Source of the DNA: Streptomyces fagopyri | Lineage (GTDB): Bacteria; Actinomycetota; Actinomycetes; Streptomycetales; Streptomycetaceae | Reading direction: 5' to 3' | DNA length: 64,000 bases | NCBI RefSeq assembly: GCF_009498275.1 | Contig: NZ_CP045643.1 | Span: 558,001-622,000, forward strand | Shown: positions 1 through 64,000 of the stretch, piece by piece | How the letters are laid out: every line of letters begins with the position of its first letter | How positions within the stretch are numbered: the stretch's first letter is position 1 | Position numbers and translations under genes: made by a program | Notes under the pieces: generated by a model | What the model saw: the letters and a program-made list of their open reading frames with translations, nothing else | Told to the model about the DNA's origin: nothing | Databases searched by the model: none

Positions 1-274
1 GGCGGGGAGTGCGTCCTCCAGCACTTGCCTGCGTGGCAGGGAAAGGCCGAAGTGCCGCCCGGTGATCCCCAGTCCGGTGCGGTGCGGTGCACCTCGCGGC
101 GAGGCACCTTGGCGTCCGGCAGTCCGGCAGTCCGGCAGCGGCCGAGTCACCAGCTCTTCGGAGTCCAACCCGCGGGCGAGCACGACGCCGTAACCACCGA
201 AGGTGATCGACCTCGGAGCGGCAAGCCATGCGATGCCGTCGGTCGCAGTGCTCACCGTGACACATCTGGGCGTG

Positions 275-1294
275 TCACGAGCTTCGTTCACGGATCGTCG
301 GAAGAACCTTCTCGGCGATGTCGACGAGAACCCCGTCGTCCGGGAGGGCCCCGGACTCGCTCCACACGGTGATGTCGTAGTACCCGCCCCGATCCTTACG
401 GTCGAGGGCCACGGTCAGCGTCCTGGCCAGGGGGCCTTGTCCGACCGGTCCGCCGGATCCACCGCTCCCGAGATTTATCTCCAGCTTCATGGTGTGACTC
501 GAGGAGAAGACCGCGGACCGACCGAGAACCGTGAGGGTCTTGACGTCCTTCTCGTCCCCGAACTTCATCAGCTTCACGTCCTGGCCGATCGACAGATCGT
601 TGTAAGTGGCCGAGACGTTCACGGTGTACGTGTCGAACCTGACCTCGGCCTCCGGCTCGGCGACCTTCCCATCCGTCAGGAGAGCGGTGTTGTTGTTGCC
701 GGAGGCGGTCGTCGCGATCTCCCCCGGTGTTCCGAGGACCGCGGCCAGGTCTGGCCGGTTGAGCGCCTTGCACAGCTCTTCACCGGTCACAGGCCGGGGC
801 GTCTTCTCGTAGGCCTTCGGCAACGCCTCGCGTTCTCCGTCCGAACACGAGGCGGGCTTGGGCGTGGTGTTGTCGGACGGCATCACGTGCGGGGCCACCC
901 AAACCGTGGCCCCGAGTGCCCCGAACAGGGCCACAGCGGCGAAGGCCTGGCGCCACGGGTGGTGCTCCTTCTCCTGCGGGGCCGGGCGTTGGCTCGGTTC
1001 GGGTCCTGCCTGGGCGGCAGCATCGGCCACCGTCCCGTCCGCGGGGACCACCGGACTCGCGGTCGCGGTCGTGGTGGAGATCGGGGGCGGGTTCCGGCGT
1101 GCACGCAGGGCCCGGACCACCATGTGCACGCGCACTGCGGTGAACACGAGGAACAGCACGCCGAGACCGGCCGGGACCAGTTCTTGGTCGCGGACGGCGA
1201 GATACATGATGCGTACGCCGAAAACGGACCCGACCACAATGAGCAGGGGCTCACGGACCCAGAACGGCAGAACACGCAGAAGAAGACCGAGCAT
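275..1294 (-). CDS. Membrane protein with large extracytoplasmic domain, possibly DUF6215-like
   Basis: A 339-residue protein of unknown function. Two hydrophobic segments lie near residues 5-50, a proline/threonine-rich linker follows, and a third segment (around the motif AAVALFGALGATVWV) precedes a hydrophilic C-terminal domain of about 190 residues that should face outside. This domain begins with a Cys-containing stretch and contains LCKALNRPDLAAVLGTP, which resembles Streptomyces proteins I recall being annotated DUF6215; that link is from memory. No catalytic motif is visible. The ATG at 1294 has a GGTGAGA-like site upstream. It stands alone, with no gene directly upstream. Confidence 0.75.
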   Translation of the reverse strand: MLGLLLRVLPFWVREPLLIVVGSVFGVRIMYLAVRDQELVPAGLGVLFLVFTAVRVHMVVRALRARRNPPPISTTTATASPVVPADGTVADAAAQAGPEPSQRPAPQEKEHHPWRQAFAAVALFGALGATVWVAPHVMPSDNTTPKPASCSDGEREALPKAYEKTPRPVTGEELCKALNRPDLAAVLGTPGEIATTASGNNNTALLTDGKVAEPEAEVRFDTYTVNVSATYNDLSIGQDVKLMKFGDEKDVKTLTVLGRSAVFSSSHTMKLEINLGSGGSGGPVGQGPLARTLTVALDRKDRGGYYDITVWSESGALPDDGVLVDIAEKVLPTIRERSS

Positions 1295-2060
1295 CCGACG
1301 ATCTCACCACGACAAGATCACATTCGCCATGGTGGAAGCCACAGTTCCGGGCACGAACACGGCGCCGGTGCGGCATCAGCGGGTCGATCGCCTCACCGGA
1401 GGGGACCAGCGATGACGGCACGAACGAGCGTCCTGGACCAAGTCATGCCACCGAACGGGCCGTTCGCCCCGTTCCCGCCGCGGCCACCTGCCGTTCCCCG
1501 GGCACGCACGCGGCTGCGGCACTCCCCCGCCACCGGGCCATTCCCGGTCCGTCGGACATTGAAGTCGGCACGGATATCGACCGGGTGACGGGGTTTCACC
1601 ACACCCGCCCGTCGCATCCGGTGCACATCGTGGTGGTGCCCGAGGAACACATTCCGTCGCCGGTGGACCTCGGTGACGCCAACACGCGGAAGACGGCAGC
1701 GGGCCTGCCCAACGCCCCACCGGTCAGGGAACGTCACGGTGTCGCCGCGCGGAACTGGGTGAGGAGAGCCTGGGCCGGCGCGGTGTCCGCGTCGAAGAAC
1801 CGGGTTTCCAGTTCGGGTGGCACGGCCGGCCCGTGCGTGCGGACCCCGTGGCAGTTCAAGAAGCGATCAGTTGCTCGCGCCGCACCGGGATCTCGTCGGC
1901 GAGACGCCGCGCCCACCGACGGTGGCCGCCTCCCGATCAAGATCTGGTCGGCCCGCTGGGCCTGTCAACCTGCTGGCGTGACGACCGGCCCGGCGTCCTC
2001 GTCGGGTCCAGGCCGGCCGTTCACGTGTTCAGATGGAGGCGAATTGGATTCGACGGCCTG
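1295..2060. other. Gap without a convincing gene
   Basis: About 770 bases between the membrane protein and the cupin gene. Short open frames exist on both strands, but none shows a ribosome binding site plus a recognisable domain. The minus strand around 1740-1850 could encode a tail ending in ALLTQFRAATP that reads somewhat like protein, so decayed coding sequence is possible. I see no RNA gene. Confidence 0.4.
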
Positions 2061-2582
2061 TCAGCCCTCCGGCATCACGGGCGAGTCGATGTCGAGATCG
2101 CTCAGCGACTCACCGTACTGCGCGAAACGCTCTCCGTCCCACAGGGGTGCAGGAACACCAGGGATCGGCTCGTCGCCGCGCATGAACAGGGCCTCCGGTC
2201 CTCCCGGCGTGAAGAGGAAGAGCATCTTGGCGTGGCGCACGCTCTTGTTCAGGAATCGATGACGGATTCCCGGCGGGACATAGATGAAATCACCGGAGCG
2301 CGCGGTCAGCTTCTCGTCGCCATTGAGGAACTCCAGTTCCCCGTCCAGCAGGTAGAAAGCCTCGCTGTTGCGGTTGTGCACGTGCGCCACCGGCCCGGCG
2401 CCCGGCGGCACATCCGCTTCGACGAAGCCGAGCTGTCCATCGGTCATGTCCGTGTGGACCTTCACCGTGTAGACGTTGTCGGAGATCCACTTCGTGATCC
2501 CTTCACCGGCCGGAACGTGGATGGAGCCACGCTTCGTCCAGCGGGGGTCGTCGGGATCCATCTGCGGCATGACAAGACTCAT
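2061..2582 (-). CDS. Cupin-domain protein
   Basis: A 173-residue single-domain cupin. Cupin motif 1 is clear: GPVAHVHNRNSEAFYLLDG supplies the His-x-His and Glu metal ligands. Motif 2 is seen in PPGIRHRF, giving the fourth ligand. Such proteins are small metal-dependent dioxygenases, isomerases or binding proteins; the substrate cannot be read here. The ATG at 2582 is preferred over the TTG one codon earlier because AGGGA lies about 8 bases upstream. A TetR gene lies divergently beyond two perfect 16-bp palindromes, so TetR control of this gene is likely. Confidence 0.85.
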   Translation of the reverse strand: MSLVMPQMDPDDPRWTKRGSIHVPAGEGITKWISDNVYTVKVHTDMTDGQLGFVEADVPPGAGPVAHVHNRNSEAFYLLDGELEFLNGDEKLTARSGDFIYVPPGIRHRFLNKSVRHAKMLFLFTPGGPEALFMRGDEPIPGVPAPLWDGERFAQYGESLSDLDIDSPVMPEG

Positions 2583-2639
2583 CAAGGCATCCCTTGCGGT
2601 TGCTGAGCAGGCGGAGCGGGCGGGCAGCCCGATCCACCG

Positions 2640-2680
2640 TCTGACAGCTGTCAGACTAACGTGCTCTGACAGCTGTCAGA
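2640..2680. promoter_or_regulatory. Twin perfect palindromes, probable TetR operator
   Basis: The 16-bp palindrome TCTGACAGCTGTCAGA occurs twice without mismatch, at 2640-2655 and 2665-2680, with centres 25 bp apart. The pair lies 58-98 bases upstream of the cupin ATG, where a promoter would sit, and between that gene and the divergent TetR gene. Two identical sites suit cooperative binding by TetR dimers. That the neighbouring TetR protein binds here is inferred from position. Confidence 0.8.
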
Positions 2681-3005
2681 CAGGAGGGGTGCGCTCTCCG
2701 TGACCCGACGACGCCAGTACCGATGCCGGCAACAGGGGGACGACTACTCCCGCCGCAGGCACGGCTCCCTCGGCCGGCTCCTCGCCGTGGCAGGTCACGC
2801 GAGCTCGAATGACGGGTCGCGGGTCCCGAGCCGCACCGGACCGCCCCTCCGAGGGCGGTCATCTTCCGAGGGCCGCTAATCTTTGAAGCCGACGCCACCC
2901 TCTGGCCCGGACCCGGTCCACGCGGGCCCGGCCCCGGACGGCCGCGCTGACGTGAACCCCGACCTCCGCAGCTGGGGTATCCATGGAAAGGAGACGTGCA
3001 CGAAT

Positions 3006-3677
3006 ATGGTCGAGTCTTCCGCGCACGATGACGGAAAGACCACAGAAGTGCGCGAACCTTCTCGCCGGACGAGACCGCCATTGGTCAGTCTCTCCGATTC
3101 CGAGATTCTCCAGCGAGGCCTGGAGGCGTTCTCCGAACTGGGCTATCAGGGAGCCTCGGTACGTGAACTCGCCAAGCGTATGAAGGTGAGTCACAACTTC
3201 ATCAATGACCGTTTCGAATCGAAGGAGATGTTCTGGCGCGCGGCCGTGGACCACGCTCTCAGAGACCCTCTGCGTCAACTTTTCGATGCGTTCGAAAGCA
3301 CTACCGACGATGTCGAAGCATTCAAAACCGTGGTTCATGTATTTTATTCCCTCGCGGCGAACATCCCTCACATGAACCGGATCATGACCGCTGAGGCGGC
3401 TTTTGAGTCTGAGCGCCTGGACTACCTGTACAGCGAGTACACGGGCCCGTTCCTGGAGCGGGTCGAGCCGCTCGTGGAGCGACTCATGAGGTCGGGGAGA
3501 ATGCCGGAGATGTCGATGGAGGTCCTCTTCAGCGCTCTGACCGGCCCCGCGGTCGTCCTGACCCAGAAGCAGTTGGGCCGCCGCATCCGGCAGGCGGGGG
3601 ATCCGCCCGTCGGCGAGTGGGATCAACTGGCCCAGTCCTTGGCGGACGTGGTCATCCATGGACTGTTGAGAAACTGA
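3006..3677 (+). CDS. TetR-family transcriptional regulator
   Basis: A 223-residue protein. The N-terminal helix-turn-helix spans about residues 28-75: ILQRGLEAFSELGYQGASV, then VRELAKRMKVSHNFINDRF with the conserved F followed by ES-K. The rest is a helical ligand-binding and dimerisation domain that varies between family members, so no ligand can be predicted. The ATG at 3006 is chosen because AAAGGAG lies at 2987-2993; an upstream in-frame extension encodes low-complexity Pro/Gly-rich sequence and is rejected. It diverges from the cupin gene, and the twin palindromes between them are the obvious target. Confidence 0.88.
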   Translation: MVESSAHDDGKTTEVREPSRRTRPPLVSLSDSEILQRGLEAFSELGYQGASVRELAKRMKVSHNFINDRFESKEMFWRAAVDHALRDPLRQLFDAFESTTDDVEAFKTVVHVFYSLAANIPHMNRIMTAEAAFESERLDYLYSEYTGPFLERVEPLVERLMRSGRMPEMSMEVLFSALTGPAVVLTQKQLGRRIRQAGDPPVGEWDQLAQSLADVVIHGLLRN

Positions 3678-3859
3678 GGCCTCTCAGCGTCGCCTGTCGA
3701 GCGTGAGGACGGCCTTGGTGATGACGATCATGGGGCGACGCGATCGGCGCGGCTCGGGAGACCTTGTCGCTCGCAGATCCGGATAATCTTGTGAGTGCGG
3801 GCTCCGGTCAGGTCGATGACGCCGCCGCCCGGGGCGCGGACGCGGAGAGGAACGGACAC

Positions 3860-4963
3860 TTGAGCACAACACCCATACGGTTCGGCATCGTCGGCAGTGG
3901 CTGGCGGGCCGAGTTCTTCGCCCGGCTGGCGAGGGCACTGCCCGAGCGGCTGGCGGTGGCCGGCGTGGTGACGCGTTCGGCCGAACGCGTTGCCCAGGTG
4001 AAGGCGGAGTGGGGTGTCCCCGCGTTCCGAGCGGTCAGCGAACTGTGCGCCGCAGAACCGGAGTTCGTGATCCCGTCGGTGCCGTGGGAGATCACGCCGC
4101 AGGTCGTGCGGGAACTGGTCGCACATGAGGTGCCGGTCCTCGCGGAGACTCCGCCGGCACCCGACGTACGGGGTCTTCAGGAGTTGTGGGATGCCGTGGG
4201 AGGTGCGACACGCGCCGGGGGCGGCGGACTCGTCCAAGTCGCCGAGCAGTACACCCTGATGCCGGGCCACGCCGCTCGTCTGGCCCTCGTACGCGATGGA
4301 GTGATCGGCAAGGTCACGTCCGTCCAGGTGTCCTCGACGCACATGTATCACGCGATGTCGCTGATCCGGCACATGCTGGGTGTCGCCTGCGACCCCGTGA
4401 CGGTGACCGCCCGGGCCTTCACCGCCCCGCTCGCCGATCCGCTGTCCCCCGGCGGCTGGTCGGACGATCTCACGCCCAAGGACGCCGTCAACACCCTCGC
4501 TCTTCTGGACTTCGGTGAGGGCCGCACGGGTCTGTACGACTTCACGGACAACCAGTGGTGGAATCCGTTGCGCGCCCGCCGGATCGTGGTACGCGGCTCG
4601 CTCGGCGAGATCGTGGACGACACGGTGGTACGGATGGCCGATCCGCGCACGCCCGTGGAGTCCGCGCTGACGCGTCGGCGAACCGGGACGGATCTCAATC
4701 TCGAAGGGCCGGAGGTGCACCACATCTCGTTCGACGGCCGGGTGGTGTGGCGCAACGACTACGTGGGCGCGAGCCTCTCCGAGGACGACCTCGCCGTGGT
4801 CGACCTGCTGTGCCGTACGGGGGCATGGGTCCGGGACGCCGGCCCGGAACCGTATCCGCTGGCCGAGGGCTGCCAGGACCATCTGCTGGCATTGGCCATC
4901 GAGGAGTCCTCGCGTACGGGAGCGCCGGTGACGACCGCTGTGCAGGCATGGGCGGCACGCTGA
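3860..4963 (+). CDS. Gfo/Idh/MocA-family oxidoreductase with altered EKP motif
   Basis: An NAD(P)-dependent sugar or polyol dehydrogenase-like protein of about 367 residues, the usual family length. The N-terminal Rossmann fold starts at IRFGIVGSGWRAEFFARL, followed by the alpha/beta substrate domain. The conserved EKP motif, whose Lys contacts cofactor and substrate, reads AETPPAP, so the Lys is replaced by Thr. That leaves catalytic activity open. TTG 3860 is chosen because GGAGAGG lies at 3842-3848; GTG 3791 is in frame but lacks a site. A decayed aldo/keto reductase fragment lies just downstream, suggesting a lost sugar-oxidation operon. Confidence 0.82.
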   Translation: MSTTPIRFGIVGSGWRAEFFARLARALPERLAVAGVVTRSAERVAQVKAEWGVPAFRAVSELCAAEPEFVIPSVPWEITPQVVRELVAHEVPVLAETPPAPDVRGLQELWDAVGGATRAGGGGLVQVAEQYTLMPGHAARLALVRDGVIGKVTSVQVSSTHMYHAMSLIRHMLGVACDPVTVTARAFTAPLADPLSPGGWSDDLTPKDAVNTLALLDFGEGRTGLYDFTDNQWWNPLRARRIVVRGSLGEIVDDTVVRMADPRTPVESALTRRRTGTDLNLEGPEVHHISFDGRVVWRNDYVGASLSEDDLAVVDLLCRTGAWVRDAGPEPYPLAEGCQDHLLALAIEESSRTGAPVTTAVQAWAAR

Positions 4964-4991
4964 TCCCACCGACCGCGCGGCTCCCCCTCAT

Positions 4992-5066
4992 CACCTCGGA
5001 CTCGTCCAGTGCCACGACATCGAGTTCGGCGACCTGCACCGGACCGTCGACGAGACGATCGACGCG
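4992..5066 (+). pseudogene. Fragment of an aldo/keto reductase (L-galactose/L-fucose dehydrogenase type)
   Basis: This frame reads HLGLVQCHDIEFGD, then LHRTVDETIDA. It closely follows the family block 'D-x-x-x-C/VHDIEF-x-L-x-x-V-x-ETI' of plant L-galactose dehydrogenase and bacterial L-fucose dehydrogenase-like aldo/keto reductases, including the catalytic-region His-Asp. The frame has no plausible start and reaches a stop at 5124-5126 without the rest of the barrel. I read it as the surviving core of a deleted gene that once followed the Gfo/Idh/MocA gene. Family identification is from recall. Confidence 0.5.
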
Positions 5067-5742
5067 CGCAGTGATCAAGACTTGTGGATGAGTTGGGCGG
5101 CTCGGGCAGTTCCCTGGCCTACGTGATGTTGGTTCGGTCGCGGGATGGAGAGGCGTGGTCAAGACCTGGGCTGGACGGCCGAGCGGGAGTATAGGGAGAC
5201 TGGACAGAATCGGGACCTCGTCCTCCCGCTCGGGCAGCCTGCTCCTGACGCACGACCAGGACCCCCTCTCTCGAACGTGGCACCGGCCTCGACCAGCGGC
5301 ACCCGGTGCGCGCTCGCCGCGGGCCCACACGAACACCACCATCTTGAACAACCGCCAGAGCCGGGGTCGTAGCATGCACAGCGTTCCCGCGCGGTGATGA
5401 TGACCGAGGGCACGATGTCAACGATGGTGCGCGGCAGGTCCGTTGCGGTTGACGCGTGCCTCGCACCCGCAGACTGTGCATCTGCTGGTACTCCGGCGCG
5501 GCCGCCGCTCTCCTGCGTCACCCTCATCGTGCGTGCCACGGACACGGAGCAACGCGTACGGATCGGCGTCGGCGCGGCCTGCTGGGGCCTGGATCGCATC
5601 TTCACCGCGCTCCAGGCCCCCGGGCGTCGTGAAAGAACTGATCCCCTAGGACATCAACGCCGGCTTCGCGGTGTGCCGGGCCCACCAGCACGCCGCCGCT
5701 GGGAGGAAAAACGGGAGAGCTGCGGACGGAGCCATCGTCACG
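5067..5742. other. Gap with decayed coding-like sequence
   Basis: No intact gene is seen. Short stretches read like protein in changing frames. The minus strand around 5230-5370 includes LFKMVVFVWARGERAP and VLVVRQEQ in different frames, which loosely recalls a NUDIX hydrolase start. The plus strand near 5520-5620 reads IVRATDTEQRVRIGVGAACW. The frames break repeatedly, so this is most simply eroded DNA. Confidence 0.35.
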
Positions 5743-6288
5743 TCACGATGGCGCTGCGTAACAGCGGATGGCCACCGTCCGGTGCGGGCTCCACCGCTGC
5801 TCCACCGTGGCCATCAGCTTCCAGCCCAGCCGCTCGTACAGGGCTGCCGCGGCGGTATCGGTGGTGACGACGTCGAGTACCGGATGCAGGCCACGGCTCC
5901 GCGCTTCCTCCACCGCATGGCCGATCAGCAGTGCACCGATCCGGTGTCCTCTCGCCTGAGGGTCGACGAACAGTCTGCCGACCACGGCGGTCATGTCCCG
6001 CGTCGCCCCGTTCTGTTCGCTCCACAGCGTCGGTGCCAGATCACCTTCGCCGCCTGGCGACAGACTGACATGCCCGACCAGGCGGCCTTCGCGTTCGGCG
6101 ACCCAGGAGCCCAGCAGGGGACCGCTTGACAGCCACTCCCCGGGCCGGTCAGGCCAGTTCACCGGATAGCCGTCAAGCCGATGGACCTCCGCGAGGACCC
6201 GTACGCACTCCTCGGCATCGCCATCAGCCCTCTGCCGGACGCGGACGCTCGGCCTCTCGCCAGGCTGCTCGGACCTCTGGATGTTCAC
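5743..6288 (-). CDS. GNAT-family N-acetyltransferase
   Basis: An acetyl-CoA-dependent acetyltransferase of about 181 residues. The central strands include WVAEREGRLVGHVSLS and VVGRLFVDPQARGHRIGALL, where the (Q/R)-x-x-G-x-(G/A) loop binds the CoA pyrophosphate. The C-terminal block LDVVTTDTAAAALYERLGW is the typical end of the fold. The substrate is unknown. The open frame extends further upstream, but the sequence before GTG 6288 is unlike the family; no strong ribosome binding site is visible, so the start is uncertain. Confidence 0.82.
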   Translation of the reverse strand: MNIQRSEQPGERPSVRVRQRADGDAEECVRVLAEVHRLDGYPVNWPDRPGEWLSSGPLLGSWVAEREGRLVGHVSLSPGGEGDLAPTLWSEQNGATRDMTAVVGRLFVDPQARGHRIGALLIGHAVEEARSRGLHPVLDVVTTDTAAAALYERLGWKLMATVEQRWSPHRTVAIRCYAAPS

Positions 6289-6466
6289 TCCGGAATGGGA
6301 GCACGGGCCACCGGGCCACAACCAGCCACTTTCAGCACCGGCCCGAGGGTCGTGCGGAGCTGCCGTCTCTCGGTGCTGAGGTCCGTCCGGGTCGCGACAG
6401 CGCGCGACGCGCGTGCCGGCCAGACGGTCCGGCTCACCCACCGCACCCGCTCCATCGTCCGCGCGC

Positions 6467-6516
6467 GGCGGTGCCCCCTCCCGTCCCGGTCTCCCGGCGC
6501 GGGACGTGGCACCGCC
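6467..6516 (-). terminator. Nested hairpin after the ABC importer operon
   Basis: The arms GGCGGTGCC (6467-6475) and GGCACCGCC (6508-6516) enclose a second stem, GTCCCG with CGGGAC. The structure lies just past the stop codon of the last permease gene. There is no T-run, as is common in Streptomyces terminators. Confidence 0.5.
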
Positions 6517-6537
6517 GTGGTGGCGGGGTCGGGTGCG

Positions 6538-7404
6538 TCACTTGATGCCCGTGGTGGCGATCCCCTGCACGATCTGCCGCTGGAAGACCAGGAAGACCGC
6601 GATGAGCGGGATGAAGCCGAGGACCGAGGAGGCCATGACCTCGGCGTACTGGGGGCTGCTGGGGTCCACCAGTGAGGCGAGGCCCACCGGGATGGTCTGG
6701 GACTTGGTCTGGCTGAGGACCAGCAGCGGCCACAGGAAGGCGTTCCAGGAGCTGATGAAGGTGAGGATCGCGACCGTGGACACCGCCGGGCGGCAGATCG
6801 GCATGCAGACGTTGGCGTAGACGCGCCACCAGCTCGCGCCGTCGATGCGGGCCGCCTCGATCAGTGCCGTGGGGATGCCGCGGAAGAAGGAGTGGAAGAC
6901 GAACACCGAGATCGGGGCCGCGACGGACGGCAGGACCAGCGCCCAGAACGTGCCGAGCAGGTGGAACGACCGGTACTCGATGAACTGGGGCAGTACCAGC
7001 GCCTCGGTCGGGAGCATCAGGCCGGCTGTGGCGACGGCCATGACCAGCCCCCGGCCGCGGAAGCGCAGGAAGGCCAGGGCGAATCCGGCCATCGAGCAGA
7101 AGGCCACCGTGAAGATCACGGCGAGTACCGAGATCACCAGACTGTTGAGGTACCAGGTGCCGATGGGATGGTTGTCCCACGCGGTCGAGTACGCGTCCAG
7201 CGACCATCCACCGGCGAAGATCGACGTGGGACTCTGGGTGATGGACGCGTCGTCGCGCAGCGAGGTGATCAGTGCCCAGACGAAGGGCACCAGCCAGATC
7301 AGGGCGAACAGGGTCAGGCACACGGCGCAGAGCCGGTTGAAGAGCTTGGCGCCGTTGACCGCGCCCTTCGGTTCGGCGGTCTGCGGCTGGGTGATGGTGG
7401 TCAT
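6538..7404 (-). CDS. Carbohydrate ABC transporter permease (MalG/ThuG type)
   Basis: A 288-residue inner-membrane subunit with about six membrane helices. The cytoplasmic EAA loop is present as IEAARIDGASWWRVYANVCMP, which docks the shared ATPase. The N-terminus, with a long first periplasmic loop (SLRDDASITQSPTSIF), is typical of the MalG half. It is third in the order binding protein, permease, permease, and starts 11 bases after its partner. No ATPase gene lies in the locus; Streptomyces sugar importers commonly use a shared MsiK-type ATPase encoded elsewhere. Confidence 0.92.
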   Translation of the reverse strand: MTTITQPQTAEPKGAVNGAKLFNRLCAVCLTLFALIWLVPFVWALITSLRDDASITQSPTSIFAGGWSLDAYSTAWDNHPIGTWYLNSLVISVLAVIFTVAFCSMAGFALAFLRFRGRGLVMAVATAGLMLPTEALVLPQFIEYRSFHLLGTFWALVLPSVAAPISVFVFHSFFRGIPTALIEAARIDGASWWRVYANVCMPICRPAVSTVAILTFISSWNAFLWPLLVLSQTKSQTIPVGLASLVDPSSPQYAEVMASSVLGFIPLIAVFLVFQRQIVQGIATTGIK

Positions 7405-7415
7405 GGGTCCTCCGC

Positions 7416-8363
7416 TCAGGCCGCGCTGCTGGTCGCGCGACGGCGCCGCAGCCCGTACCAGGCCGCCGAGATCGCGACGATGATGACGAAATACACCATG
7501 GTGGCGGCAGCGCCGTAGCCACCCCGGTAGGCGGTGAAGCCGGTGTCGTAGATGTACTCGATGACCGGTCGGGTGGACTGGTTGGGTCCACCGCCGAGCA
7601 GCTGGTAGATCTGGTCGAACACCTTCAGCGAGGCGAGGATCTGGAGGATCAGCACCAGGCTGGTGGTCCGGCCGAGCAGCGGCACCGTGATGTGGCGGAT
7701 CTGCTGCCAGGGGCTCGCGCCGTCGATCGCCGCCGCCTCGTAGACGTCCGCGGGGACGTCCTGGATCGCGGCGGTGTAGAGCACGAAGTTGAAGCCGAAC
7801 GTCCACCACACGGTCATCAGCACGACGGCGGTCCAGCCGCCCGAGGTGCTGCCGATGAAGTCCGGCACCGGCAGTCCGACGGCGTCGAAGACCTTCGGTA
7901 TGAGGCCGATCTGCGGGGTGTACATCCACAGGAAGACCAGGGTCACCACGGAGGACGGTACGACGTACGGCAGGAAGAAGGCGATGCGGTAGAAGAGCCG
8001 GCCGCGGCGTATGCGCGAGGCCAGGATCGCGACGCCCAGGGCGAGGATCACCAGGGGAGGTGTGGTCAGCAGAGTGAAGAGCACCGAGTGCCACATGCTC
8101 TCCCAGAAGAGGGAGTCGCCGAGGACTTCGCGGTAGTTCGACAGGCCGACGAAGTCCCCGAGGCCGCTCTTGACGGTGGTGGTGTTGAAGAAACTCAGCA
8201 CCACGCCGACGAGGAGCGGGCCGACCAGGAACAGCAGGTAGATCACGAGGAAGGGGGCGGTGAGCAGCCTGCCCGCCCGGCGTTCGGAAGGGGTGGGCCG
8301 GTCGGCGGCGAGTCCCGTGGGGGGTGCGGTGGGTGCCGGTCGCGTCGAGACGACGGTCGTCAT
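7416..8363 (-). CDS. Carbohydrate ABC transporter permease (MalF/ThuF type)
   Basis: A 315-residue permease with a Thr/Pro-rich cytoplasmic N-terminus and six predicted helices. The EAA loop reads YEAAAIDGASPWQQIRHITVP. It forms the membrane channel with the downstream permease and receives substrate from the lipoprotein encoded 12 bases upstream. The operon runs from the binding protein at 9719 leftward, with an operator for the nearby LacI regulator in front, so uptake should be induced together with the GH2 glycosidase. Confidence 0.92.
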   Translation of the reverse strand: MTTVVSTRPAPTAPPTGLAADRPTPSERRAGRLLTAPFLVIYLLFLVGPLLVGVVLSFFNTTTVKSGLGDFVGLSNYREVLGDSLFWESMWHSVLFTLLTTPPLVILALGVAILASRIRRGRLFYRIAFFLPYVVPSSVVTLVFLWMYTPQIGLIPKVFDAVGLPVPDFIGSTSGGWTAVVLMTVWWTFGFNFVLYTAAIQDVPADVYEAAAIDGASPWQQIRHITVPLLGRTTSLVLILQILASLKVFDQIYQLLGGGPNQSTRPVIEYIYDTGFTAYRGGYGAAATMVYFVIIVAISAAWYGLRRRRATSSAA

Positions 8364-8375
8364 GGTGACTGCCTC

Positions 8376-9719
8376 CTACTTCATCGTGACCGGCGGTCGG
8401 GACGTGGTGTACCGCTTCAGGGCGGAACGCATCGCGCCCGCCATGCCCTTGGGCGTGATCCGCCCGGTGAGGGCCTCGATGACCGTGCCGCCGATCACGC
8501 CCTGGAAGTCCGAGCCGGCGCCGGTGTACCAGGCGACCGGGTCGTACTGGGCGTTGAAGGCGGCCTCGACGTAGTTGCGTTGCGGCGACTGGTCGAGGAA
8601 GGCCTTGCTGTGCTGCGTCGGCAGCCAGGCCGGGATGTGTCCGCCCTCGGCCCACACCGCGCTGCTGTCGAGGAGGCTCTTGACGAACTTCGACGCGTTG
8701 CGGGTACGGGTGTCGTCACCGCGGTCGTTGCGCGGCAGGATCAGCGCGTGCGAGTCGGCGTACGCCACCGGCTTCGAGCCGAGCAGCGCCGGGAACGGCA
8801 CCACGTTGAACTTCAGGTTCTTGACCGCCCGGTATGTCGGGATCTGCCACTCGCCGTCGAAGAGGAAGCCTGACTTGCCCGTGCTGAACAGGGCGTTGGC
8901 GCCGGCGCCGGTCAGGTTCTTCGGCATCAGGTTCGGGCCGGTCAGGCTCTGCATGAAGGCGACCGTCTCCTGCATCGCCTCGTCGTCGATGGCGATCTTC
9001 GTTCCGGAGTCGGTGACGATCGGGCCGGCGAGGCCGGAGTAGATCATGCTGAAGAAGCGCCAGGCGGTGGACGGGTCCGCCGTGATCGACATGACCGCGC
9101 CGAACTGGGCGCCGCCCGCGTCCTTCATCGCCTTCACCACGTCGGCGAAGTCCTCCTTGCCCTTGAGGGGCACGAGACCGTCGCCGGCGGAGTCGAGCAG
9201 GCCCGCCTTGCGGGCGATGTCCACGTTGTAGTAGAGGACGAAGGGGTGCGTGTCCAGCGGGACCGCGTACACCGTGCCGTCCACGGTGGCCTTCTTCCAG
9301 GCCGCCGGAGTGAACTTGTCCTGGGTGACGCCCAGTTCCCCGAGGGGGGTCCGCTCGATCGGCTCCAGCAGGCCGGAGGCGGCCAGCAGCGGTAGTCGCG
9401 AGAGGTGGGTGATGCCGACGTCCGGCGGTGTGCCGCTCGCGGTGGCCAGTGCCAGCTTCGTGTAGTACGGATTGCCCCAGCCCAGGATGGTCGCCTCGAC
9501 CGTCGTTCCCGGGTTGGCCTTCCGGAACGCCTTCTCCATCAGCACCATGTTGGCGCCGTCACCACCGGTGAAGAGGTTCCAGAAGATGACATCCGCCGTA
9601 TTCGGCTGCGAGCCCGTCAGGCCGGACGCGAGCGGGGAGGAGCACGCCGCGAGCCCTCCGGTCAGGGCAAGGCCACCGCTGAGGGCAAGAAACCGTCGGC
9701 GAGCCATCGCTCCGCTCAT
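8376..9719 (-). CDS. Sugar-binding lipoprotein of the ABC importer
   Basis: An extracellular solute-binding protein (family 1) of 447 residues. The N-terminus has ARRRFLALSGG, a twin-arginine-like signal, and the lipobox GLAAC with lipidated Cys26. Downstream blocks such as VIFWNLFTGGDGANMVLMEKAF and the later GFLFDGEWQIPTY are typical of oligosaccharide-binding proteins. ATG 9719 is preferred over the longer upstream frame because GAGGTGA lies about 9 bases upstream and the signal begins there. A TTGCA-N4-TGCAA operator lies about 60 bases upstream. Confidence 0.93.
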   Translation of the reverse strand: MSGAMARRRFLALSGGLALTGGLAACSSPLASGLTGSQPNTADVIFWNLFTGGDGANMVLMEKAFRKANPGTTVEATILGWGNPYYTKLALATASGTPPDVGITHLSRLPLLAASGLLEPIERTPLGELGVTQDKFTPAAWKKATVDGTVYAVPLDTHPFVLYYNVDIARKAGLLDSAGDGLVPLKGKEDFADVVKAMKDAGGAQFGAVMSITADPSTAWRFFSMIYSGLAGPIVTDSGTKIAIDDEAMQETVAFMQSLTGPNLMPKNLTGAGANALFSTGKSGFLFDGEWQIPTYRAVKNLKFNVVPFPALLGSKPVAYADSHALILPRNDRGDDTRTRNASKFVKSLLDSSAVWAEGGHIPAWLPTQHSKAFLDQSPQRNYVEAAFNAQYDPVAWYTGAGSDFQGVIGGTVIEALTGRITPKGMAGAMRSALKRYTTSRPPVTMK

Positions 9720-9778
9720 AGGGGTATTCACCTCGTTAATTCGATGTGAACTCGATGGCGCAGACCCTCGCACACGTT

Positions 9779-9792
9779 TTGCAACGATGCAA
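9779..9792. promoter_or_regulatory. LacI-type operator of the ABC importer
   Basis: TTGCAACGATGCAA, with half-sites TTGCA and TGCAA around four bases. It lies 60-73 bases before the binding-protein ATG. The same half-sites and spacing recur at 11312-11325 in front of the glycosidase, so one LacI protein probably controls both. Confidence 0.8.
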
Positions 9793-10112
9793 TAGATCGA
9801 TGGAGAGGAGTCCGCCGGACCACTCCCGCGACCCCGCCAGCCCGCTCCCGCGACCCCGCCGAGTCCGGTTCCGCGATCCCTCGAAGGTGGTTCCGCAGCG
9901 GTGCGGGGCGTGGATCCGGGGCGACATACGCGCTTCGCCGCGCCGGTCGGGGCTCGGACCACACTGCCTCACACCCTCACAAATCGGGCACCCTGGTGCG
10001 CGTGAACGCCGCGCCCGACGCGCCGGACCCAGCCTGCACCTGCCGGGCCGTCGTCCACCGCGACGGGGGTCACACAGCGACGGGCGTCACACCCCGCCCG
10101 CCGGGCCCCGGC
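9793..10112. other. Gap between LacI gene and importer operator
   Basis: About 320 bases, very GC-rich. It must contain the end of the lacI-type transcript and the importer promoter. I see no gene and no clear hairpin. Confidence 0.4.
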
Positions 10113-11186
10113 TCACTCCCGCACGGACTCGCGGCGCGAGGACTCCCGGACGACCAGCCGGTACGGCGTGGCCTCCTGGGGCGCCGCCACAACCGCTCCC
10201 ACCTGCGCGTCCTCCTCCGACTCGGCCCCCTCGGTCCCTCCGGAGGACTGCGGGGACCGCATCTGCTCCTCCAGCAGTGCCAGCGAACGCTCGGCGATGG
10301 CGTCGAGGTCGGGGGCGATGGAGGTGAGCGGCGGGTGGGTGTAGGCAGACTCCTGGATGGCGTCGATGCCGACGACCGCGACGTCCTCGGGCACCCGTAC
10401 CCCGGAGGCGTGCAGGGCCCGCAGCGCGCCGACGGCGAGCGCGTCGTTGAACGCGAAGATGGCGTCGGGCAGCGGGCCGTCACCCTCCAGCAGCTCCCGC
10501 ACCGCCTCGTAGCCCTGCTCCCTCGTCCAGTCCTCGACCGGTACGACCAGCCAGTTCACCCGCCGCACCCGGGCCGCCGACATCGCCTGCTCGTACCCCT
10601 CGGTGCGCTGGCGGCCGTTCTCGCTGCCGTTGCGGCCGAGCGCGACGATCCACCGGCAGCCCTGCTCCAGCAGGTGCTCGACAGCGGTCCGGGCGGCCGC
10701 CACGTTGTCGATGCCGACCCGCGGGAACTGGTCGCCGACACTGTGCTCACCCAGCATGACCAGCGGAAAGTCAGGCTTCTTGGCGGCGATGTCGCTCGCC
10801 GGGAGGGTCAGGGCGCTCAGCAGCACACCGTCGGCGACATTGGTCAGGCCGCCCTCGATGATCCGACGCTCCACCTCGCTGTCGCCCGCGGTCGACTCGA
10901 CGAGCACCGTGATGTCGCGCCGGCCCGCGGCCCGGATGACGGCCTGGGCCAGCTCGGCGAAGTAGGGCTCGGCGACGAAGGGAACCGCGAGGGCGATGAA
11001 GCCCGTGCGGCCCGAGCGCAGACCGCGGGCCAGGTAGTCCATGCGGTAACCCAGTTCGTCGAGCGAGCGCTGCACCTTGGCGCGCGTGTCGGGGCTCACA
11101 TGCGAGAAGCCGTTGACCACGTTCGACACCGTCCGCACCGACACCCCGGCGTGCTCGGCCACATCCCGCATCCGCACCCTGGCCAC
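10113..11186 (-). CDS. LacI-family transcriptional regulator
   Basis: A 357-residue repressor. Residues 5-50 form the LacI helix-turn-helix (MRDVAEHAGVSVRTVSNVVN), with the hinge helix following GYRMDYLARGLRSGRTG; the remainder is a periplasmic-binding-protein-like effector domain. GTG 11186 is preferred because GGAGG lies 7-8 bases upstream; the longer frame starts without a site. The gene lies between the importer operon (same strand) and the divergent GH2 gene. The two matching TTGCA-N4-TGCAA sites, one before each target, point to a local repressor released by a sugar taken up by this system. The effector is unknown. Confidence 0.92.
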   Translation of the reverse strand: MARVRMRDVAEHAGVSVRTVSNVVNGFSHVSPDTRAKVQRSLDELGYRMDYLARGLRSGRTGFIALAVPFVAEPYFAELAQAVIRAAGRRDITVLVESTAGDSEVERRIIEGGLTNVADGVLLSALTLPASDIAAKKPDFPLVMLGEHSVGDQFPRVGIDNVAAARTAVEHLLEQGCRWIVALGRNGSENGRQRTEGYEQAMSAARVRRVNWLVVPVEDWTREQGYEAVRELLEGDGPLPDAIFAFNDALAVGALRALHASGVRVPEDVAVVGIDAIQESAYTHPPLTSIAPDLDAIAERSLALLEEQMRSPQSSGGTEGAESEEDAQVGAVVAAPQEATPYRLVVRESSRRESVRE

Positions 11187-11311
11187 TGGGGCCTCCTTCC
11201 CGTCGTGTCGGCACTCGGAGCCTGCCGAGTGGCCTTGATCGAGCGCCCGACAGGCCCTCAGAGTCTGCCGCACCTGGGAGCCCCCGACTCACTGTCGCAT
11301 CCCACCAGGCC

Positions 11312-11325
11312 TTGCATCGATGCAA
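11312..11325. promoter_or_regulatory. LacI-type operator between the LacI gene and the glycosidase gene
   Basis: TTGCATCGATGCAA is a perfect 14-bp palindrome, about 80 bases before the GH2 start and 125 bases before the LacI start. It shares half-sites and spacing with the site at 9779-9792. Its position allows control of the glycosidase and autoregulation. Confidence 0.85.
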
Positions 11326-11403
11326 ACGATCACTCATGATGACAGGGCTTCGATCGTAGAAACGCCTATGCCGGGAATTCCGGAAAAGGCAGGAGGAGGA
11401 TCC

Positions 11404-13254
11404 GTGAGGGCGAGCGAGCAGGACGGGACGTATCCGAGGCCGATCCTGCAGCGGGAGCGGTGGCACAGCCTCGACGGCGTCTGGGAGTTCGGGTACGACG
11501 ACGAGGGTGAGGGCGAGCGCGACGCGTGGTTCTCCGAGGAGGCGACGGGAGTGTTCGACCGGGAGATCACCGTCCCGTTCCCACCCGAGGCCCCGGCCTC
11601 CGGCATCGGCGAGACCGCTCCGCACGCGGTGGTCTGGTACCGCCGCCGCGTACCCCACGCGGTTCTCGCCGTCAGTGGCGGCGACCGGGCGCTCGTGCAC
11701 TTCGGAGCCGTCGACCACCGGGCGAGGGTCTGGCTGGACGGGCGGCTGGTGGCCGAGCACGTGGGCGGCCAGACGCCGTTCACCGCCGACGTGACCGACG
11801 CCCTGCGCCCCGGCGCCACCGAGCACGTGCTCGTCGTCCGCGCCGAGGACGACCCGGCCGACCTGGCCCAGCCGCGCGGCAAGCAGGACTGGCAGGACCG
11901 GCCTCACGCGGTCTGGTACGAGCGGACCACCGGCATCTGGCAGACCGTGTGGACCGAGACCGTCGCGGGACTGCACGTCACCGACCTGGCCTGGATCCCC
12001 GACCCGGCTCGCGGCGTCGAGGCCGAGATCACCCTGGCCTCCGTGCCGGCCTCCCCGCTGAGCGTGCAGATCACACTGAGCCACGACGGCGAGGTGCTCG
12101 CCGAGTCCACCACCGTGGTACGCACCCCGCGCAGCCGCGTCGACCTCGTCGTCCCCGCGCTGCGCAACGGCATCGACCGCGAGGACCTGCTGTGGAGCCC
12201 CGAGCGGCCCACGCTGATCGACGCGCGGGTGACCGTCCGCGACGCCGCCACCTCCGAGGTGCTCGACACCGTCGACAGCTACGTCGGTCTGCGCAGCGCC
12301 GGGGTCGGCCGGGGCGCCTTCCTGCTCAACGACCGCCCCTACTACGTGCGTTCGGTGCTCAACCAGGGATACCGTCCCGACACCCTGATCGCGAACTCCG
12401 GCACCGCCGAACTGCGCCGCGAGGTCGAGCTCATCAAGGCGATGGGCTTCAACGCGGTCCGTATCCACCAGAAGGCCGAGGACCCACGCTTCCTCTACTG
12501 GGCCGACCGGCTCGGCCTGCTGGTGTGGGGCGAGACCGGGGCCGCGTACGAGTACGGCACCGAGGCCGTGGAACTGCTCACCCGTGAGTGGCTCGACATG
12601 GTGCGACGCGACCGCAGCCACCCCTCGATCGTCACCTGGGTGCCGGTCAACGAGAGCTGGGGCTGCTCCGACATCGCGAACGACCCCGCGCAGCGGGCCT
12701 ACACGGTCGCGCTCGCGAACCTCACCCGCGCCCTGGACCCGACCCGCCCGGTCATGTCCAACGAGGGCTGGGAGCACACCGACAGCGACATCATGGGTGT
12801 GCACGACTACTCGTCCGACCCCGAACTGCTCACCCGCCGCTACGGCGACGCCGCCGGATTCGAGGCGCTGCTGGCCTCACCGGGCCCGGCCGGGCGGACC
12901 CTCTCGCTCGACGCGCGGCAGACGGAGCGCTACCGCACCGGTGAAGTCCCGCTGATGGTCACCGAGTTCGGCGGGCTGTCCGTGGGCGCCGAGGAGGACG
13001 AGTTCTCCTACACGCGGACCAGCTCCGACACGCAGTACGCCGCCCTGCTCGGTGACATCTTCGGGGTGCTGCACACGAGCCCGATCGTGGCGGGGTTCTG
13101 CTACACGCAGTTCATGGACACCGCCCAGGAGACCAACGGCCTCCTCTACACGGACGGTTCGCCCAAGCTGCCGCTGGAGACGATCCGCCGCATCGTCACC
13201 GGCACCGAGCCCGCCCCCGAGGAGAAGCCGGAGTCCCCGGCCCAGGGCGGCTAG
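11404..13254 (+). CDS. Glycoside hydrolase family 2 enzyme (beta-galactosidase/glucuronidase type)
   Basis: A 616-residue enzyme without signal peptide, so cytoplasmic. The order is N-terminal jelly-roll sugar-binding domain (residues about 15-170, with WYRRR and VWLDGRLV), immunoglobulin-like domain (180-290), then a TIM barrel. The acid/base Glu417 sits in VNESWG and the nucleophile Glu521 in VTEFGG. The ending GFCYTQFMDTAQETNGLL is typical of bacterial GH2. The GTG at 11404 has GGAGGAGG directly upstream; earlier in-frame starts lack one. With the adjacent importer and LacI gene it should hydrolyse an imported beta-glycoside; the sugar cannot be fixed from sequence. Confidence 0.9.
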   Translation: MRASEQDGTYPRPILQRERWHSLDGVWEFGYDDEGEGERDAWFSEEATGVFDREITVPFPPEAPASGIGETAPHAVVWYRRRVPHAVLAVSGGDRALVHFGAVDHRARVWLDGRLVAEHVGGQTPFTADVTDALRPGATEHVLVVRAEDDPADLAQPRGKQDWQDRPHAVWYERTTGIWQTVWTETVAGLHVTDLAWIPDPARGVEAEITLASVPASPLSVQITLSHDGEVLAESTTVVRTPRSRVDLVVPALRNGIDREDLLWSPERPTLIDARVTVRDAATSEVLDTVDSYVGLRSAGVGRGAFLLNDRPYYVRSVLNQGYRPDTLIANSGTAELRREVELIKAMGFNAVRIHQKAEDPRFLYWADRLGLLVWGETGAAYEYGTEAVELLTREWLDMVRRDRSHPSIVTWVPVNESWGCSDIANDPAQRAYTVALANLTRALDPTRPVMSNEGWEHTDSDIMGVHDYSSDPELLTRRYGDAAGFEALLASPGPAGRTLSLDARQTERYRTGEVPLMVTEFGGLSVGAEEDEFSYTRTSSDTQYAALLGDIFGVLHTSPIVAGFCYTQFMDTAQETNGLLYTDGSPKLPLETIRRIVTGTEPAPEEKPESPAQGG

Positions 13255-13334
13255 GACTCACCCCGTCGAATGCTGTGACCGCTCCATGCCCGGGAAGTCG
13301 CCACAGGCGCGGGGCGGGGAGATCCGACGGGTGC

Positions 13335-13366
13335 CGCGCGGGAACGGCCGTGGCCGTTCCCGCGCG
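13335..13366. terminator. Bidirectional hairpin terminator
   Basis: Perfect 15-bp arms (13335-13349 and 13352-13366, CGCGCGGGAACGGCC and its complement) flank two bases. It lies between the convergent glycosidase and acyltransferase genes and can serve both. Confidence 0.85.
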
Positions 13367-13515
13367 TCGGCGACAGGTGGGGTGACAGGTGGCGGGAGCA
13401 CCCGCGGGTGCCGACGCCGGGGCTCAACCGCCCCCGCGCCTGATGCAACGCCCCCAGCCCTGCCATGACCCGCGTCGTAGGAGCCGCACACGGCAGTTCA
13501 CAGCCGCCGCGGTGG

Positions 13516-14256
13516 TCACGCGGCGAGCGCGGCCGGCTCGTCGAGGTGCGCGGCCGCCGTCCTCCACGCGGTGATCACCGCGGTGCGGGCCTGCGCGGTG
13601 CTTTCGGTGCTGTCACCGCTCAGGACGATCGGGGCGCCCACGTGGACGTGCAGGGCGGGTCGGCGCAGCGGCGCCGTGACGAGGCCCGCGATCTGCTTGA
13701 TCATGCCGCCCGAGGTGACCCGGCGGGCGCCGGCCTGCCCGACGGGCACGACGGGGGCACCGGTGCGCTCGGCGAGGCGGGCCAGACCCGTGCGGAAGTC
13801 GCCGGGGGCCGCTTCCGCGGCGTCCTTGCGGCGGGGCAGACCGCCTTCGGCGTAGATGAGGACCAGCCGTCCCTGTCGCAGGGCATGTGCCGCGAGGTCG
13901 AGAGCGTCGGTGGCTCGCCGGTCGCGCCGGTGGACGGGGATGTGCCCCTCGCGGGTGAGGGCACGGCCGAGCACCGGGATGCGCCACAGCCCCGCGGTGG
14001 CCATGATGACCGGCGTGACGCCGAGACGGTGCAGGGCCGCGATGACGAGGGCGGGGTCGGCGAGGGAGGTGTGGTTCGCGGCGACGATACTGCCCGGCGT
14101 GAGCTCCGCGCCGGGGTCGCTGGTCACGGACAGCCGCCCGACGGCGGGTATCAGGGTGCTGGCGGTACGGCTGAGCATGAGCGGGCTCCCTGCTTGGCGA
14201 TGGTGCTCTCCATCGTCGGTGCCGGTCACGGCCGGGGCCTGAGCAGTCGTACTCAT
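13516..14256 (-). CDS. PlsC-like 1-acyl-glycerol-phosphate acyltransferase family protein
   Basis: A 246-residue acyltransferase. The catalytic H-x4-D motif is NHTSLAD, followed by motif 2-like LWRIPVLGRAL and GHIPVHR, then the EGG motif in LIYAEGGLPRR. This order matches the PlsC/lysophospholipid acyltransferase fold, which transfers a fatty acyl group to an alcohol at the membrane face. No membrane helix is obvious. The gene is monocistronic, facing the GH2 gene across a shared terminator. It could act on phospholipid or on a specialised glycolipid; the sequence does not say. Confidence 0.85.
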   Translation of the reverse strand: MSTTAQAPAVTGTDDGEHHRQAGSPLMLSRTASTLIPAVGRLSVTSDPGAELTPGSIVAANHTSLADPALVIAALHRLGVTPVIMATAGLWRIPVLGRALTREGHIPVHRRDRRATDALDLAAHALRQGRLVLIYAEGGLPRRKDAAEAAPGDFRTGLARLAERTGAPVVPVGQAGARRVTSGGMIKQIAGLVTAPLRRPALHVHVGAPIVLSGDSTESTAQARTAVITAWRTAAAHLDEPAALAA

Positions 14257-15087
14257 CTTCCGGCTGCCCTACCCAGTCCGGTTGCCCTGCTGTCATGGGG
14301 ACCTTGCCGGGTTACGGGCGGGGTGCGGGGCGGGGGCCCGGATGCTCTGCCGGGACCGTGCCGCCCGTGAGGCTCCGTTCGGCCGGGCACGCCGGAGGAA
14401 ACACGCGGTGCGCCCGGCCTGCCGCCCCCGGGCCGGCACCTCGCCGCCTGCCCGCAACAAGGTGGTCGGGCCGCCACGGCCGTCGCGCCTGCCGGACTGC
14501 GTCCGTCAGGCCGAACTCGCGCTCTGCCGCCCGGCTGGAGGTGCCTCACCTCACACGGTCCGGGGCACCAACCCTGGAACAAGCGGGGACAGTTTGCCGT
14601 TCTTCTCCATGTGGCTGCGGAGGGGACAGTGTCCCCGGGCCTCACCTATAGCCCATGGGGACGATCGTCCGGCTGAAGCCCCATGGAGCCTTTCCGCCGC
14701 GAGGCGACACCCCTCCGCACGTCACCCTCTACGGCCCCGGCTGGTCTCCCCCGTCCAGTCGGGGCTTTCCCCTGCGATCGGCACCACGTGAGCGTGACGG
14801 TGACAGGCTCATCGGGGCAGCCACCCGGTTCCCCCGGCCTTACGGGTGGTGACCGAGGCACACACAGGACCACGAGTCGTCCCCACGCTTCTCGGCGTCA
14901 GGTGTGTCCGGGTGCGGCGTCGTGCGGAGGCAGCGGTGCGGGCGGTTGCTCTTGGTGTTCCCGGCGGAGCGTTTCCGAGGCATCGGCGCCGTCAGCCGGG
15001 CTGTGTCGTGGACCGCGAAGTCGTGCGATACGGCGGGCTGTTGCGAATCTCGGAACTCTGACGGCCGATGGCCTGGCACTGCCGGAT
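14257..15087. other. Long gap with several palindromes
   Basis: About 830 bases with no convincing gene. Between 14600 and 14690 lie GGGGACAGTGTCCCC (14622-14636), GGACGATCGTCC (14659-14670), and the arms CCATGGGG (14653-14660) and CCCCATGG (14679-14686). These could be operators or a structured transcript, but no gene start lies directly downstream on either strand. Confidence 0.4.
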
Positions 15088-15684
15088 TCAGTGCTCCCGG
15101 AGAGCTGCCCGCACCTGGCGCTCCAGGGTGCCCGCGATCGCCCAACTCGCCCCGCCGTCGAGGCGTTTCCAGCTGGTCGTGGGTCGGCATGTGAGGACGG
15201 CGAGGGTCCTGCTGTCGGTGACGGTGAAGTCCACGGACACGTGGATCTCAGGCCCGTAAGGCGACTTGCAGATGAGGACGGCCTGTCCGTGGCCCAGCTT
15301 CAACACCTCGGAAACCACCGGGGTCTGCGCTCTCTTGAGGGCATACAGGGTGCTGTCGGCCAACTGGAACGCCGTGACGCCCCGTGTGACTGCGGCCACC
15401 CGGCGGATGACGGGCAGCCGCGCCGCCGCCGGCTCCAGGGGCCGCCCGAAGTGGGCAGCCGTACGGACGGCGGTGGCCGTGTCCGGGATGCTCACGACCA
15501 GGGTGAACAGGACACCGCAGGTCAGCCCGGCGAGCGCGCTCTGCGTGAGCGCGGTCGTCCAGGGCGCCCCGTCGCCCACCAGCAGCGCCGCGAGCATGGC
15601 ACCGCCGACCACCAACGCGGTCAGTCCGGCGGCGGGCGCGACGCGGCCGACCACCGCCGACCAGTACGTGATCATCGATCGCAC
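15088..15684 (-). CDS. Small membrane protein of unknown function
   Basis: A 198-residue protein. Two hydrophobic helices at about residues 10-35 (VAPAAGLTALVVGGAMLAALLV) and 45-65 are followed by a hydrophilic domain that ends SWAIAGTLERQVRAALREH. The basic, alternating C-terminal region contains no known catalytic motif. GTG 15684 has GGAAG about 8 bases upstream; ATG 15675 is an alternative. It is divergent from recQ. I do not recognise the family. Confidence 0.65.
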   Translation of the reverse strand: MRSMITYWSAVVGRVAPAAGLTALVVGGAMLAALLVGDGAPWTTALTQSALAGLTCGVLFTLVVSIPDTATAVRTAAHFGRPLEPAAARLPVIRRVAAVTRGVTAFQLADSTLYALKRAQTPVVSEVLKLGHGQAVLICKSPYGPEIHVSVDFTVTDSRTLAVLTCRPTTSWKRLDGGASWAIAGTLERQVRAALREH

Positions 15685-15906
15685 CTTCGCGCTTCCATTC
15701 GTTCAGGCCGTTCGAGCCGGCTTGCAGAAGATAGCTCCTCCGGGGACCGGCCGGTCCGCTGACCTGGTCACTTGCTCTCGACCGGGGACGAGTCCGGTCG
15801 TGCTCCGAGGACACGGAACGACAACTCCTCGGGAGCGGACCGTTTTCCGTCGTGTCGGGGGTACACGAGCGCCGAACCCCACTGGAGAAGCGGCGTCGGG
15901 AGTGCC

Positions 15907-17637
15907 ATGCGCGTCAAGGTCGGATACTTCAGGACCAGGTCACTCAGGAGGCGACTGCGCCGCTGTGCCCGCGAGGTGTTCGGCTGGGAGAGCCTGCGCC
16001 CGCCGCAACTCGCCGCCATGACAGCCGTGATGGAGGGGCGCGACACCATCGTGGTGATGCCGACGGGTGCCGGGAAGTCCGCCGTGTACCAGGTGCCGGG
16101 TGTGCTGTTGGAGGGGCCGACCGTCGTGGTCTCGCCCCTGATCGCGCTCCAGCGGGACCAGGTGGCCCATCTCGCCCGCATCAAGGGATCCGGCGCCTCG
16201 GCCGTCAACTCCGCGCAGCGGGCACGGGACAACGAAGCCGTGTGGGAGCGTGTGCGCGAGGGCAGTCTGGACTTTCTGTTCGTCTCGCCCGAGCAGCTCG
16301 CGAAGGACGAGGTCGTGGCGCAGATCGCCGCGGCCGGTCCGGGGCTGATGGTGGTCGACGAGGCGCACTGCGTGTCCTCGTGGGGGTACGACTTCCGGCC
16401 CGACTACCTGTCCCTGTGCCACGTGCGCGAACGCATCGGGCGGCCTCCGCTCCTCGCCCTCACCGCCAGCGCGGCGGCTCCCGTACGGGCGGACATCGTG
16501 GAGCGGCTCGGCATGCGCGAGGCGCACGAGGTGGTCGCGGGGTTCGACCGCCGCAACATCACGCTGGAGGTCGTACGGCACCGGGAGAACGCGGGGAAGC
16601 GCCGGTGGGTGGTGGAACGGGCCGCGGCCGAGGCCAAGCCGGGCATCGTCTACGCGGGAACCCGGCGAGAGGCCGAGGAGTACGCGCGGGAACTGTCGGC
16701 GCTCGGATTCGACAGCGCCCCGTACCACGCGGGTCTGTCGGCGGCTGAGCGCTCCAGGACGCACGACCGCTTCCGGGACGGCGAACTCGACGTGGTCGTC
16801 GCCACCTCCGCGTTCGGAATGGGCATCGACAAGCCGGACATCCGCTTCGTGCTGCACGCGTCGGTACCGGGATCCCTCGACACGTACTACCAGGAGATCG
16901 GCCGGGCGGGCCGCGACGGACAACCGTCGACGGCGATCCTCGCGTACCGGCCCGAGGACCTCGGCGTGCAGCGGTTCCGGACGGGCGCCCACCCCGAACC
17001 GGAGGCGCTGGGCGGTCTGATCGACGCGGTGCGCGAGCAGCGGGGACCGGTCACGGCGACCGGTCTGCGCGACCGCACCGAGTTGTCCCAGACGGCGCTG
17101 TCGTCGATGCTGCACCTGCTGGAGGAGGCCGGAGCCGTGACAACGCGGAAGCGCGGCGGCGTGCAGGCCGTGCCCGGGGCGCGGCGGGACACCTGCGTCC
17201 GCGAGGCGATGCGGATCGCTTCCGCCCGTGTCGACCTGGAGCGTTCCCGGGTGGAGATGATGCGGGCGTACGCGGAGACGAACACCTGCCGCCGGCGCCA
17301 CATGCTCGGATACTTCGGTGAGAGTCTGGCCGAGGGCGACTGCGCGGGCTGCGACGTATGCGCCCGCGCACAGGAGTTGAAGGAGTCCCCCGTCCGGACG
17401 GGAGACATCCTTTCCGGTACGGGCCCTGCCCCGCTGGAGCCCGTGGCGACCGACGGCGCGTTCCCGCCCGGGACTCGGGTGGGGCACACCACGTGGGGTG
17501 CGGGCGAGGTGATGAGCGAGGAGGGGAACAGGATCACGGTCCTGTTCGAGAGCGTGGGCTATCGCACGCTGTCCCTCCCCGCCGTCCGTGCGCGAGGCCT
17601 GCTGACTCCGCTGCCGTCCACGGCGACGAGGAGCTGA
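15907..17637 (+). CDS. recQ: RecQ-family ATP-dependent DNA helicase
   Basis: A 576-residue 3'-5' DNA helicase of superfamily 2. Motif I is MPTGAGKS (51-58), motif II is DEAH (151-154) followed by CVSSWGYDFRPDYL, and motif VI is YQEIGRAGRDGQ. Four cysteines at 461, 479, 482 and 485 form the RecQ zinc site. Instead of an HRDC domain, the C-terminus has GTRVGHTTWGAGEVMSEEGN and TVLFESVGYRTLSL, a small beta-barrel like the UvrD/PcrA C-terminal module (DUF3553 type). ATG 15907 is preferred over the longer frame; GGGAG lies upstream. It acts in DNA repair and recombination. Confidence 0.93.
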   Translation: MRVKVGYFRTRSLRRRLRRCAREVFGWESLRPPQLAAMTAVMEGRDTIVVMPTGAGKSAVYQVPGVLLEGPTVVVSPLIALQRDQVAHLARIKGSGASAVNSAQRARDNEAVWERVREGSLDFLFVSPEQLAKDEVVAQIAAAGPGLMVVDEAHCVSSWGYDFRPDYLSLCHVRERIGRPPLLALTASAAAPVRADIVERLGMREAHEVVAGFDRRNITLEVVRHRENAGKRRWVVERAAAEAKPGIVYAGTRREAEEYARELSALGFDSAPYHAGLSAAERSRTHDRFRDGELDVVVATSAFGMGIDKPDIRFVLHASVPGSLDTYYQEIGRAGRDGQPSTAILAYRPEDLGVQRFRTGAHPEPEALGGLIDAVREQRGPVTATGLRDRTELSQTALSSMLHLLEEAGAVTTRKRGGVQAVPGARRDTCVREAMRIASARVDLERSRVEMMRAYAETNTCRRRHMLGYFGESLAEGDCAGCDVCARAQELKESPVRTGDILSGTGPAPLEPVATDGAFPPGTRVGHTTWGAGEVMSEEGNRITVLFESVGYRTLSLPAVRARGLLTPLPSTATRS

Positions 17638-17798
17638 CGCCACCCCGGCGTCGTCGAAGGTCACGTGAACCGGGTGGAGCGCCATGCCCTTCTGGCGGAC
17701 GGCGATCTCCGCACGCCGGGCGAGCCGGTCGAACAGCGGTTGGGCATGGGGGTGGTGCATCGGCCGGCCGCGTGGAGCGGGGCAGCCGGGCCGCGTGT

Positions 17799-19766
17799 CT
17801 ACACCTCGATGTCCGATCCCATGATGACCGTCCGGTCCCGGGGCAGGCCGAAGTACTCGGCCGCGTCGGAGGTGATGTAGGACGTGGCGATGAAGAGCCG
17901 TTTGCGCCAGGGGGCCATGGTCGGTTCCTTTCCGCGTCTCAGTTCCATCTTCGACAGGAAGTAGGAGGCCCGGTCGAGTTGCAGTGGTCCCTCGGTGGTG
18001 GCCGGGTCGAGTGTTGCCAGCGCCGCGGGAACGTCGGGCGTGTCCATGTAGCCGTAGCGGACGGTGACATGGATGATCCCGTCGTCGGTGTGGCCGAGGG
18101 GGTCCACGCTGGTTCGCCGGTCCGCCGGGAGCCGGGGTACGGGCTCGGTCTCCACGGAGAGGATCACGACCTGTTCGTGTCGCACGTGGTTGTGCTCGAC
18201 GTTGGCCCGCATGGCCAGGGGTGCGGTCCGTTTGCCGCGGTTGAGGAAGATGGCCGTACCGGGAACGCGGAGGGTGGATGTCCGCCCGGTGCGCAGCTGC
18301 TCGATGAACTCGGGAAGCGGACCTTCGGCCCGGGCTCGTTCTGCCGTGACGACCTCGCGGCCGCGTTGCCAGGTGGTCATGACGGTGAACGCGGTGAGGC
18401 CGATCAGCAGCGGCAGCCAGGCGCCGTGGACGAGTTTGGTCAGGTTGGCCGCTACGAAGAGGAGGTCCACGCACATCAGCGCGCCGGCGCCGATGCCGAC
18501 CAGCCACAGGGGCGTGCCCCACCTCGATCGGGCGATGTAGAAGAACAGCAGGGTGGTGATGGTGATGGTCCCCGTCACGGCCATGCCGAACGCGAACGCC
18601 AGCGCCGCGGAGCTGCGGAAGGCGAAGACCAGGGTGAGGACGGAGACCATCAGCAGCCAGTTGACCCACGGGACGTAGATCTGGCCGATGGTGGACTCGG
18701 AGGTGTGTGCGATCCGCAGTCGTGGCAGATAGCCGAGCTGCGCCGCCTGCGAGGCCACCGAGTACGCCCCGGTGATCACCGCCTGGGAGGCGATGACCGT
18801 CGCAGCCGTGGCCAGAAGGATCATCGGCCAGCGTCCCCAGTCCGGCACGAGCAGGAAGAAGGGACTGCTGATGTTCGCCGGGTCGGCCAGGATCAGCGCG
18901 CCCTGGCCCAGGTAGCTGAGCATGCACGCGGGAAAGACGAGGATCAGCCAGGCGCGCGTGATCGACCTGCGTCCGAAGTGCCCCATGTCGGCGTACAGCG
19001 CCTCGGCGCCGGTGACCGCGAGCACGACCGCGGCCAGGGCGAAGAACGCGGTGCCGAAGTGGCCGGTCAGGAAGCCCAGGGCGTAGGTCGGTGACAGTGC
19101 CTTGAGGATCTGCGGGTGGCCGATGATGCCGTCCACACCGCACGCTCCGATCGTCAGGAACCAGACGATCATCACCGGCCCGAAGACCCGGCCCACCGCC
19201 GCGGTGCCCCTGCGCTGCACCAGGAACAGCACCACGATGATCACCGCGGTGACCGGGACGACAAGCTCGCCCAGCGACGGTTCGACGACCTTGAGACCTT
19301 CGACCGCGGACAGGACCGAGATCGCGGGAGTGATCATGCTGTCGCCGAAGAACAGCGAGGCGCCGAAGATGCCCAGTGCCGCCAGAACGACGGCGGCGCG
19401 CCGTCCCCGCTGCGCGCTCTGCCGTCGCAGCAGCGTGATCAGGGCCATGATGCCGCCCTCGCCGTCGTTGTCGGCACGCATCGCCAGCAGGACGTAGGTG
19501 ACCATGACGATGACCACCACCGACCAGAAGACCAGCGACACCACGCCGTACACGTTCGCCGTGCTGACGGGGACCGGGTGCGGGTCCTGCGGGTTGAACA
19601 CGGTCTGGAGGGTGTAGATCGGGCTGGTCCCGATGTCGCCGAACACGACACCGAGCGCACCGATCACCACGGCGAGACGCACCGCGTCCCGTCCGGCCCG
19701 CCCCTGCGCGGACGGTGGCGCCGCGGATCCGTCGTCCGGCGCGGGCACGTGCTGGGAGTGGGGCAC
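17799..19766 (-). CDS. kup: Kup potassium uptake permease
   Basis: A 655-residue K+ transporter of the KUP/HAK/KT family. The family signature GVVFGDIGTSPIYTLQTVF lies near residue 40, and roughly twelve membrane helices fill the first 450 residues (for example GIFGASLFFGDSMITPAISVLSAVEG). A cytoplasmic C-terminal domain follows, with GTAIFLNRG and HVRHEQVVILSV. These proteins take up K+ at the plasma membrane, probably with protons. GTG 19766 has GGAGG six bases upstream. The gene faces recQ tail to tail. Confidence 0.95.
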   Translation of the reverse strand: MPHSQHVPAPDDGSAAPPSAQGRAGRDAVRLAVVIGALGVVFGDIGTSPIYTLQTVFNPQDPHPVPVSTANVYGVVSLVFWSVVVIVMVTYVLLAMRADNDGEGGIMALITLLRRQSAQRGRRAAVVLAALGIFGASLFFGDSMITPAISVLSAVEGLKVVEPSLGELVVPVTAVIIVVLFLVQRRGTAAVGRVFGPVMIVWFLTIGACGVDGIIGHPQILKALSPTYALGFLTGHFGTAFFALAAVVLAVTGAEALYADMGHFGRRSITRAWLILVFPACMLSYLGQGALILADPANISSPFFLLVPDWGRWPMILLATAATVIASQAVITGAYSVASQAAQLGYLPRLRIAHTSESTIGQIYVPWVNWLLMVSVLTLVFAFRSSAALAFAFGMAVTGTITITTLLFFYIARSRWGTPLWLVGIGAGALMCVDLLFVAANLTKLVHGAWLPLLIGLTAFTVMTTWQRGREVVTAERARAEGPLPEFIEQLRTGRTSTLRVPGTAIFLNRGKRTAPLAMRANVEHNHVRHEQVVILSVETEPVPRLPADRRTSVDPLGHTDDGIIHVTVRYGYMDTPDVPAALATLDPATTEGPLQLDRASYFLSKMELRRGKEPTMAPWRKRLFIATSYITSDAAEYFGLPRDRTVIMGSDIEV

Positions 19767-20140
19767 GTCGAGCCTCCAAGGCGTGGGGCGGCGCGCCGGG
19801 GTCGGCGCGGCGGGGTCGGCCTGATCCCATCACGCCCCGCCCCGGTCCTTCATGAGGGCTCTGCGTACGGCGAGTTCCGGGGCCCACCGGGGCCGAAGCA
19901 TCACGGATCCGGCCTCCGTGTGCGACACCCGTACGGCGGCCGCTTCGCCTCGGGACGGTGACGCGTGTGGCCGGCTGTCCTGACTTTCCGCTCGGCCCGC
20001 TCGCCTCGGAGCGGCGCGCCCTCGGCCGGCCGATCGACACATACGTACGCGAGACCACGGTGCCGGAGCGGGTGGCCGCCGCCCGGCACGCACCTGCGGG
20101 AGTGGTCCCCTTCTTCCCGCAGCCGGTACTACCTGGCGTC

Positions 20141-20180
20141 GCATGGCACCGCGTGGCACCGCATGGCACCGTACGGCGCC
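20141..20180. repeat. Four tandem 10-bp repeats
   Basis: The units are GCATGGCACC, GCGTGGCACC, GCATGGCACC and GTACGGCGCC, exactly ten bases apart, about one helical turn. Their core GGCACC is the complement of GGTGCC, which recurs beside the downstream start codon. They look like an array of binding sites for the adjacent ribbon-helix-helix protein. Confidence 0.7.
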
Positions 20181-20310
20181 AAAAGGCGGTATCCGACGCC
20201 ACACCACCCACGGAGTAGGCATATCGAGCATGGGTGACGCCACAAGGACAGGCCGGCCCGACGCGCATTTACGCAGGTGGGCGTGTTGGACGGTCAGGAT
20301 CCTCCAAGGA

Positions 20311-20351
20311 TGGTGCCATTCAGGCTTGCGTTTGGCGCCATAGTGGTGCCA
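20311..20351. promoter_or_regulatory. Three operator boxes at the ribbon-helix-helix gene
   Basis: TGGTGCCA (20311-20318), TGGCGCCA (20333-20340) and TGGTGCCA (20344-20351) are spaced 22 and 11 bases apart, so they lie on one face of the helix. The last ends ten bases before the ATG. No Shine-Dalgarno sequence precedes that ATG, and TTGCGT (20326-20331) is a possible -35, so the transcript may be leaderless with the boxes covering the promoter. Autoregulation is inferred. Confidence 0.7.
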
Positions 20352-20361
20352 TCATCGAGTC

Positions 20362-20889
20362 ATGGACCTCACCCCGTATGTCGACACCCTCCGCCGCGAA
20401 CTCGCGGTGGCCGCCGAGGCCGGCGGTCAGGAGGCGCGCGAGCTGGCCGAGAGACTGACCGCCCCGCTGGAGTCGGCGACCCGGCTGACGATGCTCAACG
20501 TGCTCTCCGCCGCGATGGACGAGATCACCCGCGACCTCGCCCCCGGCTCGGTCGACGTACGGCTGCGCGGGCTCGACCCCGACTTCGTCGTGACACGTCC
20601 GCCCGCCGACACGGGCCCCGCGGAGCCGGCCCCGTCCTTCGAAGCGCACAGGACCTCGGCTCCCGTCGAGGGCGACGAGGGCGGCACCGCGCGGGTCAAC
20701 CTGCGCCTGCCCGCCCATCTGAAGGCGCGCGCCGAGGAGGCCGCCGGCCGCGAGGGCCTGTCGGTCAACGCGTGGCTGGTGCGGGCGGTGTCGGCCGCGG
20801 TCGACGGCGGCAGCCCGTCACATGCGACGACGGAGAAGGCCCGTACCACCCGCACCGTCGGACAGAACTTCACGGGCTGGGTCCGCTGA
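20362..20889 (+). CDS. Ribbon-helix-helix (HicB/Arc-like) regulator
   Basis: A 175-residue protein. The first 85 residues are helical and unrecognised. Residues about 112-148 form a ribbon-helix-helix: ARVNLRLPAHLKARAEEAA, then GREGLSVNAWLVRAVSAAV, with the alternating strand residues R-N-R that contact DNA and the N-W-L helix typical of HicB/Arc-like proteins. No HicA toxin gene is adjacent, so this is a regulator rather than an antitoxin here. The tail ends GQNFTGWVR. A DUF4097-type gene and an ABC exporter follow on the same strand. Repeated boxes upstream are its likely targets. Confidence 0.82.
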   Translation: MDLTPYVDTLRRELAVAAEAGGQEARELAERLTAPLESATRLTMLNVLSAAMDEITRDLAPGSVDVRLRGLDPDFVVTRPPADTGPAEPAPSFEAHRTSAPVEGDEGGTARVNLRLPAHLKARAEEAAGREGLSVNAWLVRAVSAAVDGGSPSHATTEKARTTRTVGQNFTGWVR

Positions 20890-20968
20890 CCGGACCCGGC
20901 CACCGCACGTCACCACACCACGTCCCACCAGCGGGGACGCCACGAACACCCAAGAGGACGGGACAACC

Positions 20969-21814
20969 ATGCCTTCTTTCGACACTCCCCAGCCGATCTC
21001 GGTCACCGCCAACGTGGCCGCCGGTTCCATCCAGTTCTCCGCGAGCGACCGCCCCGACACGGTCGTCGAGGTGCGGCCTCGCGATCCGAAGAAGGACAAG
21101 GACGTGCGGGTCGCCGAACAGACGGAGGTCACCTACACGGGCGGCGTGCTGACCATCAGGACGCCCAAGGGTCGCTACCTCGTCGGGCCCACCGGCAGCG
21201 TCGATGTGACGGTCGAACTCCCCACCGGCTCGCGTGTGGAGACGACCGGGTCCTGGACCCAGGTGCTCGGCGAAGGGCGGCTCGGCGAGGTCCGGGTGAA
21301 GACGTCGGCCGGTGACGTCCGCCTGGATGCGACAGGCCCCCTGCAGCTGACCGCCTCACACGGCTCGATCACCGTGGACCAGGTCGAGGGCCTGGCCGAG
21401 ATCACCACCAGCTCCGGCAGCCTGCGCGTCGGCACCATCGAGGGGCCCGCCGTTCTGAAGAACTCGCACGGCACCACGAGCGTCGGGACCGCGGTCGGCG
21501 AGCTGCGGGTGAGCGGCGCCAACGGCGACATCGACATCCAGCGCGCCGAGAGCTCGGTCACCGCCACCACCGCCCACGGCACCCTGCGCGTCGGCGACGT
21601 GGCCCGTGGCACCGTCCAGCTGGAAACCTCCTACGGCGCCATCGAGATCGGCATCCGCAAGGGCACGGCCGCCTGGCTCGACGTCAGCTCGGGCAACGGG
21701 CAGGTCCACAACGCCCTCACCCCGTCCGACAGCCCTGACGCGTCCGAGGAGACGGTCGAGGTCAAAGCACGCACCCGCTACGGCAACATCGACATCCGCC
21801 GCCCCCGGGCCTGA
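20969..21814 (+). CDS. DUF4097-type beta-repeat protein
   Basis: A 281-residue protein with no signal peptide or membrane helix. It is built of short repeated beta units such as GDVRLDATGPLQLTASHGS, SGSLRVGTIEGPAVLKNSHG, GDIDIQRAESSVTATTAHG and YGNIDIRR, giving the putative right-handed beta-helix of DUF4097/adhesin-like proteins. Function in this family is unknown. It lies 79 bases after the ribbon-helix-helix gene and 68 bases before the ABC ATPase, and the four genes probably form one operon. ATG 20969 follows GAGGACGGGA; the upstream extension is low complexity. Confidence 0.82.
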   Translation: MPSFDTPQPISVTANVAAGSIQFSASDRPDTVVEVRPRDPKKDKDVRVAEQTEVTYTGGVLTIRTPKGRYLVGPTGSVDVTVELPTGSRVETTGSWTQVLGEGRLGEVRVKTSAGDVRLDATGPLQLTASHGSITVDQVEGLAEITTSSGSLRVGTIEGPAVLKNSHGTTSVGTAVGELRVSGANGDIDIQRAESSVTATTAHGTLRVGDVARGTVQLETSYGAIEIGIRKGTAAWLDVSSGNGQVHNALTPSDSPDASEETVEVKARTRYGNIDIRRPRA

Positions 21815-21882
21815 ACCGCCGCCGCCACCCCCGCAGCCGCGAACACTTCACCGCTCGTCACGCCTTCGAAAGGGAGGGCTCC

Positions 21883-22929
21883 GTGCCTTCATCTGTCATG
21901 CACACATCCATTCGGAACGGTGGACAGCCGGCACCGGCGGCCATCTCCGCCGTAGGACTGCGCAAGTCCTACGGTGACAAGACCGTCCTCGACGGCGTCG
22001 ACCTCTACATTCCGGCCGGAACCGTGTTCGCTCTGCTCGGCCCGAACGGGGCGGGCAAGACGACCGTCGTCAAGATCCTCTCGACCCTCATCACCGCCGA
22101 CGGCGGCCAGGCCCAGGTCGCGGGCCACGACCTGACCACCGACGCGCAGGGCGTACGCGCCGCGATCGGTGTGACGGGACAGTTCTCCGCCGTCGACGGA
22201 CTGATCACCGGCGAGGAGAACATGCTCCTCATGGCCGACCTGCACCACCTGTCCAAGACCGAGGGCCGGCGCACCACCGCCGCACTCCTGGAACGCTTCG
22301 ACCTGGTCCAGGCCGCGAAGAAGCCGGCCTCCACCTACTCCGGCGGCATGAAACGCCGCCTGGACATCGCGATGACCCTGGTCGGCGCCCCCCGCGTCAT
22401 CTTCCTCGACGAGCCCACCACCGGCCTCGACCCACGCTCCCGCCACACCATGTGGCAGATCATCCGCGAACTCGTCACCACCGGCACCACCGTCTTCCTC
22501 ACCACCCAGTACCTCGAGGAGGCCGACGAACTCGCCGACCGCATCGCCGTCCTGAACAACGGGAAGACCGCCGCCGAAGGCACCGCCGAGGAACTCAAAC
22601 GCCTCATCCCCGGCGGACACGTCCGCCTGCGCTTCACCGACCCCGCCGCCTACCGCTCCGCCACCCTCACCCTCGGCGACACCGTCCGCGACGACCAGGC
22701 CCTCGCCCTGCAGATCCCCAACAACGGCACCCAGCACGAACTGCGCGCCCTCCTCGACCGACTGGACACCGCCGGCATCGAAGCCGACGAACTCACCGTG
22801 CACACCCCCGACCTCGACGACGTCTTCTTCGCCCTCACCGGCACCACCGACGTACCCAACCAGCCCAACCAGCCCAACCAGCCGAACCAGCCCAACGAGC
22901 CGAACCAGCCCAAGGAGGCCCTGCGATGA
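21883..22929 (+). CDS. ABC transporter ATPase, DrrA type
   Basis: A 348-residue nucleotide-binding subunit. Walker A is GPNGAGKTT (residues 53-61), the signature is YSGGMKRRLD, and Walker B is VIFLDEPTTGLD. The C-terminal extension with LTVHTPDLDDVFFALTG marks the daunorubicin-resistance (DrrA) subfamily, which pairs with a one-chain ABC-2 permease to export drugs or lipids. The end of the protein is a repeated Pro-Asn-Gln tail. GTG 21883 follows GGGAGGG. Its stop overlaps the permease start (ATGA), so the two are translationally coupled. Confidence 0.93.
   Translation: MPSSVMHTSIRNGGQPAPAAISAVGLRKSYGDKTVLDGVDLYIPAGTVFALLGPNGAGKTTVVKILSTLITADGGQAQVAGHDLTTDAQGVRAAIGVTGQFSAVDGLITGEENMLLMADLHHLSKTEGRRTTAALLERFDLVQAAKKPASTYSGGMKRRLDIAMTLVGAPRVIFLDEPTTGLDPRSRHTMWQIIRELVTTGTTVFLTTQYLEEADELADRIAVLNNGKTAAEGTAEELKRLIPGGHVRLRFTDPAAYRSATLTLGDTVRDDQALALQIPNNGTQHELRALLDRLDTAGIEADELTVHTPDLDDVFFALTGTTDVPNQPNQPNQPNQPNEPNQPKEALR
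22855..22917 (+). repeat. Seven 9-bp repeats encoding a Pro-Asn-Gln tail
   Basis: Seven copies of cccaaccag and close variants encode PNQPNQPNQPNQ and variants at the very end of the ATPase. Copy number in such in-frame repeats varies easily between strains; the tail lies outside the ATPase fold. Confidence 0.9.
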
Positions 22930-23702
22930 ACTCCCTCTCCCTCGCCGTACGCGACTCGTCCACCATGCTGCGCCGCAACCTCCTCCACGCCCGCCGCTAC
23001 CCCTCCCTCACCCTCAACCTGCTGCTCACCCCCGTCATGCTGCTCCTGCTGTTCGTCTACATCTTCGGCGACACCATGAGCGGCGGCACGGGCCGCTCCG
23101 CCTACATCGCCTACATCGTCCCCGGCATCCTGCTCATGACCATCGGCTCCACCGTGGTCGGCACCGCCGTGTCCGTCGCCACCGACATGAACGAGGGCAT
23201 CATCGCCCGCTTCCGCACCATGGCCATCCACCGCGGATCCGTCCTGTTCGGACACGTCGTCGGCAGCGTCCTGCAAGCACTCATCAGCGTCGTCCTCGTC
23301 GCCGCCGTCGCCGCCGCCATGGGCTTCCGCTCCACCGACGCCACCGCCCTGGAATGGCTCGCCGCCCTCGCCCTCCTCACCCTCTTCGCCACGGCCTTCA
23401 CCTGGATCGCGGTCGGCATGGGCATGAGCAGCCCCAACGCCGAGGCCGCCAGCAACAACGCCATGCCACTGATCCTGCTGCCCCTCATCTCCAGCGCCTT
23501 CGTACCCCTGCACTCCATGCCCGGCTGGTTCCAGCCCATCGCCCAGTACCAGCCCTTCACCCCCGCCATCGAAACCCTCCGCGGACTCCTCCTCGGCACC
23601 CAGATCGGCAACAACTGGTGGATCGCCCTCACCTGGTGCCTCGCCCTCAGCATCCTCGGACACCGCTGGTCGAAGACACAGTTCGACCGCGACCCGAAAT
23701 AG
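22926..23702 (+). CDS. ABC-2 type permease, DrrB type
   Basis: A 258-residue membrane protein with six predicted helices, beginning with LTLNLLLTPVMLLLLFVYIFG and including IAYIVPGILLMTIGSTVVGTA. The block LISSAFVPLHSMPGWFQPIAQYQPFTPAIETLRGLL is the classic signature of DrrB/ABC-2 permeases. With the coupled ATPase it should form a two-plus-two exporter. The substrate cannot be told; no antibiotic biosynthesis genes are nearby, so self-resistance to a local product is unsupported. Confidence 0.93.
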   Translation: MNSLSLAVRDSSTMLRRNLLHARRYPSLTLNLLLTPVMLLLLFVYIFGDTMSGGTGRSAYIAYIVPGILLMTIGSTVVGTAVSVATDMNEGIIARFRTMAIHRGSVLFGHVVGSVLQALISVVLVAAVAAAMGFRSTDATALEWLAALALLTLFATAFTWIAVGMGMSSPNAEAASNNAMPLILLPLISSAFVPLHSMPGWFQPIAQYQPFTPAIETLRGLLLGTQIGNNWWIALTWCLALSILGHRWSKTQFDRDPK

Positions 23703-24135
23703 ACGACACGATCCACGATCAGCGACAGGACAGTGACCGGGTCGGGATCGGCTGCCTCTACCGAGAGGCAGCCGCCCCGGCCCGTCGGCCGTAGCGCCCG
23801 CTGTGAAGACGTACTCGTCGCGGTCGTCGAAGTCGGCGGCCGGTTTGGGCATCGACAACCACGCGCTCGACCGGCCCGCCGCTGCCGGCGAGGACGAGGA
23901 TCATGATCCGTCCCTCCGGCGGAGGCTCGTGGAGGATCAGCGACGTCCACCCCTCACCGAAGGGCCGCACCGTCGCGGACAGCGGGCACTCCCGACGCGC
24001 TCCGGTCTGGTCATCTGATCCCACTCGCCGATGCGCGCCCTTCCCTCAGTTACTGCTAAAGTCGAAGTCAGTAGCTTCTATTCTCGCAGTCATCATAGGG
24101 GCGGCGCAGGCCCGCACCCGGAAACGGACGACACC
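23703..24135. other. Gap with a possible broken small gene
   Basis: On the minus strand 23758-24024 a frame reads FGEGWTSLILHEPPPEGRIM, then VLAGSGGPVERVVVDAQTG. A second frame continues with MPKPAADFDDRDEYVFTAGA. The two could be one small gene split by a frameshift, but I cannot assign a family. Near the SDR promoter, TACTG (24051-24055) and CAGTA (24069-24073) form a 5-bp inverted repeat of uncertain meaning. Confidence 0.3.
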
Positions 24136-24921
24136 GTGACCACCCCCCTCAACGAATCCCTCGCAGGGCGCCGCGCCCTGGTCACCGGCGGCACGAAGGG
24201 CACCGGAGCCGCTATCGCCCGGCGCCTCACCGAAGCCGGCGCGACGGTGCTCGTCACCGCCCGCAGCCGTCCCGACCACGTCGAGGAGAAGACCTTCGTC
24301 GCGGCCGACCTGTCCACGGCGAGCGGTGCCGCCGCAGTGGTCACCGCGGTGGAGGCCCGCCTCGGAGGCGTCGACATCCTCGTCCACACCCTCGGCGGTT
24401 CCGAGGCACCCGCGGGAGGATTCGCGGCACTCGGAGAGGACGACTGGGCCACCGAGCTGAACACCAACCTGATGGCCGCCGTCCGCCTCGACCGTGGCCT
24501 GCTGCCCGGCATGATCGAGGCCGGCAGTGGTGCGATCGTGCACGTCACCTCGATCCAGCGCCGCATGCCGCTGTGGAACGGCACCCTCGCCTACGCGGCG
24601 GCCAAAGCCGCCCTGACCACGTACAGCAAGGGCCTGGCCAACGAGGTGGCCCCGAACGGTGTCCGCGTCAACACCGTCTCACCGGGCTTCATCCAGACCA
24701 CCGCCGCCGACAATCTGATCGCCCGCATCGCGGGCGAGGCCGATATCACCCAGGAGGCGGCGCTGGGGCGACTCATGGATTCCCTCGGCGGCATTCCCCT
24801 CGGCCGCCCGAACCGGCCCGAGGAAGTCGCCGAGCTGGTCGCCTTCCTCGTCTCCGACCGCGCCTCGGCCATCGTCGGCGCCGAACACGTCATCGACGGC
24901 GGCACCACTCCCACCGTCTGA
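24136..24921 (+). CDS. Short-chain dehydrogenase/reductase
   Basis: A 261-residue classical SDR. The cofactor loop [12 protein letters not shown] replaces the usual TGxxxGxG with an equivalent glycine pattern; VHVTSIQRR supplies the catalytic Ser, and YAAAKAAL supplies the Tyr and Lys. The end ([36 protein letters not shown]) is standard for the family. It should be an NAD(P)H-dependent oxidoreductase; the substrate is unknown. GTG 24136 is chosen because the fold starts there; the upstream extension is unrelated. It has no co-directional partner. Confidence 0.92.
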
Positions 24922-25614
24922 ACCACGCACCACCCGAAGGACCCGTCACACGGGACGACCAGCCCCGCACCATCACCCCGCCCGCCCCCGGACACACAGC
25001 CCGAGCCGATCACCCGCCCCCTCGAAGCGCGCCACGCCGAGGACGCCGCCACACGGCACCGCGAAGGCGACTTCCCCGGCGGCGCGATCGGCCCGCGCTA
25101 CCGGTTGACGCTCCAACCATCTCGTCGCACGCCTCGTCATCGCCCTGCGCTCACGTGCAGATCTCCACTGCCCCACAGTGCGTTCATGGCGCCCGGACGC
25201 GCCGGGGAGCCACGGGGCGGCGAGGAGAACGGGGCAGCCCCGGCCGGGTGCGGGATCCCACACGGCCAGACGCACCTCCGCTCGCCACATCGACCGGACC
25301 AGCACCGTCAAGGGGCGGACACAAGGTCTGCGGCATCGAACCCGGGGCCGGGCGCCGGCACCGGGGGCCGGGCCCGTCCTGGGCCGCCGCGAGGCCGGGG
25401 CCGCTCACCGGCTGAGCCAGCGCAACCGGCCTACCCACGGGCACTTTTGAAGGGAACGTCAGTCCCCCACTGCGCCTGCCGCGCCGCCATGCACCAGATG
25501 CGCAAGGGGTCCCCAGGACCGTACCGCCACGTCCGTCACGGGCATCCCGCACAGAGCCCGACCTGGCGCAGGCGCCCAGCGCACGGCCCGCCGTATTTCG
25601 AGGGTCGCGATTTC

Positions 25615-25674
25615 AGCTGCGCTTCCGGCTGTGATTTCGGCTGTGATTTCGGCTGCGCTTCCGGCTGTGATTTC
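25615..25674. repeat. Five tandem 12-bp repeats
   Basis: The units are agctgcgcttcc, ggctgtgatttc, ggctgtgatttc, ggctgcgcttcc and ggctgtgatttc. No gene is assigned over them. They may be a slippage product or part of a lost gene. Confidence 0.8.
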
Positions 25675-25880
25675 GGTCGCCTCTGCCGTTGCGCCACCGT
25701 TCAAAACAGTCGAACCCGACACGACGCGATTATCGGGCCGCCCGCCCGGCTCCGAGTCGAACAGAAATCGTCTTCACCGCGGCATCACGTCACCGCCGGA
25801 AATCACCTCACGAAATCTCCCGCAACCGAATGTCCCCGAAAGCGCCGACCGGGAGGACGCAATACGGCTTCGAGAAGGGC

Positions 25881-25913
25881 GAGGGGGCTCCTGCCGGTAA
25901 CAGGAGCCCCCTC
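25881..25913. terminator. Strong orphan hairpin terminator
   Basis: Perfect 13-bp arms, GAGGGGGCTCCTG and CAGGAGCCCCCTC, surround a 7-base loop. The nearest upstream gene on the plus strand ends 960 bases away and none ends here on the minus strand. It therefore marks the end of a transcript I cannot see as a protein gene, perhaps a small RNA. Confidence 0.7.
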
Positions 25914-26391
25914 TGTTCCCTGTCCGATGCGTTCTTGTGCCCAGGAAGGCGGGTCGGCATCTTCGGGGTGCGGCCGTAGCCGTATGGCACCAGGTGACCA
26001 CCCCCACGCCTCGGTCGCAAGATCCACCAGGCGTTCCGAACGGGCTGAGGACCGTACGGGCAGGTCAGCGCGGACGTTCGGAAACCGCGGTCGCCCCTTC
26101 GGCGCAGCCACCCGCCAGGACAGGGAGCACCCACGGAAGGACCGGGGCGGGCAGGAGGTGGCCTGGCGCGTGCTTGGAACGAGCCCGTTGAGCGAACGGA
26201 AAATTAAAGAACGATCCACTATGTGAGCGTGATTGTTCGGTTTATTTCCGATGCCGTCGATTGGGTTGTCTTATTTCGGCGGAGACAAAAAGGTAGGCAC
26301 CAGTCACCTCGCTCCGCATCACGGCCGGTAACCGGAGGCGGAGCTCTCGTGTCGGCACATGTGCCGCGCCCAGGAAGGCAGGTATCCCGTC

Positions 26392-26652
26392 ATGTCTCTG
26401 CGCCTTTGTCGAGGGACGCACCCGCAGCCCGCACCCGCACCTCAGGTTCTGTGCGGGACAACTCTCACGTCCGGACACCGGATCACCGTCTTCACCGTGA
26501 TTCTGGTGGTGGTGATCGTCTGTGTGTCGAGCGGACAGTCCGTCACCACCGCTCTCGGCATCGTCATGGCCGCCGGCGCCGCCGCGGCCCAGATCGGCTC
26601 CTGGCTCAGCGAGCAGCGTCTGAGCGGCACCACTCCGGGCGGTGCTCAGTGA
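26392..26652 (+). CDS. Small membrane protein coupled to the sensor gene
   Basis: An 86-residue protein whose second half holds one long or two short hydrophobic segments: ITVFTVILVVVIVCVSSG and TTALGIVMAAGAAAAQIGSWL. It ends LSEQRLSGTTPGGAQ. Its TGA overlaps the GTG of the downstream sensor gene (GTGA), so the pair is translationally coupled, which supports both reading frames. ATG 26392 has AGGAAGGCAGG upstream; ATG 26359 is possible. I know no family. A partner subunit of the sensor is the natural guess. Confidence 0.65.
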   Translation: MSLRLCRGTHPQPAPAPQVLCGTTLTSGHRITVFTVILVVVIVCVSSGQSVTTALGIVMAAGAAAAQIGSWLSEQRLSGTTPGGAQ

Positions 26653-28565
26653 CGCAACAGGCCCACAGCGAGGCGGAGTCGGGAAATGCCGGAGAGCAGG
26701 TTCCGGATCCGCTGCGTATCGCGGATCAGCGTGAGTTCCGCCAGGCGCTCAAGGATTTACGTGAGCGCAAAGGCATCACGCTGAAGCAGCTCGAGCAGGA
26801 GACGGACCGCCAGGGTTCGAAGAGGCTCACGTCCCCGACGGTCAGCACCACACTGAAGGCGGATGATCTCCCTGACTGGGATTTCGTGGCCGCCTACGTC
26901 GCTGCCTGCGCCGTGGCGGGCGAGGGGCTGAAGCGGTGGGAGCGGGCCTGGGAGGCGGTCCGGAAGGGAACAGCGCCGGTGGAGCCCGGCGTCGTCGGCG
27001 ACACCTCTCCGTCCGGGTCTCCCGGAGAGGGCGACGGCGTGCGGTGGCGGCAGGCCGGCCGGTGGCTGAGGACCCGCGGGGGGCTTGTCACCTGCGGCGC
27101 CGCCATGGCAGCGGCGTCGCTGGTCGCGGCCGTAGGCGTGTGGCAGGTGCACACGCGCCACGTCCACGCGCGGCAGGTCCACGATCGGCAGGTGCGTGCG
27201 CACGAGGAGTTCGTACGCACGCACTGCGGTACACGGAACGCGGACCTCGTCCTGCGAGCCGGTGAGTGCACCGGCGTGAGCGACGGCAGTGACGGCCCCG
27301 GGGTCTTCGGCAGCGGTCTCGAGCCGGTGCTGGCCGCTCTCGGCGCGGAGAACGGGAACACGGTGGGGAACGGCAGGTACGTGACGATCGGGTTCCTGGC
27401 ACCGCTGACGTCGAAGGGGAGGGAGAAGGATCTGACGCTCGACCAGTTCGTCGGCGAGATCGAAGGGGCGTACACCGCCGTCGAGCGGGCGAACGAGAGC
27501 GACAGCCGTCCGAAGATCCGTCTGGTCCTGGCCAACATGGGCAGCGGCGAGGAACGGTGGAAGCACGCCGTCGACGGGCTCAAGGCGGAGAAGGGTCTCG
27601 TGGCCGTGGTCGGGATGGGTCTGAGCCAGCAGCAATCCGTCGACGCCGCCCGGTCGTTGAGCAAGGCCGGCATCCCGATGGTCGCGGACCTCATCACCGC
27701 GGACGGATTCGACACCACCGGCGCCATCGACCGCCTCGGCCCGATCAACGGGCTCGTCCGCGTCACCATCCCGAACAAGGAACAGCTCACCGCGCTCGGC
27801 AAGGAACTCGACACGGGCCCGCACACGGTCGCCCTGATCGGAAGCGAGGTGACCCCCACCGGAGGCAGCGACCTCTACACGAAGTCGCTGGACCACGGCT
27901 TCCGCACGATCAAGTCCCTCAGCAAGTACCTGGACGACGACTCGCCGGACTTCCCCTTCAGTCCGCAGGGCGGAGCCGACGCCGCGATGCCCAGCATCTC
28001 CCAGAACCTCTGCCGCGGCACCGAGAGCGTCGACGTCGTGTACTACGCCGCGCGGGCCAAGTACCTGCCCACCTTCCTCGAAGCCCTCCGGCACAGGAGC
28101 TGCTACAAGAAACCGATCACCGTGGTCACCGGATCCGACGCGGCGGCACTCGACCCGAAGATGCGGGCTCTCCACGACCCCGAGGCCCCCATCACCCTGA
28201 TGTACGCGTCCTTCCCCTCCCCCGCGGGTCTCGCCGCCACCCGCCACCGCGACCACGGCCTGTACACCGCGTTCGTCCAGGCCTTCACCTCCGACCACCA
28301 CGGCCGGCACTTCCCCGCCGGCCATCTCGCAGGGAGCTACTGGCCCGTGCTCGCCCACGACGCCGTCCTGACCGCCACCACAGCCATTCACACCGCCGCG
28401 GCCAACACCGACGGCCACACCCCCAACCGCTACGACGTCACCAACCAGCTCTACGCCCTCGGCGACGAGACCGTCCCCGCGGCAACCGGCCGTCTCGGCA
28501 TCGACCGCGACGGAGACCGCACCGACCTGCCCGTCACCCTCCACATCCTGCCCGGTACCAACTGA
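26649..28565 (+). CDS. Transmembrane HTH protein with extracellular periplasmic-binding (Leu/Ile/Val type) domain
   Basis: A 638-residue protein with three parts. Residues about 27-105 form an XRE-like helix-turn-helix (REFRQALKDLRERKGITLKQL, then PTVSTTL). Residues about 144-166 are a single membrane helix (GGLVTCGAAMAAASLVAAVGVW). After a His/Arg-rich stalk (HTRHVHARQVHDRQVRAHEEF) and Cys193/Cys207, residues 240-630 read as a type 1 periplasmic-binding domain: VTIGFLAPLTSKG, AVVGMGLSQQQSV, AGIPMVADLITADG, VVYYAARAKYLPTFLEALRH, ITVVTGSDAAALDPK. No signal or ABC permease genes accompany it. I infer a one-component membrane sensor, DNA-binding inside and ligand-binding outside. Confidence 0.85.
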   Translation: MTQQAHSEAESGNAGEQVPDPLRIADQREFRQALKDLRERKGITLKQLEQETDRQGSKRLTSPTVSTTLKADDLPDWDFVAAYVAACAVAGEGLKRWERAWEAVRKGTAPVEPGVVGDTSPSGSPGEGDGVRWRQAGRWLRTRGGLVTCGAAMAAASLVAAVGVWQVHTRHVHARQVHDRQVRAHEEFVRTHCGTRNADLVLRAGECTGVSDGSDGPGVFGSGLEPVLAALGAENGNTVGNGRYVTIGFLAPLTSKGREKDLTLDQFVGEIEGAYTAVERANESDSRPKIRLVLANMGSGEERWKHAVDGLKAEKGLVAVVGMGLSQQQSVDAARSLSKAGIPMVADLITADGFDTTGAIDRLGPINGLVRVTIPNKEQLTALGKELDTGPHTVALIGSEVTPTGGSDLYTKSLDHGFRTIKSLSKYLDDDSPDFPFSPQGGADAAMPSISQNLCRGTESVDVVYYAARAKYLPTFLEALRHRSCYKKPITVVTGSDAAALDPKMRALHDPEAPITLMYASFPSPAGLAATRHRDHGLYTAFVQAFTSDHHGRHFPAGHLAGSYWPVLAHDAVLTATTAIHTAAANTDGHTPNRYDVTNQLYALGDETVPAATGRLGIDRDGDRTDLPVTLHILPGTN

Positions 28566-28909
28566 GCACTCCGTGCGAACGCTTGGGGGGAGACCACTTC
28601 CGGTCTCCCCCCACCAGGCGACCGCGACAGTCCGTGGCCGCAGCACGTGGGCCGCGGGGGCGGAACGCCGGCCGCGACCCGGGGAAGGAGCGGGCAGACG
28701 AACGGGGGTGACCGGCACCGGCGGAGTCCGCGTCCCGTCCGCGCTCCGCGGGCGGGTGGACGCTCCGGCGGGCGAAGGAGCCGTCTCCCGTAGCCCGACC
28801 GCACGGCAGCGTGCGTGAACACGCCCCTCGGTCACGGACGATGAAGCCCGCGTCGGGACTTCAGACCACCGCTGTCCCGTCGTCCCGCCGGGTACCGGGC
28901 CGCGTCCTG
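28566..28909. other. Gap after the sensor gene
   Basis: It holds the sensor's terminator (28585-28612) and otherwise GC-rich sequence with no gene that I can support. The aldo/keto reductase gene ends at its right edge, so two transcripts converge here. Confidence 0.5.
28585..28612 (+). terminator. Terminator of the sensor operon
   Basis: Perfect 11-bp arms, GGGGGGAGACC and GGTCTCCCCCC, around six bases, 20 bases after the stop codon of the sensor gene. Confidence 0.88.
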
Positions 28910-29794
28910 CTAGTGGCCGATCTTGTCCAGCTCGGCGAGTTCCTCGTCGGAGAGCGGGAGTGCCGCGCCGGCGAGGTTCTCACGCAGGTGCGCCGCCGAC
29001 GAGGTGCCCGGGATGAGCAGGATGTTCGGCGACCGCCGCAGGAGCCAGGCCAGGGCGACCGACATCGGCGCCGCGTCCAGTCGGGCGGCCACGGCGGAGA
29101 GCGCCGTGGACTGCAGCGGGGTGAAGCCGCCGAGCGGGAAGAAGGGCACGTAGGCGATGCCCTTGTCGGCGAGTTCGCCGATCAGCTCGTCGTCCTGGCG
29201 GTGGGCGAGGTTGTACATGTTCTGCACGCACACGATCGGCGCGATCGTCTGGGCCTCGGCGATCTGTTCCGCCGTCGCGTTACTCACTCCGAGATGCCGG
29301 ATCAGACCCTGCTCCTGGAGGTCGACGAGCGTCTCGAAGGGCTCGGCGAGCGAGCCGGGCCGAAGGCCCTGAGCGTCGCCGATCCGGAGATTGACCACGT
29401 CGAGCGAGTCGAGACCGAGGTCGTCGAGGTTCTCGTGGACGGCGCGGCGCAGGTCCTCGGGCTGCCGGGCGAGGACCCAGCCGCCCTGCTGGTCGCGGAC
29501 CGCGCCGACCTTGGTCACGATGTGCAGCGATTCGGAATAGGGGTGCAGCGCCTCACGGATCAGCTGGTTGGTGACACGTGGTCCGTACGCGCCGGCGGTG
29601 TCGACGTGGCTGATCCCGAGGCCGGCCGCCTCACGCAGGACGGCGAGCGCGCCGTCGCGGTCGGCCGGAGGGCCCATGACGCCGGGGCCGGCGAGTTGCA
29701 TGGCGCCGTAGCCGAAGCGGGTGACGGTCAGATCGCCCAGGGTCCAGGTGCCGCCGGGCAGCGACGCGGAGGGGGTGTTCGGGGTTTCGCTCAT
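28910..29794 (-). CDS. Aldo/keto reductase
   Basis: A 294-residue NADPH-dependent (beta/alpha)8-barrel oxidoreductase. The catalytic Asp and Tyr lie in HVDTAGAYGPRVTNQLI, and the Lys is in LHIVTKVG. The position that usually holds the catalytic His is Asn-Leu-Arg (DVVNLRIGD), a change I associate with several actinobacterial members. The cofactor end is LLIPGTSSAAHLRENL. ATG 29794 is preferred; the upstream in-frame residues are not family-like. It diverges from a LysR gene, with a T-N11-A palindrome between, so it is the probable target of that regulator. Confidence 0.9.
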   Translation of the reverse strand: MSETPNTPSASLPGGTWTLGDLTVTRFGYGAMQLAGPGVMGPPADRDGALAVLREAAGLGISHVDTAGAYGPRVTNQLIREALHPYSESLHIVTKVGAVRDQQGGWVLARQPEDLRRAVHENLDDLGLDSLDVVNLRIGDAQGLRPGSLAEPFETLVDLQEQGLIRHLGVSNATAEQIAEAQTIAPIVCVQNMYNLAHRQDDELIGELADKGIAYVPFFPLGGFTPLQSTALSAVAARLDAAPMSVALAWLLRRSPNILLIPGTSSAAHLRENLAGAALPLSDEELAELDKIGH

Positions 29795-29852
29795 GCCGTC
29801 GATGTTCGCTCGCGGACAGCCGACGCATCCAATACCGACACGGTGGCCTGTC

Positions 29853-29867
29853 ATACCCGGCGGGTAT
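29853..29867. promoter_or_regulatory. LysR-type operator (T-N11-A palindrome)
   Basis: ATACCCGGCGGGTAT has perfect 6-bp arms around GGC and fits the T-N11-A rule for LysR sites. It lies in the 93-base space between the divergent reductase and LysR genes, about 20 bases before the regulator start. Confidence 0.78.
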
Positions 29868-29887
29868 CACCGAGGTAGGTTGTGACC

Positions 29888-30751
29888 ATGGACACCTTGG
29901 AGACCCGCGAGCTGAGGTACTTCACGGCCGTCGCCGAGGAACTGCACTTCGGCCGTGCCGCCGACCGTCTGGGCATCGCCCAGCCGCCGCTCTCCCGGGC
30001 GATCCAGCAGCTCGAACGGCGTCTCGGTGTCCGCCTGCTGGAACGCAACCGCCGCGGCGTCTCCCTGACCGGCGCCGGGGAGGTTCTCCTGCACGAGGGC
30101 CGCGCCGCTCTCGACGCCACCGCCGCCGCCGCGCGCCGCACCCGTCGTGCCGGTGGCGCCGACAGTCCGGGCGGCGTCCGCAACCGCCTGGTGCTGTCGG
30201 TGAAGGCCGCCGCGTTCCACGGCCTGCTGCAGAAGCTCCTCGACGCCTACGCGGCCGAGCCTGACGCCGCCGAGATCGAGGTGCTGCCGAGCGGTACATG
30301 TGAGCAGGAGGAGATGCTGCGGGACGGCCGCGCCGACGTGGCGCTGATGCACGCGCCGTACAACTCCCTGGCCGGGTTCGACAGTGAGGAACTGGCGACG
30401 GAGGGGCAGATCGCCATCCTGCCCACCGGGCATCCCCTCGCCGCGCACAGGACTCTGTCCCTGGCCGACGTCAGCGACGTCCCCGGTCTTCCGCTCGCCC
30501 GCTGGCCCCGCCACGGCGCGTACCCGCCGGGCCCGGGCCCCGAGGTCCGCGACCAGACGCAGCTGGCCCAGCTGATCGCCCTCGGACGCACCATGGCCGT
30601 CTTCCCCGACTCCGCCCGCGCCTGGCTGTGGGCCGAGCACACCGCCGTGCCCCTGACCGACGCACCGCCCGTCGTCACCCACATCGCCTGGCCCGCGCAC
30701 AGCCGCTCCCTCGCCCTCGCCGGGCTGATCCGCACGGCCACACGGCTGTGA
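29888..30751 (+). CDS. LysR-family transcriptional regulator
   Basis: A 287-residue regulator. The N-terminal winged helix is clear: LRYFTAVAEELHFGRAADRLGIAQPPLSRAIQQLE, then RRLGVRLLERNRRGVSLTGAG. The remaining 200 residues are the two-lobed effector domain. ATG 29888 or GTG 29882 are both possible starts. LysR proteins usually activate the divergent gene, here the aldo/keto reductase, in response to a small molecule. The effector is not predictable. Confidence 0.92.
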   Translation: MDTLETRELRYFTAVAEELHFGRAADRLGIAQPPLSRAIQQLERRLGVRLLERNRRGVSLTGAGEVLLHEGRAALDATAAAARRTRRAGGADSPGGVRNRLVLSVKAAAFHGLLQKLLDAYAAEPDAAEIEVLPSGTCEQEEMLRDGRADVALMHAPYNSLAGFDSEELATEGQIAILPTGHPLAAHRTLSLADVSDVPGLPLARWPRHGAYPPGPGPEVRDQTQLAQLIALGRTMAVFPDSARAWLWAEHTAVPLTDAPPVVTHIAWPAHSRSLALAGLIRTATRL

Positions 30752-31232
30752 TCCGCGCCGGCCGGCCCTCTCCCCGACACGCCATCCGACCGTCGGCCCT
30801 GCCGGCAACGAATCCGCCGACTCGGCGGTACCGGGCGCGCAGTGGAGAGCGTGCCGTCGACGGAGGCCGCTGCCTGTACGACGCGGACACCACCGCGCCT
30901 TGCCCTGTCTCCTCCCGCTCTCGGCGTAGGCCTGTCGCGGCAGCGAGCGCGGAGACGGCCGAGGGCGCGCGACATGACGCGAGCACGGAGTGCGGCTTCC
31001 TCGGCGCGGGCACCGCGGTCGTTCGCGGACCGTCTGCGGCAGGCTCACGGCGGCTGTCCGACATGCCCCCGGAACTCGCGGGTGAGGTCACGCGCCCGGA
31101 CGGTGCCGATGCGTGACAGCGCCGCGCCGAAGGCCCCGCCACCGCTGCTGCCATCACGGCGGCGCCGAAGCCGGATCGGACGTCACGCGAGCGGGGGATC
31201 CCTGTCACCGAGCTCCGCGATCACCGCACCGG
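30752..31232. other. Gap between LysR and the LuxR regulator
   Basis: About 480 bases where two genes converge. Open frames exist on both strands, but composition and lack of ribosome binding sites argue against them. No hairpin stands out. Confidence 0.4.
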
Positions 31233-34085
31233 TCAGTCGGCCGCTTCGGCGCCGGCGTCCCGCTCGATCGCCAACCGCGTCAGCTCGACCCGTGAGTTGA
31301 TGCCGAGCTTGGCGAAGATGTGCTTCATGTGGGTGTTGACGGTGTGCACGGAGACGTAGAGCCGGTCGGCGACGGCCCGGTTCGTGAGGCCGCCTACGAC
31401 GAGCGGGATCAGCTTCCGCTCGGATTCGGTCAGGTCCTCCCATCCCTGGGGACCGGCCGTGTGCGTCCGCACAGGGGCGGAACGCACGCCGAGCCGCCGC
31501 AGACGCCCCCGGACACGTTCCTGGTCGCGCCCCGCTCCCGAGGCCGACGCCAGACGGCCCGCTTCTTCGAAGGACTCGATCGCCGACGCCGTCTCGCCTG
31601 TTCGGGCCATCAGTTCGGCGAGGTCCTCGGAGGCCGCCGCCCGCGCCAGTGGTCTGCCGGTGTTCCGGTAGCCGGTGACGGCCGACTCCAGTGCGCCGCG
31701 GTCGTGGTGGAGCAGGCCGTCCACATGGGCGCGGACGGCCCCGACGATCTGCCGGCTCTCGTCCTGCGCGGCCAGGCCGAGCAGCGCGCCCGACACCGCC
31801 CGGGCGAGCGACGGGTTCCCGCCGCGGAGCGCGATGCGCACGATCTCGGGCCAGTGGGACGGGGGAAGTGCCAGCAGCCGCGCCGGTTCCCGGCTCGCGA
31901 AGCTCTCCGCGAGCAGCGCCGCCGCTCCGCCGGGTGCGCCCCCGGCGTCCGCCAGGCAGGCGCGGGCCAGAGACACCCAGGGGCCGTACCGCTGGGCGTG
32001 TGTGCCGGAGCCGGTGTCGGCGGCGCTGAGGTGGTCGTCGGCCTTGGCGAGGTCACCGCGCCGGATCTCCACCAGTGCCAGGACGGCACGGGCTTGTGGA
32101 TTCGTCAGGGTGATCTCGAGTTCGTCCGCCACCACCAGGCTGGCCTCGGCCTCCACCGCCGCGTCGTCCAGCGCTCCCTGTTCGAGCAGCGCGCAGGCGC
32201 GGGCGGCGTGCCAGTGCGGCAATGACCAGCCCAGGCCCAGCGACTCCGCCTCGCGCTGTCCCTCCCGCAGGGTCCGCTCGGTGTCCGCGAGCCGGTCGGT
32301 GGCGGTCAGCACGGTGGCCTGCCACAGTGCCGGAATCCGCGGGGGCCGCAGATAGAGGGCGGCGGGCTCGATGCCGGCGCGCCGGGTGGCCTCCGCGGCG
32401 AGTTCGAGGGCCCGGGCCAGGTCGCCGCGGTAGAAGAACGCCTGTGACTGGAACACCATGGCGCTGACGACGACGGCCGGATCGTCGCTGCCGTACGAAG
32501 CCTCCACCAACCCGGTGCCGGTCAGCTCGGCGGCGGCGATGTCACCCAGGTAGACGTGGCCCGTCGCCTTGGTCTTCGCCAGCCGCACCCGCAGGTCGGA
32601 GGGCAGCCCGGGCAGGTCGAGGGCCTTTTGCAGGTGGGTCATCGCGGCGGCGTCGTCGCCGGCGGCCTGGTGGATCTCGCCGGCCACGAGACGCAGCCGC
32701 GCTTCCTGCACCGGCTCAAGGCCTTCCGGCAGCGTGGCGTCGACCAGGTCGAGTGCCTCGTGGACCCGGCGGGTGCGGCCGAGGTACTCGGCGGCGTCGG
32801 TCAGCAGGGCGATTCGGCGCCGGTCCTTGGGCGGCAGCAGGCCGGCGATCCGCTGGGCGAGATCCGCGGCGGCGTCGGGGGCCGAGGACGACATGTCCCG
32901 CACGGCGGTGGTCAGGGTGGTCACGGACTGGTCGTCGACCGGGCCGCCCGACATCACGACGTGCCAGGCCACCTCGGCCGGGCGCGCTCCGGTGTCACGG
33001 AGGCGGTCGGCCGCGTCCCGGTGCAGGGCGGTGCGTACGGCCAGGGGCAGATGGTCGTGGACCGCCTGCCGGGTGAGGTCGTGACGGAAGGCCAGGCGTG
33101 GACCGTCGGCCGAGAGCAGGTCGGCGTTCAGGGCGGCGTCGACGCCCGACAGCAGGCTGCCCACCTGCCTGCCCATCATCCGGGCGGCCGTACCGAGGTC
33201 GAACTCACGGCCGAGGACGGAGCCGATCCGGAGCAGGTGCACGGCGTCGTCGGGGAGCCGGTCGACGCGTGCGGCGACACTGCGGCGGAAGCTGACGGGA
33301 ATACCGTCGCGCAGGAGGTCCGTCTCGCCCGCTGCCGTACTCGCGGCGTCGGTGTCGGCGAAGCCGCGTACGAGTTCGATGGCGAGAAAGGGGTTGCCCG
33401 CGACGCCGTGCAGGAGTCTGGCCAGGGCGGGTGGCGGCGGTGCCCCGAGGACGTCGGCCGCGATGTACTGCAGTTCCCGATGGGGCAGGGAGCCCAGGGT
33501 GAGCCATCGGGCGCCGAGGCGTTCGAGGTCGTCCCGGACCCTGGCCACGATCGGCCGCTCGGCGTCCGAGCGGAGCGCCAGTACCCACAGGACCCGCGCG
33601 GCGGCCAGTCGGTGGGGCAGCGTGCGCAGGGCGAAGAGGGTGGCGGGGTCGGCCCACTGGGCGTCGTCCACGAGCACGGCCACCGGTGCGCGCTGGGCCC
33701 GCTCCTCCAAGGCGTCCGCGATGCTGTCCAGCAGCCACAGCCGCTGGTCGTCGGCGGCCGCGAGGGCCCGGTGGGACCCGTCGGAGGGCGGCAGGGCGGA
33801 CAGCAGGGCGGCTCCCGCCGCGAACTGGTCGAGTTCGTCGGCCCGCACCGAGACCACGTCGAACCCGGAGCGCCTCGTCATCTCGCCCAGTTCGGCGAGG
33901 AACCGGCTCTTGCCGACGCCGGCCGCGCCCTCCACGACGACGCCGGTGCCCCGGCCGCCGCGCACCACGTCCAGTGCCTCACGGGCGGCCGCGACCTCGC
34001 GTTCGCGCCCCCTCAGGTGCGGCCCGGTCATGGCCCTGTTCCCGCGCCCGCCGGTGTCGTGGCCGGCGGGGTCTGTGCTGTGCAT
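31233..34085 (-). CDS. Large ATP-binding LuxR-family (LAL) regulator
   Basis: About 950 residues. An N-terminal AAA-type ATPase has Walker A GAAGVGKS (near residue 56) and Walker B VAVLVDDAQWAD. A long alpha-helical, TPR-like middle with many AL/AR-A repeats follows. The C-terminal LuxR helix-turn-helix is LTESERKLIPLVVGGLTNRAVADRL, then YVSVHTVNTHMKHIFAKLGINSR. LAL proteins are pathway-specific activators. It diverges from the aromatic hydroxylase gene, and a 14-bp palindrome lies between them. The start is uncertain: ATG 34085 or ATG 34031 (AGGG just upstream); an in-frame start at 34151 would overlap the palindrome. Confidence 0.9.
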   Translation of the reverse strand: MHSTDPAGHDTGGRGNRAMTGPHLRGREREVAAAREALDVVRGGRGTGVVVEGAAGVGKSRFLAELGEMTRRSGFDVVSVRADELDQFAAGAALLSALPPSDGSHRALAAADDQRLWLLDSIADALEERAQRAPVAVLVDDAQWADPATLFALRTLPHRLAAARVLWVLALRSDAERPIVARVRDDLERLGARWLTLGSLPHRELQYIAADVLGAPPPPALARLLHGVAGNPFLAIELVRGFADTDAASTAAGETDLLRDGIPVSFRRSVAARVDRLPDDAVHLLRIGSVLGREFDLGTAARMMGRQVGSLLSGVDAALNADLLSADGPRLAFRHDLTRQAVHDHLPLAVRTALHRDAADRLRDTGARPAEVAWHVVMSGGPVDDQSVTTLTTAVRDMSSSAPDAAADLAQRIAGLLPPKDRRRIALLTDAAEYLGRTRRVHEALDLVDATLPEGLEPVQEARLRLVAGEIHQAAGDDAAAMTHLQKALDLPGLPSDLRVRLAKTKATGHVYLGDIAAAELTGTGLVEASYGSDDPAVVVSAMVFQSQAFFYRGDLARALELAAEATRRAGIEPAALYLRPPRIPALWQATVLTATDRLADTERTLREGQREAESLGLGWSLPHWHAARACALLEQGALDDAAVEAEASLVVADELEITLTNPQARAVLALVEIRRGDLAKADDHLSAADTGSGTHAQRYGPWVSLARACLADAGGAPGGAAALLAESFASREPARLLALPPSHWPEIVRIALRGGNPSLARAVSGALLGLAAQDESRQIVGAVRAHVDGLLHHDRGALESAVTGYRNTGRPLARAAASEDLAELMARTGETASAIESFEEAGRLASASGAGRDQERVRGRLRRLGVRSAPVRTHTAGPQGWEDLTESERKLIPLVVGGLTNRAVADRLYVSVHTVNTHMKHIFAKLGINSRVELTRLAIERDAGAEAAD

Positions 34086-34146
34086 GGGCCCAGCATGGCT
34101 CAGGGGCGTGTCCGTCCTCAACGCGGGTTCGCCCGTGACCACGGCT

Positions 34147-34160
34147 TTCACCCGGGTGAA
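34147..34160. promoter_or_regulatory. Perfect palindrome before the hydroxylase gene
   Basis: TTCACCCGGGTGAA is a perfect 14-bp palindrome 85 bases before the hydroxylase start. A further half-site, TTCACC, follows at about 34181. Likely target of one of the two LuxR-type regulators of the cluster; which one is not determinable. Confidence 0.6.
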
Positions 34161-34244
34161 TGTCGCTTCCGGGCCGTCGGTTCACCCTGCCGCGACGCAT
34201 GCTCCGTGCCGACCGGATCTCTTGCCCCTGGAGAGGAGCACGAC

Positions 34245-35771
34245 GTGCGTACAGGCAAGGAATACCTGGCAGCGCTGAACGACGGCCGCAAGGTCTGGGT
34301 GGGTGACGAGGTCGTCGACAACGTGGCCACGCACCCGAAGACCCGGGCGTACGCCCGCAGTCTGGCGGCCTTCTACGACCTTCACCACCGTGCCGACCTC
34401 GAGGACGTCATGACGTTCGTCGACGAGGACGGCGTGCGGAGGTCCATGACCTGGTTCCAGCACCGCTCCGCGGACGACCTGCGGCGCAAGCGGCAGTACC
34501 TGGAGACGGTGCAGCGCGAACTGGGCGGCGGGGCCGTCCCGCGCACGCCGGACGTGAACAACTACGTCCTGCTGACCTATGTCGACGACCCGGAGCCCTG
34601 GAGCAGCCAGTCCGTCGGGACCGACGGCAGGGACCTCACGGCGGGGCTCCTCGACTTCTGGAACGAGGTGCGCGACGGCGACCTCAACGCGACGCCGGCG
34701 TTCGTCGACCCGCAGGCGGACCGCTCCCGCGACTCCGCCCAGGGCGACTCCCCCGCCCTGCGGGTGGTCGCCACCTCCGACGAGGGCATCACCGTGCGGG
34801 GCGTGAAGGCGATCAGCACCGGCGCGGCCTTCGGTGACCGGATCCACATCGGTGTCTTCTACCGCCCCGGGATCGTCGCGGAGCAGATCATCTACGGCGC
34901 GGTGAAGCCCAACACCCCCGGCGTCACCATCATCTGCCGCGAGAGCAACGTCCGCGACGGCGAGGAGGTGGAGCACCCGCTGGCCGCGCAGGGCGACGAG
35001 CTGGACTGCATCATCGTCTTCGAGGACGTGCTCATCCCCTGGAACCGCGTCTTCCACATCGGCAACCCCCAGCACGCCGCCCTCTACCCGCAGCGCGTCT
35101 TCGACTGGCTGCACTACCACTCGCTGGTGCGGGCGATGGTGAAGGCCGAGCTGATGCTCGGCCTGGCCCTGCTGATCACCGAGCACATCGGCACCTACCA
35201 ACTGCCGCCCATCCAGGCCCGCATCGCCAGGTTCGCCGGCTTCCACCAGACGCTCAAGGCGCATGTGTACGGGTCGGAGGCCCAGGGCTTCTTCACACCC
35301 GGCGGCATCTTCAAGCCGAACGTCCTCATGTTCGACTTCGGGCGGGCCTACTACATCGAGCACATCACCGAGTTGGTCCACGAGCTGATCGACCTGTCCG
35401 GCCGTGCCGCGCTGATCTATCCCACCGAGGGACAGTGGCAGCAGCCCGAACTCAGGCCGTGGCTCGAGGCGTTGCAGACCGGACCGGTCGGCAGGCCGCA
35501 CGACCGCCTGAAGATCAGCCGCGTGATCCGCGACATGTTCCTGTCCGACTGGGGCGACCGCATCAGTGTCTTCGAGAACTTCAACGGCACGCCCCTGCTG
35601 GCCATCCGTACGCTCACCATGAAGCGTGCCGAGATGTCCCCCAACGGCGCCATGGCGGACCTCGCACGCCAGGTCTGCGGTATCAGTGGTGTGAGCGACC
35701 AGGAGGAGACCGACTACCAGGCGCAGGCGAACTACGCCCGGCGCCAGGACGCCTCACGCCAGGACGCCTGA
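34245..35771 (+). CDS. FADH2-dependent aromatic hydroxylase (HpaB family), probable resorcinol/phenol hydroxylase
   Basis: A 508-residue large component of a two-component flavin monooxygenase, of the usual length for the 4-hydroxyphenylacetate 3-hydroxylase family. Recognisable blocks are FYDLHHRADLEDVMTFVDEDG, GVKAISTGAAFGDRIHIG, DELDCIIVFEDVLIPWNRVF and the C-terminal DWGDRISVFENFNGTPLLA. It uses FADH2 from a separate reductase, encoded at 38131-38619, to ortho-hydroxylate a phenol. With hydroxyquinol dioxygenase and maleylacetate reductase nearby, the product should be hydroxyquinol, from resorcinol, 4-nitrophenol-type or chlorophenol substrates. GTG 34245 follows GAGAGGAG. A short Arg-Gln-Asp-Ala-Ser repeat ends the protein. 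Confidence 0.88.
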   Translation: MRTGKEYLAALNDGRKVWVGDEVVDNVATHPKTRAYARSLAAFYDLHHRADLEDVMTFVDEDGVRRSMTWFQHRSADDLRRKRQYLETVQRELGGGAVPRTPDVNNYVLLTYVDDPEPWSSQSVGTDGRDLTAGLLDFWNEVRDGDLNATPAFVDPQADRSRDSAQGDSPALRVVATSDEGITVRGVKAISTGAAFGDRIHIGVFYRPGIVAEQIIYGAVKPNTPGVTIICRESNVRDGEEVEHPLAAQGDELDCIIVFEDVLIPWNRVFHIGNPQHAALYPQRVFDWLHYHSLVRAMVKAELMLGLALLITEHIGTYQLPPIQARIARFAGFHQTLKAHVYGSEAQGFFTPGGIFKPNVLMFDFGRAYYIEHITELVHELIDLSGRAALIYPTEGQWQQPELRPWLEALQTGPVGRPHDRLKISRVIRDMFLSDWGDRISVFENFNGTPLLAIRTLTMKRAEMSPNGAMADLARQVCGISGVSDQEETDYQAQANYARRQDASRQDA

Positions 35772-35790
35772 GCAGCGGCCGGGGCCCGGA

Positions 35791-38010
35791 TCACAGCACA
35801 CCGCACTCCCGGGCCCTGGCGACCGCCTCGCTCCTGTCGTGCGCGCCGAGCTTGCGGAAGATCGCACGCACCTGTGTCTTGACGGTGTTGTGGGACACGT
35901 ACAGCTCGGAGGCGATCTCACGCAGTGTCAGCGAGCCGCACAGCGCGCGCAGCACTCGCTGCTCCCCCATGGACAGGTCCTGGGTGCGGGGGGCGGCGAG
36001 CGCGACGGCCGTGACCGCATCGCCCTGTCCGAGCAGGTCCGTCAGGATTCCGGGCGTCTCGCACCGGTCGGCCGCCCGTCCGGCCGCCTCCCGGGCCCCG
36101 CGCGCCGCGTACGTGTCGTGCCGCGCGCTCTCCAGCCGCGACCGTGTGAAGTGCCACAACGCACGTACATGAGGTTCGCACTCCGCGCCGGACGGTCCCG
36201 CCAGCGCCGCTTCCGCGTCGGCCAGCGCCCGTTCGGCCTCCTCCAGACGTCCCTCCCGAAGAAGGAGGCCGGCCCGGCCGACATGGGCGGGCGCCGAGAC
36301 GAAGTGCCGGTCCAGACCGACCGCCGTGATCTCGTGCAGTGCCTCGGCGCTCAGGACGTGCGCCAGTTCGCGGTGTCCGGCCAGGAGCGCGCACAGAGTC
36401 CGCAGACCGAGCGCACGCACGAGGGCCAGGCCGTGCCCCGCGCCATGCGCGTCACGGGTCGCCTCGCCGAGCGACGTCTCCGCCTCCTCGTACCGGCCCA
36501 GCCACAGCAGAGCGGCACCGCGGGCCGAACCGGCCAGGGCCCGCCAGGCGGTCAGGGGCGCGGTGCCGGTGACGGCGGACGCGCCGAGCCGGTCGGCGGT
36601 CAGGATCTCCCCCTTCTGACAGCAGGCCATGACCCGGGCGACGGCCGCCGCCCGGCCGACCGTGCCGCCCTCGCCGACGCTCTGTGCTCCGGTCTGCCGG
36701 AGCAGTGCGACGTCGAGCCAGCGGCAGGCCATCTCGGGGGCGCCCCGCGAGAGGGCCGTCATCGCCGCCACGACGCACAGGCGCGCGTCGGCCGCCACCG
36801 TGCGATGCGGCAGCATGGCCAGCCACCGGGCCACCCGCGCGGCGTGGCCCGCCGAGATCGCCGTCTCCCATCCGTCGAGGAGAGACGCGACGGCCGCGCA
36901 CTCGTCACCGCCTCGTATCCAGTGCCGTACGGCCTCGCCCGTCCGCCCCTGCCGCGCGTACCACCCGGCCGCCGACCGGTGCAGGCCCGCGACCGTGTCC
37001 GATCCCTCCGATTCGAGGGCGTCGGACAGCAGCGCGGACAGTGCCCGGTGGTGCCGGTACGTCGACGCCTCTCCGGCGACGGGGACCAGTAGTTGCACGG
37101 TGCGCGCGAGCTCGCGCAGCAGAACGCCCGCCCGGTCGCCGGCGAGGGCCTGGCACGGGCCGGCACTCAGTTCGTCGAGCACGCTGGTACGCAGCAGGAA
37201 CCGGCGCTCTTCGGTGGTGAGCCGGTCGAGGACCTCGGTGGCCAGGTACTGGGTGACCGCCTGCCCGCCCCGGGCCGAGGCCCCTTCGGTGCCGGCCGTG
37301 TTCTCCGTACGGGTCAGCGCGCGCCCCATGATGCTCAGTCCGGCGGCCCATCCCTCGGTGGCCTCGTGCAGTGCGCGCGAGTTCTCCGTCGCGCGAGGGG
37401 ATCCCAGCAGACCACTGAGCACCGCGTGTGCTTCCCCCGGGGTGAAGGCCAGGTCATGCTGGTCGAGTTCGGCGGTCAGTCCCCGGGCCCGCAGGGCCGG
37501 AAGCGGGCTTCCGGGAATGTGCCGGGTCGACAGGACGGCGCGGAAGCCGTGCGGAAGCCTGGTCAGGAAGTCCGCGAGGGTGCGCTGCGCGTCGGCGTCC
37601 GTGACGAACTCCAGTCCGTCGAGGATCAGCGTGCACGGGCCCGCCGCGCCCAGTGCGGCCAGCAGGATCGGCAGGATCTCCTGCAGCCAGGTGTCGGCCG
37701 TCCACTCGACGTCGTCGAGGCGCGCGGGCAGGTCCGGTCGTGCCTGGCGCACCGCGCGCGTGATGCCGCTCCAGAGCCGGTCCGGGGCGTTGTCGTAGGC
37801 GTCGAGGCTGAGCCAGGCGCACTCACCGCGAGCCGCCAGGTCCCGCGACCACTCGGTCAGCAGCACTGTCTTTCCGGCACCCGCGGGCGCGGAGAGCACC
37901 ACCACGGGCTCGGTCGCCGCGTCGAGCCGGTGCAGCAGTCGCGGGCGGGTCAGAAGGTGCGGGGGCTGGTCCGGAGGACGCAGCTTGAAGGCCGGCACGG
38001 AGCTGGGCAT
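35791..38010 (-). CDS. MalT-like ATP-binding LuxR-family regulator
   Basis: A 739-residue activator. Walker A is APAGAGKT (near residue 42), in the MalT-like context LTRPRLLHRLD then VVVLSAPAGAG; CTLILDGLEFV is Walker B. A helical repeat region follows, ending in the LuxR helix-turn-helix LSMGEQRVLRALCGSLTLREI then ASELYVSHNTVKTQVRAIFRKLG. Proteins of this type bind ATP and an inducer to activate transcription. It is the last gene of the run maleylacetate reductase, dioxygenase, flavin reductase, regulator, and starts after GGGAAG. The hydroxylase gene ends 19 bases from its stop on the opposite strand. Confidence 0.92.
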   Translation of the reverse strand: MPSSVPAFKLRPPDQPPHLLTRPRLLHRLDAATEPVVVLSAPAGAGKTVLLTEWSRDLAARGECAWLSLDAYDNAPDRLWSGITRAVRQARPDLPARLDDVEWTADTWLQEILPILLAALGAAGPCTLILDGLEFVTDADAQRTLADFLTRLPHGFRAVLSTRHIPGSPLPALRARGLTAELDQHDLAFTPGEAHAVLSGLLGSPRATENSRALHEATEGWAAGLSIMGRALTRTENTAGTEGASARGGQAVTQYLATEVLDRLTTEERRFLLRTSVLDELSAGPCQALAGDRAGVLLRELARTVQLLVPVAGEASTYRHHRALSALLSDALESEGSDTVAGLHRSAAGWYARQGRTGEAVRHWIRGGDECAAVASLLDGWETAISAGHAARVARWLAMLPHRTVAADARLCVVAAMTALSRGAPEMACRWLDVALLRQTGAQSVGEGGTVGRAAAVARVMACCQKGEILTADRLGASAVTGTAPLTAWRALAGSARGAALLWLGRYEEAETSLGEATRDAHGAGHGLALVRALGLRTLCALLAGHRELAHVLSAEALHEITAVGLDRHFVSAPAHVGRAGLLLREGRLEEAERALADAEAALAGPSGAECEPHVRALWHFTRSRLESARHDTYAARGAREAAGRAADRCETPGILTDLLGQGDAVTAVALAAPRTQDLSMGEQRVLRALCGSLTLREIASELYVSHNTVKTQVRAIFRKLGAHDRSEAVARARECGVL

Positions 38011-38130
38011 GGCACTTCCCGTGAGGTGGGTCGGGACGAGCGGGAGCCCCCCGACGGCCGTGGCTCGCCTTCGAGCGCCGGACGTCGGGGGTGTCGGTGG
38101 GCCGCTCCCGGGGACCGCGGCCGCCGGGGC

Positions 38131-38619
38131 CTAACGCGATGCGCTGAGCGCGCCGAAGTCACCGGCGAAGTGGACCAGCGGGCGGCTGTCCACCCGGTGC
38201 GTGCAGTAGCGGACGTCACCGACGAAGATGGTGTGGTCGCCGCCGGGGAGTGCCTCGGCGACATCGCAGACGACGGCGGCGATGGCGTCCTTCAGCACCG
38301 GCACGCCGTGGTCGTCGATGGTCTCCACGCCCGCGAACTTCTCCGGCTTGGACATGGCGAAGTTCCGGGCCAGGATCTCGCTGTCCTCGCCGAGCACGTT
38401 GACCGCGAAGCGGCCGTGCTCCGCGATCGCGGTCCGCGTGTACAGGCGGTTGGCGATGCACACGATCAGCTGGAGCGGGGCCAGGGAGAGAGCGGACACG
38501 GCGCTCGCGGTCATCCCGATGGGCGTGCTTCCGGAGCGGGTGGTGATCACGCTGACGCCGGTGACGAGCCGGCCCATCGTCGCTCGGAAATCGACGGTCG
38601 TGTCGAGGGATTCGGTCAT
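38131..38619 (-). CDS. Flavin reductase (HpaC family)
   Basis: A 162-residue NAD(P)H:flavin oxidoreductase. The opening RATMGRLVTGVSVITTRSG, then the flavin-binding GMTASAVSALSLAPLQLIVC and FAVNVLGEDSEILARNF, and the closing GDHTIFVGDVRYC are all typical. It supplies FADH2 to the HpaB-type hydroxylase of this cluster. ATG 38619 follows GGAGG. It lies between the dioxygenase and the MalT-like regulator on the same strand. Confidence 0.93.
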   Translation of the reverse strand: MTESLDTTVDFRATMGRLVTGVSVITTRSGSTPIGMTASAVSALSLAPLQLIVCIANRLYTRTAIAEHGRFAVNVLGEDSEILARNFAMSKPEKFAGVETIDDHGVPVLKDAIAAVVCDVAEALPGGDHTIFVGDVRYCTHRVDSRPLVHFAGDFGALSASR

Positions 38620-38751
38620 CGGGGGGCCTCCGTGGAAGTCGGGGGAACGTCGGGGTGTCGGGGCCGGGGACGGCTCCCGGTGCCGGTGGGTGTGCGGGCG
38701 CGCCCGTCGCTCGGGCGCGGCATGACGTGTGGTGCGCCGGCCGCGGCGAGG

Positions 38752-39621
38752 TCAGTCCGCCGGGTGGGGTTCGAGGACGAAGGTCCGGCGCAGCAGGGTG
38801 TAGGGCTCGTCGGTCAGGCCGCGGCGGGGGCCCGCGTCGGCCTCGTAGGTGTCGTAGGAGTCCAGCAAGGACTGCTTCACTCCGAACACCGGGTCCGTGT
38901 CGAGGTACGGGTCGTCGGAGGGGAAGAGCATGGTGGTCACGCGCTGGAATCCGGGGGCCGTGATCAGCACATGGACGTGGGCGGGACGCATCAGCGACCT
39001 GCTGGTGGCGCTCATCAGTTCACCGACCGGCCCGTCTCCGGGGATCGGGTAGCTGGCGGGGCGGATGGAGCGGAAGCCGAAGTGCCCTGTCCCGTCGGTG
39101 CGGAACAGTGCGCGCATGGCCGGATCGGTGCGGCCGGGCACCTCCATGTCGTAGTGGCCGTCCGCGTCGCTGTGCCAGACGTCCACCCCGGCACCGGGCA
39201 CCGGCGCTCCTTCGCGGTCCACGACCCGTCCCTCGAAGAACAGCGGGGTGCCGGTCAGGCCGCCGGAGATGTCGGCGGCGTCGGAGTGCTCCGGGCGGTC
39301 CTCCCTGAAATAGGGGCCCAGGACGCTGTTCTGCGTCGACTTGACGGAACGTCGGTTGCTCAGGGCGTCGACGAGCATGGTGACGCCCAGGACGTCGGAG
39401 AGCAGGATGAACTCCTGGCGCGTCGGCGTGCACGTGTGCCCGGTCCGCGTCAGGAAGTCCACTCCCGCGGCCCACTCCTCCTCGGTCAGTTCGACATCGC
39501 GGACGAAGGCGTGGAGGTGGTGGACCAGTGAGTGCAGGATCTCGGCCAGGCGGGGGTCCTTGGTGTCGCGCATGGTCGAGATCACGGCCCCGGTGATGGT
39601 GTCGCTGGTCAGATCACGCAT
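38752..39621 (-). CDS. Intradiol dioxygenase, probable hydroxyquinol 1,2-dioxygenase
   Basis: A 289-residue non-haem Fe(III) ring-cleaving enzyme. An N-terminal helical dimerisation domain (residues 1-100) precedes the beta-sandwich. Iron ligands are the Tyr in LGPYFRED, the Tyr in PASYPIPGDGP, and the two His in RPAHVHVLI. The sandwich block GTPLFFEGRVVDREGAPVPGA plus DVWHSDADG is characteristic. In context it should cleave hydroxyquinol to maleylacetate. AGGAG lies before ATG 39621. Confidence 0.93.
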   Translation of the reverse strand: MRDLTSDTITGAVISTMRDTKDPRLAEILHSLVHHLHAFVRDVELTEEEWAAGVDFLTRTGHTCTPTRQEFILLSDVLGVTMLVDALSNRRSVKSTQNSVLGPYFREDRPEHSDAADISGGLTGTPLFFEGRVVDREGAPVPGAGVDVWHSDADGHYDMEVPGRTDPAMRALFRTDGTGHFGFRSIRPASYPIPGDGPVGELMSATSRSLMRPAHVHVLITAPGFQRVTTMLFPSDDPYLDTDPVFGVKQSLLDSYDTYEADAGPRRGLTDEPYTLLRRTFVLEPHPAD

Positions 39622-39690
39622 GGGGTGCTCCTGTGGTGATGGGGTGTGCGGTGACGGATTCGGTCCGCGGGTGCGGACGCTGGGCGATGT

Positions 39691-40746
39691 TCATGGCCTC
39701 TCACCGGCCCAGGCGCGGGTCAGGAAGGCGTGGACCGCGCTCCGGTCCACGGGCCGGGGGTTCCAGTAGCCGTCCCGCACGACGAGTTCGGCGGCCCGCT
39801 CGATCCCCGACGCGGGCATCCCGAGGTCCCGCAGGGCCCTGGGTGCGCCGAGCCGCCCCGCGAGGTCGAACAGGGCGTTCGCGGGGTCGTCCCCCGGCAG
39901 TGCCCGCGTGATGCGGGCCATGGCTTCGCCCGCGGCCGGGGCGTTGTAGGCGATGACGTGGGGCAGGACGACCGTGTGGGTCTCGGCGTGCGGCAGCCCG
40001 AAGGCGCCGCCCAGCACATGACACACCTTGTGGTGCAGGGCCATGCCCACCGTGCCGAGGCAGGTGCCGGCCAGCCACGCGCCGTACAGCGCGTCGGCGC
40101 GTGCCTCCGCGTCGTCCGGACGTCGCGCGATCAGGGGGAGGGAGCGGGCGAGGGCGTCGAGCGACTCACCGGCCATCAGGAGGGCGACCGGGTCCTGGTC
40201 CTGTGCGTAGAGGGCCTCCACGGCGTGCGCCATGGCGTTGATGCCGCTGACCACCGACACCGGCGCCGGAAGTGTGCGCGTCAACTCGACGTCGTACACG
40301 ACCGTCCTGGGCAGTACTTCCGCCAGCCGCCGGGTCGTCTTGATACGGCCCTCGGTCTCTCCGAGGATCGGTGTCATCTCCGAACCGGCGTAGGTGGTGG
40401 GCAGTGCCAGTTGCGGGAGACCGGTCCGGGCGGTGATCGCCTTGCCGAGACCGATGGTCGATCCGCCGCCGACGGCGAGCACGGAGTCGGCTCCCACGGA
40501 CCCGGCGCGCGCGACCGCCTCCTGAGTGACCTCGACCGGGGTGTGCGGGACGGCCCCGGCGAAGGTTCCCGCGGCCGCCGCTCCCAGCAGATCACGTATC
40601 TCCGCCGCCTGGTCCACCTGGTCGGGCGTGCACAGCACGAGCACCCGCCGGCACCCGAGAGCATCGACCTCTTCGGGAATACGGCGGCGCGTCCCGCTGC
40701 CGAAGACCACTTTGGTGATCTGTCCCCGGTGCACGAATTCTTTCAT
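39691..40746 (-). CDS. Maleylacetate reductase
   Basis: A 351-residue member of the iron-containing alcohol dehydrogenase superfamily. The N-terminal nucleotide-binding part has VVFGSGTRRRIPEEV, and GGGSTIGLGKAI is the dinucleotide loop. The His-rich block MALHHKVCHVLGGAFGLPHAETHT is typical of maleylacetate reductases. It converts maleylacetate to 3-oxoadipate with NAD(P)H, sending hydroxyquinol carbon into central metabolism. ATG 40746 follows GAGGGA. It is the promoter-proximal gene of the leftward operon. Confidence 0.93.
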   Translation of the reverse strand: MKEFVHRGQITKVVFGSGTRRRIPEEVDALGCRRVLVLCTPDQVDQAAEIRDLLGAAAAGTFAGAVPHTPVEVTQEAVARAGSVGADSVLAVGGGSTIGLGKAITARTGLPQLALPTTYAGSEMTPILGETEGRIKTTRRLAEVLPRTVVYDVELTRTLPAPVSVVSGINAMAHAVEALYAQDQDPVALLMAGESLDALARSLPLIARRPDDAEARADALYGAWLAGTCLGTVGMALHHKVCHVLGGAFGLPHAETHTVVLPHVIAYNAPAAGEAMARITRALPGDDPANALFDLAGRLGAPRALRDLGMPASGIERAAELVVRDGYWNPRPVDRSAVHAFLTRAWAGERP

Positions 40747-41637
40747 GATGATTCCCTCGGTCCTGCCACACCTCTTCATGGGTGGAAGGAAGCGTCACCA
40801 CGGAAATGGCGCACGTCAACGGAACCCGTGAAAGATGACGGCCAGCACCCCGGGAATACCTCGTCCGCGCGATCCTCAGGACCCCAACTCCCCAGGGTTT
40901 ACCCGCGATATCACCTATCTGCGGGATGGCGGACCCGCAACAGACGTCGGACCGTGGACGCGGGTCCGGATGCAGGTGCGGGTGGGGACCGGCGGCTCCC
41001 GTCGCCCTCGAAGCCTGTCGCCGAACCCCCTCCCATTCTCGTGCATTGCCTGACGGAAAACGCCGGACGGTCCGCGTCGGTGAGAGGCGGCGTGAAAAGC
41101 GATGGATGAAAAGGCCGCCACGATCGGAAGGTGCTGGCGGAAGTGCCGGACAGCGCGTCGGTTCCGGCGGGCGGATTCGGATTCAGCCGGTGCGCCGGAC
41201 ATACGGATCCGGGTTCTGCCGGTCAGGCTCAAGCCGCCCTTCCGTACTGACGCTTGACGTCGGCCAGGGCGTCGCCCTGACGTCCGAACCCCGACCCGAT
41301 GGCGAGCGTGTTCCGGTTCTGGCCGTGACGGGTCCCCGCGCGGGCTTGAACCCGCCTCCGCGAACGGCCGGTTGGAAGTGGGCGAGCGTACGCGGGCACG
41401 TTGTTCGCACCGGGCCGGCCGAGCGGATCGCATGTCTTGACAGCACAGAGGTGGGTGTCCAGTCGAGGTGCGCGGACACGGTGCCGGGGCGAGCCGGTCA
41501 CCGAAGCAGCCGCGCCGGGGTCGTCCGCCCCGCTGTGAACGGCCGTAACCGCGCCGACCCCATCACCACACTTCACTCACATCTTCTTCACAACTCCTGT
41601 TACGGTCACCCCACCACGAACCATCTCTGGGGGGACC
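40747..41637. other. Gap upstream of the maleylacetate reductase operon
   Basis: Nearly 900 bases without a convincing gene. An imperfect inverted repeat with arms CCCGC and GCGGG lies at 40903-40925. The minus strand at 41229-41310 reads RNTLAIGSGFGRQGDALADV, then KRQYGRAA and a stop, which looks like the tail of a lost gene, but no start or domain is found. Confidence 0.4.
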
Positions 41638-42141
41638 ATGTCGTACAACCAGCCGCCGCCACCGCCCGGATACTGGCCACCCGCCGCTCCCGCCCCACAG
41701 CCGCCCCGGCCGAAGTGGGCCCGGAAAAGGTACGTACTGCCTGCCATCGGCGTCGCGTTCTTCATCGGCGTCGGCGCCGGCGGCAACGACCAGAAGAGCG
41801 ACACCACCAAGGCCGCGGCCACCAAGGTGCGGCCCGCGGCCACTGTCACCGCGACGGCGACCGCGACGGAGACCGCGACGCCGAGACCCGCGCCGACGGT
41901 GACCGCCACGAAGACGGTCAAGGTGAAGGTGACCGTCACCGCGAAGGCAGCAGCCGTCAGCGGCTCCGGCAGCGGTTCGTCCGGCGGATCGTCGGGGAGC
42001 GGTGGCTCAGGTTCTTCGGGCGGTTCCGACGCTGCCGGAAACGGCGCCACCGCTCGCTGCAACGACGGCACCTATTCCTACGCCGCGCACCATCAGGGAG
42101 CGTGCTCGCACCATGGAGGCGTGGCCGTCTTCTACAAGTAG
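41638..42141 (+). CDS. Membrane-anchored protein with DUF3761-like C-terminus
   Basis: A 167-residue protein. A Pro-rich cytoplasmic N-terminus is followed by one membrane helix (YVLPAIGVAFFIGVGAGG), a Thr/Ala/Lys-rich linker and a Gly/Ser-rich spacer. The last 30 residues, RCNDGTYSYAAHHQGACSHHGG, match the small Cys/His DUF3761 motif, whose role is unknown. ATG 41638 follows GGGGGGA. Monocistronic. Confidence 0.8.
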   Translation: MSYNQPPPPPGYWPPAAPAPQPPRPKWARKRYVLPAIGVAFFIGVGAGGNDQKSDTTKAAATKVRPAATVTATATATETATPRPAPTVTATKTVKVKVTVTAKAAAVSGSGSGSSGGSSGSGGSGSSGGSDAAGNGATARCNDGTYSYAAHHQGACSHHGGVAVFYK

Positions 42142-42616
42142 GCCGGACCGCACGGCCATTCGTCGCCGGCCCACGACCCGGATGTGACGGCAGGCGCTGT
42201 CGGCCGGTCGCGGCGCAGCCCGTGACCGGCGGTGGCCCGCACGCTCGCCGCGCGGAACGGACGGCGACGGCATCGGCGGGCCGGCCTCGCGCCCGCGCTC
42301 GCGGGCTCTTGGCCGAGCATCATGACCAGATCGCCGGTCCACGCCCCGCGCCGCAGGAGGTCCACCGCCCCGCGCACCGTGTGGAGATCGGTACCGCGCT
42401 CAAGCCGGCCTCGGCGCACGGAGAGCGGACCCGGACGGTGGATCCGGACGGCGGCCCGGGACGCTGCACCCCGGACAGTGGGAGACCACCTGGAGACAGT
42501 CGTCCTCAACACCCCCGCATACGTACAACCATTCGGCCACCGTGTACGTCGTAGAGCGCAGTCGATCTGATCACCTTCACAGGTCGCTCACAGCAAGCTC
42601 TCGACAACGGAGACCC
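42142..42616. other. Gap before the FG-GAP protein gene
   Basis: About 475 bases with no convincing gene. Open frames on both strands are Arg/Pro-rich, as expected for shadows at this GC content. It probably carries the promoter of the secreted FG-GAP protein. Confidence 0.4.
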
Positions 42617-44068
42617 ATGCACGCCAGACGTACCGCCCTCGCTGCCGCCGTGGCCCTCGTGGCAGCGGTCTGCACACCGTTCCTGACGGCCCCCGTGGCG
42701 TCGGCGGCCCCCGCCAAGCTGCCCGACGACTTCAACGGCGACGGCTACCGCGACCTCGTCATGCAGGGCGGCTCGCACGGCAAGGACGGCCGGATCACCG
42801 TCGTCTACGGCACCTCGTCCGGTCCCGGCACCCGCGTCCAGATCATCCACCAGGACTCGCCGGGCATCCCGGGCGCGGTGGAGGCGGGGGACGGGTGGGG
42901 AACCGCCGCCACCACGGCCGACCTCGACCGCGACGGCTACGCCGACCTGGTGGTCTCCTCGCCCGGCGAAAACGTGGGCGACGTGAAGATGCGCGGCGGG
43001 CTGACCGTCGTGTGGGGCAGCGCGACGGGCCTCGGCTCGGGCACGGTCTTCAACTCGCCGGTCCCGCAGGAGTACCAGAACGGGGGTGACGCGTTCGGCG
43101 AGGACGTGGTGGCCGGCGACTTCGACGGCGACGGAGACCAGGACCTGGCCGTCACCAGCAACAGCCGGGCGGGTGTGGTCCTCCTGAAGGGCCCCTTCAC
43201 GCGCACCGGCGGCAAGAGCGGCTGGAACTCCCTGGGCGACTCCTACGGCCTCCTGTGGGGCGCCAACCTGGTCGCCGGGCGGGTCACCGCCGACGCCGCC
43301 ACCGACCTGTACATCCTCGGCGCCGACCTCCAGCGCAACAGCGATGTGGACCTGCGGGCCTACTTCCACCGCGGCGGCAGCACCTTCACCCAGCGCGCGG
43401 GCGAGGTACGGGTGCCCGACGACGGGGGCCACCAGAGCGGCGACATCCTCTCCGTCGGTGACTTCGACAAGGACGGCTACGGCGATCTCGCCATCGGCCG
43501 CGGGTACGAACCGGGCGACGGTGAACGCGGTTACGTGACGGTCCAGTACGGCGGCTCGAACGGGCCCGACACCGCGCGCAAGCCGGTCAAGTTCACCCAG
43601 GACACCGCCGGTGTGCCCGGCTCCTCCGAGAACGGCGACTTCTTCGGTTCGGCCATCGCCGCCGGCGATGTCAACGGCGACGGCTACGCGGACCTCGCCG
43701 TCGGCGCCCACGGCGAGGACCTCGGCACCAAGCGCGACGCCGGCGCGGTCACCGTCCTCCTCGGCCGCGCCGGAGGCCTGTCCGGCACCGGGGCCAAGTC
43801 CTACACCCAGGACACCTCCGGTATCACCGGCACCGCCGAGACCGAGGATCTGTTCGGCGACCACCTCAAGCTCACCGACTTCACCCGCGACGGCCGTGCC
43901 GACCTCGTGATCGACACCAATGAGCAACTGGGCTCCGATGACCGCTGGGGCCTCGTCCACCTGCTCAAGGGCTCCGGCTCGGGCATCACGACGACGGGCT
44001 CGAAGTCGTACACCGTGACGTCGCTGAGGCTGTCGTACCTTCGACTGGCCGGGCCGTTCGCACGCTGA
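42617..44068 (+). CDS. Secreted FG-GAP repeat (beta-propeller) protein
   Basis: A 483-residue secreted protein. A Sec signal ends near ASAAPA (residue 33). The mature part is a run of integrin-like FG-GAP repeats, each with a Ca2+-binding Asp loop: DFNGDGYRDL, DLDRDGYADL, DFDGDGDQDL, DFDKDGYGDL, DVNGDGYADL and a last degenerate DFTRDGRADL. These fold as a seven-bladed propeller that binds ligands or partners; no catalytic residue is evident. ATG 42617 follows ACGGAG. The stop is at 44066. Confidence 0.9.
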   Translation: MHARRTALAAAVALVAAVCTPFLTAPVASAAPAKLPDDFNGDGYRDLVMQGGSHGKDGRITVVYGTSSGPGTRVQIIHQDSPGIPGAVEAGDGWGTAATTADLDRDGYADLVVSSPGENVGDVKMRGGLTVVWGSATGLGSGTVFNSPVPQEYQNGGDAFGEDVVAGDFDGDGDQDLAVTSNSRAGVVLLKGPFTRTGGKSGWNSLGDSYGLLWGANLVAGRVTADAATDLYILGADLQRNSDVDLRAYFHRGGSTFTQRAGEVRVPDDGGHQSGDILSVGDFDKDGYGDLAIGRGYEPGDGERGYVTVQYGGSNGPDTARKPVKFTQDTAGVPGSSENGDFFGSAIAAGDVNGDGYADLAVGAHGEDLGTKRDAGAVTVLLGRAGGLSGTGAKSYTQDTSGITGTAETEDLFGDHLKLTDFTRDGRADLVIDTNEQLGSDDRWGLVHLLKGSGSGITTTGSKSYTVTSLRLSYLRLAGPFAR

Positions 44069-44485
44069 GCCCACCGACCGGCGAAGAACGATCAGGAGTG
44101 TGAGGTCGCGGGCAGTGCGTGCCATCGGACCAGGCCCTCTGTCAACGGCCTCACCCCCCTGCCGGATCCACAGCGGCCGACGACCACCGCCACCCGGCTC
44201 CAGAGACCCCTCGGGTCCCCACACGACCACGTGGACAGGGATGCCGACCGGGCTCCGGGATGGACGATCCGGCGCGGTCCGCCGGCGGCCGACCCCTCTT
44301 TCGTGACGGGGAATGAGACGTACGGCGTGGGACGTACGGTCAACAAGCGGAGCCAGGTGGCGGGGCACGGCGACACGGCGGACGGCAGCACACACGCGTT
44401 CCCGTGGACGCCCGAGCCCCGCGTAGTGACAAAGAGTCACGCACGCGATGTCCGCCGGTGGGAGCCGGACGAGCCTCCTGACGTC
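44069..44485. other. Gap with a HAF-repeat fragment
   Basis: No intact gene. The only recognisable sequence is the short HAF-type fragment at 44321-44419, described separately. Confidence 0.5.
44321..44419 (+). pseudogene. Fragment of a HAF-repeat extracellular protein
   Basis: The frame reads VNKRSQVAGHGDTADGSTHAF, then PWTPEP. This follows the extracellular HAF repeat consensus (INNRGQVVGYS-x-TADG-x-x-HAFLW). No start, signal or other repeats are found, so it is a remnant. Repeat assignment is from recall. Confidence 0.45.
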
Positions 44486-45571
44486 TCAAGGGGCGAAGAC
44501 GGCCTTGTCCGTGCGGGTCTCGAAGCATTCCTTCCCGCCGCCCGTCGCGGGAAGGAAGCAGGCTTTCACCGACATCCCGGGACTGACCACGCTCATGGAG
44601 GTGCGGACGTACGTGTCGGCCTCGCCGCGGCTGGTGACCTGGGCGGCGCGGACGGAGTCGTCGCGGCCGCTCGCCCGTATCTCGACGCGATCGTCCACGT
44701 CCGCGCCCCACATCCGGGCCCAACTCGTCCCGCATTCCAGGCTGTAGCGGACCTGGATCCAGGCGCCCGTCGCGGTCTCGTGCTCGGCGAGGGTCAATGG
44801 GTCGGCGGCGCATCTCATCGCGATCGGGTCCTTGTTCTGACAGGCGGTGTGCCGGCAGAGCGGCCCGGTGGCCGGAGGGGGCGCGGGGGACGGCGACGCG
44901 GGCTTGCGCTGCGAAGTCGGAAGGTGGATGAACACGAGCGTTCCCAGGACCACGGCACAGACCGACGCGAGAGCGGTGACGACGATGACGCGCCGGTTCC
45001 CGGTCGGGCCGGTACGGATATGACCGACGCCGCTCAGGCCCGTCTCACTCTGGCCTGCGTCGGGCCGGGCGGTGGCGGGCGGGGCGGCGGCAGGGGCCGA
45101 AGCCGGTGTCTCCGTTCCGGTGCCGGTGCGCTGTCGGTCCGGAGCCTCCGTTCGCGTGCTGGTGCTCTGCCCTGCGGGTGTCTCCGTTCCGGTGCCGGTG
45201 CGCTGTCCGGCCGATGTCCCCGTTCGGGTGCCGGTGCTCTGCCGGCCCGGCGCCCCACGCGTCGACACATCGACTTCCGTCCGACCCGTCCTGTCCACCC
45301 CATCCGCCCGGTTCACCTCATCCACCCGATGCGTCCGGGCGATGTCCAAGAGCGCCAACGGGTGGTCGGCGGGTTCCCCTGCGAGCCGGCACAGCTCTTT
45401 GACCGCGCTGCGGGGTGGCAGGCTCTTGCCGTTGAGATAGCGCTCCCAGGACGACTTGCTGAAGGTGGTCGCGCTCGCGAGCTGCGCCAGGCTCATGCCG
45501 GTGCGCTGCTTCAACTGCGTGAGTACGACGGCCAGTCGGGCGCCCGACGGTGAGGGTGCGCTGGGCGTCAT
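44486..45571 (-). CDS. Transmembrane XRE protein with extracellular DUF2690-type domain
   Basis: A 361-residue protein. Residues 10-75 form an XRE helix-turn-helix (LTQLKQRTGMSLAQLASATT, then SSWERYLNGKSLPP). Residues 111-158 are a repeated Thr/Gly/Gln linker of four 12-residue units. One membrane helix covers about 194-216. The outer domain starts GPLCRHTACQNKDPIAMRCA and contains IQVRYSLECGTSWARMWGAD, typical of DUF2690. Its ATG overlaps the stop of the upstream XRE gene (ATGA), so the two are co-translated. The layout suggests a one-component envelope sensor; the signal is unknown. Confidence 0.85.
   Translation of the reverse strand: MTPSAPSPSGARLAVVLTQLKQRTGMSLAQLASATTFSKSSWERYLNGKSLPPRSAVKELCRLAGEPADHPLALLDIARTHRVDEVNRADGVDRTGRTEVDVSTRGAPGRQSTGTRTGTSAGQRTGTGTETPAGQSTSTRTEAPDRQRTGTGTETPASAPAAAPPATARPDAGQSETGLSGVGHIRTGPTGNRRVIVVTALASVCAVVLGTLVFIHLPTSQRKPASPSPAPPPATGPLCRHTACQNKDPIAMRCAADPLTLAEHETATGAWIQVRYSLECGTSWARMWGADVDDRVEIRASGRDDSVRAAQVTSRGEADTYVRTSMSVVSPGMSVKACFLPATGGGKECFETRTDKAVFAP
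45098..45241 (-). repeat. In-gene repeat of four 36-bp units
   Basis: It encodes four 12-residue units: QSTGTRTGTSAG, QRTGTGTETPAG, QSTSTRTEAPDR and QRTGTGTETPAS. They form the cytoplasmic linker between the DNA-binding domain and the membrane helix. Confidence 0.85.
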
Positions 45572-46440
45572 CCTCGCAACGCCTTCCAGGAACGCGGCCC
45601 CAGCATGCCGTCGACGTCCAGGCCCGCACGTTGCTGGAACGTCTTGACCGCCCGCAGCGTCAGCGGGCCGAACATGCCGTCGATCCCGCCGGGTGAGATG
45701 CCTGCCCGGCGCAGCAGACACTGTGCCTCGGCGACGTCGACGCCTGTGGCGCCGTAGGAGATCTCGGAGTTTCGGCCGTTGTTGACACCTGCCGACCAGC
45801 CGCCGTCGACGCGGGTGATGCGGCATGTGTAGGAGGGCGGCGGCGACGCCGCGGTGGTGCGGGGCGCCGCGGCGACGGCGGCCGGGGCGCCGTCGTCGCC
45901 GAGACGCAGCATGAGCAGCAGCGCCGCCAGGAGTGCCACGGTCAGAGCGACGACACATGCCGTGAGAGCGAAGTGCGGGAAGCGGCCGGGGGCCGGTCCG
46001 GTGGCGGGTGGTGCGGTGAGCGCGACCGGTGTGGCCGGTACCTCGGGAAGCGGGCCGGCCGAGGTCGCCTGTTGCTCCTGCTCCCCCTCTTCTCGCCCCT
46101 CCCCCTCCTGCCGCTGCTGCCCTTGCTGCGGCTGCGCGGTGGACCGCGGCTGTACGACGGCCTTGGCGCGGCGGCTGTCCCGGGTGTCGGCGGCGATCTC
46201 GTGCAACGCCAACAGGGGGATGGGGTCGGCGCCGGTGATCCGGGCCAGTGCCTCCACCGCCTCCTGGGGCGGCAGTACCGTACCTCCCAGGTACCGCTCC
46301 CACGACTTGGCGCTGTAGCCGGTCTTGGCCGCGAGCTGCCGCATCGTCAGCTCGCTGTGGTCTTTCAGCTGGCGTAACTGCTCCACCAACTGCCGTGCGC
46401 AGGGATCGAGTTCAGCGGGCAGCGCCTTGAAACGCGGCAT
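45568..46440 (-). CDS. Transmembrane XRE protein with extracellular peptidoglycan-binding domain
   Basis: A 290-residue protein. Residues about 15-85 form an XRE helix-turn-helix (RQLKDHSELTMRQLAAKTGY, then KSWERYLGGTVLPP) very like that of the next gene. A Gln/Glu-rich linker (100-125) leads to a membrane helix at 156-180. The outside part has a linker with Cys206 and then a PG_binding_1 domain: VDVAEAQCLLRRAG, GGIDGMFGPLTLRAVKTFQ, LDVDGMLGPRSWKAL. I infer a sensor that touches the cell wall and DNA on one chain. ATG 46440 follows GGGGGA. A secreted peptidoglycan-binding-like gene diverges from it. Confidence 0.87.
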   Translation of the reverse strand: MPRFKALPAELDPCARQLVEQLRQLKDHSELTMRQLAAKTGYSAKSWERYLGGTVLPPQEAVEALARITGADPIPLLALHEIAADTRDSRRAKAVVQPRSTAQPQQGQQRQEGEGREEGEQEQQATSAGPLPEVPATPVALTAPPATGPAPGRFPHFALTACVVALTVALLAALLLMLRLGDDGAPAAVAAAPRTTAASPPPSYTCRITRVDGGWSAGVNNGRNSEISYGATGVDVAEAQCLLRRAGISPGGIDGMFGPLTLRAVKTFQQRAGLDVDGMLGPRSWKALRG

Positions 46441-46702
46441 GTTTTCCCCCAATGCGGTCATGAGCGTGAACGGCGGCCCCCTCCGCTGCTCCGCATTCTG
46501 CATGAGCCCGCCACATCTGTCACAGCTGTCCCACGCAGCCGTCCCACCGGGTGCTGTCGCCGCAGGTCAGCAGGGCGGTCGTCCCGTAAGACCGCCACCT
46601 GTGCCCCAGCCGTAGCCACCCGCCCGGGAGTCCTGGACCTTTGGTCTCGCCACCTGCCGCCCAGTCGGGACAGGTGCCGACCCACGACCGAAAGAGGAAC
46701 GC

Positions 46703-47149
46703 ATGCGACCGAACGCTCTGGGCAGGACCATCGCCGGCCTCATCGTTGTTGCCGGCCTCACCGCCGGCAGTGTGGCGACCGCGGGCACCAGCTTCGCGGC
46801 GACCGCGACCACCGCGCGGACGGCCGCGGCCGCGCAGCCCGCCGCCGCGGCCGCGACGCAGAACTTCGGTCTGACCACGGCCGAGGCGAAGAACGTCCAG
46901 GAGTTCCTCGCGGACTACTGGGGATACACCGACACGATCGACGGTCAGCTGGGCACCAACAGCTGGAAGGCCTTCCAGCGCTGCCTCGCGAGGTACTGGG
47001 GCTACACGGGCGCCATCGACGGGGACCCGGGCACCAACACCATCAAGGCGCTGCAGCGTCTGCTGGCGGACGACTACGGCTACACGGGAGCGATCGACGG
47101 GGTCGCCGGTTCGGGCACCCGGGCGGCGTTCAAGCGCTTCGCCGCCTGA
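46703..47149 (+). CDS. Secreted peptidoglycan-binding-like repeat protein
   Basis: A 148-residue secreted protein. A signal peptide ends near TSFAATA (residue 35). Three short repeats follow: YWGYTDTIDGQLGTNSWKAFQ, YWGYTGAIDGDPGTNTIKALQ and DYGYTGAIDGVAGSGTRAAFK. Each resembles a PG_binding_1 half-unit. No enzyme domain is present. ATG 46703 follows GAGGAA. It diverges from the XRE sensor pair and precedes a CHAP hydrolase, making a wall-related neighbourhood. Confidence 0.85.
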   Translation: MRPNALGRTIAGLIVVAGLTAGSVATAGTSFAATATTARTAAAAQPAAAAATQNFGLTTAEAKNVQEFLADYWGYTDTIDGQLGTNSWKAFQRCLARYWGYTGAIDGDPGTNTIKALQRLLADDYGYTGAIDGVAGSGTRAAFKRFAA

Positions 47150-47639
47150 CCACCTGACCGGTCGGACCCGCCCGACCCACTGACCGGCCTGTCCGATCCG
47201 ACCGTCGAGTGACCCACCCGGCCCGTCCTTGCCCGGCAAGGACGGGCCGCGGATGCGTTCCCTCACCCCTCATCCGGACCGCGTCCCGCACGCCTGGGGC
47301 AACTGCCGTACCGAGAGGCCCGGTTCGTTCCCGCGAACGCACCGACCGTCGGGCCGTCGCCGTCGTCCCACTCTGCGGCCGTCCAGATGGGCGTCCCGGC
47401 AGGTCAGCGCGGACGGCATCCCGTCACGACCGCACTTCGACTGTAGCGGTGGCATCCGTCCCCGCCACGCACCACTCTCGTCCTGTCACCCCGCCGCAGC
47501 CGCGCGTTCTCGTCCCGGCAGTCCTCGTAGGCCCGTTGAGCACGCGGACCGGGCTGGAGAACGCCGGACGCGTACGACGGTCCCTCACACGAGGACGCGT
47601 CGGACGACGCTCCAGCAACCGAAGGAGAACCTCGCCGCC
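47150..47639. other. Gap with a terminator, then the CHAP gene leader
   Basis: About 490 bases. The hairpin at 47220-47248 ends the upstream transcript. The rest is presumably the promoter and leader of the wall hydrolase. I looked for a ydaO-type riboswitch, which precedes some Streptomyces wall hydrolases, and did not see its conserved blocks. Confidence 0.45.
47220..47248 (+). terminator. Hairpin terminator
   Basis: Perfect 14-bp arms, GGCCCGTCCTTGCC and GGCAAGGACGGGCC, around one base, 70 bases after the secreted repeat protein's stop. Confidence 0.85.
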
Positions 47640-49289
47640 ATGGGAAGACTCGCATTCCTCGTTCGCGCCGAAGACGACAGCTCACGGCACAGAGACACGC
47701 ACCGCACGACGCCAGGGTGGCGGATCCGGATCGGTACGTTCGCCGCCACCGCGGCGATGGTCTCGGCCGGCGTCGTACTGGGTGCCGGTCCGGCGGCGGC
47801 GGTCGCGCCGTCCGCGATCAAACTGACCTCCGCGTCCTGCCCCACCGAGATCGTGCAGGGCCAGGTGAGCGGCTGCGTCACCGAGTTGCAGAACCTGCTC
47901 AACGCGCACGGCGCCGGTCTGGTGGTGGACGGTCAGTTCGGACCGAGCACGCTGTACGCGGTCCGTGAGTACCAGGCGTCCACCGCGATCGCCGTGGACG
48001 GGCGGGTGGGCCCGGCGACCAAGAGCAAGCTGTACGCGACCGGAGGCTCGGCGCCCGCCCCCATCAACCTCCAGTCCTCCTCGTGCCCCGCGAACATCGT
48101 CCAGGGTGACAAGGGCGGATGCGTCACCGAGCTCCAGCGACTGCTGCGCCACCACGGCTACGCGGTCGACGTGGACGGCGACTTCGGCGCCGGAACCGCG
48201 AGTGCCGTCCGCAGTTTTCAGACCTCCTACGGCCTCACGGCCGACGGGCAGGTCGGCGCCAACACCAAGCGGGCGCTCTACGACACCGACGAGTCACCGT
48301 CCACCGGCCTGGACCTGAGGTCCTCTTCCTGCCCGGACAACATCGTCGAGGGGCAGAGCGGCGGTTGCGTCGCCACGCTCCAGTCCCTGCTGAACGGCAA
48401 GGGCCAGAACGTCGACGTCGACGGCAGCTTCGGCCCCCAGACCCTGACGGCCGTGAAGGCGTTCCAGTCCGCGAACGGCCTCAGCGCCGACGGCGAGGTC
48501 GGTCCGAACACCAAGGCCGCGCTGTACTCGAACATCGGCGGTGGCGGCGGCAACGGCGCGCCCGCGCCGATCAACCTGAACTCCGCGTCGTGCCCGAGCG
48601 AGATCGTCAAGGGACAGCGCAGCGGCTGCGTCACCGAACTGCAGAGCCTGCTCAACCACCACGGTGCCGACCTCGCCGTCGACGGCGACTTCGGTTCGCT
48701 CACCGACAGCGCCGTCAGGGACTTCCAGGCCGAGAAGGGTCTCTCGGTCGACGGCCATGTCGGACCGAACACCAAGTCCGCGCTGTACGGCGCGGTCACC
48801 CCGCCGTCGTCGCCCCCGCCCGGCGGCGGCTACGGCAAGATCCTCGACGTGGCCGAGGCCGAGGTCGGCACGGTCGAGGGCAGCGCACGCGCGAACAGCT
48901 ACGGTTCCGCCGTGGGTCTTTCGCTCTCCACCAGCGACTACGCCTGGTGCGCGACCTTCGTGAGCTGGGTGGCCAAGCAGACCGGGGCCAGCTCCTACCG
49001 CAACTCCTATGTCTCCGGCTGGGTCAAGCAGGCGCGGGCCGGCAACTACCACCTGTCGGTGACGACCAGCCCGCAGCCGGGTGACATCGTGGCCTTCGAC
49101 TGGGACGGCGGAAGCGACTTCACCGGCGGCAACGAGCACATTGGCATCGTACGGACGGTGTCCTCCGGGTCGTCCTTCACCACCGTCGAGGGCAACACCG
49201 GGAACCCCAACGGCGGAAGCGACGGCGTCTACGTCAAGTCCCGTTCCACGAACAGCGGTTACGACGTGGTCTTCATCCGGGTCCGCTGA
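47640..49289 (+). CDS. Secreted CHAP-domain wall hydrolase with four peptidoglycan-binding repeats
   Basis: A 549-residue secreted protein. A signal ends near GAGPAAAVAPSA (residue 58). Four PG_binding_1 repeats follow, each opening with S-C-P and holding GCVTELQ or GCVATLQ, then VDG-x-FGP and a closing V(D/G)P-T-K. Residues about 395-549 form a CHAP amidase/endopeptidase domain with catalytic Cys437 (AWCATFVSW) and His500 (NEHIGIV). The enzyme should cut peptide cross-bridges or amide bonds in the wall. ATG 47640 follows GAAGGAG. Confidence 0.92.
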   Translation: MGRLAFLVRAEDDSSRHRDTHRTTPGWRIRIGTFAATAAMVSAGVVLGAGPAAAVAPSAIKLTSASCPTEIVQGQVSGCVTELQNLLNAHGAGLVVDGQFGPSTLYAVREYQASTAIAVDGRVGPATKSKLYATGGSAPAPINLQSSSCPANIVQGDKGGCVTELQRLLRHHGYAVDVDGDFGAGTASAVRSFQTSYGLTADGQVGANTKRALYDTDESPSTGLDLRSSSCPDNIVEGQSGGCVATLQSLLNGKGQNVDVDGSFGPQTLTAVKAFQSANGLSADGEVGPNTKAALYSNIGGGGGNGAPAPINLNSASCPSEIVKGQRSGCVTELQSLLNHHGADLAVDGDFGSLTDSAVRDFQAEKGLSVDGHVGPNTKSALYGAVTPPSSPPPGGGYGKILDVAEAEVGTVEGSARANSYGSAVGLSLSTSDYAWCATFVSWVAKQTGASSYRNSYVSGWVKQARAGNYHLSVTTSPQPGDIVAFDWDGGSDFTGGNEHIGIVRTVSSGSSFTTVEGNTGNPNGGSDGVYVKSRSTNSGYDVVFIRVR

Positions 49290-49353
49290 CCGACCGGCTC
49301 CGCCGGGGTCCTCGGAAGGCCGCGCTCGAACACGGCGGCCTCCCGGGGGCCCC

Positions 49354-49381
49354 GGTGCCGGGTGCCGGGTGCCGGGTGCCG
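49354..49381. repeat. Four 7-bp repeats GGTGCCG
   Basis: GGTGCCG repeats four times without interruption shortly after the CHAP gene. The heptad spacing and GGTGCC core recall ribbon-helix-helix sites, but slippage is the simpler cause. Confidence 0.8.
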
Positions 49382-49496
49382 TCAAAAGCATCGAGTGCCG
49401 ACGAACCGGCGACCAGCGACTCAGCCGCCGTGAAGCCTGCCAAGAGTGCCGCGCGCAAGGTGACCGGCGATGAGCAGGCATCAGTCGACATCGGAC

Positions 49497-49556
49497 TTGA
49501 ACATGTTCAAATCACGGCCTACAGTCGTGCCGTCAGCAAGTTTGAACACGCTCAAA
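49497..49556. promoter_or_regulatory. Pair of TTGAAC-type palindromic operators
   Basis: TTGAACATGTTCAA (49497-49510) is perfect; TTTGAACACGCTCAAA (49541-49556) is a close relative. Both have TTGA...TCAA arms and lie just before the membrane protein start at 49571. They look like TetR-type sites, yet no TetR gene is adjacent. Confidence 0.75.
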
Positions 49557-49570
49557 TTCCCCGAGGGACG

Positions 49571-50626
49571 ATGGTCTTGCGTCGAACACGGCCGAGTGGC
49601 GCCGACATGCTCTACCTGACGGGGACCGTCACAGAGGCCGGGCCTCATCCGCTGACCGCCTGGCTCCTGGTACGGGCATGGCTGGCCGGCCTGGCGTCTG
49701 CCACGGGCATCGGTCTCGTTCGGGCCGTCATCACCAACCTGGTCCCAGGCGGCGGCGGACTCGCCGGCCTTGTCGTCCTCATCGTGCTCGGCCTCTGCTC
49801 CGCCTGCCAGGTGGTCGCCTCCGCACTGCTGTGCCGCTCCGTCCAGCAAGTCCGGCCCGCTCGCCCCCGGCCGCTGCGAACAGCGGTGGCGATACTGATC
49901 CTCGGATCCGCCGCCATGCTCACCCTCAACCAAGTGCTGTGCTCGGGTCCCAGGTTCGTCCTGCCCTTCGGTCCGCTCTCACTCCTGCTGCTCTGCCTTC
50001 CCTACCCCCTGGCCTTCGCCCTGCTGGCTGCCCCCGACCTCCGCACCGGCGTCGCGGTCACGGCGGCGGGAATCGCGATAGCGGGAACCGTGTTTCCGCT
50101 GCGCACCGCCCAAGAACACCTGGCCGCCGACGCCTGGCGCGGGCACCACTCCGCCACCGATCCCCGACTGCTTCAGGCAGTCGACTGGCCGGGCGGCCGG
50201 CAGGGCACCTTCACCGCGGGCAGTTACGGCGTCCGGCTCGATGTGTACTTCCCGAACACCAACATCGACGGCTTCTCCGAAGCAGTCGTCACGGTGTCCC
50301 GGTCCGGCACCGACCCGTGCGGTGGTGTGGGGGTCATCGCCGCCTACGAGACCGTTCCGAGTCAGGACGAGTTCCCTGACGGCCAGATCATCACGCTGCC
50401 CGCCAAGAAATGCACCCCGGCCGGCCCGAACCGCTGGACCCTGAGCGGCCGGGGTTTCACCGGATACGCGGAGCGCCGTGACGGTGTTCTGATCCGGCTC
50501 TCGGTCACCTCGGGCCACAACGGGGACGACCTCCCCACCATCGCCGGCACCCTTCACGTCCTGGACGACCACCAGCTCTGGAGCTACCTGAACACCCCTC
50601 TCAGCCCCTCCTGGCTGCTGACTTGA
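49571..50626 (+). CDS. Multi-pass membrane protein of unknown function
   Basis: A 351-residue protein. Five or so hydrophobic segments fill residues 25-170 (LLVRAWLAGLASATGIGLV, LAGLVVLIVLGLCSACQVVASALL, GPLSLLLLCLPYPLAFALL, GVAVTAAGIAIAGTVF). The C-terminal 170 residues are soluble and probably outside, with two Cys (DPCGGVGVI and PAKKCTPAG). No family recognised. ATG 49571 follows GAGGGA, and the operator pair ends 14 bases upstream, so repression is likely. Confidence 0.75.
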   Translation: MVLRRTRPSGADMLYLTGTVTEAGPHPLTAWLLVRAWLAGLASATGIGLVRAVITNLVPGGGGLAGLVVLIVLGLCSACQVVASALLCRSVQQVRPARPRPLRTAVAILILGSAAMLTLNQVLCSGPRFVLPFGPLSLLLLCLPYPLAFALLAAPDLRTGVAVTAAGIAIAGTVFPLRTAQEHLAADAWRGHHSATDPRLLQAVDWPGGRQGTFTAGSYGVRLDVYFPNTNIDGFSEAVVTVSRSGTDPCGGVGVIAAYETVPSQDEFPDGQIITLPAKKCTPAGPNRWTLSGRGFTGYAERRDGVLIRLSVTSGHNGDDLPTIAGTLHVLDDHQLWSYLNTPLSPSWLLT

Positions 50627-51021
50627 CAGGCAAGACACGGCCCGTGGACGTCCCGAGCCACCGGAGGGCCACGCCGACGCGACCCGTCCCGCCGGGGACA
50701 GCCCAATGATCCGCGCCCACCAGCACGCCTGCGCCGGCGACCGACGAAATGTCCCGGGGAAGCGTCGAGGCGCGTACGGCAAGCATTCAGCCTGTGGCAC
50801 ACCGGAAGCCGGACCGCGTGCAACCTTGGGCGCCAGGCCGCCAGGGCGTCACCGGCGATCGAGCTCCGCGGCGCGCTGCCCCCGCACTTCTCCGGCCCAC
50901 GGCCACGGCGTGGCCGTTCGCCCTTCTCCAGCTCGTGGAGACCTGAGCGTCCGGTCGCGGAACTCCCTCCGTTGTCAGCAGAGTTCCGCCGCCGGGACGC
51001 GGCCAGGGGTGGAGAGGCCGG
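50627..51021. other. Gap between convergent genes
   Basis: About 395 bases. I see no gene or clear hairpin. It must hold the ends of the membrane protein and discoidin-protein transcripts. Confidence 0.4.
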
Positions 51022-54000
51022 TCAGCGCACGGAAAGGCTGGTCAGCCGGGCGCCCTCCCGCTGCCCCGCGTCGGTCGCCAGTGCCACGTACCGGGCGGTG
51101 CCGTTGGTGGTGAGTCGGCGGCTTCTGCCATGTCCCGTGAGTCGGCCGGCCTCCGTATAGGTCACACCGTCGCTGCTGAGTTCTGCTCGGAGGCCGGGCA
51201 CGTGACCGCCGGTCCACTCCGTATCGATCTCCCGGACCGGGCGTTCGGCGCCCAGGTCGACGACCATGCGGCCGTCGGGGCCGGGCGTCCAAGCGGTGTG
51301 CGGGTCACCGTCGACGGCGGCCGAGGGGCTCGACATGCCCGCCGGGAGCGGATTGGTCGGGAAGACCGTGCGGCCCAGGGCGAGGTCGTCCAGCGGGTAC
51401 GTCTCGGCGTCCCGCAGGATGACGGTGGTGGTACGTCCCGCGCGGACCTCGGCCACCTCGCTGTGGCCCTGGCCGGTCACCCTGAGACGGCAGGAAGGCC
51501 CGCTGAGCCGCAGAGTGGCGGAGTCGAGGACCTCCGCCCGGAGTCCGGCGGGCAGCCTTCCCCCGAACAGCGCGCTCACCACCATGCGTGGAGGCAGCAG
51601 TTCGGCCGTGGCGGCATCAAGATGGGCCTCGTATGCGCTGCCTTGGGCGGTGACAGTCTGGCGCCCTTCGAACAGGGCTCGTGACGAGCCGGATTGGGGG
51701 ATGTCGACGCGCGTCGTCACCTGCTCGTCGGACAGATTGAACAGGCTGAGGTGTTCCTCGGTGAGAGCCGCGCGAACGCTGTCGTCCTCGGCCTGCGGAG
51801 CGGCACCCCGGGCGAGTTCGCGGAGCTCGTCGGTGGATACACCGGGATAACCCTCGGCAACGAGCGGCGACGCCGGGCCGTCGGCCAGGACCACCGTGTC
51901 GCCGTACACCGCGAGCGGCCGCTCGGTTCCCCTCACGACAATGCCGGCTCGGCCGTCGACGTCGAGCCAGCCGCCCTTGCTGGAGACGTCGGGTTCGGGC
52001 CAGGAGACGAGGTCGTCCCACTGCTGACCGTCGGCCGAACCCTGCACGGTGTACGCGCGTCCGGCCGCGGCCTCCCAGCGGAGGGTGACGCGGTCCACCT
52101 CGTACGTCGCTCCGAGGTCGACGGCTATCCAGCTGTCCGCCCGGGGCCGGTCCGCCTTCGAGACCGCCCATCGACTCGTGGCGTTGCCGTCCACCGCGAG
52201 TGCCGGCTCCTTGCCGAGGTCGTACGAGGACGCTGTCGCCGTCCCGCTCCGGGCGAGGTCGGCGCCGCCCGCACCGTCGCGGGCCTCGAAGGCGTAGAGG
52301 GAGTAGCCGTACGTCGGGTCGGGCAGCACACCCCTCATGCGCAGATGCCTGACCTGCGCCTTCGTGAAGGTGACCTCGTCCACCCGCGGGGTGGCGGCGG
52401 CCGCTCGGGCGTCCTGTGCGGTCACGGTGGCACTGCCCTCCGCGAAGCGGTAGGTCCGTGAACCCGTGAGGCCCGCCATGCCCGGCATGGTGAGGTTGTG
52501 GACCTCCAGGTGCCCCTCCCCCGCCGCGACGCCGGTCGTCGCGTAGACGACCGCGCCCGAGGGCAAGGTGGTCAGGCCCGCCCGGCCCGTGTTCAGACGC
52601 AGCACGGTGGCACTGCCGTCGAACCCGTCGCGGAGCTTGCTGTACGTCCGCACCTGGCGACCGGTCACCTGCGCCGCCGTGCTGGGCAGGAACATGGGGT
52701 TGGCGCCGCTGAGCTTGAACAGCCAGTCGTCGTGCGCCGGTTGCCAGGCGAACTTCACGAAGCCCGGCTTGGTCACGGCGCCCGCCCAGGCTCCGACCGA
52801 CTGGTGGGACACCAGGCCGGGGACGGTCCCGAAGTCGGTGACGCCCGAGGCGTGTTCGAAGAGTTCCTCCGAGGACAGTGGCCGCACCACGCGGCCCCGG
52901 CCCGCCGCCCACAGGTGCAGGAGGTAGCTGATGGCCACTTCCGCGCGCGCCTCCGGCTCGTACTTGGGCTCGCCCGAGAACTTCGCGAGACGGTACTCCG
53001 GCGGGTACTTCTGGTACGCCTCCAGCCGCTCCGCGAGCGCCACTTCCGCTCGGGCCGCCGCGCGGTCGCCGACCACCTGGGCGAGGAAGGCGAGCGGGAT
53101 GACGTCACGGCCGTAGAGGTGCTCCCGGTCGTTGACCATCGGCATCAGCGGTTCGCCGGCGTCACTCATCACCCCGAGCAGCGTGCGCCACAGCTCGTCC
53201 GCGTTCGGCTGGTTGGTGAGCACCTGGGGCAACGGGCGCCCGGCGGTGATGAAATGGGCGGCGTTGCGGCCGGACGTACGCCACAACTCTTCCTGATAGT
53301 GCGGGCCGAAGGAGCCGTGGTTCTCGACGATGAAGGTGTCGTACAGATTGCGTGCGGTGTTGTCGGACACGGGGACGCCGTCCACACGGGTCGGGTTGAC
53401 CAGGTCCGCCTGGGGCAGACCGGTCTCGTTGCGTGACCACGTTCCGAAGGCCTTGTCCCACTCGGCGTGCCGCGCGTCGTCCGTGGCCCAGGCGAGCCCG
53501 GGGGCAAGGGACTGCGCGTAGACGCCCATCTCCTCGAGCTTGGTGTCGCCCTCGTGCCCACCGAGCAGGCCGTGCGGGGTCCAGCTGCCGGAGTTCGGAT
53601 CGTCGCGCGTGCCCAAGCCCGTCGTGTAGGCGGCCTGTTCGCGGGCGATCGTGTCGACGTTCGTCCGAGTGGCCTCGTCGAGCTCGTCCCACAACAGCCG
53701 CGCGGCCAGCACGAAGTAGAGCTGGAAGGTGGTGTCGAAGAACAGCGTTCGGCCCCACTGGGTGCCGCCGGTCAGCCTGTTCGACGCGGCGAAGTGCTGG
53801 ATGGTGGCGAGCGTCCGGGCCTTCAGCGTCTTCTCGTCGATCCCGGCGCGGTCGCCGTCGTAGCTGCCGCGCGTGAGCAGAACCGCGTTGCCGAGCACCA
53901 CGGCAAAGCCGAAGTCCTTGTCCGTGTAGTAGCCGCGGGCCTCGTCCCACTGCGTCTCGGACCAGTGGGTGTGGTTCAGCAGGACGCGGTAGTAGGTGTC

Positions 54001-54147
54001 CGCAAGGGTGTCGGGCGCCGTGTCCGGACGTCCGTGGGCGCTCGCGATGCCGCCGCCGAGGGTGACGGGGACCGTCGCCGCGAGCGCGGTGGCTCCGAGA
54101 AGCTGGACGAAACGGCGGCGATCGACATACAGGGATGCATCGGACAC
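51022..54147 (-). CDS. Tat-exported discoidin-domain protein, probable polysaccharide-active enzyme
   Basis: A 1041-residue secreted protein. The signal has the twin-arginine motif DRRRFVQLLGATALAATV and ends near ASAHG. Residues about 45-400 are helical and look like an alpha/alpha toroid, followed by a beta-rich region. FIVENHGSFGPHYQEELWRTSG near residue 285 could carry active-site Asn/His/Tyr as in PL8-type lyases; this is tentative. Two F5/8 type C (discoidin) domains follow: one near 640-755 (LAVDGNATSRWAV, WIAVDLGATYEVDRVTLRW) and one at the end (AAVDGDPHTAWTPG, MVVDLGAERPVREI). They should bind a glycan. GTG 54147 follows GAGAGGCG. Confidence 0.82.
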   Translation of the reverse strand: MSDASLYVDRRRFVQLLGATALAATVPVTLGGGIASAHGRPDTAPDTLADTYYRVLLNHTHWSETQWDEARGYYTDKDFGFAVVLGNAVLLTRGSYDGDRAGIDEKTLKARTLATIQHFAASNRLTGGTQWGRTLFFDTTFQLYFVLAARLLWDELDEATRTNVDTIAREQAAYTTGLGTRDDPNSGSWTPHGLLGGHEGDTKLEEMGVYAQSLAPGLAWATDDARHAEWDKAFGTWSRNETGLPQADLVNPTRVDGVPVSDNTARNLYDTFIVENHGSFGPHYQEELWRTSGRNAAHFITAGRPLPQVLTNQPNADELWRTLLGVMSDAGEPLMPMVNDREHLYGRDVIPLAFLAQVVGDRAAARAEVALAERLEAYQKYPPEYRLAKFSGEPKYEPEARAEVAISYLLHLWAAGRGRVVRPLSSEELFEHASGVTDFGTVPGLVSHQSVGAWAGAVTKPGFVKFAWQPAHDDWLFKLSGANPMFLPSTAAQVTGRQVRTYSKLRDGFDGSATVLRLNTGRAGLTTLPSGAVVYATTGVAAGEGHLEVHNLTMPGMAGLTGSRTYRFAEGSATVTAQDARAAAATPRVDEVTFTKAQVRHLRMRGVLPDPTYGYSLYAFEARDGAGGADLARSGTATASSYDLGKEPALAVDGNATSRWAVSKADRPRADSWIAVDLGATYEVDRVTLRWEAAAGRAYTVQGSADGQQWDDLVSWPEPDVSSKGGWLDVDGRAGIVVRGTERPLAVYGDTVVLADGPASPLVAEGYPGVSTDELRELARGAAPQAEDDSVRAALTEEHLSLFNLSDEQVTTRVDIPQSGSSRALFEGRQTVTAQGSAYEAHLDAATAELLPPRMVVSALFGGRLPAGLRAEVLDSATLRLSGPSCRLRVTGQGHSEVAEVRAGRTTTVILRDAETYPLDDLALGRTVFPTNPLPAGMSSPSAAVDGDPHTAWTPGPDGRMVVDLGAERPVREIDTEWTGGHVPGLRAELSSDGVTYTEAGRLTGHGRSRRLTTNGTARYVALATDAGQREGARLTSLSVR

Positions 54148-54565
54148 GCTGAGCGCCTCTCGCTAAGACAACGTTGTCAGTCGGATGACCGAAATTCTTC
54201 GTCCGAGATCGTCCGTGCGTCAAGAGGTGTGCCAGGAGTGATCGTTGGCGTCCGTGGCGCACGATGGCGGCCTTCGGCGCGGTACGACCAGGTCGGGAGC
54301 CCGCAAGCGTCCCCGTCCAGCGGGATGGGCCTGAAACCACGGACCTGGGATGATGTCCCCTGTGGGGTTGACTCACTGGTCGGTGCATGGGACCGGGGGC
54401 TTGGAGCTGCACTGTTCCGGATGGGCCGCGGGAGATCGTGAAGCTGTTGATCCCGCCGTCGGGTGCGGCCGCGGGACGGCGCCCGGTGCTGCTGTGAGCG
54501 GCGTCCAACTCACGGCGCAGGCGACGCCGTCTTCACGGACACACGGGAGTTGGCTCGTTCCCACC
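54148..54565. other. Gap with the discoidin-gene promoter
   Basis: About 418 bases. The operator at 54167-54178 lies at the left edge. Otherwise no gene or hairpin is evident. The NUDIX gene ends at the right edge on the same strand. Confidence 0.4.
54167..54178. promoter_or_regulatory. LacI-type operator of the discoidin-protein gene
   Basis: GACAACGTTGTC is a perfect 12-bp palindrome centred 25 bases before the start codon. It matches the ACAACGTTGT core common to actinobacterial LacI repressors. It differs from the TTGCA-N4-TGCAA sites of the local LacI gene, so a remote LacI protein is implied. Confidence 0.75.
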
Positions 54566-54964
54566 TCAGCGCGGCGGTGCCTCGTCGAGGTACCGCCGCA
54601 CCGGACCGAACACCCCGCCGGGAATCCGCTCCGTCACCTCGCCCAACGGCACCCAGGCAGCTTCGGCCACCTCCCGCGAAGACGCCACCCGCGGATCACC
54701 GGACACCCACCGGCACGCCACATAGGCCACGCGCCGGCCCGTCACCGGGTGCGTCCGCTCACCGATCACCCACGCCGACTCGACCACCACGCCGGCCTCC
54801 TCCGACGCTTCGCGCACGGCGGCCTCTTCGACCGACTCCCCCACATCGACCTTGCCCGCCGGGAACTGCCAGACCAGATCGCCGACCGGGACAGCGCGTC
54901 GGATCAACAACACCCGGCCTTCGAGCGCAACCACGGCCCCGGCGATCAACCTGTCAGCGTCCAT
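54566..54964 (-). CDS. NUDIX hydrolase
   Basis: A 132-residue pyrophosphohydrolase. The NUDIX box is GKVDVGESVEEAAVREASEE followed by AGV, complete with the catalytic and metal-binding Glu residues. It hydrolyses a nucleoside diphosphate linked to another moiety; the context of box and flanks does not show which. ATG 54964 follows GGAGG; the longer upstream frame is not family-like. It is monocistronic. Confidence 0.92.
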   Translation of the reverse strand: MDADRLIAGAVVALEGRVLLIRRAVPVGDLVWQFPAGKVDVGESVEEAAVREASEEAGVVVESAWVIGERTHPVTGRRVAYVACRWVSGDPRVASSREVAEAAWVPLGEVTERIPGGVFGPVRRYLDEAPPR

Positions 54965-55277
54965 GGCGGAATCCTCCCCTCTCCGGGAGTGGTACACCTC
55001 GACGACGAGACGCGCGCCGCCGTCGAGAAGTGCGCCGCCGCCCACCGGCGCGGAACATCCCAGGGCCCACCAGTCAGGTGCCGGGCCCCGCACGCCCTTT
55101 CAAGCCCTTCACCTGCCCGCCCAGATGCTCGACAAGGTCGCACGCAGACCAACCCGCGGTCCGGCAGTGCCGGCCCTGTCGGACCGCTTCGACAGGGCCG
55201 CGGCCTCACCGTCAACGAGTTCGAGAATCAGTGAGGGCACTGCGGGTCAGGTTCGAACGGCTGTGGGCGGAAAGCGG
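54965..55277. other. Gap between NUDIX and PAP2 genes
   Basis: About 310 bases on the left of a leftward gene. I see nothing beyond the presumed promoter of the NUDIX gene. Confidence 0.4.
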
Positions 55278-56630
55278 TCACGCCTGCATGAGTTGCGGTT
55301 CTGGTCGCTGTTCTGGTGCCGCTGCCTTCGGATCCCACGACTTGGTGGTGCGCATGTAACCGTGCACCACTGAGGCCATGGCCAGAATGAGAAGTGGCCC
55401 GGACACCCATGGCTCTGCGGCCATCTCCACCGACAGATAGCGGTACGAGAGCAGGAGCGCGGCGAAAACCGTCGCGCCGTAGGTCACCAGCCGGACACCT
55501 TGCCGGTCCCAGCCACGGTCGAACGAGCGCATCGCCGCCTCGACCGTGAGCGCGAACACCACACCGGCGACGAGATCCACGCCGTAGTGGTAGCCGAATC
55601 CCAGCGTCGCGCAGAGCGTGGCAATCAGCCAGAACGTGCCCGCGAACCGCAGAATTCGCGGGCCCTTGCGGGAATGAAGGAAGAGCGTGGTCGCCCATGC
55701 GGTGTGCAGGCTCGGCACGCAGTTGCGAGGGGTGATCTCGTCGAACGGGATCGGGTGCGGAACTTGGACCACCGAAGGCGTGTCCGGCCACAGGTTGGCC
55801 ACGGCCCAGTGCCCGCCGTCCGCGCCGTACGCGAAGATCGGCCCGACCACCGGGAAGATCATGTAGATGCCCGGCCCGAGCAGTCCTATGACCAGGAAGG
55901 TGCGCACCAGGTGGTGGCCCGGGAAGCGGCGCTCGACCGCCACGTTACGCAGCTGGTAGAACGCGACGATGGCCGCCGCCAGGGGGAGCTGGCCGTACAC
56001 GGCGCCGAGAACATGGGCACCGATCGGGCCGGTGGCCTCGACGAACCTGCCCACCACCCACGATGGGTTCCCCAGTGCGTGATCAGCGGTCGCCACGTAC
56101 TGATCGAGCACCATCGGGCGGGTCTTCGACGTGATGAGCAGCCAGGCGTCGCCGGTCTTGTGGCCTGCCACCAGCAGCAGGCCCAGCCCGACACCCTTCA
56201 GCAGCAGGACACGCTCCCGGCCCGTGCGACGCGTGACGGCCATGACCGCGCAGCCCAAAATCACCCACAACGCACCGTTGCCGAAGTTCATGCCGGCGCC
56301 GACCGCCCACCGCACCAGCCAGAAGGCGAGGTCGATGGCGACCGCGGCGCCGAGCGCGATGAATCGTTGCCGCCACGTGAGAACCACCATCATCAACGCC
56401 ATACCGGCGTACAACAGGGGCCCCGAGTGGGGAGCGAATATCACCTCGCGCGCCTGGTTGGCGAGAGGCCCCGGCACGCCGTAGCGACGCGCGGCGATCT
56501 CCAGCGCGACCAGGAAACCGAGGGTCGCCACACCCGCCATGCCCCACAGCAGCGCCCGCGGTTGACGCCGCACGGCGAACGTCACTCTGCCGCTTGTTTG
56601 CGAAATTATTCGCAATGCTATAGAAATCAA
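55278..56630 (-). CDS. PAP2-superfamily membrane phosphatase/transferase (Aur1-like)
   Basis: A 450-residue protein with about ten hydrophobic segments. The PAP2 active-site motifs are NCVPSLHTAWATTLFLHSR and GFGYHYGVDLVAGVVFAL, with the catalytic His residues in SLHT and HYGVD. The spacing is like the inositol phosphorylceramide synthase/lipid phosphatase branch (PAP2_3). The substrate is probably a lipid phosphate. The start is uncertain: a TTG at 56630 lies in AT-rich DNA; a GTG at 56585 is the alternative. Confidence 0.83.
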   Translation of the reverse strand: MISIALRIISQTSGRVTFAVRRQPRALLWGMAGVATLGFLVALEIAARRYGVPGPLANQAREVIFAPHSGPLLYAGMALMMVVLTWRQRFIALGAAVAIDLAFWLVRWAVGAGMNFGNGALWVILGCAVMAVTRRTGRERVLLLKGVGLGLLLVAGHKTGDAWLLITSKTRPMVLDQYVATADHALGNPSWVVGRFVEATGPIGAHVLGAVYGQLPLAAAIVAFYQLRNVAVERRFPGHHLVRTFLVIGLLGPGIYMIFPVVGPIFAYGADGGHWAVANLWPDTPSVVQVPHPIPFDEITPRNCVPSLHTAWATTLFLHSRKGPRILRFAGTFWLIATLCATLGFGYHYGVDLVAGVVFALTVEAAMRSFDRGWDRQGVRLVTYGATVFAALLLSYRYLSVEMAAEPWVSGPLLILAMASVVHGYMRTTKSWDPKAAAPEQRPEPQLMQA

Positions 56631-56993
56631 TTATTTGGCCGATTTATTAGATTTTGGTCACATGGCTCACTCCACCCTCCGTACGTCTGACAGGTCTCTG
56701 CCGAGGGTGGACGATCAGGGCGATCGGCGCGAGATCGAACATCGTATCGGAGCGGTGCGCGTGAATTTCGCTGGTCACCGGCGGTACGGAGGTCAGTCGA
56801 TCCGCATCATCGGGAGAGGTGAGCTGGACCCGCGCGACACCGACACCCGCCACTCAGGCGTCCTCGCAGCTCAACGCCGTTGATGCGCCCGGATCCGCAG
56901 TCGGAATGGCCCGTGGGGACCACAGGCATCTCCGGGCCTCAGCCCGACCCGGCCGGCAAAACCGGTGCGGTCACCGGACCAGCGGTCACAGCG
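56631..56993. other. Gap with AT-rich promoter region
   Basis: About 360 bases. The first 60 are unusually AT-rich for this DNA (for example TTATTTGG and TTTATTAGATTTTGG), fitting a promoter for the PAP2 gene. No gene is seen in the rest. Confidence 0.45.
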
Positions 56994-57794
56994 CTAGGTC
57001 CGGTCGCGCACCATCGACATCAGCAGCCCGTGGGTCTCCTCGTCGGCGGCGGCCACGAGCCCACGGCCTGACCCGCCGACCGGGGCACCGTCGATCCCGG
57101 TGACCACGCAACCGGCAGCCCGGCACAGAGCGATGCCGGCCGCGAAATGAACGCTCCAGGAGAGGTCGCCGCCATCAGTGACATACGCGGCGCGCTTGCC
57201 GGCAGCGACCCAGGCCAGCGCCAGCGTCGTGGAGACGACGCGCGGCCGGAAGTTTTCGGCGAACCCGGGATGGGCCAGCAGATCCACGGCGCGGAATCCC
57301 GGCGCACTGGGGAACGGCGGATCCAGGTTGACGTCCACCAATCGGGTGGCGGACGTGGGTGCAAGTGAGACGTCGTCGGTCCCGTCACGCCGCCTCCAGG
57401 CGGTCTCGCCGTCCGTGAAGAAGACCTCGCCGCTGAACGGGTCGGCCACCGCCGCCGCCCCCTCGCGCAGCGCCACGTTGACGGCCACCAGCATGCTGCC
57501 GACGGCGTAGTTCAGCGTGCCGCACAGGGGATCCACCAACCACTGGCGCTCAGCGTCGGTGGCACCCTGCTGTCCACCTTCCTCGCCGAGCACCGCGTCA
57601 TCGGGCCGCGCGGCACGGATGACCCCGAGGATCGCCTTCTCCGCCTCCACATCGGCGGCGGTGGCGAAGTCCCCGGCACCCTTGTCGATGCGGTTGAGCC
57701 GCCGGCCGTACATGGTGCGCACCACGTCGGCCCCGGCCCTCGCCCCGGCTATCGCGACTGCAACATCGTTGGTGCTCGCGGATGAGTTGATCAC
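56994..57794 (-). CDS. Inositol-monophosphatase-like protein with altered metal site
   Basis: A 266-residue member of the Li+-sensitive phosphatase fold. VLGEEGG holds the first Glu ligand, and WLVDPLCGTLNY is motif A. The canonical DP-x-DGT has its second Asp replaced by Cys. Near the end, where W-D-x-A-A-G is expected, the sequence is WSVHFAAG, so the last metal Asp is also missing. I recall DPLCGT variants in other Streptomyces, so this may be a distinct subgroup, with altered or no phosphatase activity. It is monocistronic. Confidence 0.85.
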   Translation of the reverse strand: MINSSASTNDVAVAIAGARAGADVVRTMYGRRLNRIDKGAGDFATAADVEAEKAILGVIRAARPDDAVLGEEGGQQGATDAERQWLVDPLCGTLNYAVGSMLVAVNVALREGAAAVADPFSGEVFFTDGETAWRRRDGTDDVSLAPTSATRLVDVNLDPPFPSAPGFRAVDLLAHPGFAENFRPRVVSTTLALAWVAAGKRAAYVTDGGDLSWSVHFAAGIALCRAAGCVVTGIDGAPVGGSGRGLVAAADEETHGLLMSMVRDRT

Positions 57795-58022
57795 ACCACG
57801 CAGAGTACCGAGCCGGGGTTGCCGCCCCGGCAGGCCTTCCCGGTCACCTCAACACCACACAGGCCCGCCGCTGCGGGGCTGCACCCTGCGAGTGCTCAGC
57901 GGCGGTTCCGCGGCCGGTCGGACAGTGCCGCCCACATGCCCTCGAACGACGGTCGGAGCGAGCGTTCGACTCCGGTGTGAACGCGCGTCCTCAACCACGG
58001 AGGGCATTCTGCGGGGAATGTC

Positions 58023-58688
58023 TCAGAAAAGGGTGTTCCTGGCCAGTACCGTGGCCTGCGCGCGGCTCTGACAGCCGGTCTTGGCGAGCACATGCGTGAT
58101 GTGTGTCTTCACGGTGTTGACGCTCACGACGAGACGGTCGGCGATCTCGGAGTTGCTCAGTCCTTCGCCGATGAGTCGCAGTACGTCGCGCTCCCGTGCG
58201 GTGAGCTCCCCCAGCCGGGCCAGTTCCTGGTCGTCGGGTCGTCGCACGGTGGCGAGGTGCCCTTCGATGACGCGCCGTGTGACAGCGGGGCTCAACGCGC
58301 TGTGCCCGGCGGCCGCCGCACGGATCGCGGCCGTGAGCTCCTCGTACGAACTGTTCTTGAGGAGGAAGCCGGCAGCCCCGGCGGCCAGCGCGGCGTCGAC
58401 GAACTCGTCCGTGTCGAAGGTGGTCAACATGAGTGCCTGCGTCCGGCCAGGTCCGAGGAGCCGTCTGCGCGCCAGTTCGGCCAGAGCCCACATCCCGTCG
58501 CGCCGGGGCATACGGATGTCCATGAGGACCACATCCGGTCTCCGTTCCGCGCACGCGTCGACCGCTTCCTGGCCGTTCGTGGCGGTACCTACCAGGGTGA
58601 GGTCGTCCTGGGTCCGGAGAATCGTGGTGAGGCCGGTGCGGATGATCGGTTCGTCGTCCACGACCAGCACGGTGATCCGCTCAGACAC
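58023..58688 (-). CDS. NarL/FixJ-family response regulator
   Basis: A 221-residue two-component regulator. The receiver has VVDDEPIIRTGL and the phosphoacceptor Asp in VVLMDIRMPRRDG. The C-terminal LuxR helix-turn-helix is LTARERDVLRLIGEGLSNSEI then ADRLVVSVNTVKTHITHVLAKTG. GTG 58688 overlaps the end of the kinase gene by eight bases, so the pair is coupled. Targets are unknown; the divergent MMPL gene is a candidate. Confidence 0.95.
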   Translation of the reverse strand: MSERITVLVVDDEPIIRTGLTTILRTQDDLTLVGTATNGQEAVDACAERRPDVVLMDIRMPRRDGMWALAELARRRLLGPGRTQALMLTTFDTDEFVDAALAAGAAGFLLKNSSYEELTAAIRAAAAGHSALSPAVTRRVIEGHLATVRRPDDQELARLGELTARERDVLRLIGEGLSNSEIADRLVVSVNTVKTHITHVLAKTGCQSRAQATVLARNTLF

Positions 58689-59910
58689 CGGCGTTCTCCA
58701 TCGGCATCGTGGCCACGACGCGGAAGCCGCCGTCGCCTGTTGGTTCCGCGGTCAGTTCGCCGCCCATGGCGTCCACCCGTTCTCGCATGCTGACCAGCCC
58801 CAGCCCGGTCCCCGCACCTCTCGTACCGGGATGTACGGCCCGGAAGTTCACCACTTCGAGACGGAGCCGATCCCTGTCACCCTCGACCGTGAGCCGGATC
58901 GCCGCTCCCGGCGCGTGACGCCGGGCATTGGTGAGCGACTCCTGGATGACGCGATAGCCGACCAGTTGCAACGGCCTCGGCAGTACGTCCAGTTCGGCCC
59001 GGATCCGTACGTCGACCGTCCCGCCCGCGGCCCGATGGATGTCCAGCAGCGCGCCCAGTTCCCCGAACCCGGGTATGGGCTGCAGGGAATCGAGGTCGGA
59101 GGGGTCTCGTAACATCCGCAGCAGATCACGGAGTTCGCCCCCGGTCTGTCTGCCCGCCGCGGCCAGCCCGTCCACCTGCGCGTGCGCCCAGCCGGGAAGT
59201 TCCTCGCGCCGCGCGCGCAGGGCCTCGGCGTGGATGACCAGCAGGGTGAGCGAGTGCGCGACCACGTCGTGCATCTCGCGTGCGATCCGCAACCTCTCCT
59301 GCTGCGCGGCCTGTTCCGCCCGCAGGTGCTGTTCACGGGTCGCATCCGCCGCCCGTTGCTCCGCCGCGTCGTGCAGGGCGCGGCGGGTACGGGTCGCGTA
59401 TCCCATGGCCCAGACGAGCGGCATCGGCGCCAGGACCGCGAGGACGTCGAACCCGCCGTGGTATTCGCTCTCGGTGCCCGCGCTGTGGTTCACCCACAAG
59501 CCGATGAGGACCACCGTGATGCCGCCGAGCGCAGCCCGCACCGTGCGCCGGGTGTCCCCGCAGTCGCTGCCCAGGCTGTAGAGGGCCACGCCCAGTGGCA
59601 GCACGTCCAGTGGTGACGACCTGTGTCCCACGGCGGCGCCGGTCACGACCGTCACGGTCAACGTGGCGACGATCACGAGCGTGGCCGTGGCCGGAAGCCG
59701 CCGCCGCACCAGCAGGGCACCTGCGGCCACGACCCCGTACCCCGCCAGGAGAGCCCATGCCGTGAAGGACGGGTCCGTGCTGGGCTGCGACAGCGCGAGC
59801 GGCAGCAGCACCATGGCGATCAGGCCCAAGTCGAAGCACCACACCCGCAGTTGGAGACGATCTGCATCCACCCGCCGCACTCTAGGACGCACGCACGGCT
59901 CCCACCTCAT
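58681..59910 (-). CDS. Sensor histidine kinase (HisKA_3 type)
   Basis: A 409-residue kinase. Four or five membrane helices occupy the first 150 residues (GLIAMVLLPLALS, AWALLAGYGVVAAGALLV, ATLVIVATLTVTVVTGAAVG, AALGGITVVLIGLWV). The dimerisation box RLRIAREMHDVVAHSLTLLV carries the phospho-His, and the ATP lid has ESLTNARRHAPG and GTGLGLVSMRERV. It phosphorylates the regulator encoded just downstream. The signal is unknown; the sensor region has no large outer domain. ATG 59910 is assumed. Confidence 0.94.
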   Translation of the reverse strand: MRWEPCVRPRVRRVDADRLQLRVWCFDLGLIAMVLLPLALSQPSTDPSFTAWALLAGYGVVAAGALLVRRRLPATATLVIVATLTVTVVTGAAVGHRSSPLDVLPLGVALYSLGSDCGDTRRTVRAALGGITVVLIGLWVNHSAGTESEYHGGFDVLAVLAPMPLVWAMGYATRTRRALHDAAEQRAADATREQHLRAEQAAQQERLRIAREMHDVVAHSLTLLVIHAEALRARREELPGWAHAQVDGLAAAGRQTGGELRDLLRMLRDPSDLDSLQPIPGFGELGALLDIHRAAGGTVDVRIRAELDVLPRPLQLVGYRVIQESLTNARRHAPGAAIRLTVEGDRDRLRLEVVNFRAVHPGTRGAGTGLGLVSMRERVDAMGGELTAEPTGDGGFRVVATMPMENAGV

Positions 59911-60261
59911 ACCCCGGGACTACTTCCGCCGCGTGGGGGACCACATCCAACGGGCGCGAGAACACGGCCGTGGCTCCCCAGGCTCGGCGCGGCGCACCGG
60001 TGTTCTCCCAGCGGGTTCCGGCATCCCGGCGCGGATGCCCGCACCTGCCTCCAAAACCCGCGCCGAATAGCTCACTTGGCCGTCCGCGTGTCCGCGGCGG
60101 GCGTCGTCACCTCGTGGGGTGACCTGGCCCGGTCCCTGGGGTGGAGAGCCGGGCCGCCAGGTTGGTAGCGCGGTACGACGAGCGGCGCGGTCCCCCTCCC
60201 TAGCTTTGTCGACGGCTCCGCGGCGGGTTGCCGCGGGCGAGTCGCGGAGGGGCACGTATCC
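59911..60261. other. Divergent promoter region of the kinase and MMPL genes
   Basis: About 350 bases between divergent starts. I see no gene. A GGAGGGG site at the right edge belongs to the MMPL gene. Confidence 0.45.
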
Positions 60262-62526
60262 ATGAAGAAGAACCGCACGACGACAAGAGGGCGCGGATTC
60301 GCCGCTCGCGCCGGAGCGTGGAGCGCGAGCCATCGTTGGTCCGCCCTCGGCGTCTGGCTGCTGTTCGTCGTCCTCGCCATGGGCCTCGGTTCGGCAACGG
60401 GGCGGGTGGATGTGCGGCAGAGCAGCATGCTCCGTGGCGAGACCGGTCAGGCGGCGCGCATCGTCGAGGACGCGGGGATCGACGAACCCGCCACCGAGAC
60501 CGTATTGGTCCAGGCGCGGAGCGGGCGCGGCGGATCTCGGGATCCAGGGTTCCGCGCCACGGTGGAGCAGGTCATGGAGGCCGTCCGCGCGACCGGTGCC
60601 GTCACCCATGTGACCTCGCCGTACACCACGGGGACGATCTCCAAGGACGGCCGCAGCGCGCTGGTGCGGTTCGACATGCGCGGCGACGCCGACACCGCCG
60701 GGGACCGGGTGACATCCGTTCTGAAGGCCGTCGGGAAGGTGCGCGGGGATCACCCGGACCTACGGGTCGAGGAGATCGGCGCCGCCAGTATGAGCAAGGC
60801 GTACGACGACGCCTACGGCAGGGACTTCCACCGGGCCGAGTACTCCGCGGTGCCGGTGGCGCTGGGCATTCTGCTGATCGCCTTCGGCGCGGTGGTGGCC
60901 GCGCTGCTCCCGGTGGCGCTGGCGCTCACCGCGATCGTCGCCACCATGGGCCTGATGGGCCTCGTCAGCCACCTCCAGCCGATGAGCGACACCGCCAATT
61001 CGGTGATGCTGCTGGTCGGACTCGCTGTCGGCGTCGACTACTGCCTGTTCTACCTGCGCCGGGAACGCGAGGAGCGGGAGGCGGGCCGGGACGCCGGTAC
61101 GGCACTGATGATCGCGGCGGCGACCAGCGGACGCGCCGTGATGGTCTCCGGGGTGACGGTGTGCGTGGCGATGGCCGGCCTGCTGTTCACCGGGATCGCC
61201 GACTTCCAAGCGATGGGACTGGCGTCGCTGATGGTCGTCGCGGTCGCCGTGGTGGGCTCGGTGACGGTGCTGCCCGCGCTGTTGTCACTCCTCGGCGAGA
61301 GGGTCGAAAACGGCCGAGTCCCTTTCCTTCACCCCGAGAAGCGGCGTACCAGGCGGCCCGTGGGCGAGGGCAGCAGGGTATGGCGGAAGGTTCTGGGTGT
61401 GGTGCTCGCGAAGCCGGCGGTGTCGCTGGTGGCGGCGGCCGGAGCCCTGTTCGTGATCGCGTCACCCGCGCTGGGAATGAAGACCCAGCAGCTCACGCTG
61501 GACCAGGAGTTCGGCGACCGGCTGCCCATCGTGGCCACCTACAGGCACGTCAACGCGGCGTTCCCCGGCGGTTCCGAGCCCGCCCAGGTGGTCGTGAGAG
61601 CCCACGATGTCGCCGCTCCCGAAGTCACCGCCGCGATCGAGGACTTCCGCCGCCGCGCGGTGTCGTCCGGCGCGTCCGGCGGGCCCGTCGACGTGGTGGT
61701 GCACAGGGAGCAGAACGTGGCGGTGCTGACGGTGCCGCTGGTCGGCGGCTCCGATCTCGACGAGGCGGGGCACAGTCTGGACGTGCTGCGTGACGACGTA
61801 CGGCCCGCGACGCTCGGCCGGACCGCGGGGGTCGAGGCCCCGGTGACCGGCCAGGTGGCGGGGTCGAAGGACTTCAATGACCAGTTGGCCGGCTCTGTCG
61901 CGCCGGTCCTCGCCTTCGTGGTCGTCTTCGCCTTCCTGCTCATGCTGCTCTCGTTCCGGTCACTGACGCTGGCCATCACCTCCATCCTGCTGAACCTGCT
62001 GTCGGTGGGGGCGGCGTACGGGACGCTGGTAGCGGTGTTCCAGCACGGCTGGGGCGCGTCCCTGGTGGGTGCCGAGGGCGTCGGCGCGATCGTCGCCTGG
62101 CTGCCCCTGTTCCTGTTCGTGATCCTCTTCGGCCTCTCGATGGACTACCACGTGTTCGTGGTCTCCCGGATCAAGGAGGCGCGGACGCGTGGCCTGAGCA
62201 CCAAGGACGCGATCACCCGGGGCGTGGTCACCACGGCGGGCGTCGTCACCGGCGCGGCGGCCATCATGGTCGCGGTGTTCGCCATTTTCGGTACGTTGTC
62301 CATGCAGTCCATGAAGCAGATGGGCGTCGGCCTGGCCGCGGCGGTCCTCATCGACGCGACCGTCATCCGGGGGGTCCTGTTGCCCGCGGTGATGGCGCTG
62401 CTCGGCGAGCGCAATTGGTACCTGCCGCGCTGGCTGCGGTGGCTGCCGGACCTGGACCACGACGTGATCGCCCTCGCACCTGACCAGGAGCCGTCGCCCG
62501 ACGTGGCGGTGCCCGCGCGAGGTTGA
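60262..62526 (+). CDS. MMPL-family membrane transporter
   Basis: A 754-residue RND-type exporter with about twelve membrane helices. Two MMPL halves are each followed by an outer porter domain. The paired proton-relay Asp-Tyr motifs are GLAVGVDYCLFYLRRE (first half) and ILFGLSMDYHVFVVSRIKEA (second half). MMPL proteins export lipids, siderophores or drugs. ATG 60262 follows GGAGGGG. It diverges from the two-component system, which may regulate it. The cargo is unknown. Confidence 0.94.
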   Translation: MKKNRTTTRGRGFAARAGAWSASHRWSALGVWLLFVVLAMGLGSATGRVDVRQSSMLRGETGQAARIVEDAGIDEPATETVLVQARSGRGGSRDPGFRATVEQVMEAVRATGAVTHVTSPYTTGTISKDGRSALVRFDMRGDADTAGDRVTSVLKAVGKVRGDHPDLRVEEIGAASMSKAYDDAYGRDFHRAEYSAVPVALGILLIAFGAVVAALLPVALALTAIVATMGLMGLVSHLQPMSDTANSVMLLVGLAVGVDYCLFYLRREREEREAGRDAGTALMIAAATSGRAVMVSGVTVCVAMAGLLFTGIADFQAMGLASLMVVAVAVVGSVTVLPALLSLLGERVENGRVPFLHPEKRRTRRPVGEGSRVWRKVLGVVLAKPAVSLVAAAGALFVIASPALGMKTQQLTLDQEFGDRLPIVATYRHVNAAFPGGSEPAQVVVRAHDVAAPEVTAAIEDFRRRAVSSGASGGPVDVVVHREQNVAVLTVPLVGGSDLDEAGHSLDVLRDDVRPATLGRTAGVEAPVTGQVAGSKDFNDQLAGSVAPVLAFVVVFAFLLMLLSFRSLTLAITSILLNLLSVGAAYGTLVAVFQHGWGASLVGAEGVGAIVAWLPLFLFVILFGLSMDYHVFVVSRIKEARTRGLSTKDAITRGVVTTAGVVTGAAAIMVAVFAIFGTLSMQSMKQMGVGLAAAVLIDATVIRGVLLPAVMALLGERNWYLPRWLRWLPDLDHDVIALAPDQEPSPDVAVPARG

Positions 62527-62656
62527 GGGAGGGCGCGCCGGTGCGGCAGTCACGGGAGGCCGGTGCGTGCCGTCCTTCCGGATCACCAGGCCGCACCCGT
62601 CCGTAGCGGAAAATGTCTGCCAGGCCGCTCCGTCTGTCGTACGATGGAACCACCGA

Positions 62657-62730
62657 CGCGGGGTGGAGCAGCTCGGTAGCTCGCTGGGCTCATAACCCAG
62701 AGGTCGCAGGTTCAAATCCTGCTCCCGCTA
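62657..62730 (+). tRNA. Initiator tRNA-fMet (CAT)
   Basis: A 74-base cloverleaf with anticodon CAT in CTCATAA. Initiator features are present: three G-C pairs (GGG/CCC) close the anticodon loop, and base 1 (C) does not pair with base 72 (T). The T arm is GCAGG-TTCAAAT-CCTGC. The CCA end is not encoded. A long hairpin follows directly. Confidence 0.95.
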
Positions 62731-62736
62731 CGAAAA

Positions 62737-62769
62737 CCCGGCCCCCCGACTTCGTGTCGGGGGGCCGGG
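62737..62769 (+). terminator. Terminator of tRNA-fMet
   Basis: Perfect 14-bp arms, CCCGGCCCCCCGAC and GTCGGGGGGCCGGG, around five bases, seven bases after the tRNA. Confidence 0.92.
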
Positions 62770-63063
62770 GCTGTTTGTGGCGCCGCTGCACCATCGGAAG
62801 TGGAACACGCACGTCACCGACAAGCAGCTCAACCTGCCGGTGGCCAGGACTAGCGCCGTCTGTACCCGCCCGCGGCATCCGGACGACGGGAGCCGCAGGA
62901 ACGCGCGGGCGTCATCGAGGGCGCCGAGTGCCGGCCCGTACACGTCCGACGAGTCCCCTTCCGCGCGCCGCCGACGTCTCCGCCGGCGCCAGGGCCTGAT
63001 CGCTGAGTCACCGGCCGGGCGGGTTCGCCGGGTTGGCGGTCGGTGGTCGGTTCGAGCCCTGTG

Positions 63064-63708
63064 TCATTTCCGCCAGAACAGGTGGTGCGCGACGCCGCTG
63101 GCGCTGGGCACGATCTCCAGGTGGAATCGGTCGAGCAGTTCGTCGGGTGTTTTCCAGAGCCGGATCCCGGAACCGAGTTCCACCGGCGCGACCGCCACGT
63201 GCAGGGTGTCGACGAGGTCGGCATCAAGGAACTGCCGGATCGTGCTGACCCCGCCGCCGAGGCGGACGTCCTTGCCCTGCGCCGCCTTCCGCGCCCGTTC
63301 GAGGACCGTGCCGGGGTCGTCGTCGACAAAGTGGAACGTGGTGTCGGAGAGCGTGATCGCCGGGCGAATGTGGTGGGTCATGACGAACACAGGGGTGTGG
63401 AACGGGGGCTCCTCCCCCCACCAACCGAGCCAGTCATGGTCGAGCCAGGGCCCGCGCTGGGGGCCGAACTTGTTGCGGCCCATGATCTCGGCGCCGATGT
63501 TGTGTGCGAAGTCCCGCGTGAAGTAGTCGTCAAGGCCCCGGCTCCCACCGGGGTCCGTGCGCATGGGCCAGCTGGCGGTGGCACCGGCCCAGGCGAACAG
63601 CCGCTCGGGATGGGCGTGCCCGAACGGGCTCTCGAGGGTCTGGTGCTCACCGGCACCGATACCGTCCCTTGAGACGTTGAAATTCATCACTCGCAGTAGC
63701 TGTTCCAC
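63064..63708 (-). CDS. RibD C-terminal/dihydrofolate reductase-family protein
   Basis: A 214-residue reductase-like protein. LLRVMNFNVSRDGIGAG opens the DHFR fold, EIMGRNKFGPQRGPW and VFVMTHHIRP follow, and GGGVSTIRQFLDADLVDTLHVA holds the glycine-rich NADPH loop. The end ELGSGIRLW is also typical. Family members are often annotated as dihydrofolate reductase but rarely are; the substrate is unknown. GTG 63708 follows GAGGAG. Confidence 0.9.
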   Translation of the reverse strand: MEQLLRVMNFNVSRDGIGAGEHQTLESPFGHAHPERLFAWAGATASWPMRTDPGGSRGLDDYFTRDFAHNIGAEIMGRNKFGPQRGPWLDHDWLGWWGEEPPFHTPVFVMTHHIRPAITLSDTTFHFVDDDPGTVLERARKAAQGKDVRLGGGVSTIRQFLDADLVDTLHVAVAPVELGSGIRLWKTPDELLDRFHLEIVPSASGVAHHLFWRK

Positions 63709-64000
63709 GTGTCTCCTCGTCAGGTCCTGTCGCGTCCTTGTGTGGCGAGGTGCCCCACATCAGTACGTCGAACGGCACTCGGCCGGATCGACGGCCGCTG
63801 ATGGTTTTTTTCAAGACGCGCACGGATGGACAGTTCACCCCGCGACCCGCCTGATCACCCACCGACACGTCCAATGCCGCGGCCAGGGTTTCCCCAGGGT
63901 GCCGCGGGCGCCCGTGTGGGGCGAGGCTGTAGCGCCGACGGGACCCTGAGGGATGGGGATGGGCCGGTCCGTGTGGACCGGCCCATCCCTTCTTCGCCGC
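63709..64000. other. Right-end gap with a terminator
   Basis: No gene is seen. The perfect 15-bp hairpin at 63956-63989 probably ends a leftward gene that starts beyond the window. Confidence 0.45.
63956..63989. terminator. Strong hairpin terminator at the right end
   Basis: Arms GGGATGGGCCGGTCC and GGACCGGCCCATCCC are perfect over 15 bp with a 4-base loop. On the plus strand it is followed by TTCTTC. Confidence 0.85.

Follow-up and report, generated by a model that had tools for sequence, protein, structure and literature searches.

How bacteria sense the state of their peptidoglycan and convert it to transcription is an open question, and the locus analysed here bears on it: could two overlapping membrane XRE genes, next to genes for wall-binding and wall-cutting secreted proteins, form a direct wall-to-DNA module, as a first-pass annotation had proposed? 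The window, that is the whole stretch of DNA analysed, comprises 64,000 nucleotides from Streptomyces fagopyri, and its relevant features are as follows.

44486..45571, minus strand: XRE2 (P0002), 361 aa, with HTH_31, a low-complexity linker, one TM helix and a DUF2690 ectodomain
45568..45571, minus strand: ATGA stop/start overlap of XRE1 and XRE2, at equal offset in 78/79 scored loci
45568..46440, minus strand: XRE1 (P0001), 290 aa, with HTH_31, one TM helix and a PG_binding_1 ectodomain
46495..46523, minus strand: GTGACA-N17-CAGAAT before XRE1, just past the last box of array 1, promoter-like by its likeness to the usual consensus
46528..46597, minus strand: array 1, multi-box, between XRE1 and P3
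46581-46585 (0), 46541-46545 (+40) and 46528-46532 (+53), minus strand: GGGAC boxes of array 1
46563-46570 (+15), minus strand: CTGACCTG of array 1
46703..47149, plus strand: P3, secreted-looking protein carrying PG_binding-like repeats; 118 bp separate its start codon and box 1
47365..47434, minus strand: array 2, before CHAP
47418-47422 (GGGAT, 0), 47393-47397 (GGGAC, +25) and 47365-47369 (GGGAC, +53), minus strand: boxes of array 2
47400-47407 (+15), minus strand: CTGACCTG of array 2
47640..49289, plus strand: CHAP hydrolase, CHAP plus four PG_binding_1 repeats (Pfam); 218 bp separate its start codon and box 1 of array 2

The gene-level description given by the first-pass annotation holds. 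Both HTH strings that it quoted as near-identical are found in the translations, the two proteins carry similar DNA-binding motifs, and the two genes overlap by ATGA as it had said. Pfam matches above cut-off place HTH_31 at residues 17-73 of XRE1 and 12-69 of XRE2, and the outer ends are indeed PG_binding_1 in the former (residues 233-288, E 4.4e-16) and DUF2690 in the latter (residues 243-338, E 2.8e-12, with six conserved Cys). The secreted peptidoglycan-binding-like protein said to diverge from the pair corresponds to P3, which has one PG_binding_1 match (36.8 bits against a cut-off of 23) and a start that looks, by eye, like a signal peptide; the CHAP hydrolase with four peptidoglycan-binding repeats likewise has its CHAP domain and four PG_binding_1 stretches by Pfam. 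A sequence search of the PDB with XRE2 gave no match and Foldseek with XRE2 gave no row below E 0.001; since the VIA rows span mainly the HTH, we make no fold claim for DUF2690.

The TM helices are predicted at about residues 155-180 of XRE1 and 193-215 of XRE2. Among 26 XRE1 and 26 XRE2 rows each protein has one strongly hydrophobic 19-mer, the K/R count is at least as high inside as outside (26/26 and 25/26 rows, respectively), and the outer part has two Cys in 26/26 XRE1 rows and six in 25/26 XRE2 rows. Both chains therefore have, by prediction only, a TM region and an inner DNA-binding part, and the inside-out topology raised beforehand as an objection is not predicted by charges and cysteines.

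A second objection, absence of conserved linkage, does not hold either. More often than chance would give, an XRE2 HTH follows XRE1 in all 80 fetched Streptomyces loci, DUF2690 being detected in 77 (L039, L075 and L080 are cut by contig ends), and the ATGA/GTGA overlap is kept in 78 of the 79 loci scored among 81 (L032 and L041 left out), the exception being L035, at +8. Divergent from the pair lies a secreted-looking P3 protein in 65/80 loci and a different secreted-looking protein in 10 more. The proposed co-occurrence of four genes thus stands for the pair and for P3 but not for CHAP, which is linked in only 10/80 loci, a count in which the contigs of L018 and L020 stop short of the CHAP position; the conserved unit is therefore the pair, the array and the divergent secreted gene. 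Judged from these loci, the XRE1/XRE2 pair is inherited as one unit. Named strains with the pair include S. viridochromogenes DSM 40736 (L077), S. canus DSM 40017 (L013) and S. curacoi DSM 40107 (L043). No such system was found outside Streptomyces in the class sample.

The array between the divergent genes is a new finding, beyond what the first-pass annotation had claimed. It is conserved and consists of GGGAC at 0/25/40/53 with CTGACCTG at +15; in the window the +25 box of array 1 departs from GGGAC. Of 62 non-redundant intergenic regions, 33 contain GCTGACCTGC and 28 contain GGGACGTCCC, two examples of array 10-mers; in each of five shuffles any 10-mer reaches at most 4. A search of the whole genome gave three strong matches, at the XRE1/P3 locus, upstream of CHAP and ahead of the genome's sole second P3 gene (next match, E 0.01), and a matrix trained on 67 loci with the window and 13 others left out, ranks the same two window sites top (44.0 and 21.2; next -1.5). 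The control of secreted wall proteins proposed earlier gains support from these three arrays and from L021, where a CHAP gene occupies the array position held elsewhere by P3. The remaining loci with CHAP showed no array ahead of that gene. That array 2 arose by recent duplication of the P3 promoter was rejected (best alignment 41 bp at 76%), as was an RNA element: the consensus fold is -2.06 kcal/mol, both-sided change occurs in 1/11 pairs, and Rfam gave no match at E 0.1.

Beyond the window, five genomes outside the model (L012, L014, L019, L022, L083) all match, with E <= 1.6e-10. The array is present in 20/21 genomes with XRE1 and in 3/40 without it (61 genomes; p = 5.5e-12, uncorrected for kinship). 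XRE1 was counted at E <= 1e-25 with a match to the ectodomain, so a diverged XRE1 could escape counting; G033 was assigned from a separate search. One array search across genomes ran with stricter Infernal filters, and G009, G022 and G047 may coincide with loci that gave model rows. The search of held-out genomes gave 22 extra matches, of which 17 were inspected; by their coordinates we took G549:C9, G550:C143, G563:C51 and G574:C3:5402151 as XRE1 loci L088, L072, L070 and L076, and assigned G573:C120 to the L069 tandem site. One of the three array genomes without XRE1, G053, encodes both HTHs fused in a 193-aa protein without TM or ectodomain, and its P3 gene is still preceded by the array; the fused protein has nine more full-length clusters, at 84-88% identity. 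Two other readings were rejected: the array as a feature of the DUF2690 paralogues, whose two loci gave best array scores of -4.4 and -7.2, and a phage origin, as no relative was encoded in any of the 19 viral stretches that matched a pattern.

Spacing is near-constant. The array lies 94-155 bp from the P3 start codon in 65/66 P3 loci and 121-258 bp from XRE1. Among 25 non-P3 or unlinked targets, chosen by hand and with start codons picked by eye, the distance is 108-140 bp in 21, including L153 despite its weak array (2.9); this set leaves out L027, L054, L060, L067 and L078 (without a secreted gene), L239-L241, L246 and L250 (further XRE pairs), L243 (adjoining DUF2690-like fragment, ambiguous start), L139 and L144 (no target seen), and L244, L245, L247 and L253. 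Arrays far from XRE1 precede P3 in the S. fagopyri genome and in G011 (4.4 Mb away), and an Inhibitor_I36 gene in G048 (0.76 Mb). We reject the reading that the array merely travels with P3: it stands at equal distance before targets that are not homologous, and P3 lacks it in three of four XRE1-less genomes (G012, G018 and G050, not G053). Of 17 full-length P3 copies (five partial rows, G017 x2, G042 and G049 x2, dropped), 10 have the array and 7 do not; P3 genes with the array number 9/13 with XRE1 and 1/4 without, a difference that is not significant (p = 0.25). Across the genomes compared, the multi-box array tracks the pair and, with nearly fixed spacing, precedes genes for secreted-looking proteins, most of them wall-binding.

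We consider it likely that XRE1 and XRE2, coupled in translation, together make up a transmembrane regulator that controls transcription of genes for secreted proteins. The tie between array and pair suggests that the pair binds DNA, and the natural double-HTH fusion suggests that the two HTHs act jointly; both would bind the GGGAC boxes together, and the pair, as repressor or as activator, would control P3 and related genes and probably its own operon. Less certain is our inference that peptidoglycan is the signal. On this view the outer domain of XRE1 might bind peptidoglycan, so that wall occupancy would alter the pair's placement on DNA, and secreted products whose domains resemble it might compete for the same wall sites, closing the loop. 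A tentative, quite conceivable extension is a kinase-free occupancy circuit in which an XRE1/XRE2 hetero-oligomer reaches from peptidoglycan to the operator array. Wall-binding products, some with the sensor's outer fold, would set their own dose through competition with the sensor, and Streptomyces would have re-used one operator cassette, at equal distance, for targets that lack homology to one another: P3, I36 proteins, CHAP hydrolases and Rv2525c-like hydrolases. The candidate is compact and testable, its sensor pair, its operator and its targets all being named; the fused two-HTH protein is a natural minimal version suited to reconstitution, and DUF2690, with one unrelated mention in the literature searched, would gain its first functional context.

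There is a serious, if minority, chance that the pair regulates the array genes in response to an antibiotic, a protease or the enzyme of a competitor or phage rather than peptidoglycan. Among its targets are Inhibitor_I36 proteins as well as secreted-looking proteins that match no Pfam family, and within the class sample the system is seen only in Streptomyces; yet PG_binding_1 is carried by XRE1, P3, CHAP and many replacement targets, three of which align to the XRE1 ectodomain. It is unlikely that the array is bound by a different regulator, of two-component or sigma-factor type, which counts the XRE pair among its targets. The promoter-like site of XRE1 adjoins the array (a pattern of this type is present in 12/81 loci), some P3 genes lack the array, and in four genomes with XRE1 the only arrays lie away from that gene. 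Against this, the array follows XRE1 (20/21 versus 3/40 genomes), is missing from P3 in G012, G018 and G050, where the search at E 1e-25 found no XRE1, and persists in G053 with the fused HTHs alone. A role as morphogenetic scaffolds instead of transcription factors, like that of RodZ, a membrane-anchored HTH protein of similar fold, is very improbable: scores only slightly lower (9.9 and below) are reached by many DNA-binding HTHs, the Pfam domains accompanying HTH_31 are PG_binding_1 or DUF2690, and array and fusion agree with DNA binding.

RodZ itself binds MreB, has an ectodomain unlike those of the pair, and belongs to HTH_25 with a C-terminal DUF4115, families absent from the XRE1/XRE2 Pfam matches at E 0.01. 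Known routes from peptidoglycan to transcription run mostly through kinases or sigma factors; the SigE system is a sigma factor with a kinase and response regulator, CseBC being the kinase pair. No published report of such a pair and array was found, subscription literature lying mostly outside the coverage. In Streptomyces coelicolor the SigE envelope stress regulon likewise connects the wall with transcription; in the main text on it, 'XRE', 'helix-turn-helix' and 'peptidoglycan-binding' have zero occurrences (PMC6767563). In the co-component systems VtrA/VtrC and ToxR/ToxS, products of overlapping or neighbouring genes act jointly across the membrane, and VtrA/VtrC has its DNA-binding domain in one partner (PMC9214523). 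XRE1 and XRE2 are similarly adjacent and overlapping (78/79 scored loci), with HTH, TM and ectodomain in both partners, a likeness without a homology claim; the pair may work in this way, yet we do not class it there because both partners carry HTH_31. Transmembrane transcription regulators unite DNA-binding domain and TM helix in one membrane-acting chain, single-pass forms being commonest; the main text on them has zero occurrences of 'peptidoglycan' and 'XRE' (PMC10269533). XRE1 and XRE2 each share this plan, HTH_31 plus a TM helix, and differ from it in that the chains come as a coupled pair, their ectodomains are unlike each other and the array is an extended one.

The first-pass annotation proposed tandem transmembrane XRE genes sharing an ATGA overlap, one product ending in PG_binding_1 and the other in DUF2690. 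Both genes are present in tandem with that overlap, as claimed; they lie on the minus strand, and Pfam agrees on the domains.

44486-45571, minus strand: XRE2, HTH_31 and DUF2690 (Pfam)
45568-46440, minus strand: XRE1, HTH_31 and PG_binding_1 (Pfam)
46703-47149, plus strand: P3, secreted-looking, PG_binding_1 (Pfam)
47640-49289, plus strand: CHAP hydrolase, four PG_binding_1 and CHAP (Pfam)

BLAST finds the two HTH regions similar to each other, with E 8e-10 and 32% across the alignment. AlphaFold2 models both proteins with one TM helix and an HTH of good confidence; its ectodomain model is confident for XRE2 and poor for XRE1. The predicted topology is N-in/C-out, not inside-out, matching the charges and cysteines of both proteins (two outer cysteines in 26/26 XRE1 rows, six in 25/26 XRE2 rows). 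The closest database relative of XRE1, 96% identical, is from Streptomyces fagopyri; the chromosome carrying the window measures 8.88 Mb. In the window strain the XRE2 linker (45090-45245) contains TG-rich repeats missing from most of 26 aligned relatives.

Linkage was assessed in 80 loci from named assemblies, the best 80 of 131 matches to an XRE1 profile. The annotation had suggested checking whether all four genes co-occur: an XRE2 HTH follows XRE1 in 80/80 and P3 is divergent in 65/80, but CHAP is linked in only 10/80. DUF2690 is visible in 77/80, contig ends cutting the remaining three, and a 4-base ATGA/GTGA overlap was found in 78 of 79 scorable loci (81 examined including the window; L035 has +8). 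Among the 15 loci without a divergent P3, five have no secreted-looking protein at that place and ten have another, with Pfam run on representatives: the CHAP hydrolase itself (L021), I36-type proteins (L042, L051, L074, L077, L085), PG_binding_1 proteins (L083, L089, L091), or a protein without Pfam match beside one with two PG_binding_1 (L086). Inhibitor_I36-type secreted proteins stand behind the array instead of P3 in L140, L077, L042, L051, L074, L085 and L248 (Pfam run on L140, L077 and L248). Across 148 genomes of the class, XRE1 matches (E 1e-25) were confined, among the 81 genera represented, to that of the window, and no viral contig was found to encode a relative. By eye, XRE1 of G033, G034, G046 and G055 has similar housekeeping neighbours nearby.

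Aligned intergenic regions of close relatives contain conserved blocks. In 62 non-redundant regions 10-mers of the array, for example GCTGACCTGC and GGGACGTCCC, recur in 33 and 28, and no 10-mer exceeded 4 in any of five shuffles; the promoter-like ATGCAGAATG occurs in 35/62. The resulting array has GGGAC boxes at 0, +25, +40 and +53 (exact in 73, 20, 49 and 73 of 81 loci, best register per locus), and CTGACCTG at +15 (exact in 63/81, likewise), often preceded by GAAGTGACGTC. As an RNA element the array was rejected, with no RNA fold and no Rfam match.

A sequence-only model built from the 62 arrays gave three strong hits in the window's own genome: its own site (3.2e-15), 47353-47439 before CHAP (2.0e-8), and, at a distance of 0.37 Mb, a site before the sole other P3 gene (2.5e-8). 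The fourth-ranked match reached 0.01. With the window and 13 loci left out of its training, a matrix placed the same two window sites on top (44.0 and 21.2, then -1.5). The array is absent at both paralogous DUF2690 loci. One paralogous tandem, L006 (own genome, C1 about 3897.8 kb), encodes an HTH-TM protein without ectodomain, then HTH-TM-DUF2690, and has no array.

Searching 61 Streptomyces genomes at E 1e-4 gave the array in 20/21 with XRE1 versus 3/40 without (p = 5.5e-12, uncorrected for kinship). It lies upstream of XRE1 in 16 of the 20 genomes having both; the other four have it after the pair and ahead of a secreted-looking gene (G005) or elsewhere in the genome (G011, G043, G048). The XRE1 genome that gave no hit, G046, carries a weak array (score 2.9) where one would be expected, and the hits in G012 and G031, which lack XRE1, are weak and overlap ORFs. 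In a set of 50 genomes with XRE1, every one matched at E 1e-5; 45 of them had supplied model rows, and the five held-out genomes matched at 1.6e-10 or better. This set held 22 extra hits, of which 17 were read. Some mark further XRE1-XRE2 pairs with array and a secreted or wall-type neighbour (L239, L240, L242, L249, L252), and some precede secreted-looking genes (L248, L251, L254). Next to L243 are a DUF2690-like fragment and a gene whose product has four PG_binding-type repeats; the remainder consist of additional pairs and unclear cases. In L069 the P3-type genes are in tandem, and another array lies at a distance of 949 bp. In L139 (G052) a strong array (41.3) lies beside transposase-like genes with no visible target, and is possibly a displaced operator. 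The P3 match of G022 at C54:75175-75618 is interrupted by a single in-frame TGA.

The distance from box 1 to the start codon is telling. For P3 it is 94-155 bp in 65/66 loci (111-124 in 46; one at -11), for XRE1 121-258 bp, and for 25 other, hand-chosen targets 108-140 bp in 21.

Distance from box 1 to the start codon of other targets
L021 CHAP: 109 bp
I36 genes, linked: 108-113 bp
I36 gene, unlinked, G048: 116 bp
PG_binding genes: 111-127 bp
Unlinked P3 genes: 108-120 bp
Further targets: within 108-140 bp
Outliers: L089 332, L248 187, L249 211, L255 184 bp (L255 without real array)

In G053, which lacks XRE1, an XRE1-type and an XRE2-type HTH are fused in a 193-aa protein that has neither TM nor ectodomain; an unlinked P3 in this genome retains the array 108 bp ahead of it. 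There are nine further full-length clusters of the fusion, at 84-88% identity; among 392 genomes G053 gave the only match at E 1e-45. Two HTH_31 domains are found in L165:1213-1791 (G053) and P0244-P0252, a first group in which an XRE1-type head is united with an XRE2-type one, and also in P0255, P0257 and P0311; P0255 seemingly keeps TM-like segments (by eye). This natural fusion suggests that XRE1 and XRE2 act together, and two similar HTHs facing repeated boxes suggest that both would read similar half-sites. In the window the last box adjoins a promoter-like GTGACA-N17-CAGAAT of XRE1, which makes autoregulation plausible there; this type of pattern occurs in 12/81 loci. Three replacement targets have domains similar to the outer PG_binding_1 of XRE1 (33-37% identity), suggesting that secreted products and sensor may contact the same wall sites and form a loop; P3 aligns with this domain over a short stretch only. 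Beyond CHAP, the near-palindromes TTGAACATGTTCAA and TTTGAACACGCTCAAA (49497-49556, by eye) precede an ORF at about 49562 without Pfam match and look like the operator of another regulator.

Several observations stand against this reading. Four XRE1 genomes have P3 without the array, and testing the array against XRE1 at the level of P3 was not significant (p = 0.25). Some arrays have no visible target gene, and, unlike in the window, an array before CHAP was not seen in other CHAP loci. The likeness of the HTH to RodZ is also no weaker than its likeness to DNA-binding proteins.

No description of the XRE1-XRE2 system was found in the literature searched. Taken broadly, the pair can be placed with the transmembrane transcription regulators (PMC10269533). 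It works somewhat like co-component systems (PMC9214523), but differs in that both XRE partners carry an HTH, a TM segment and an ectodomain.
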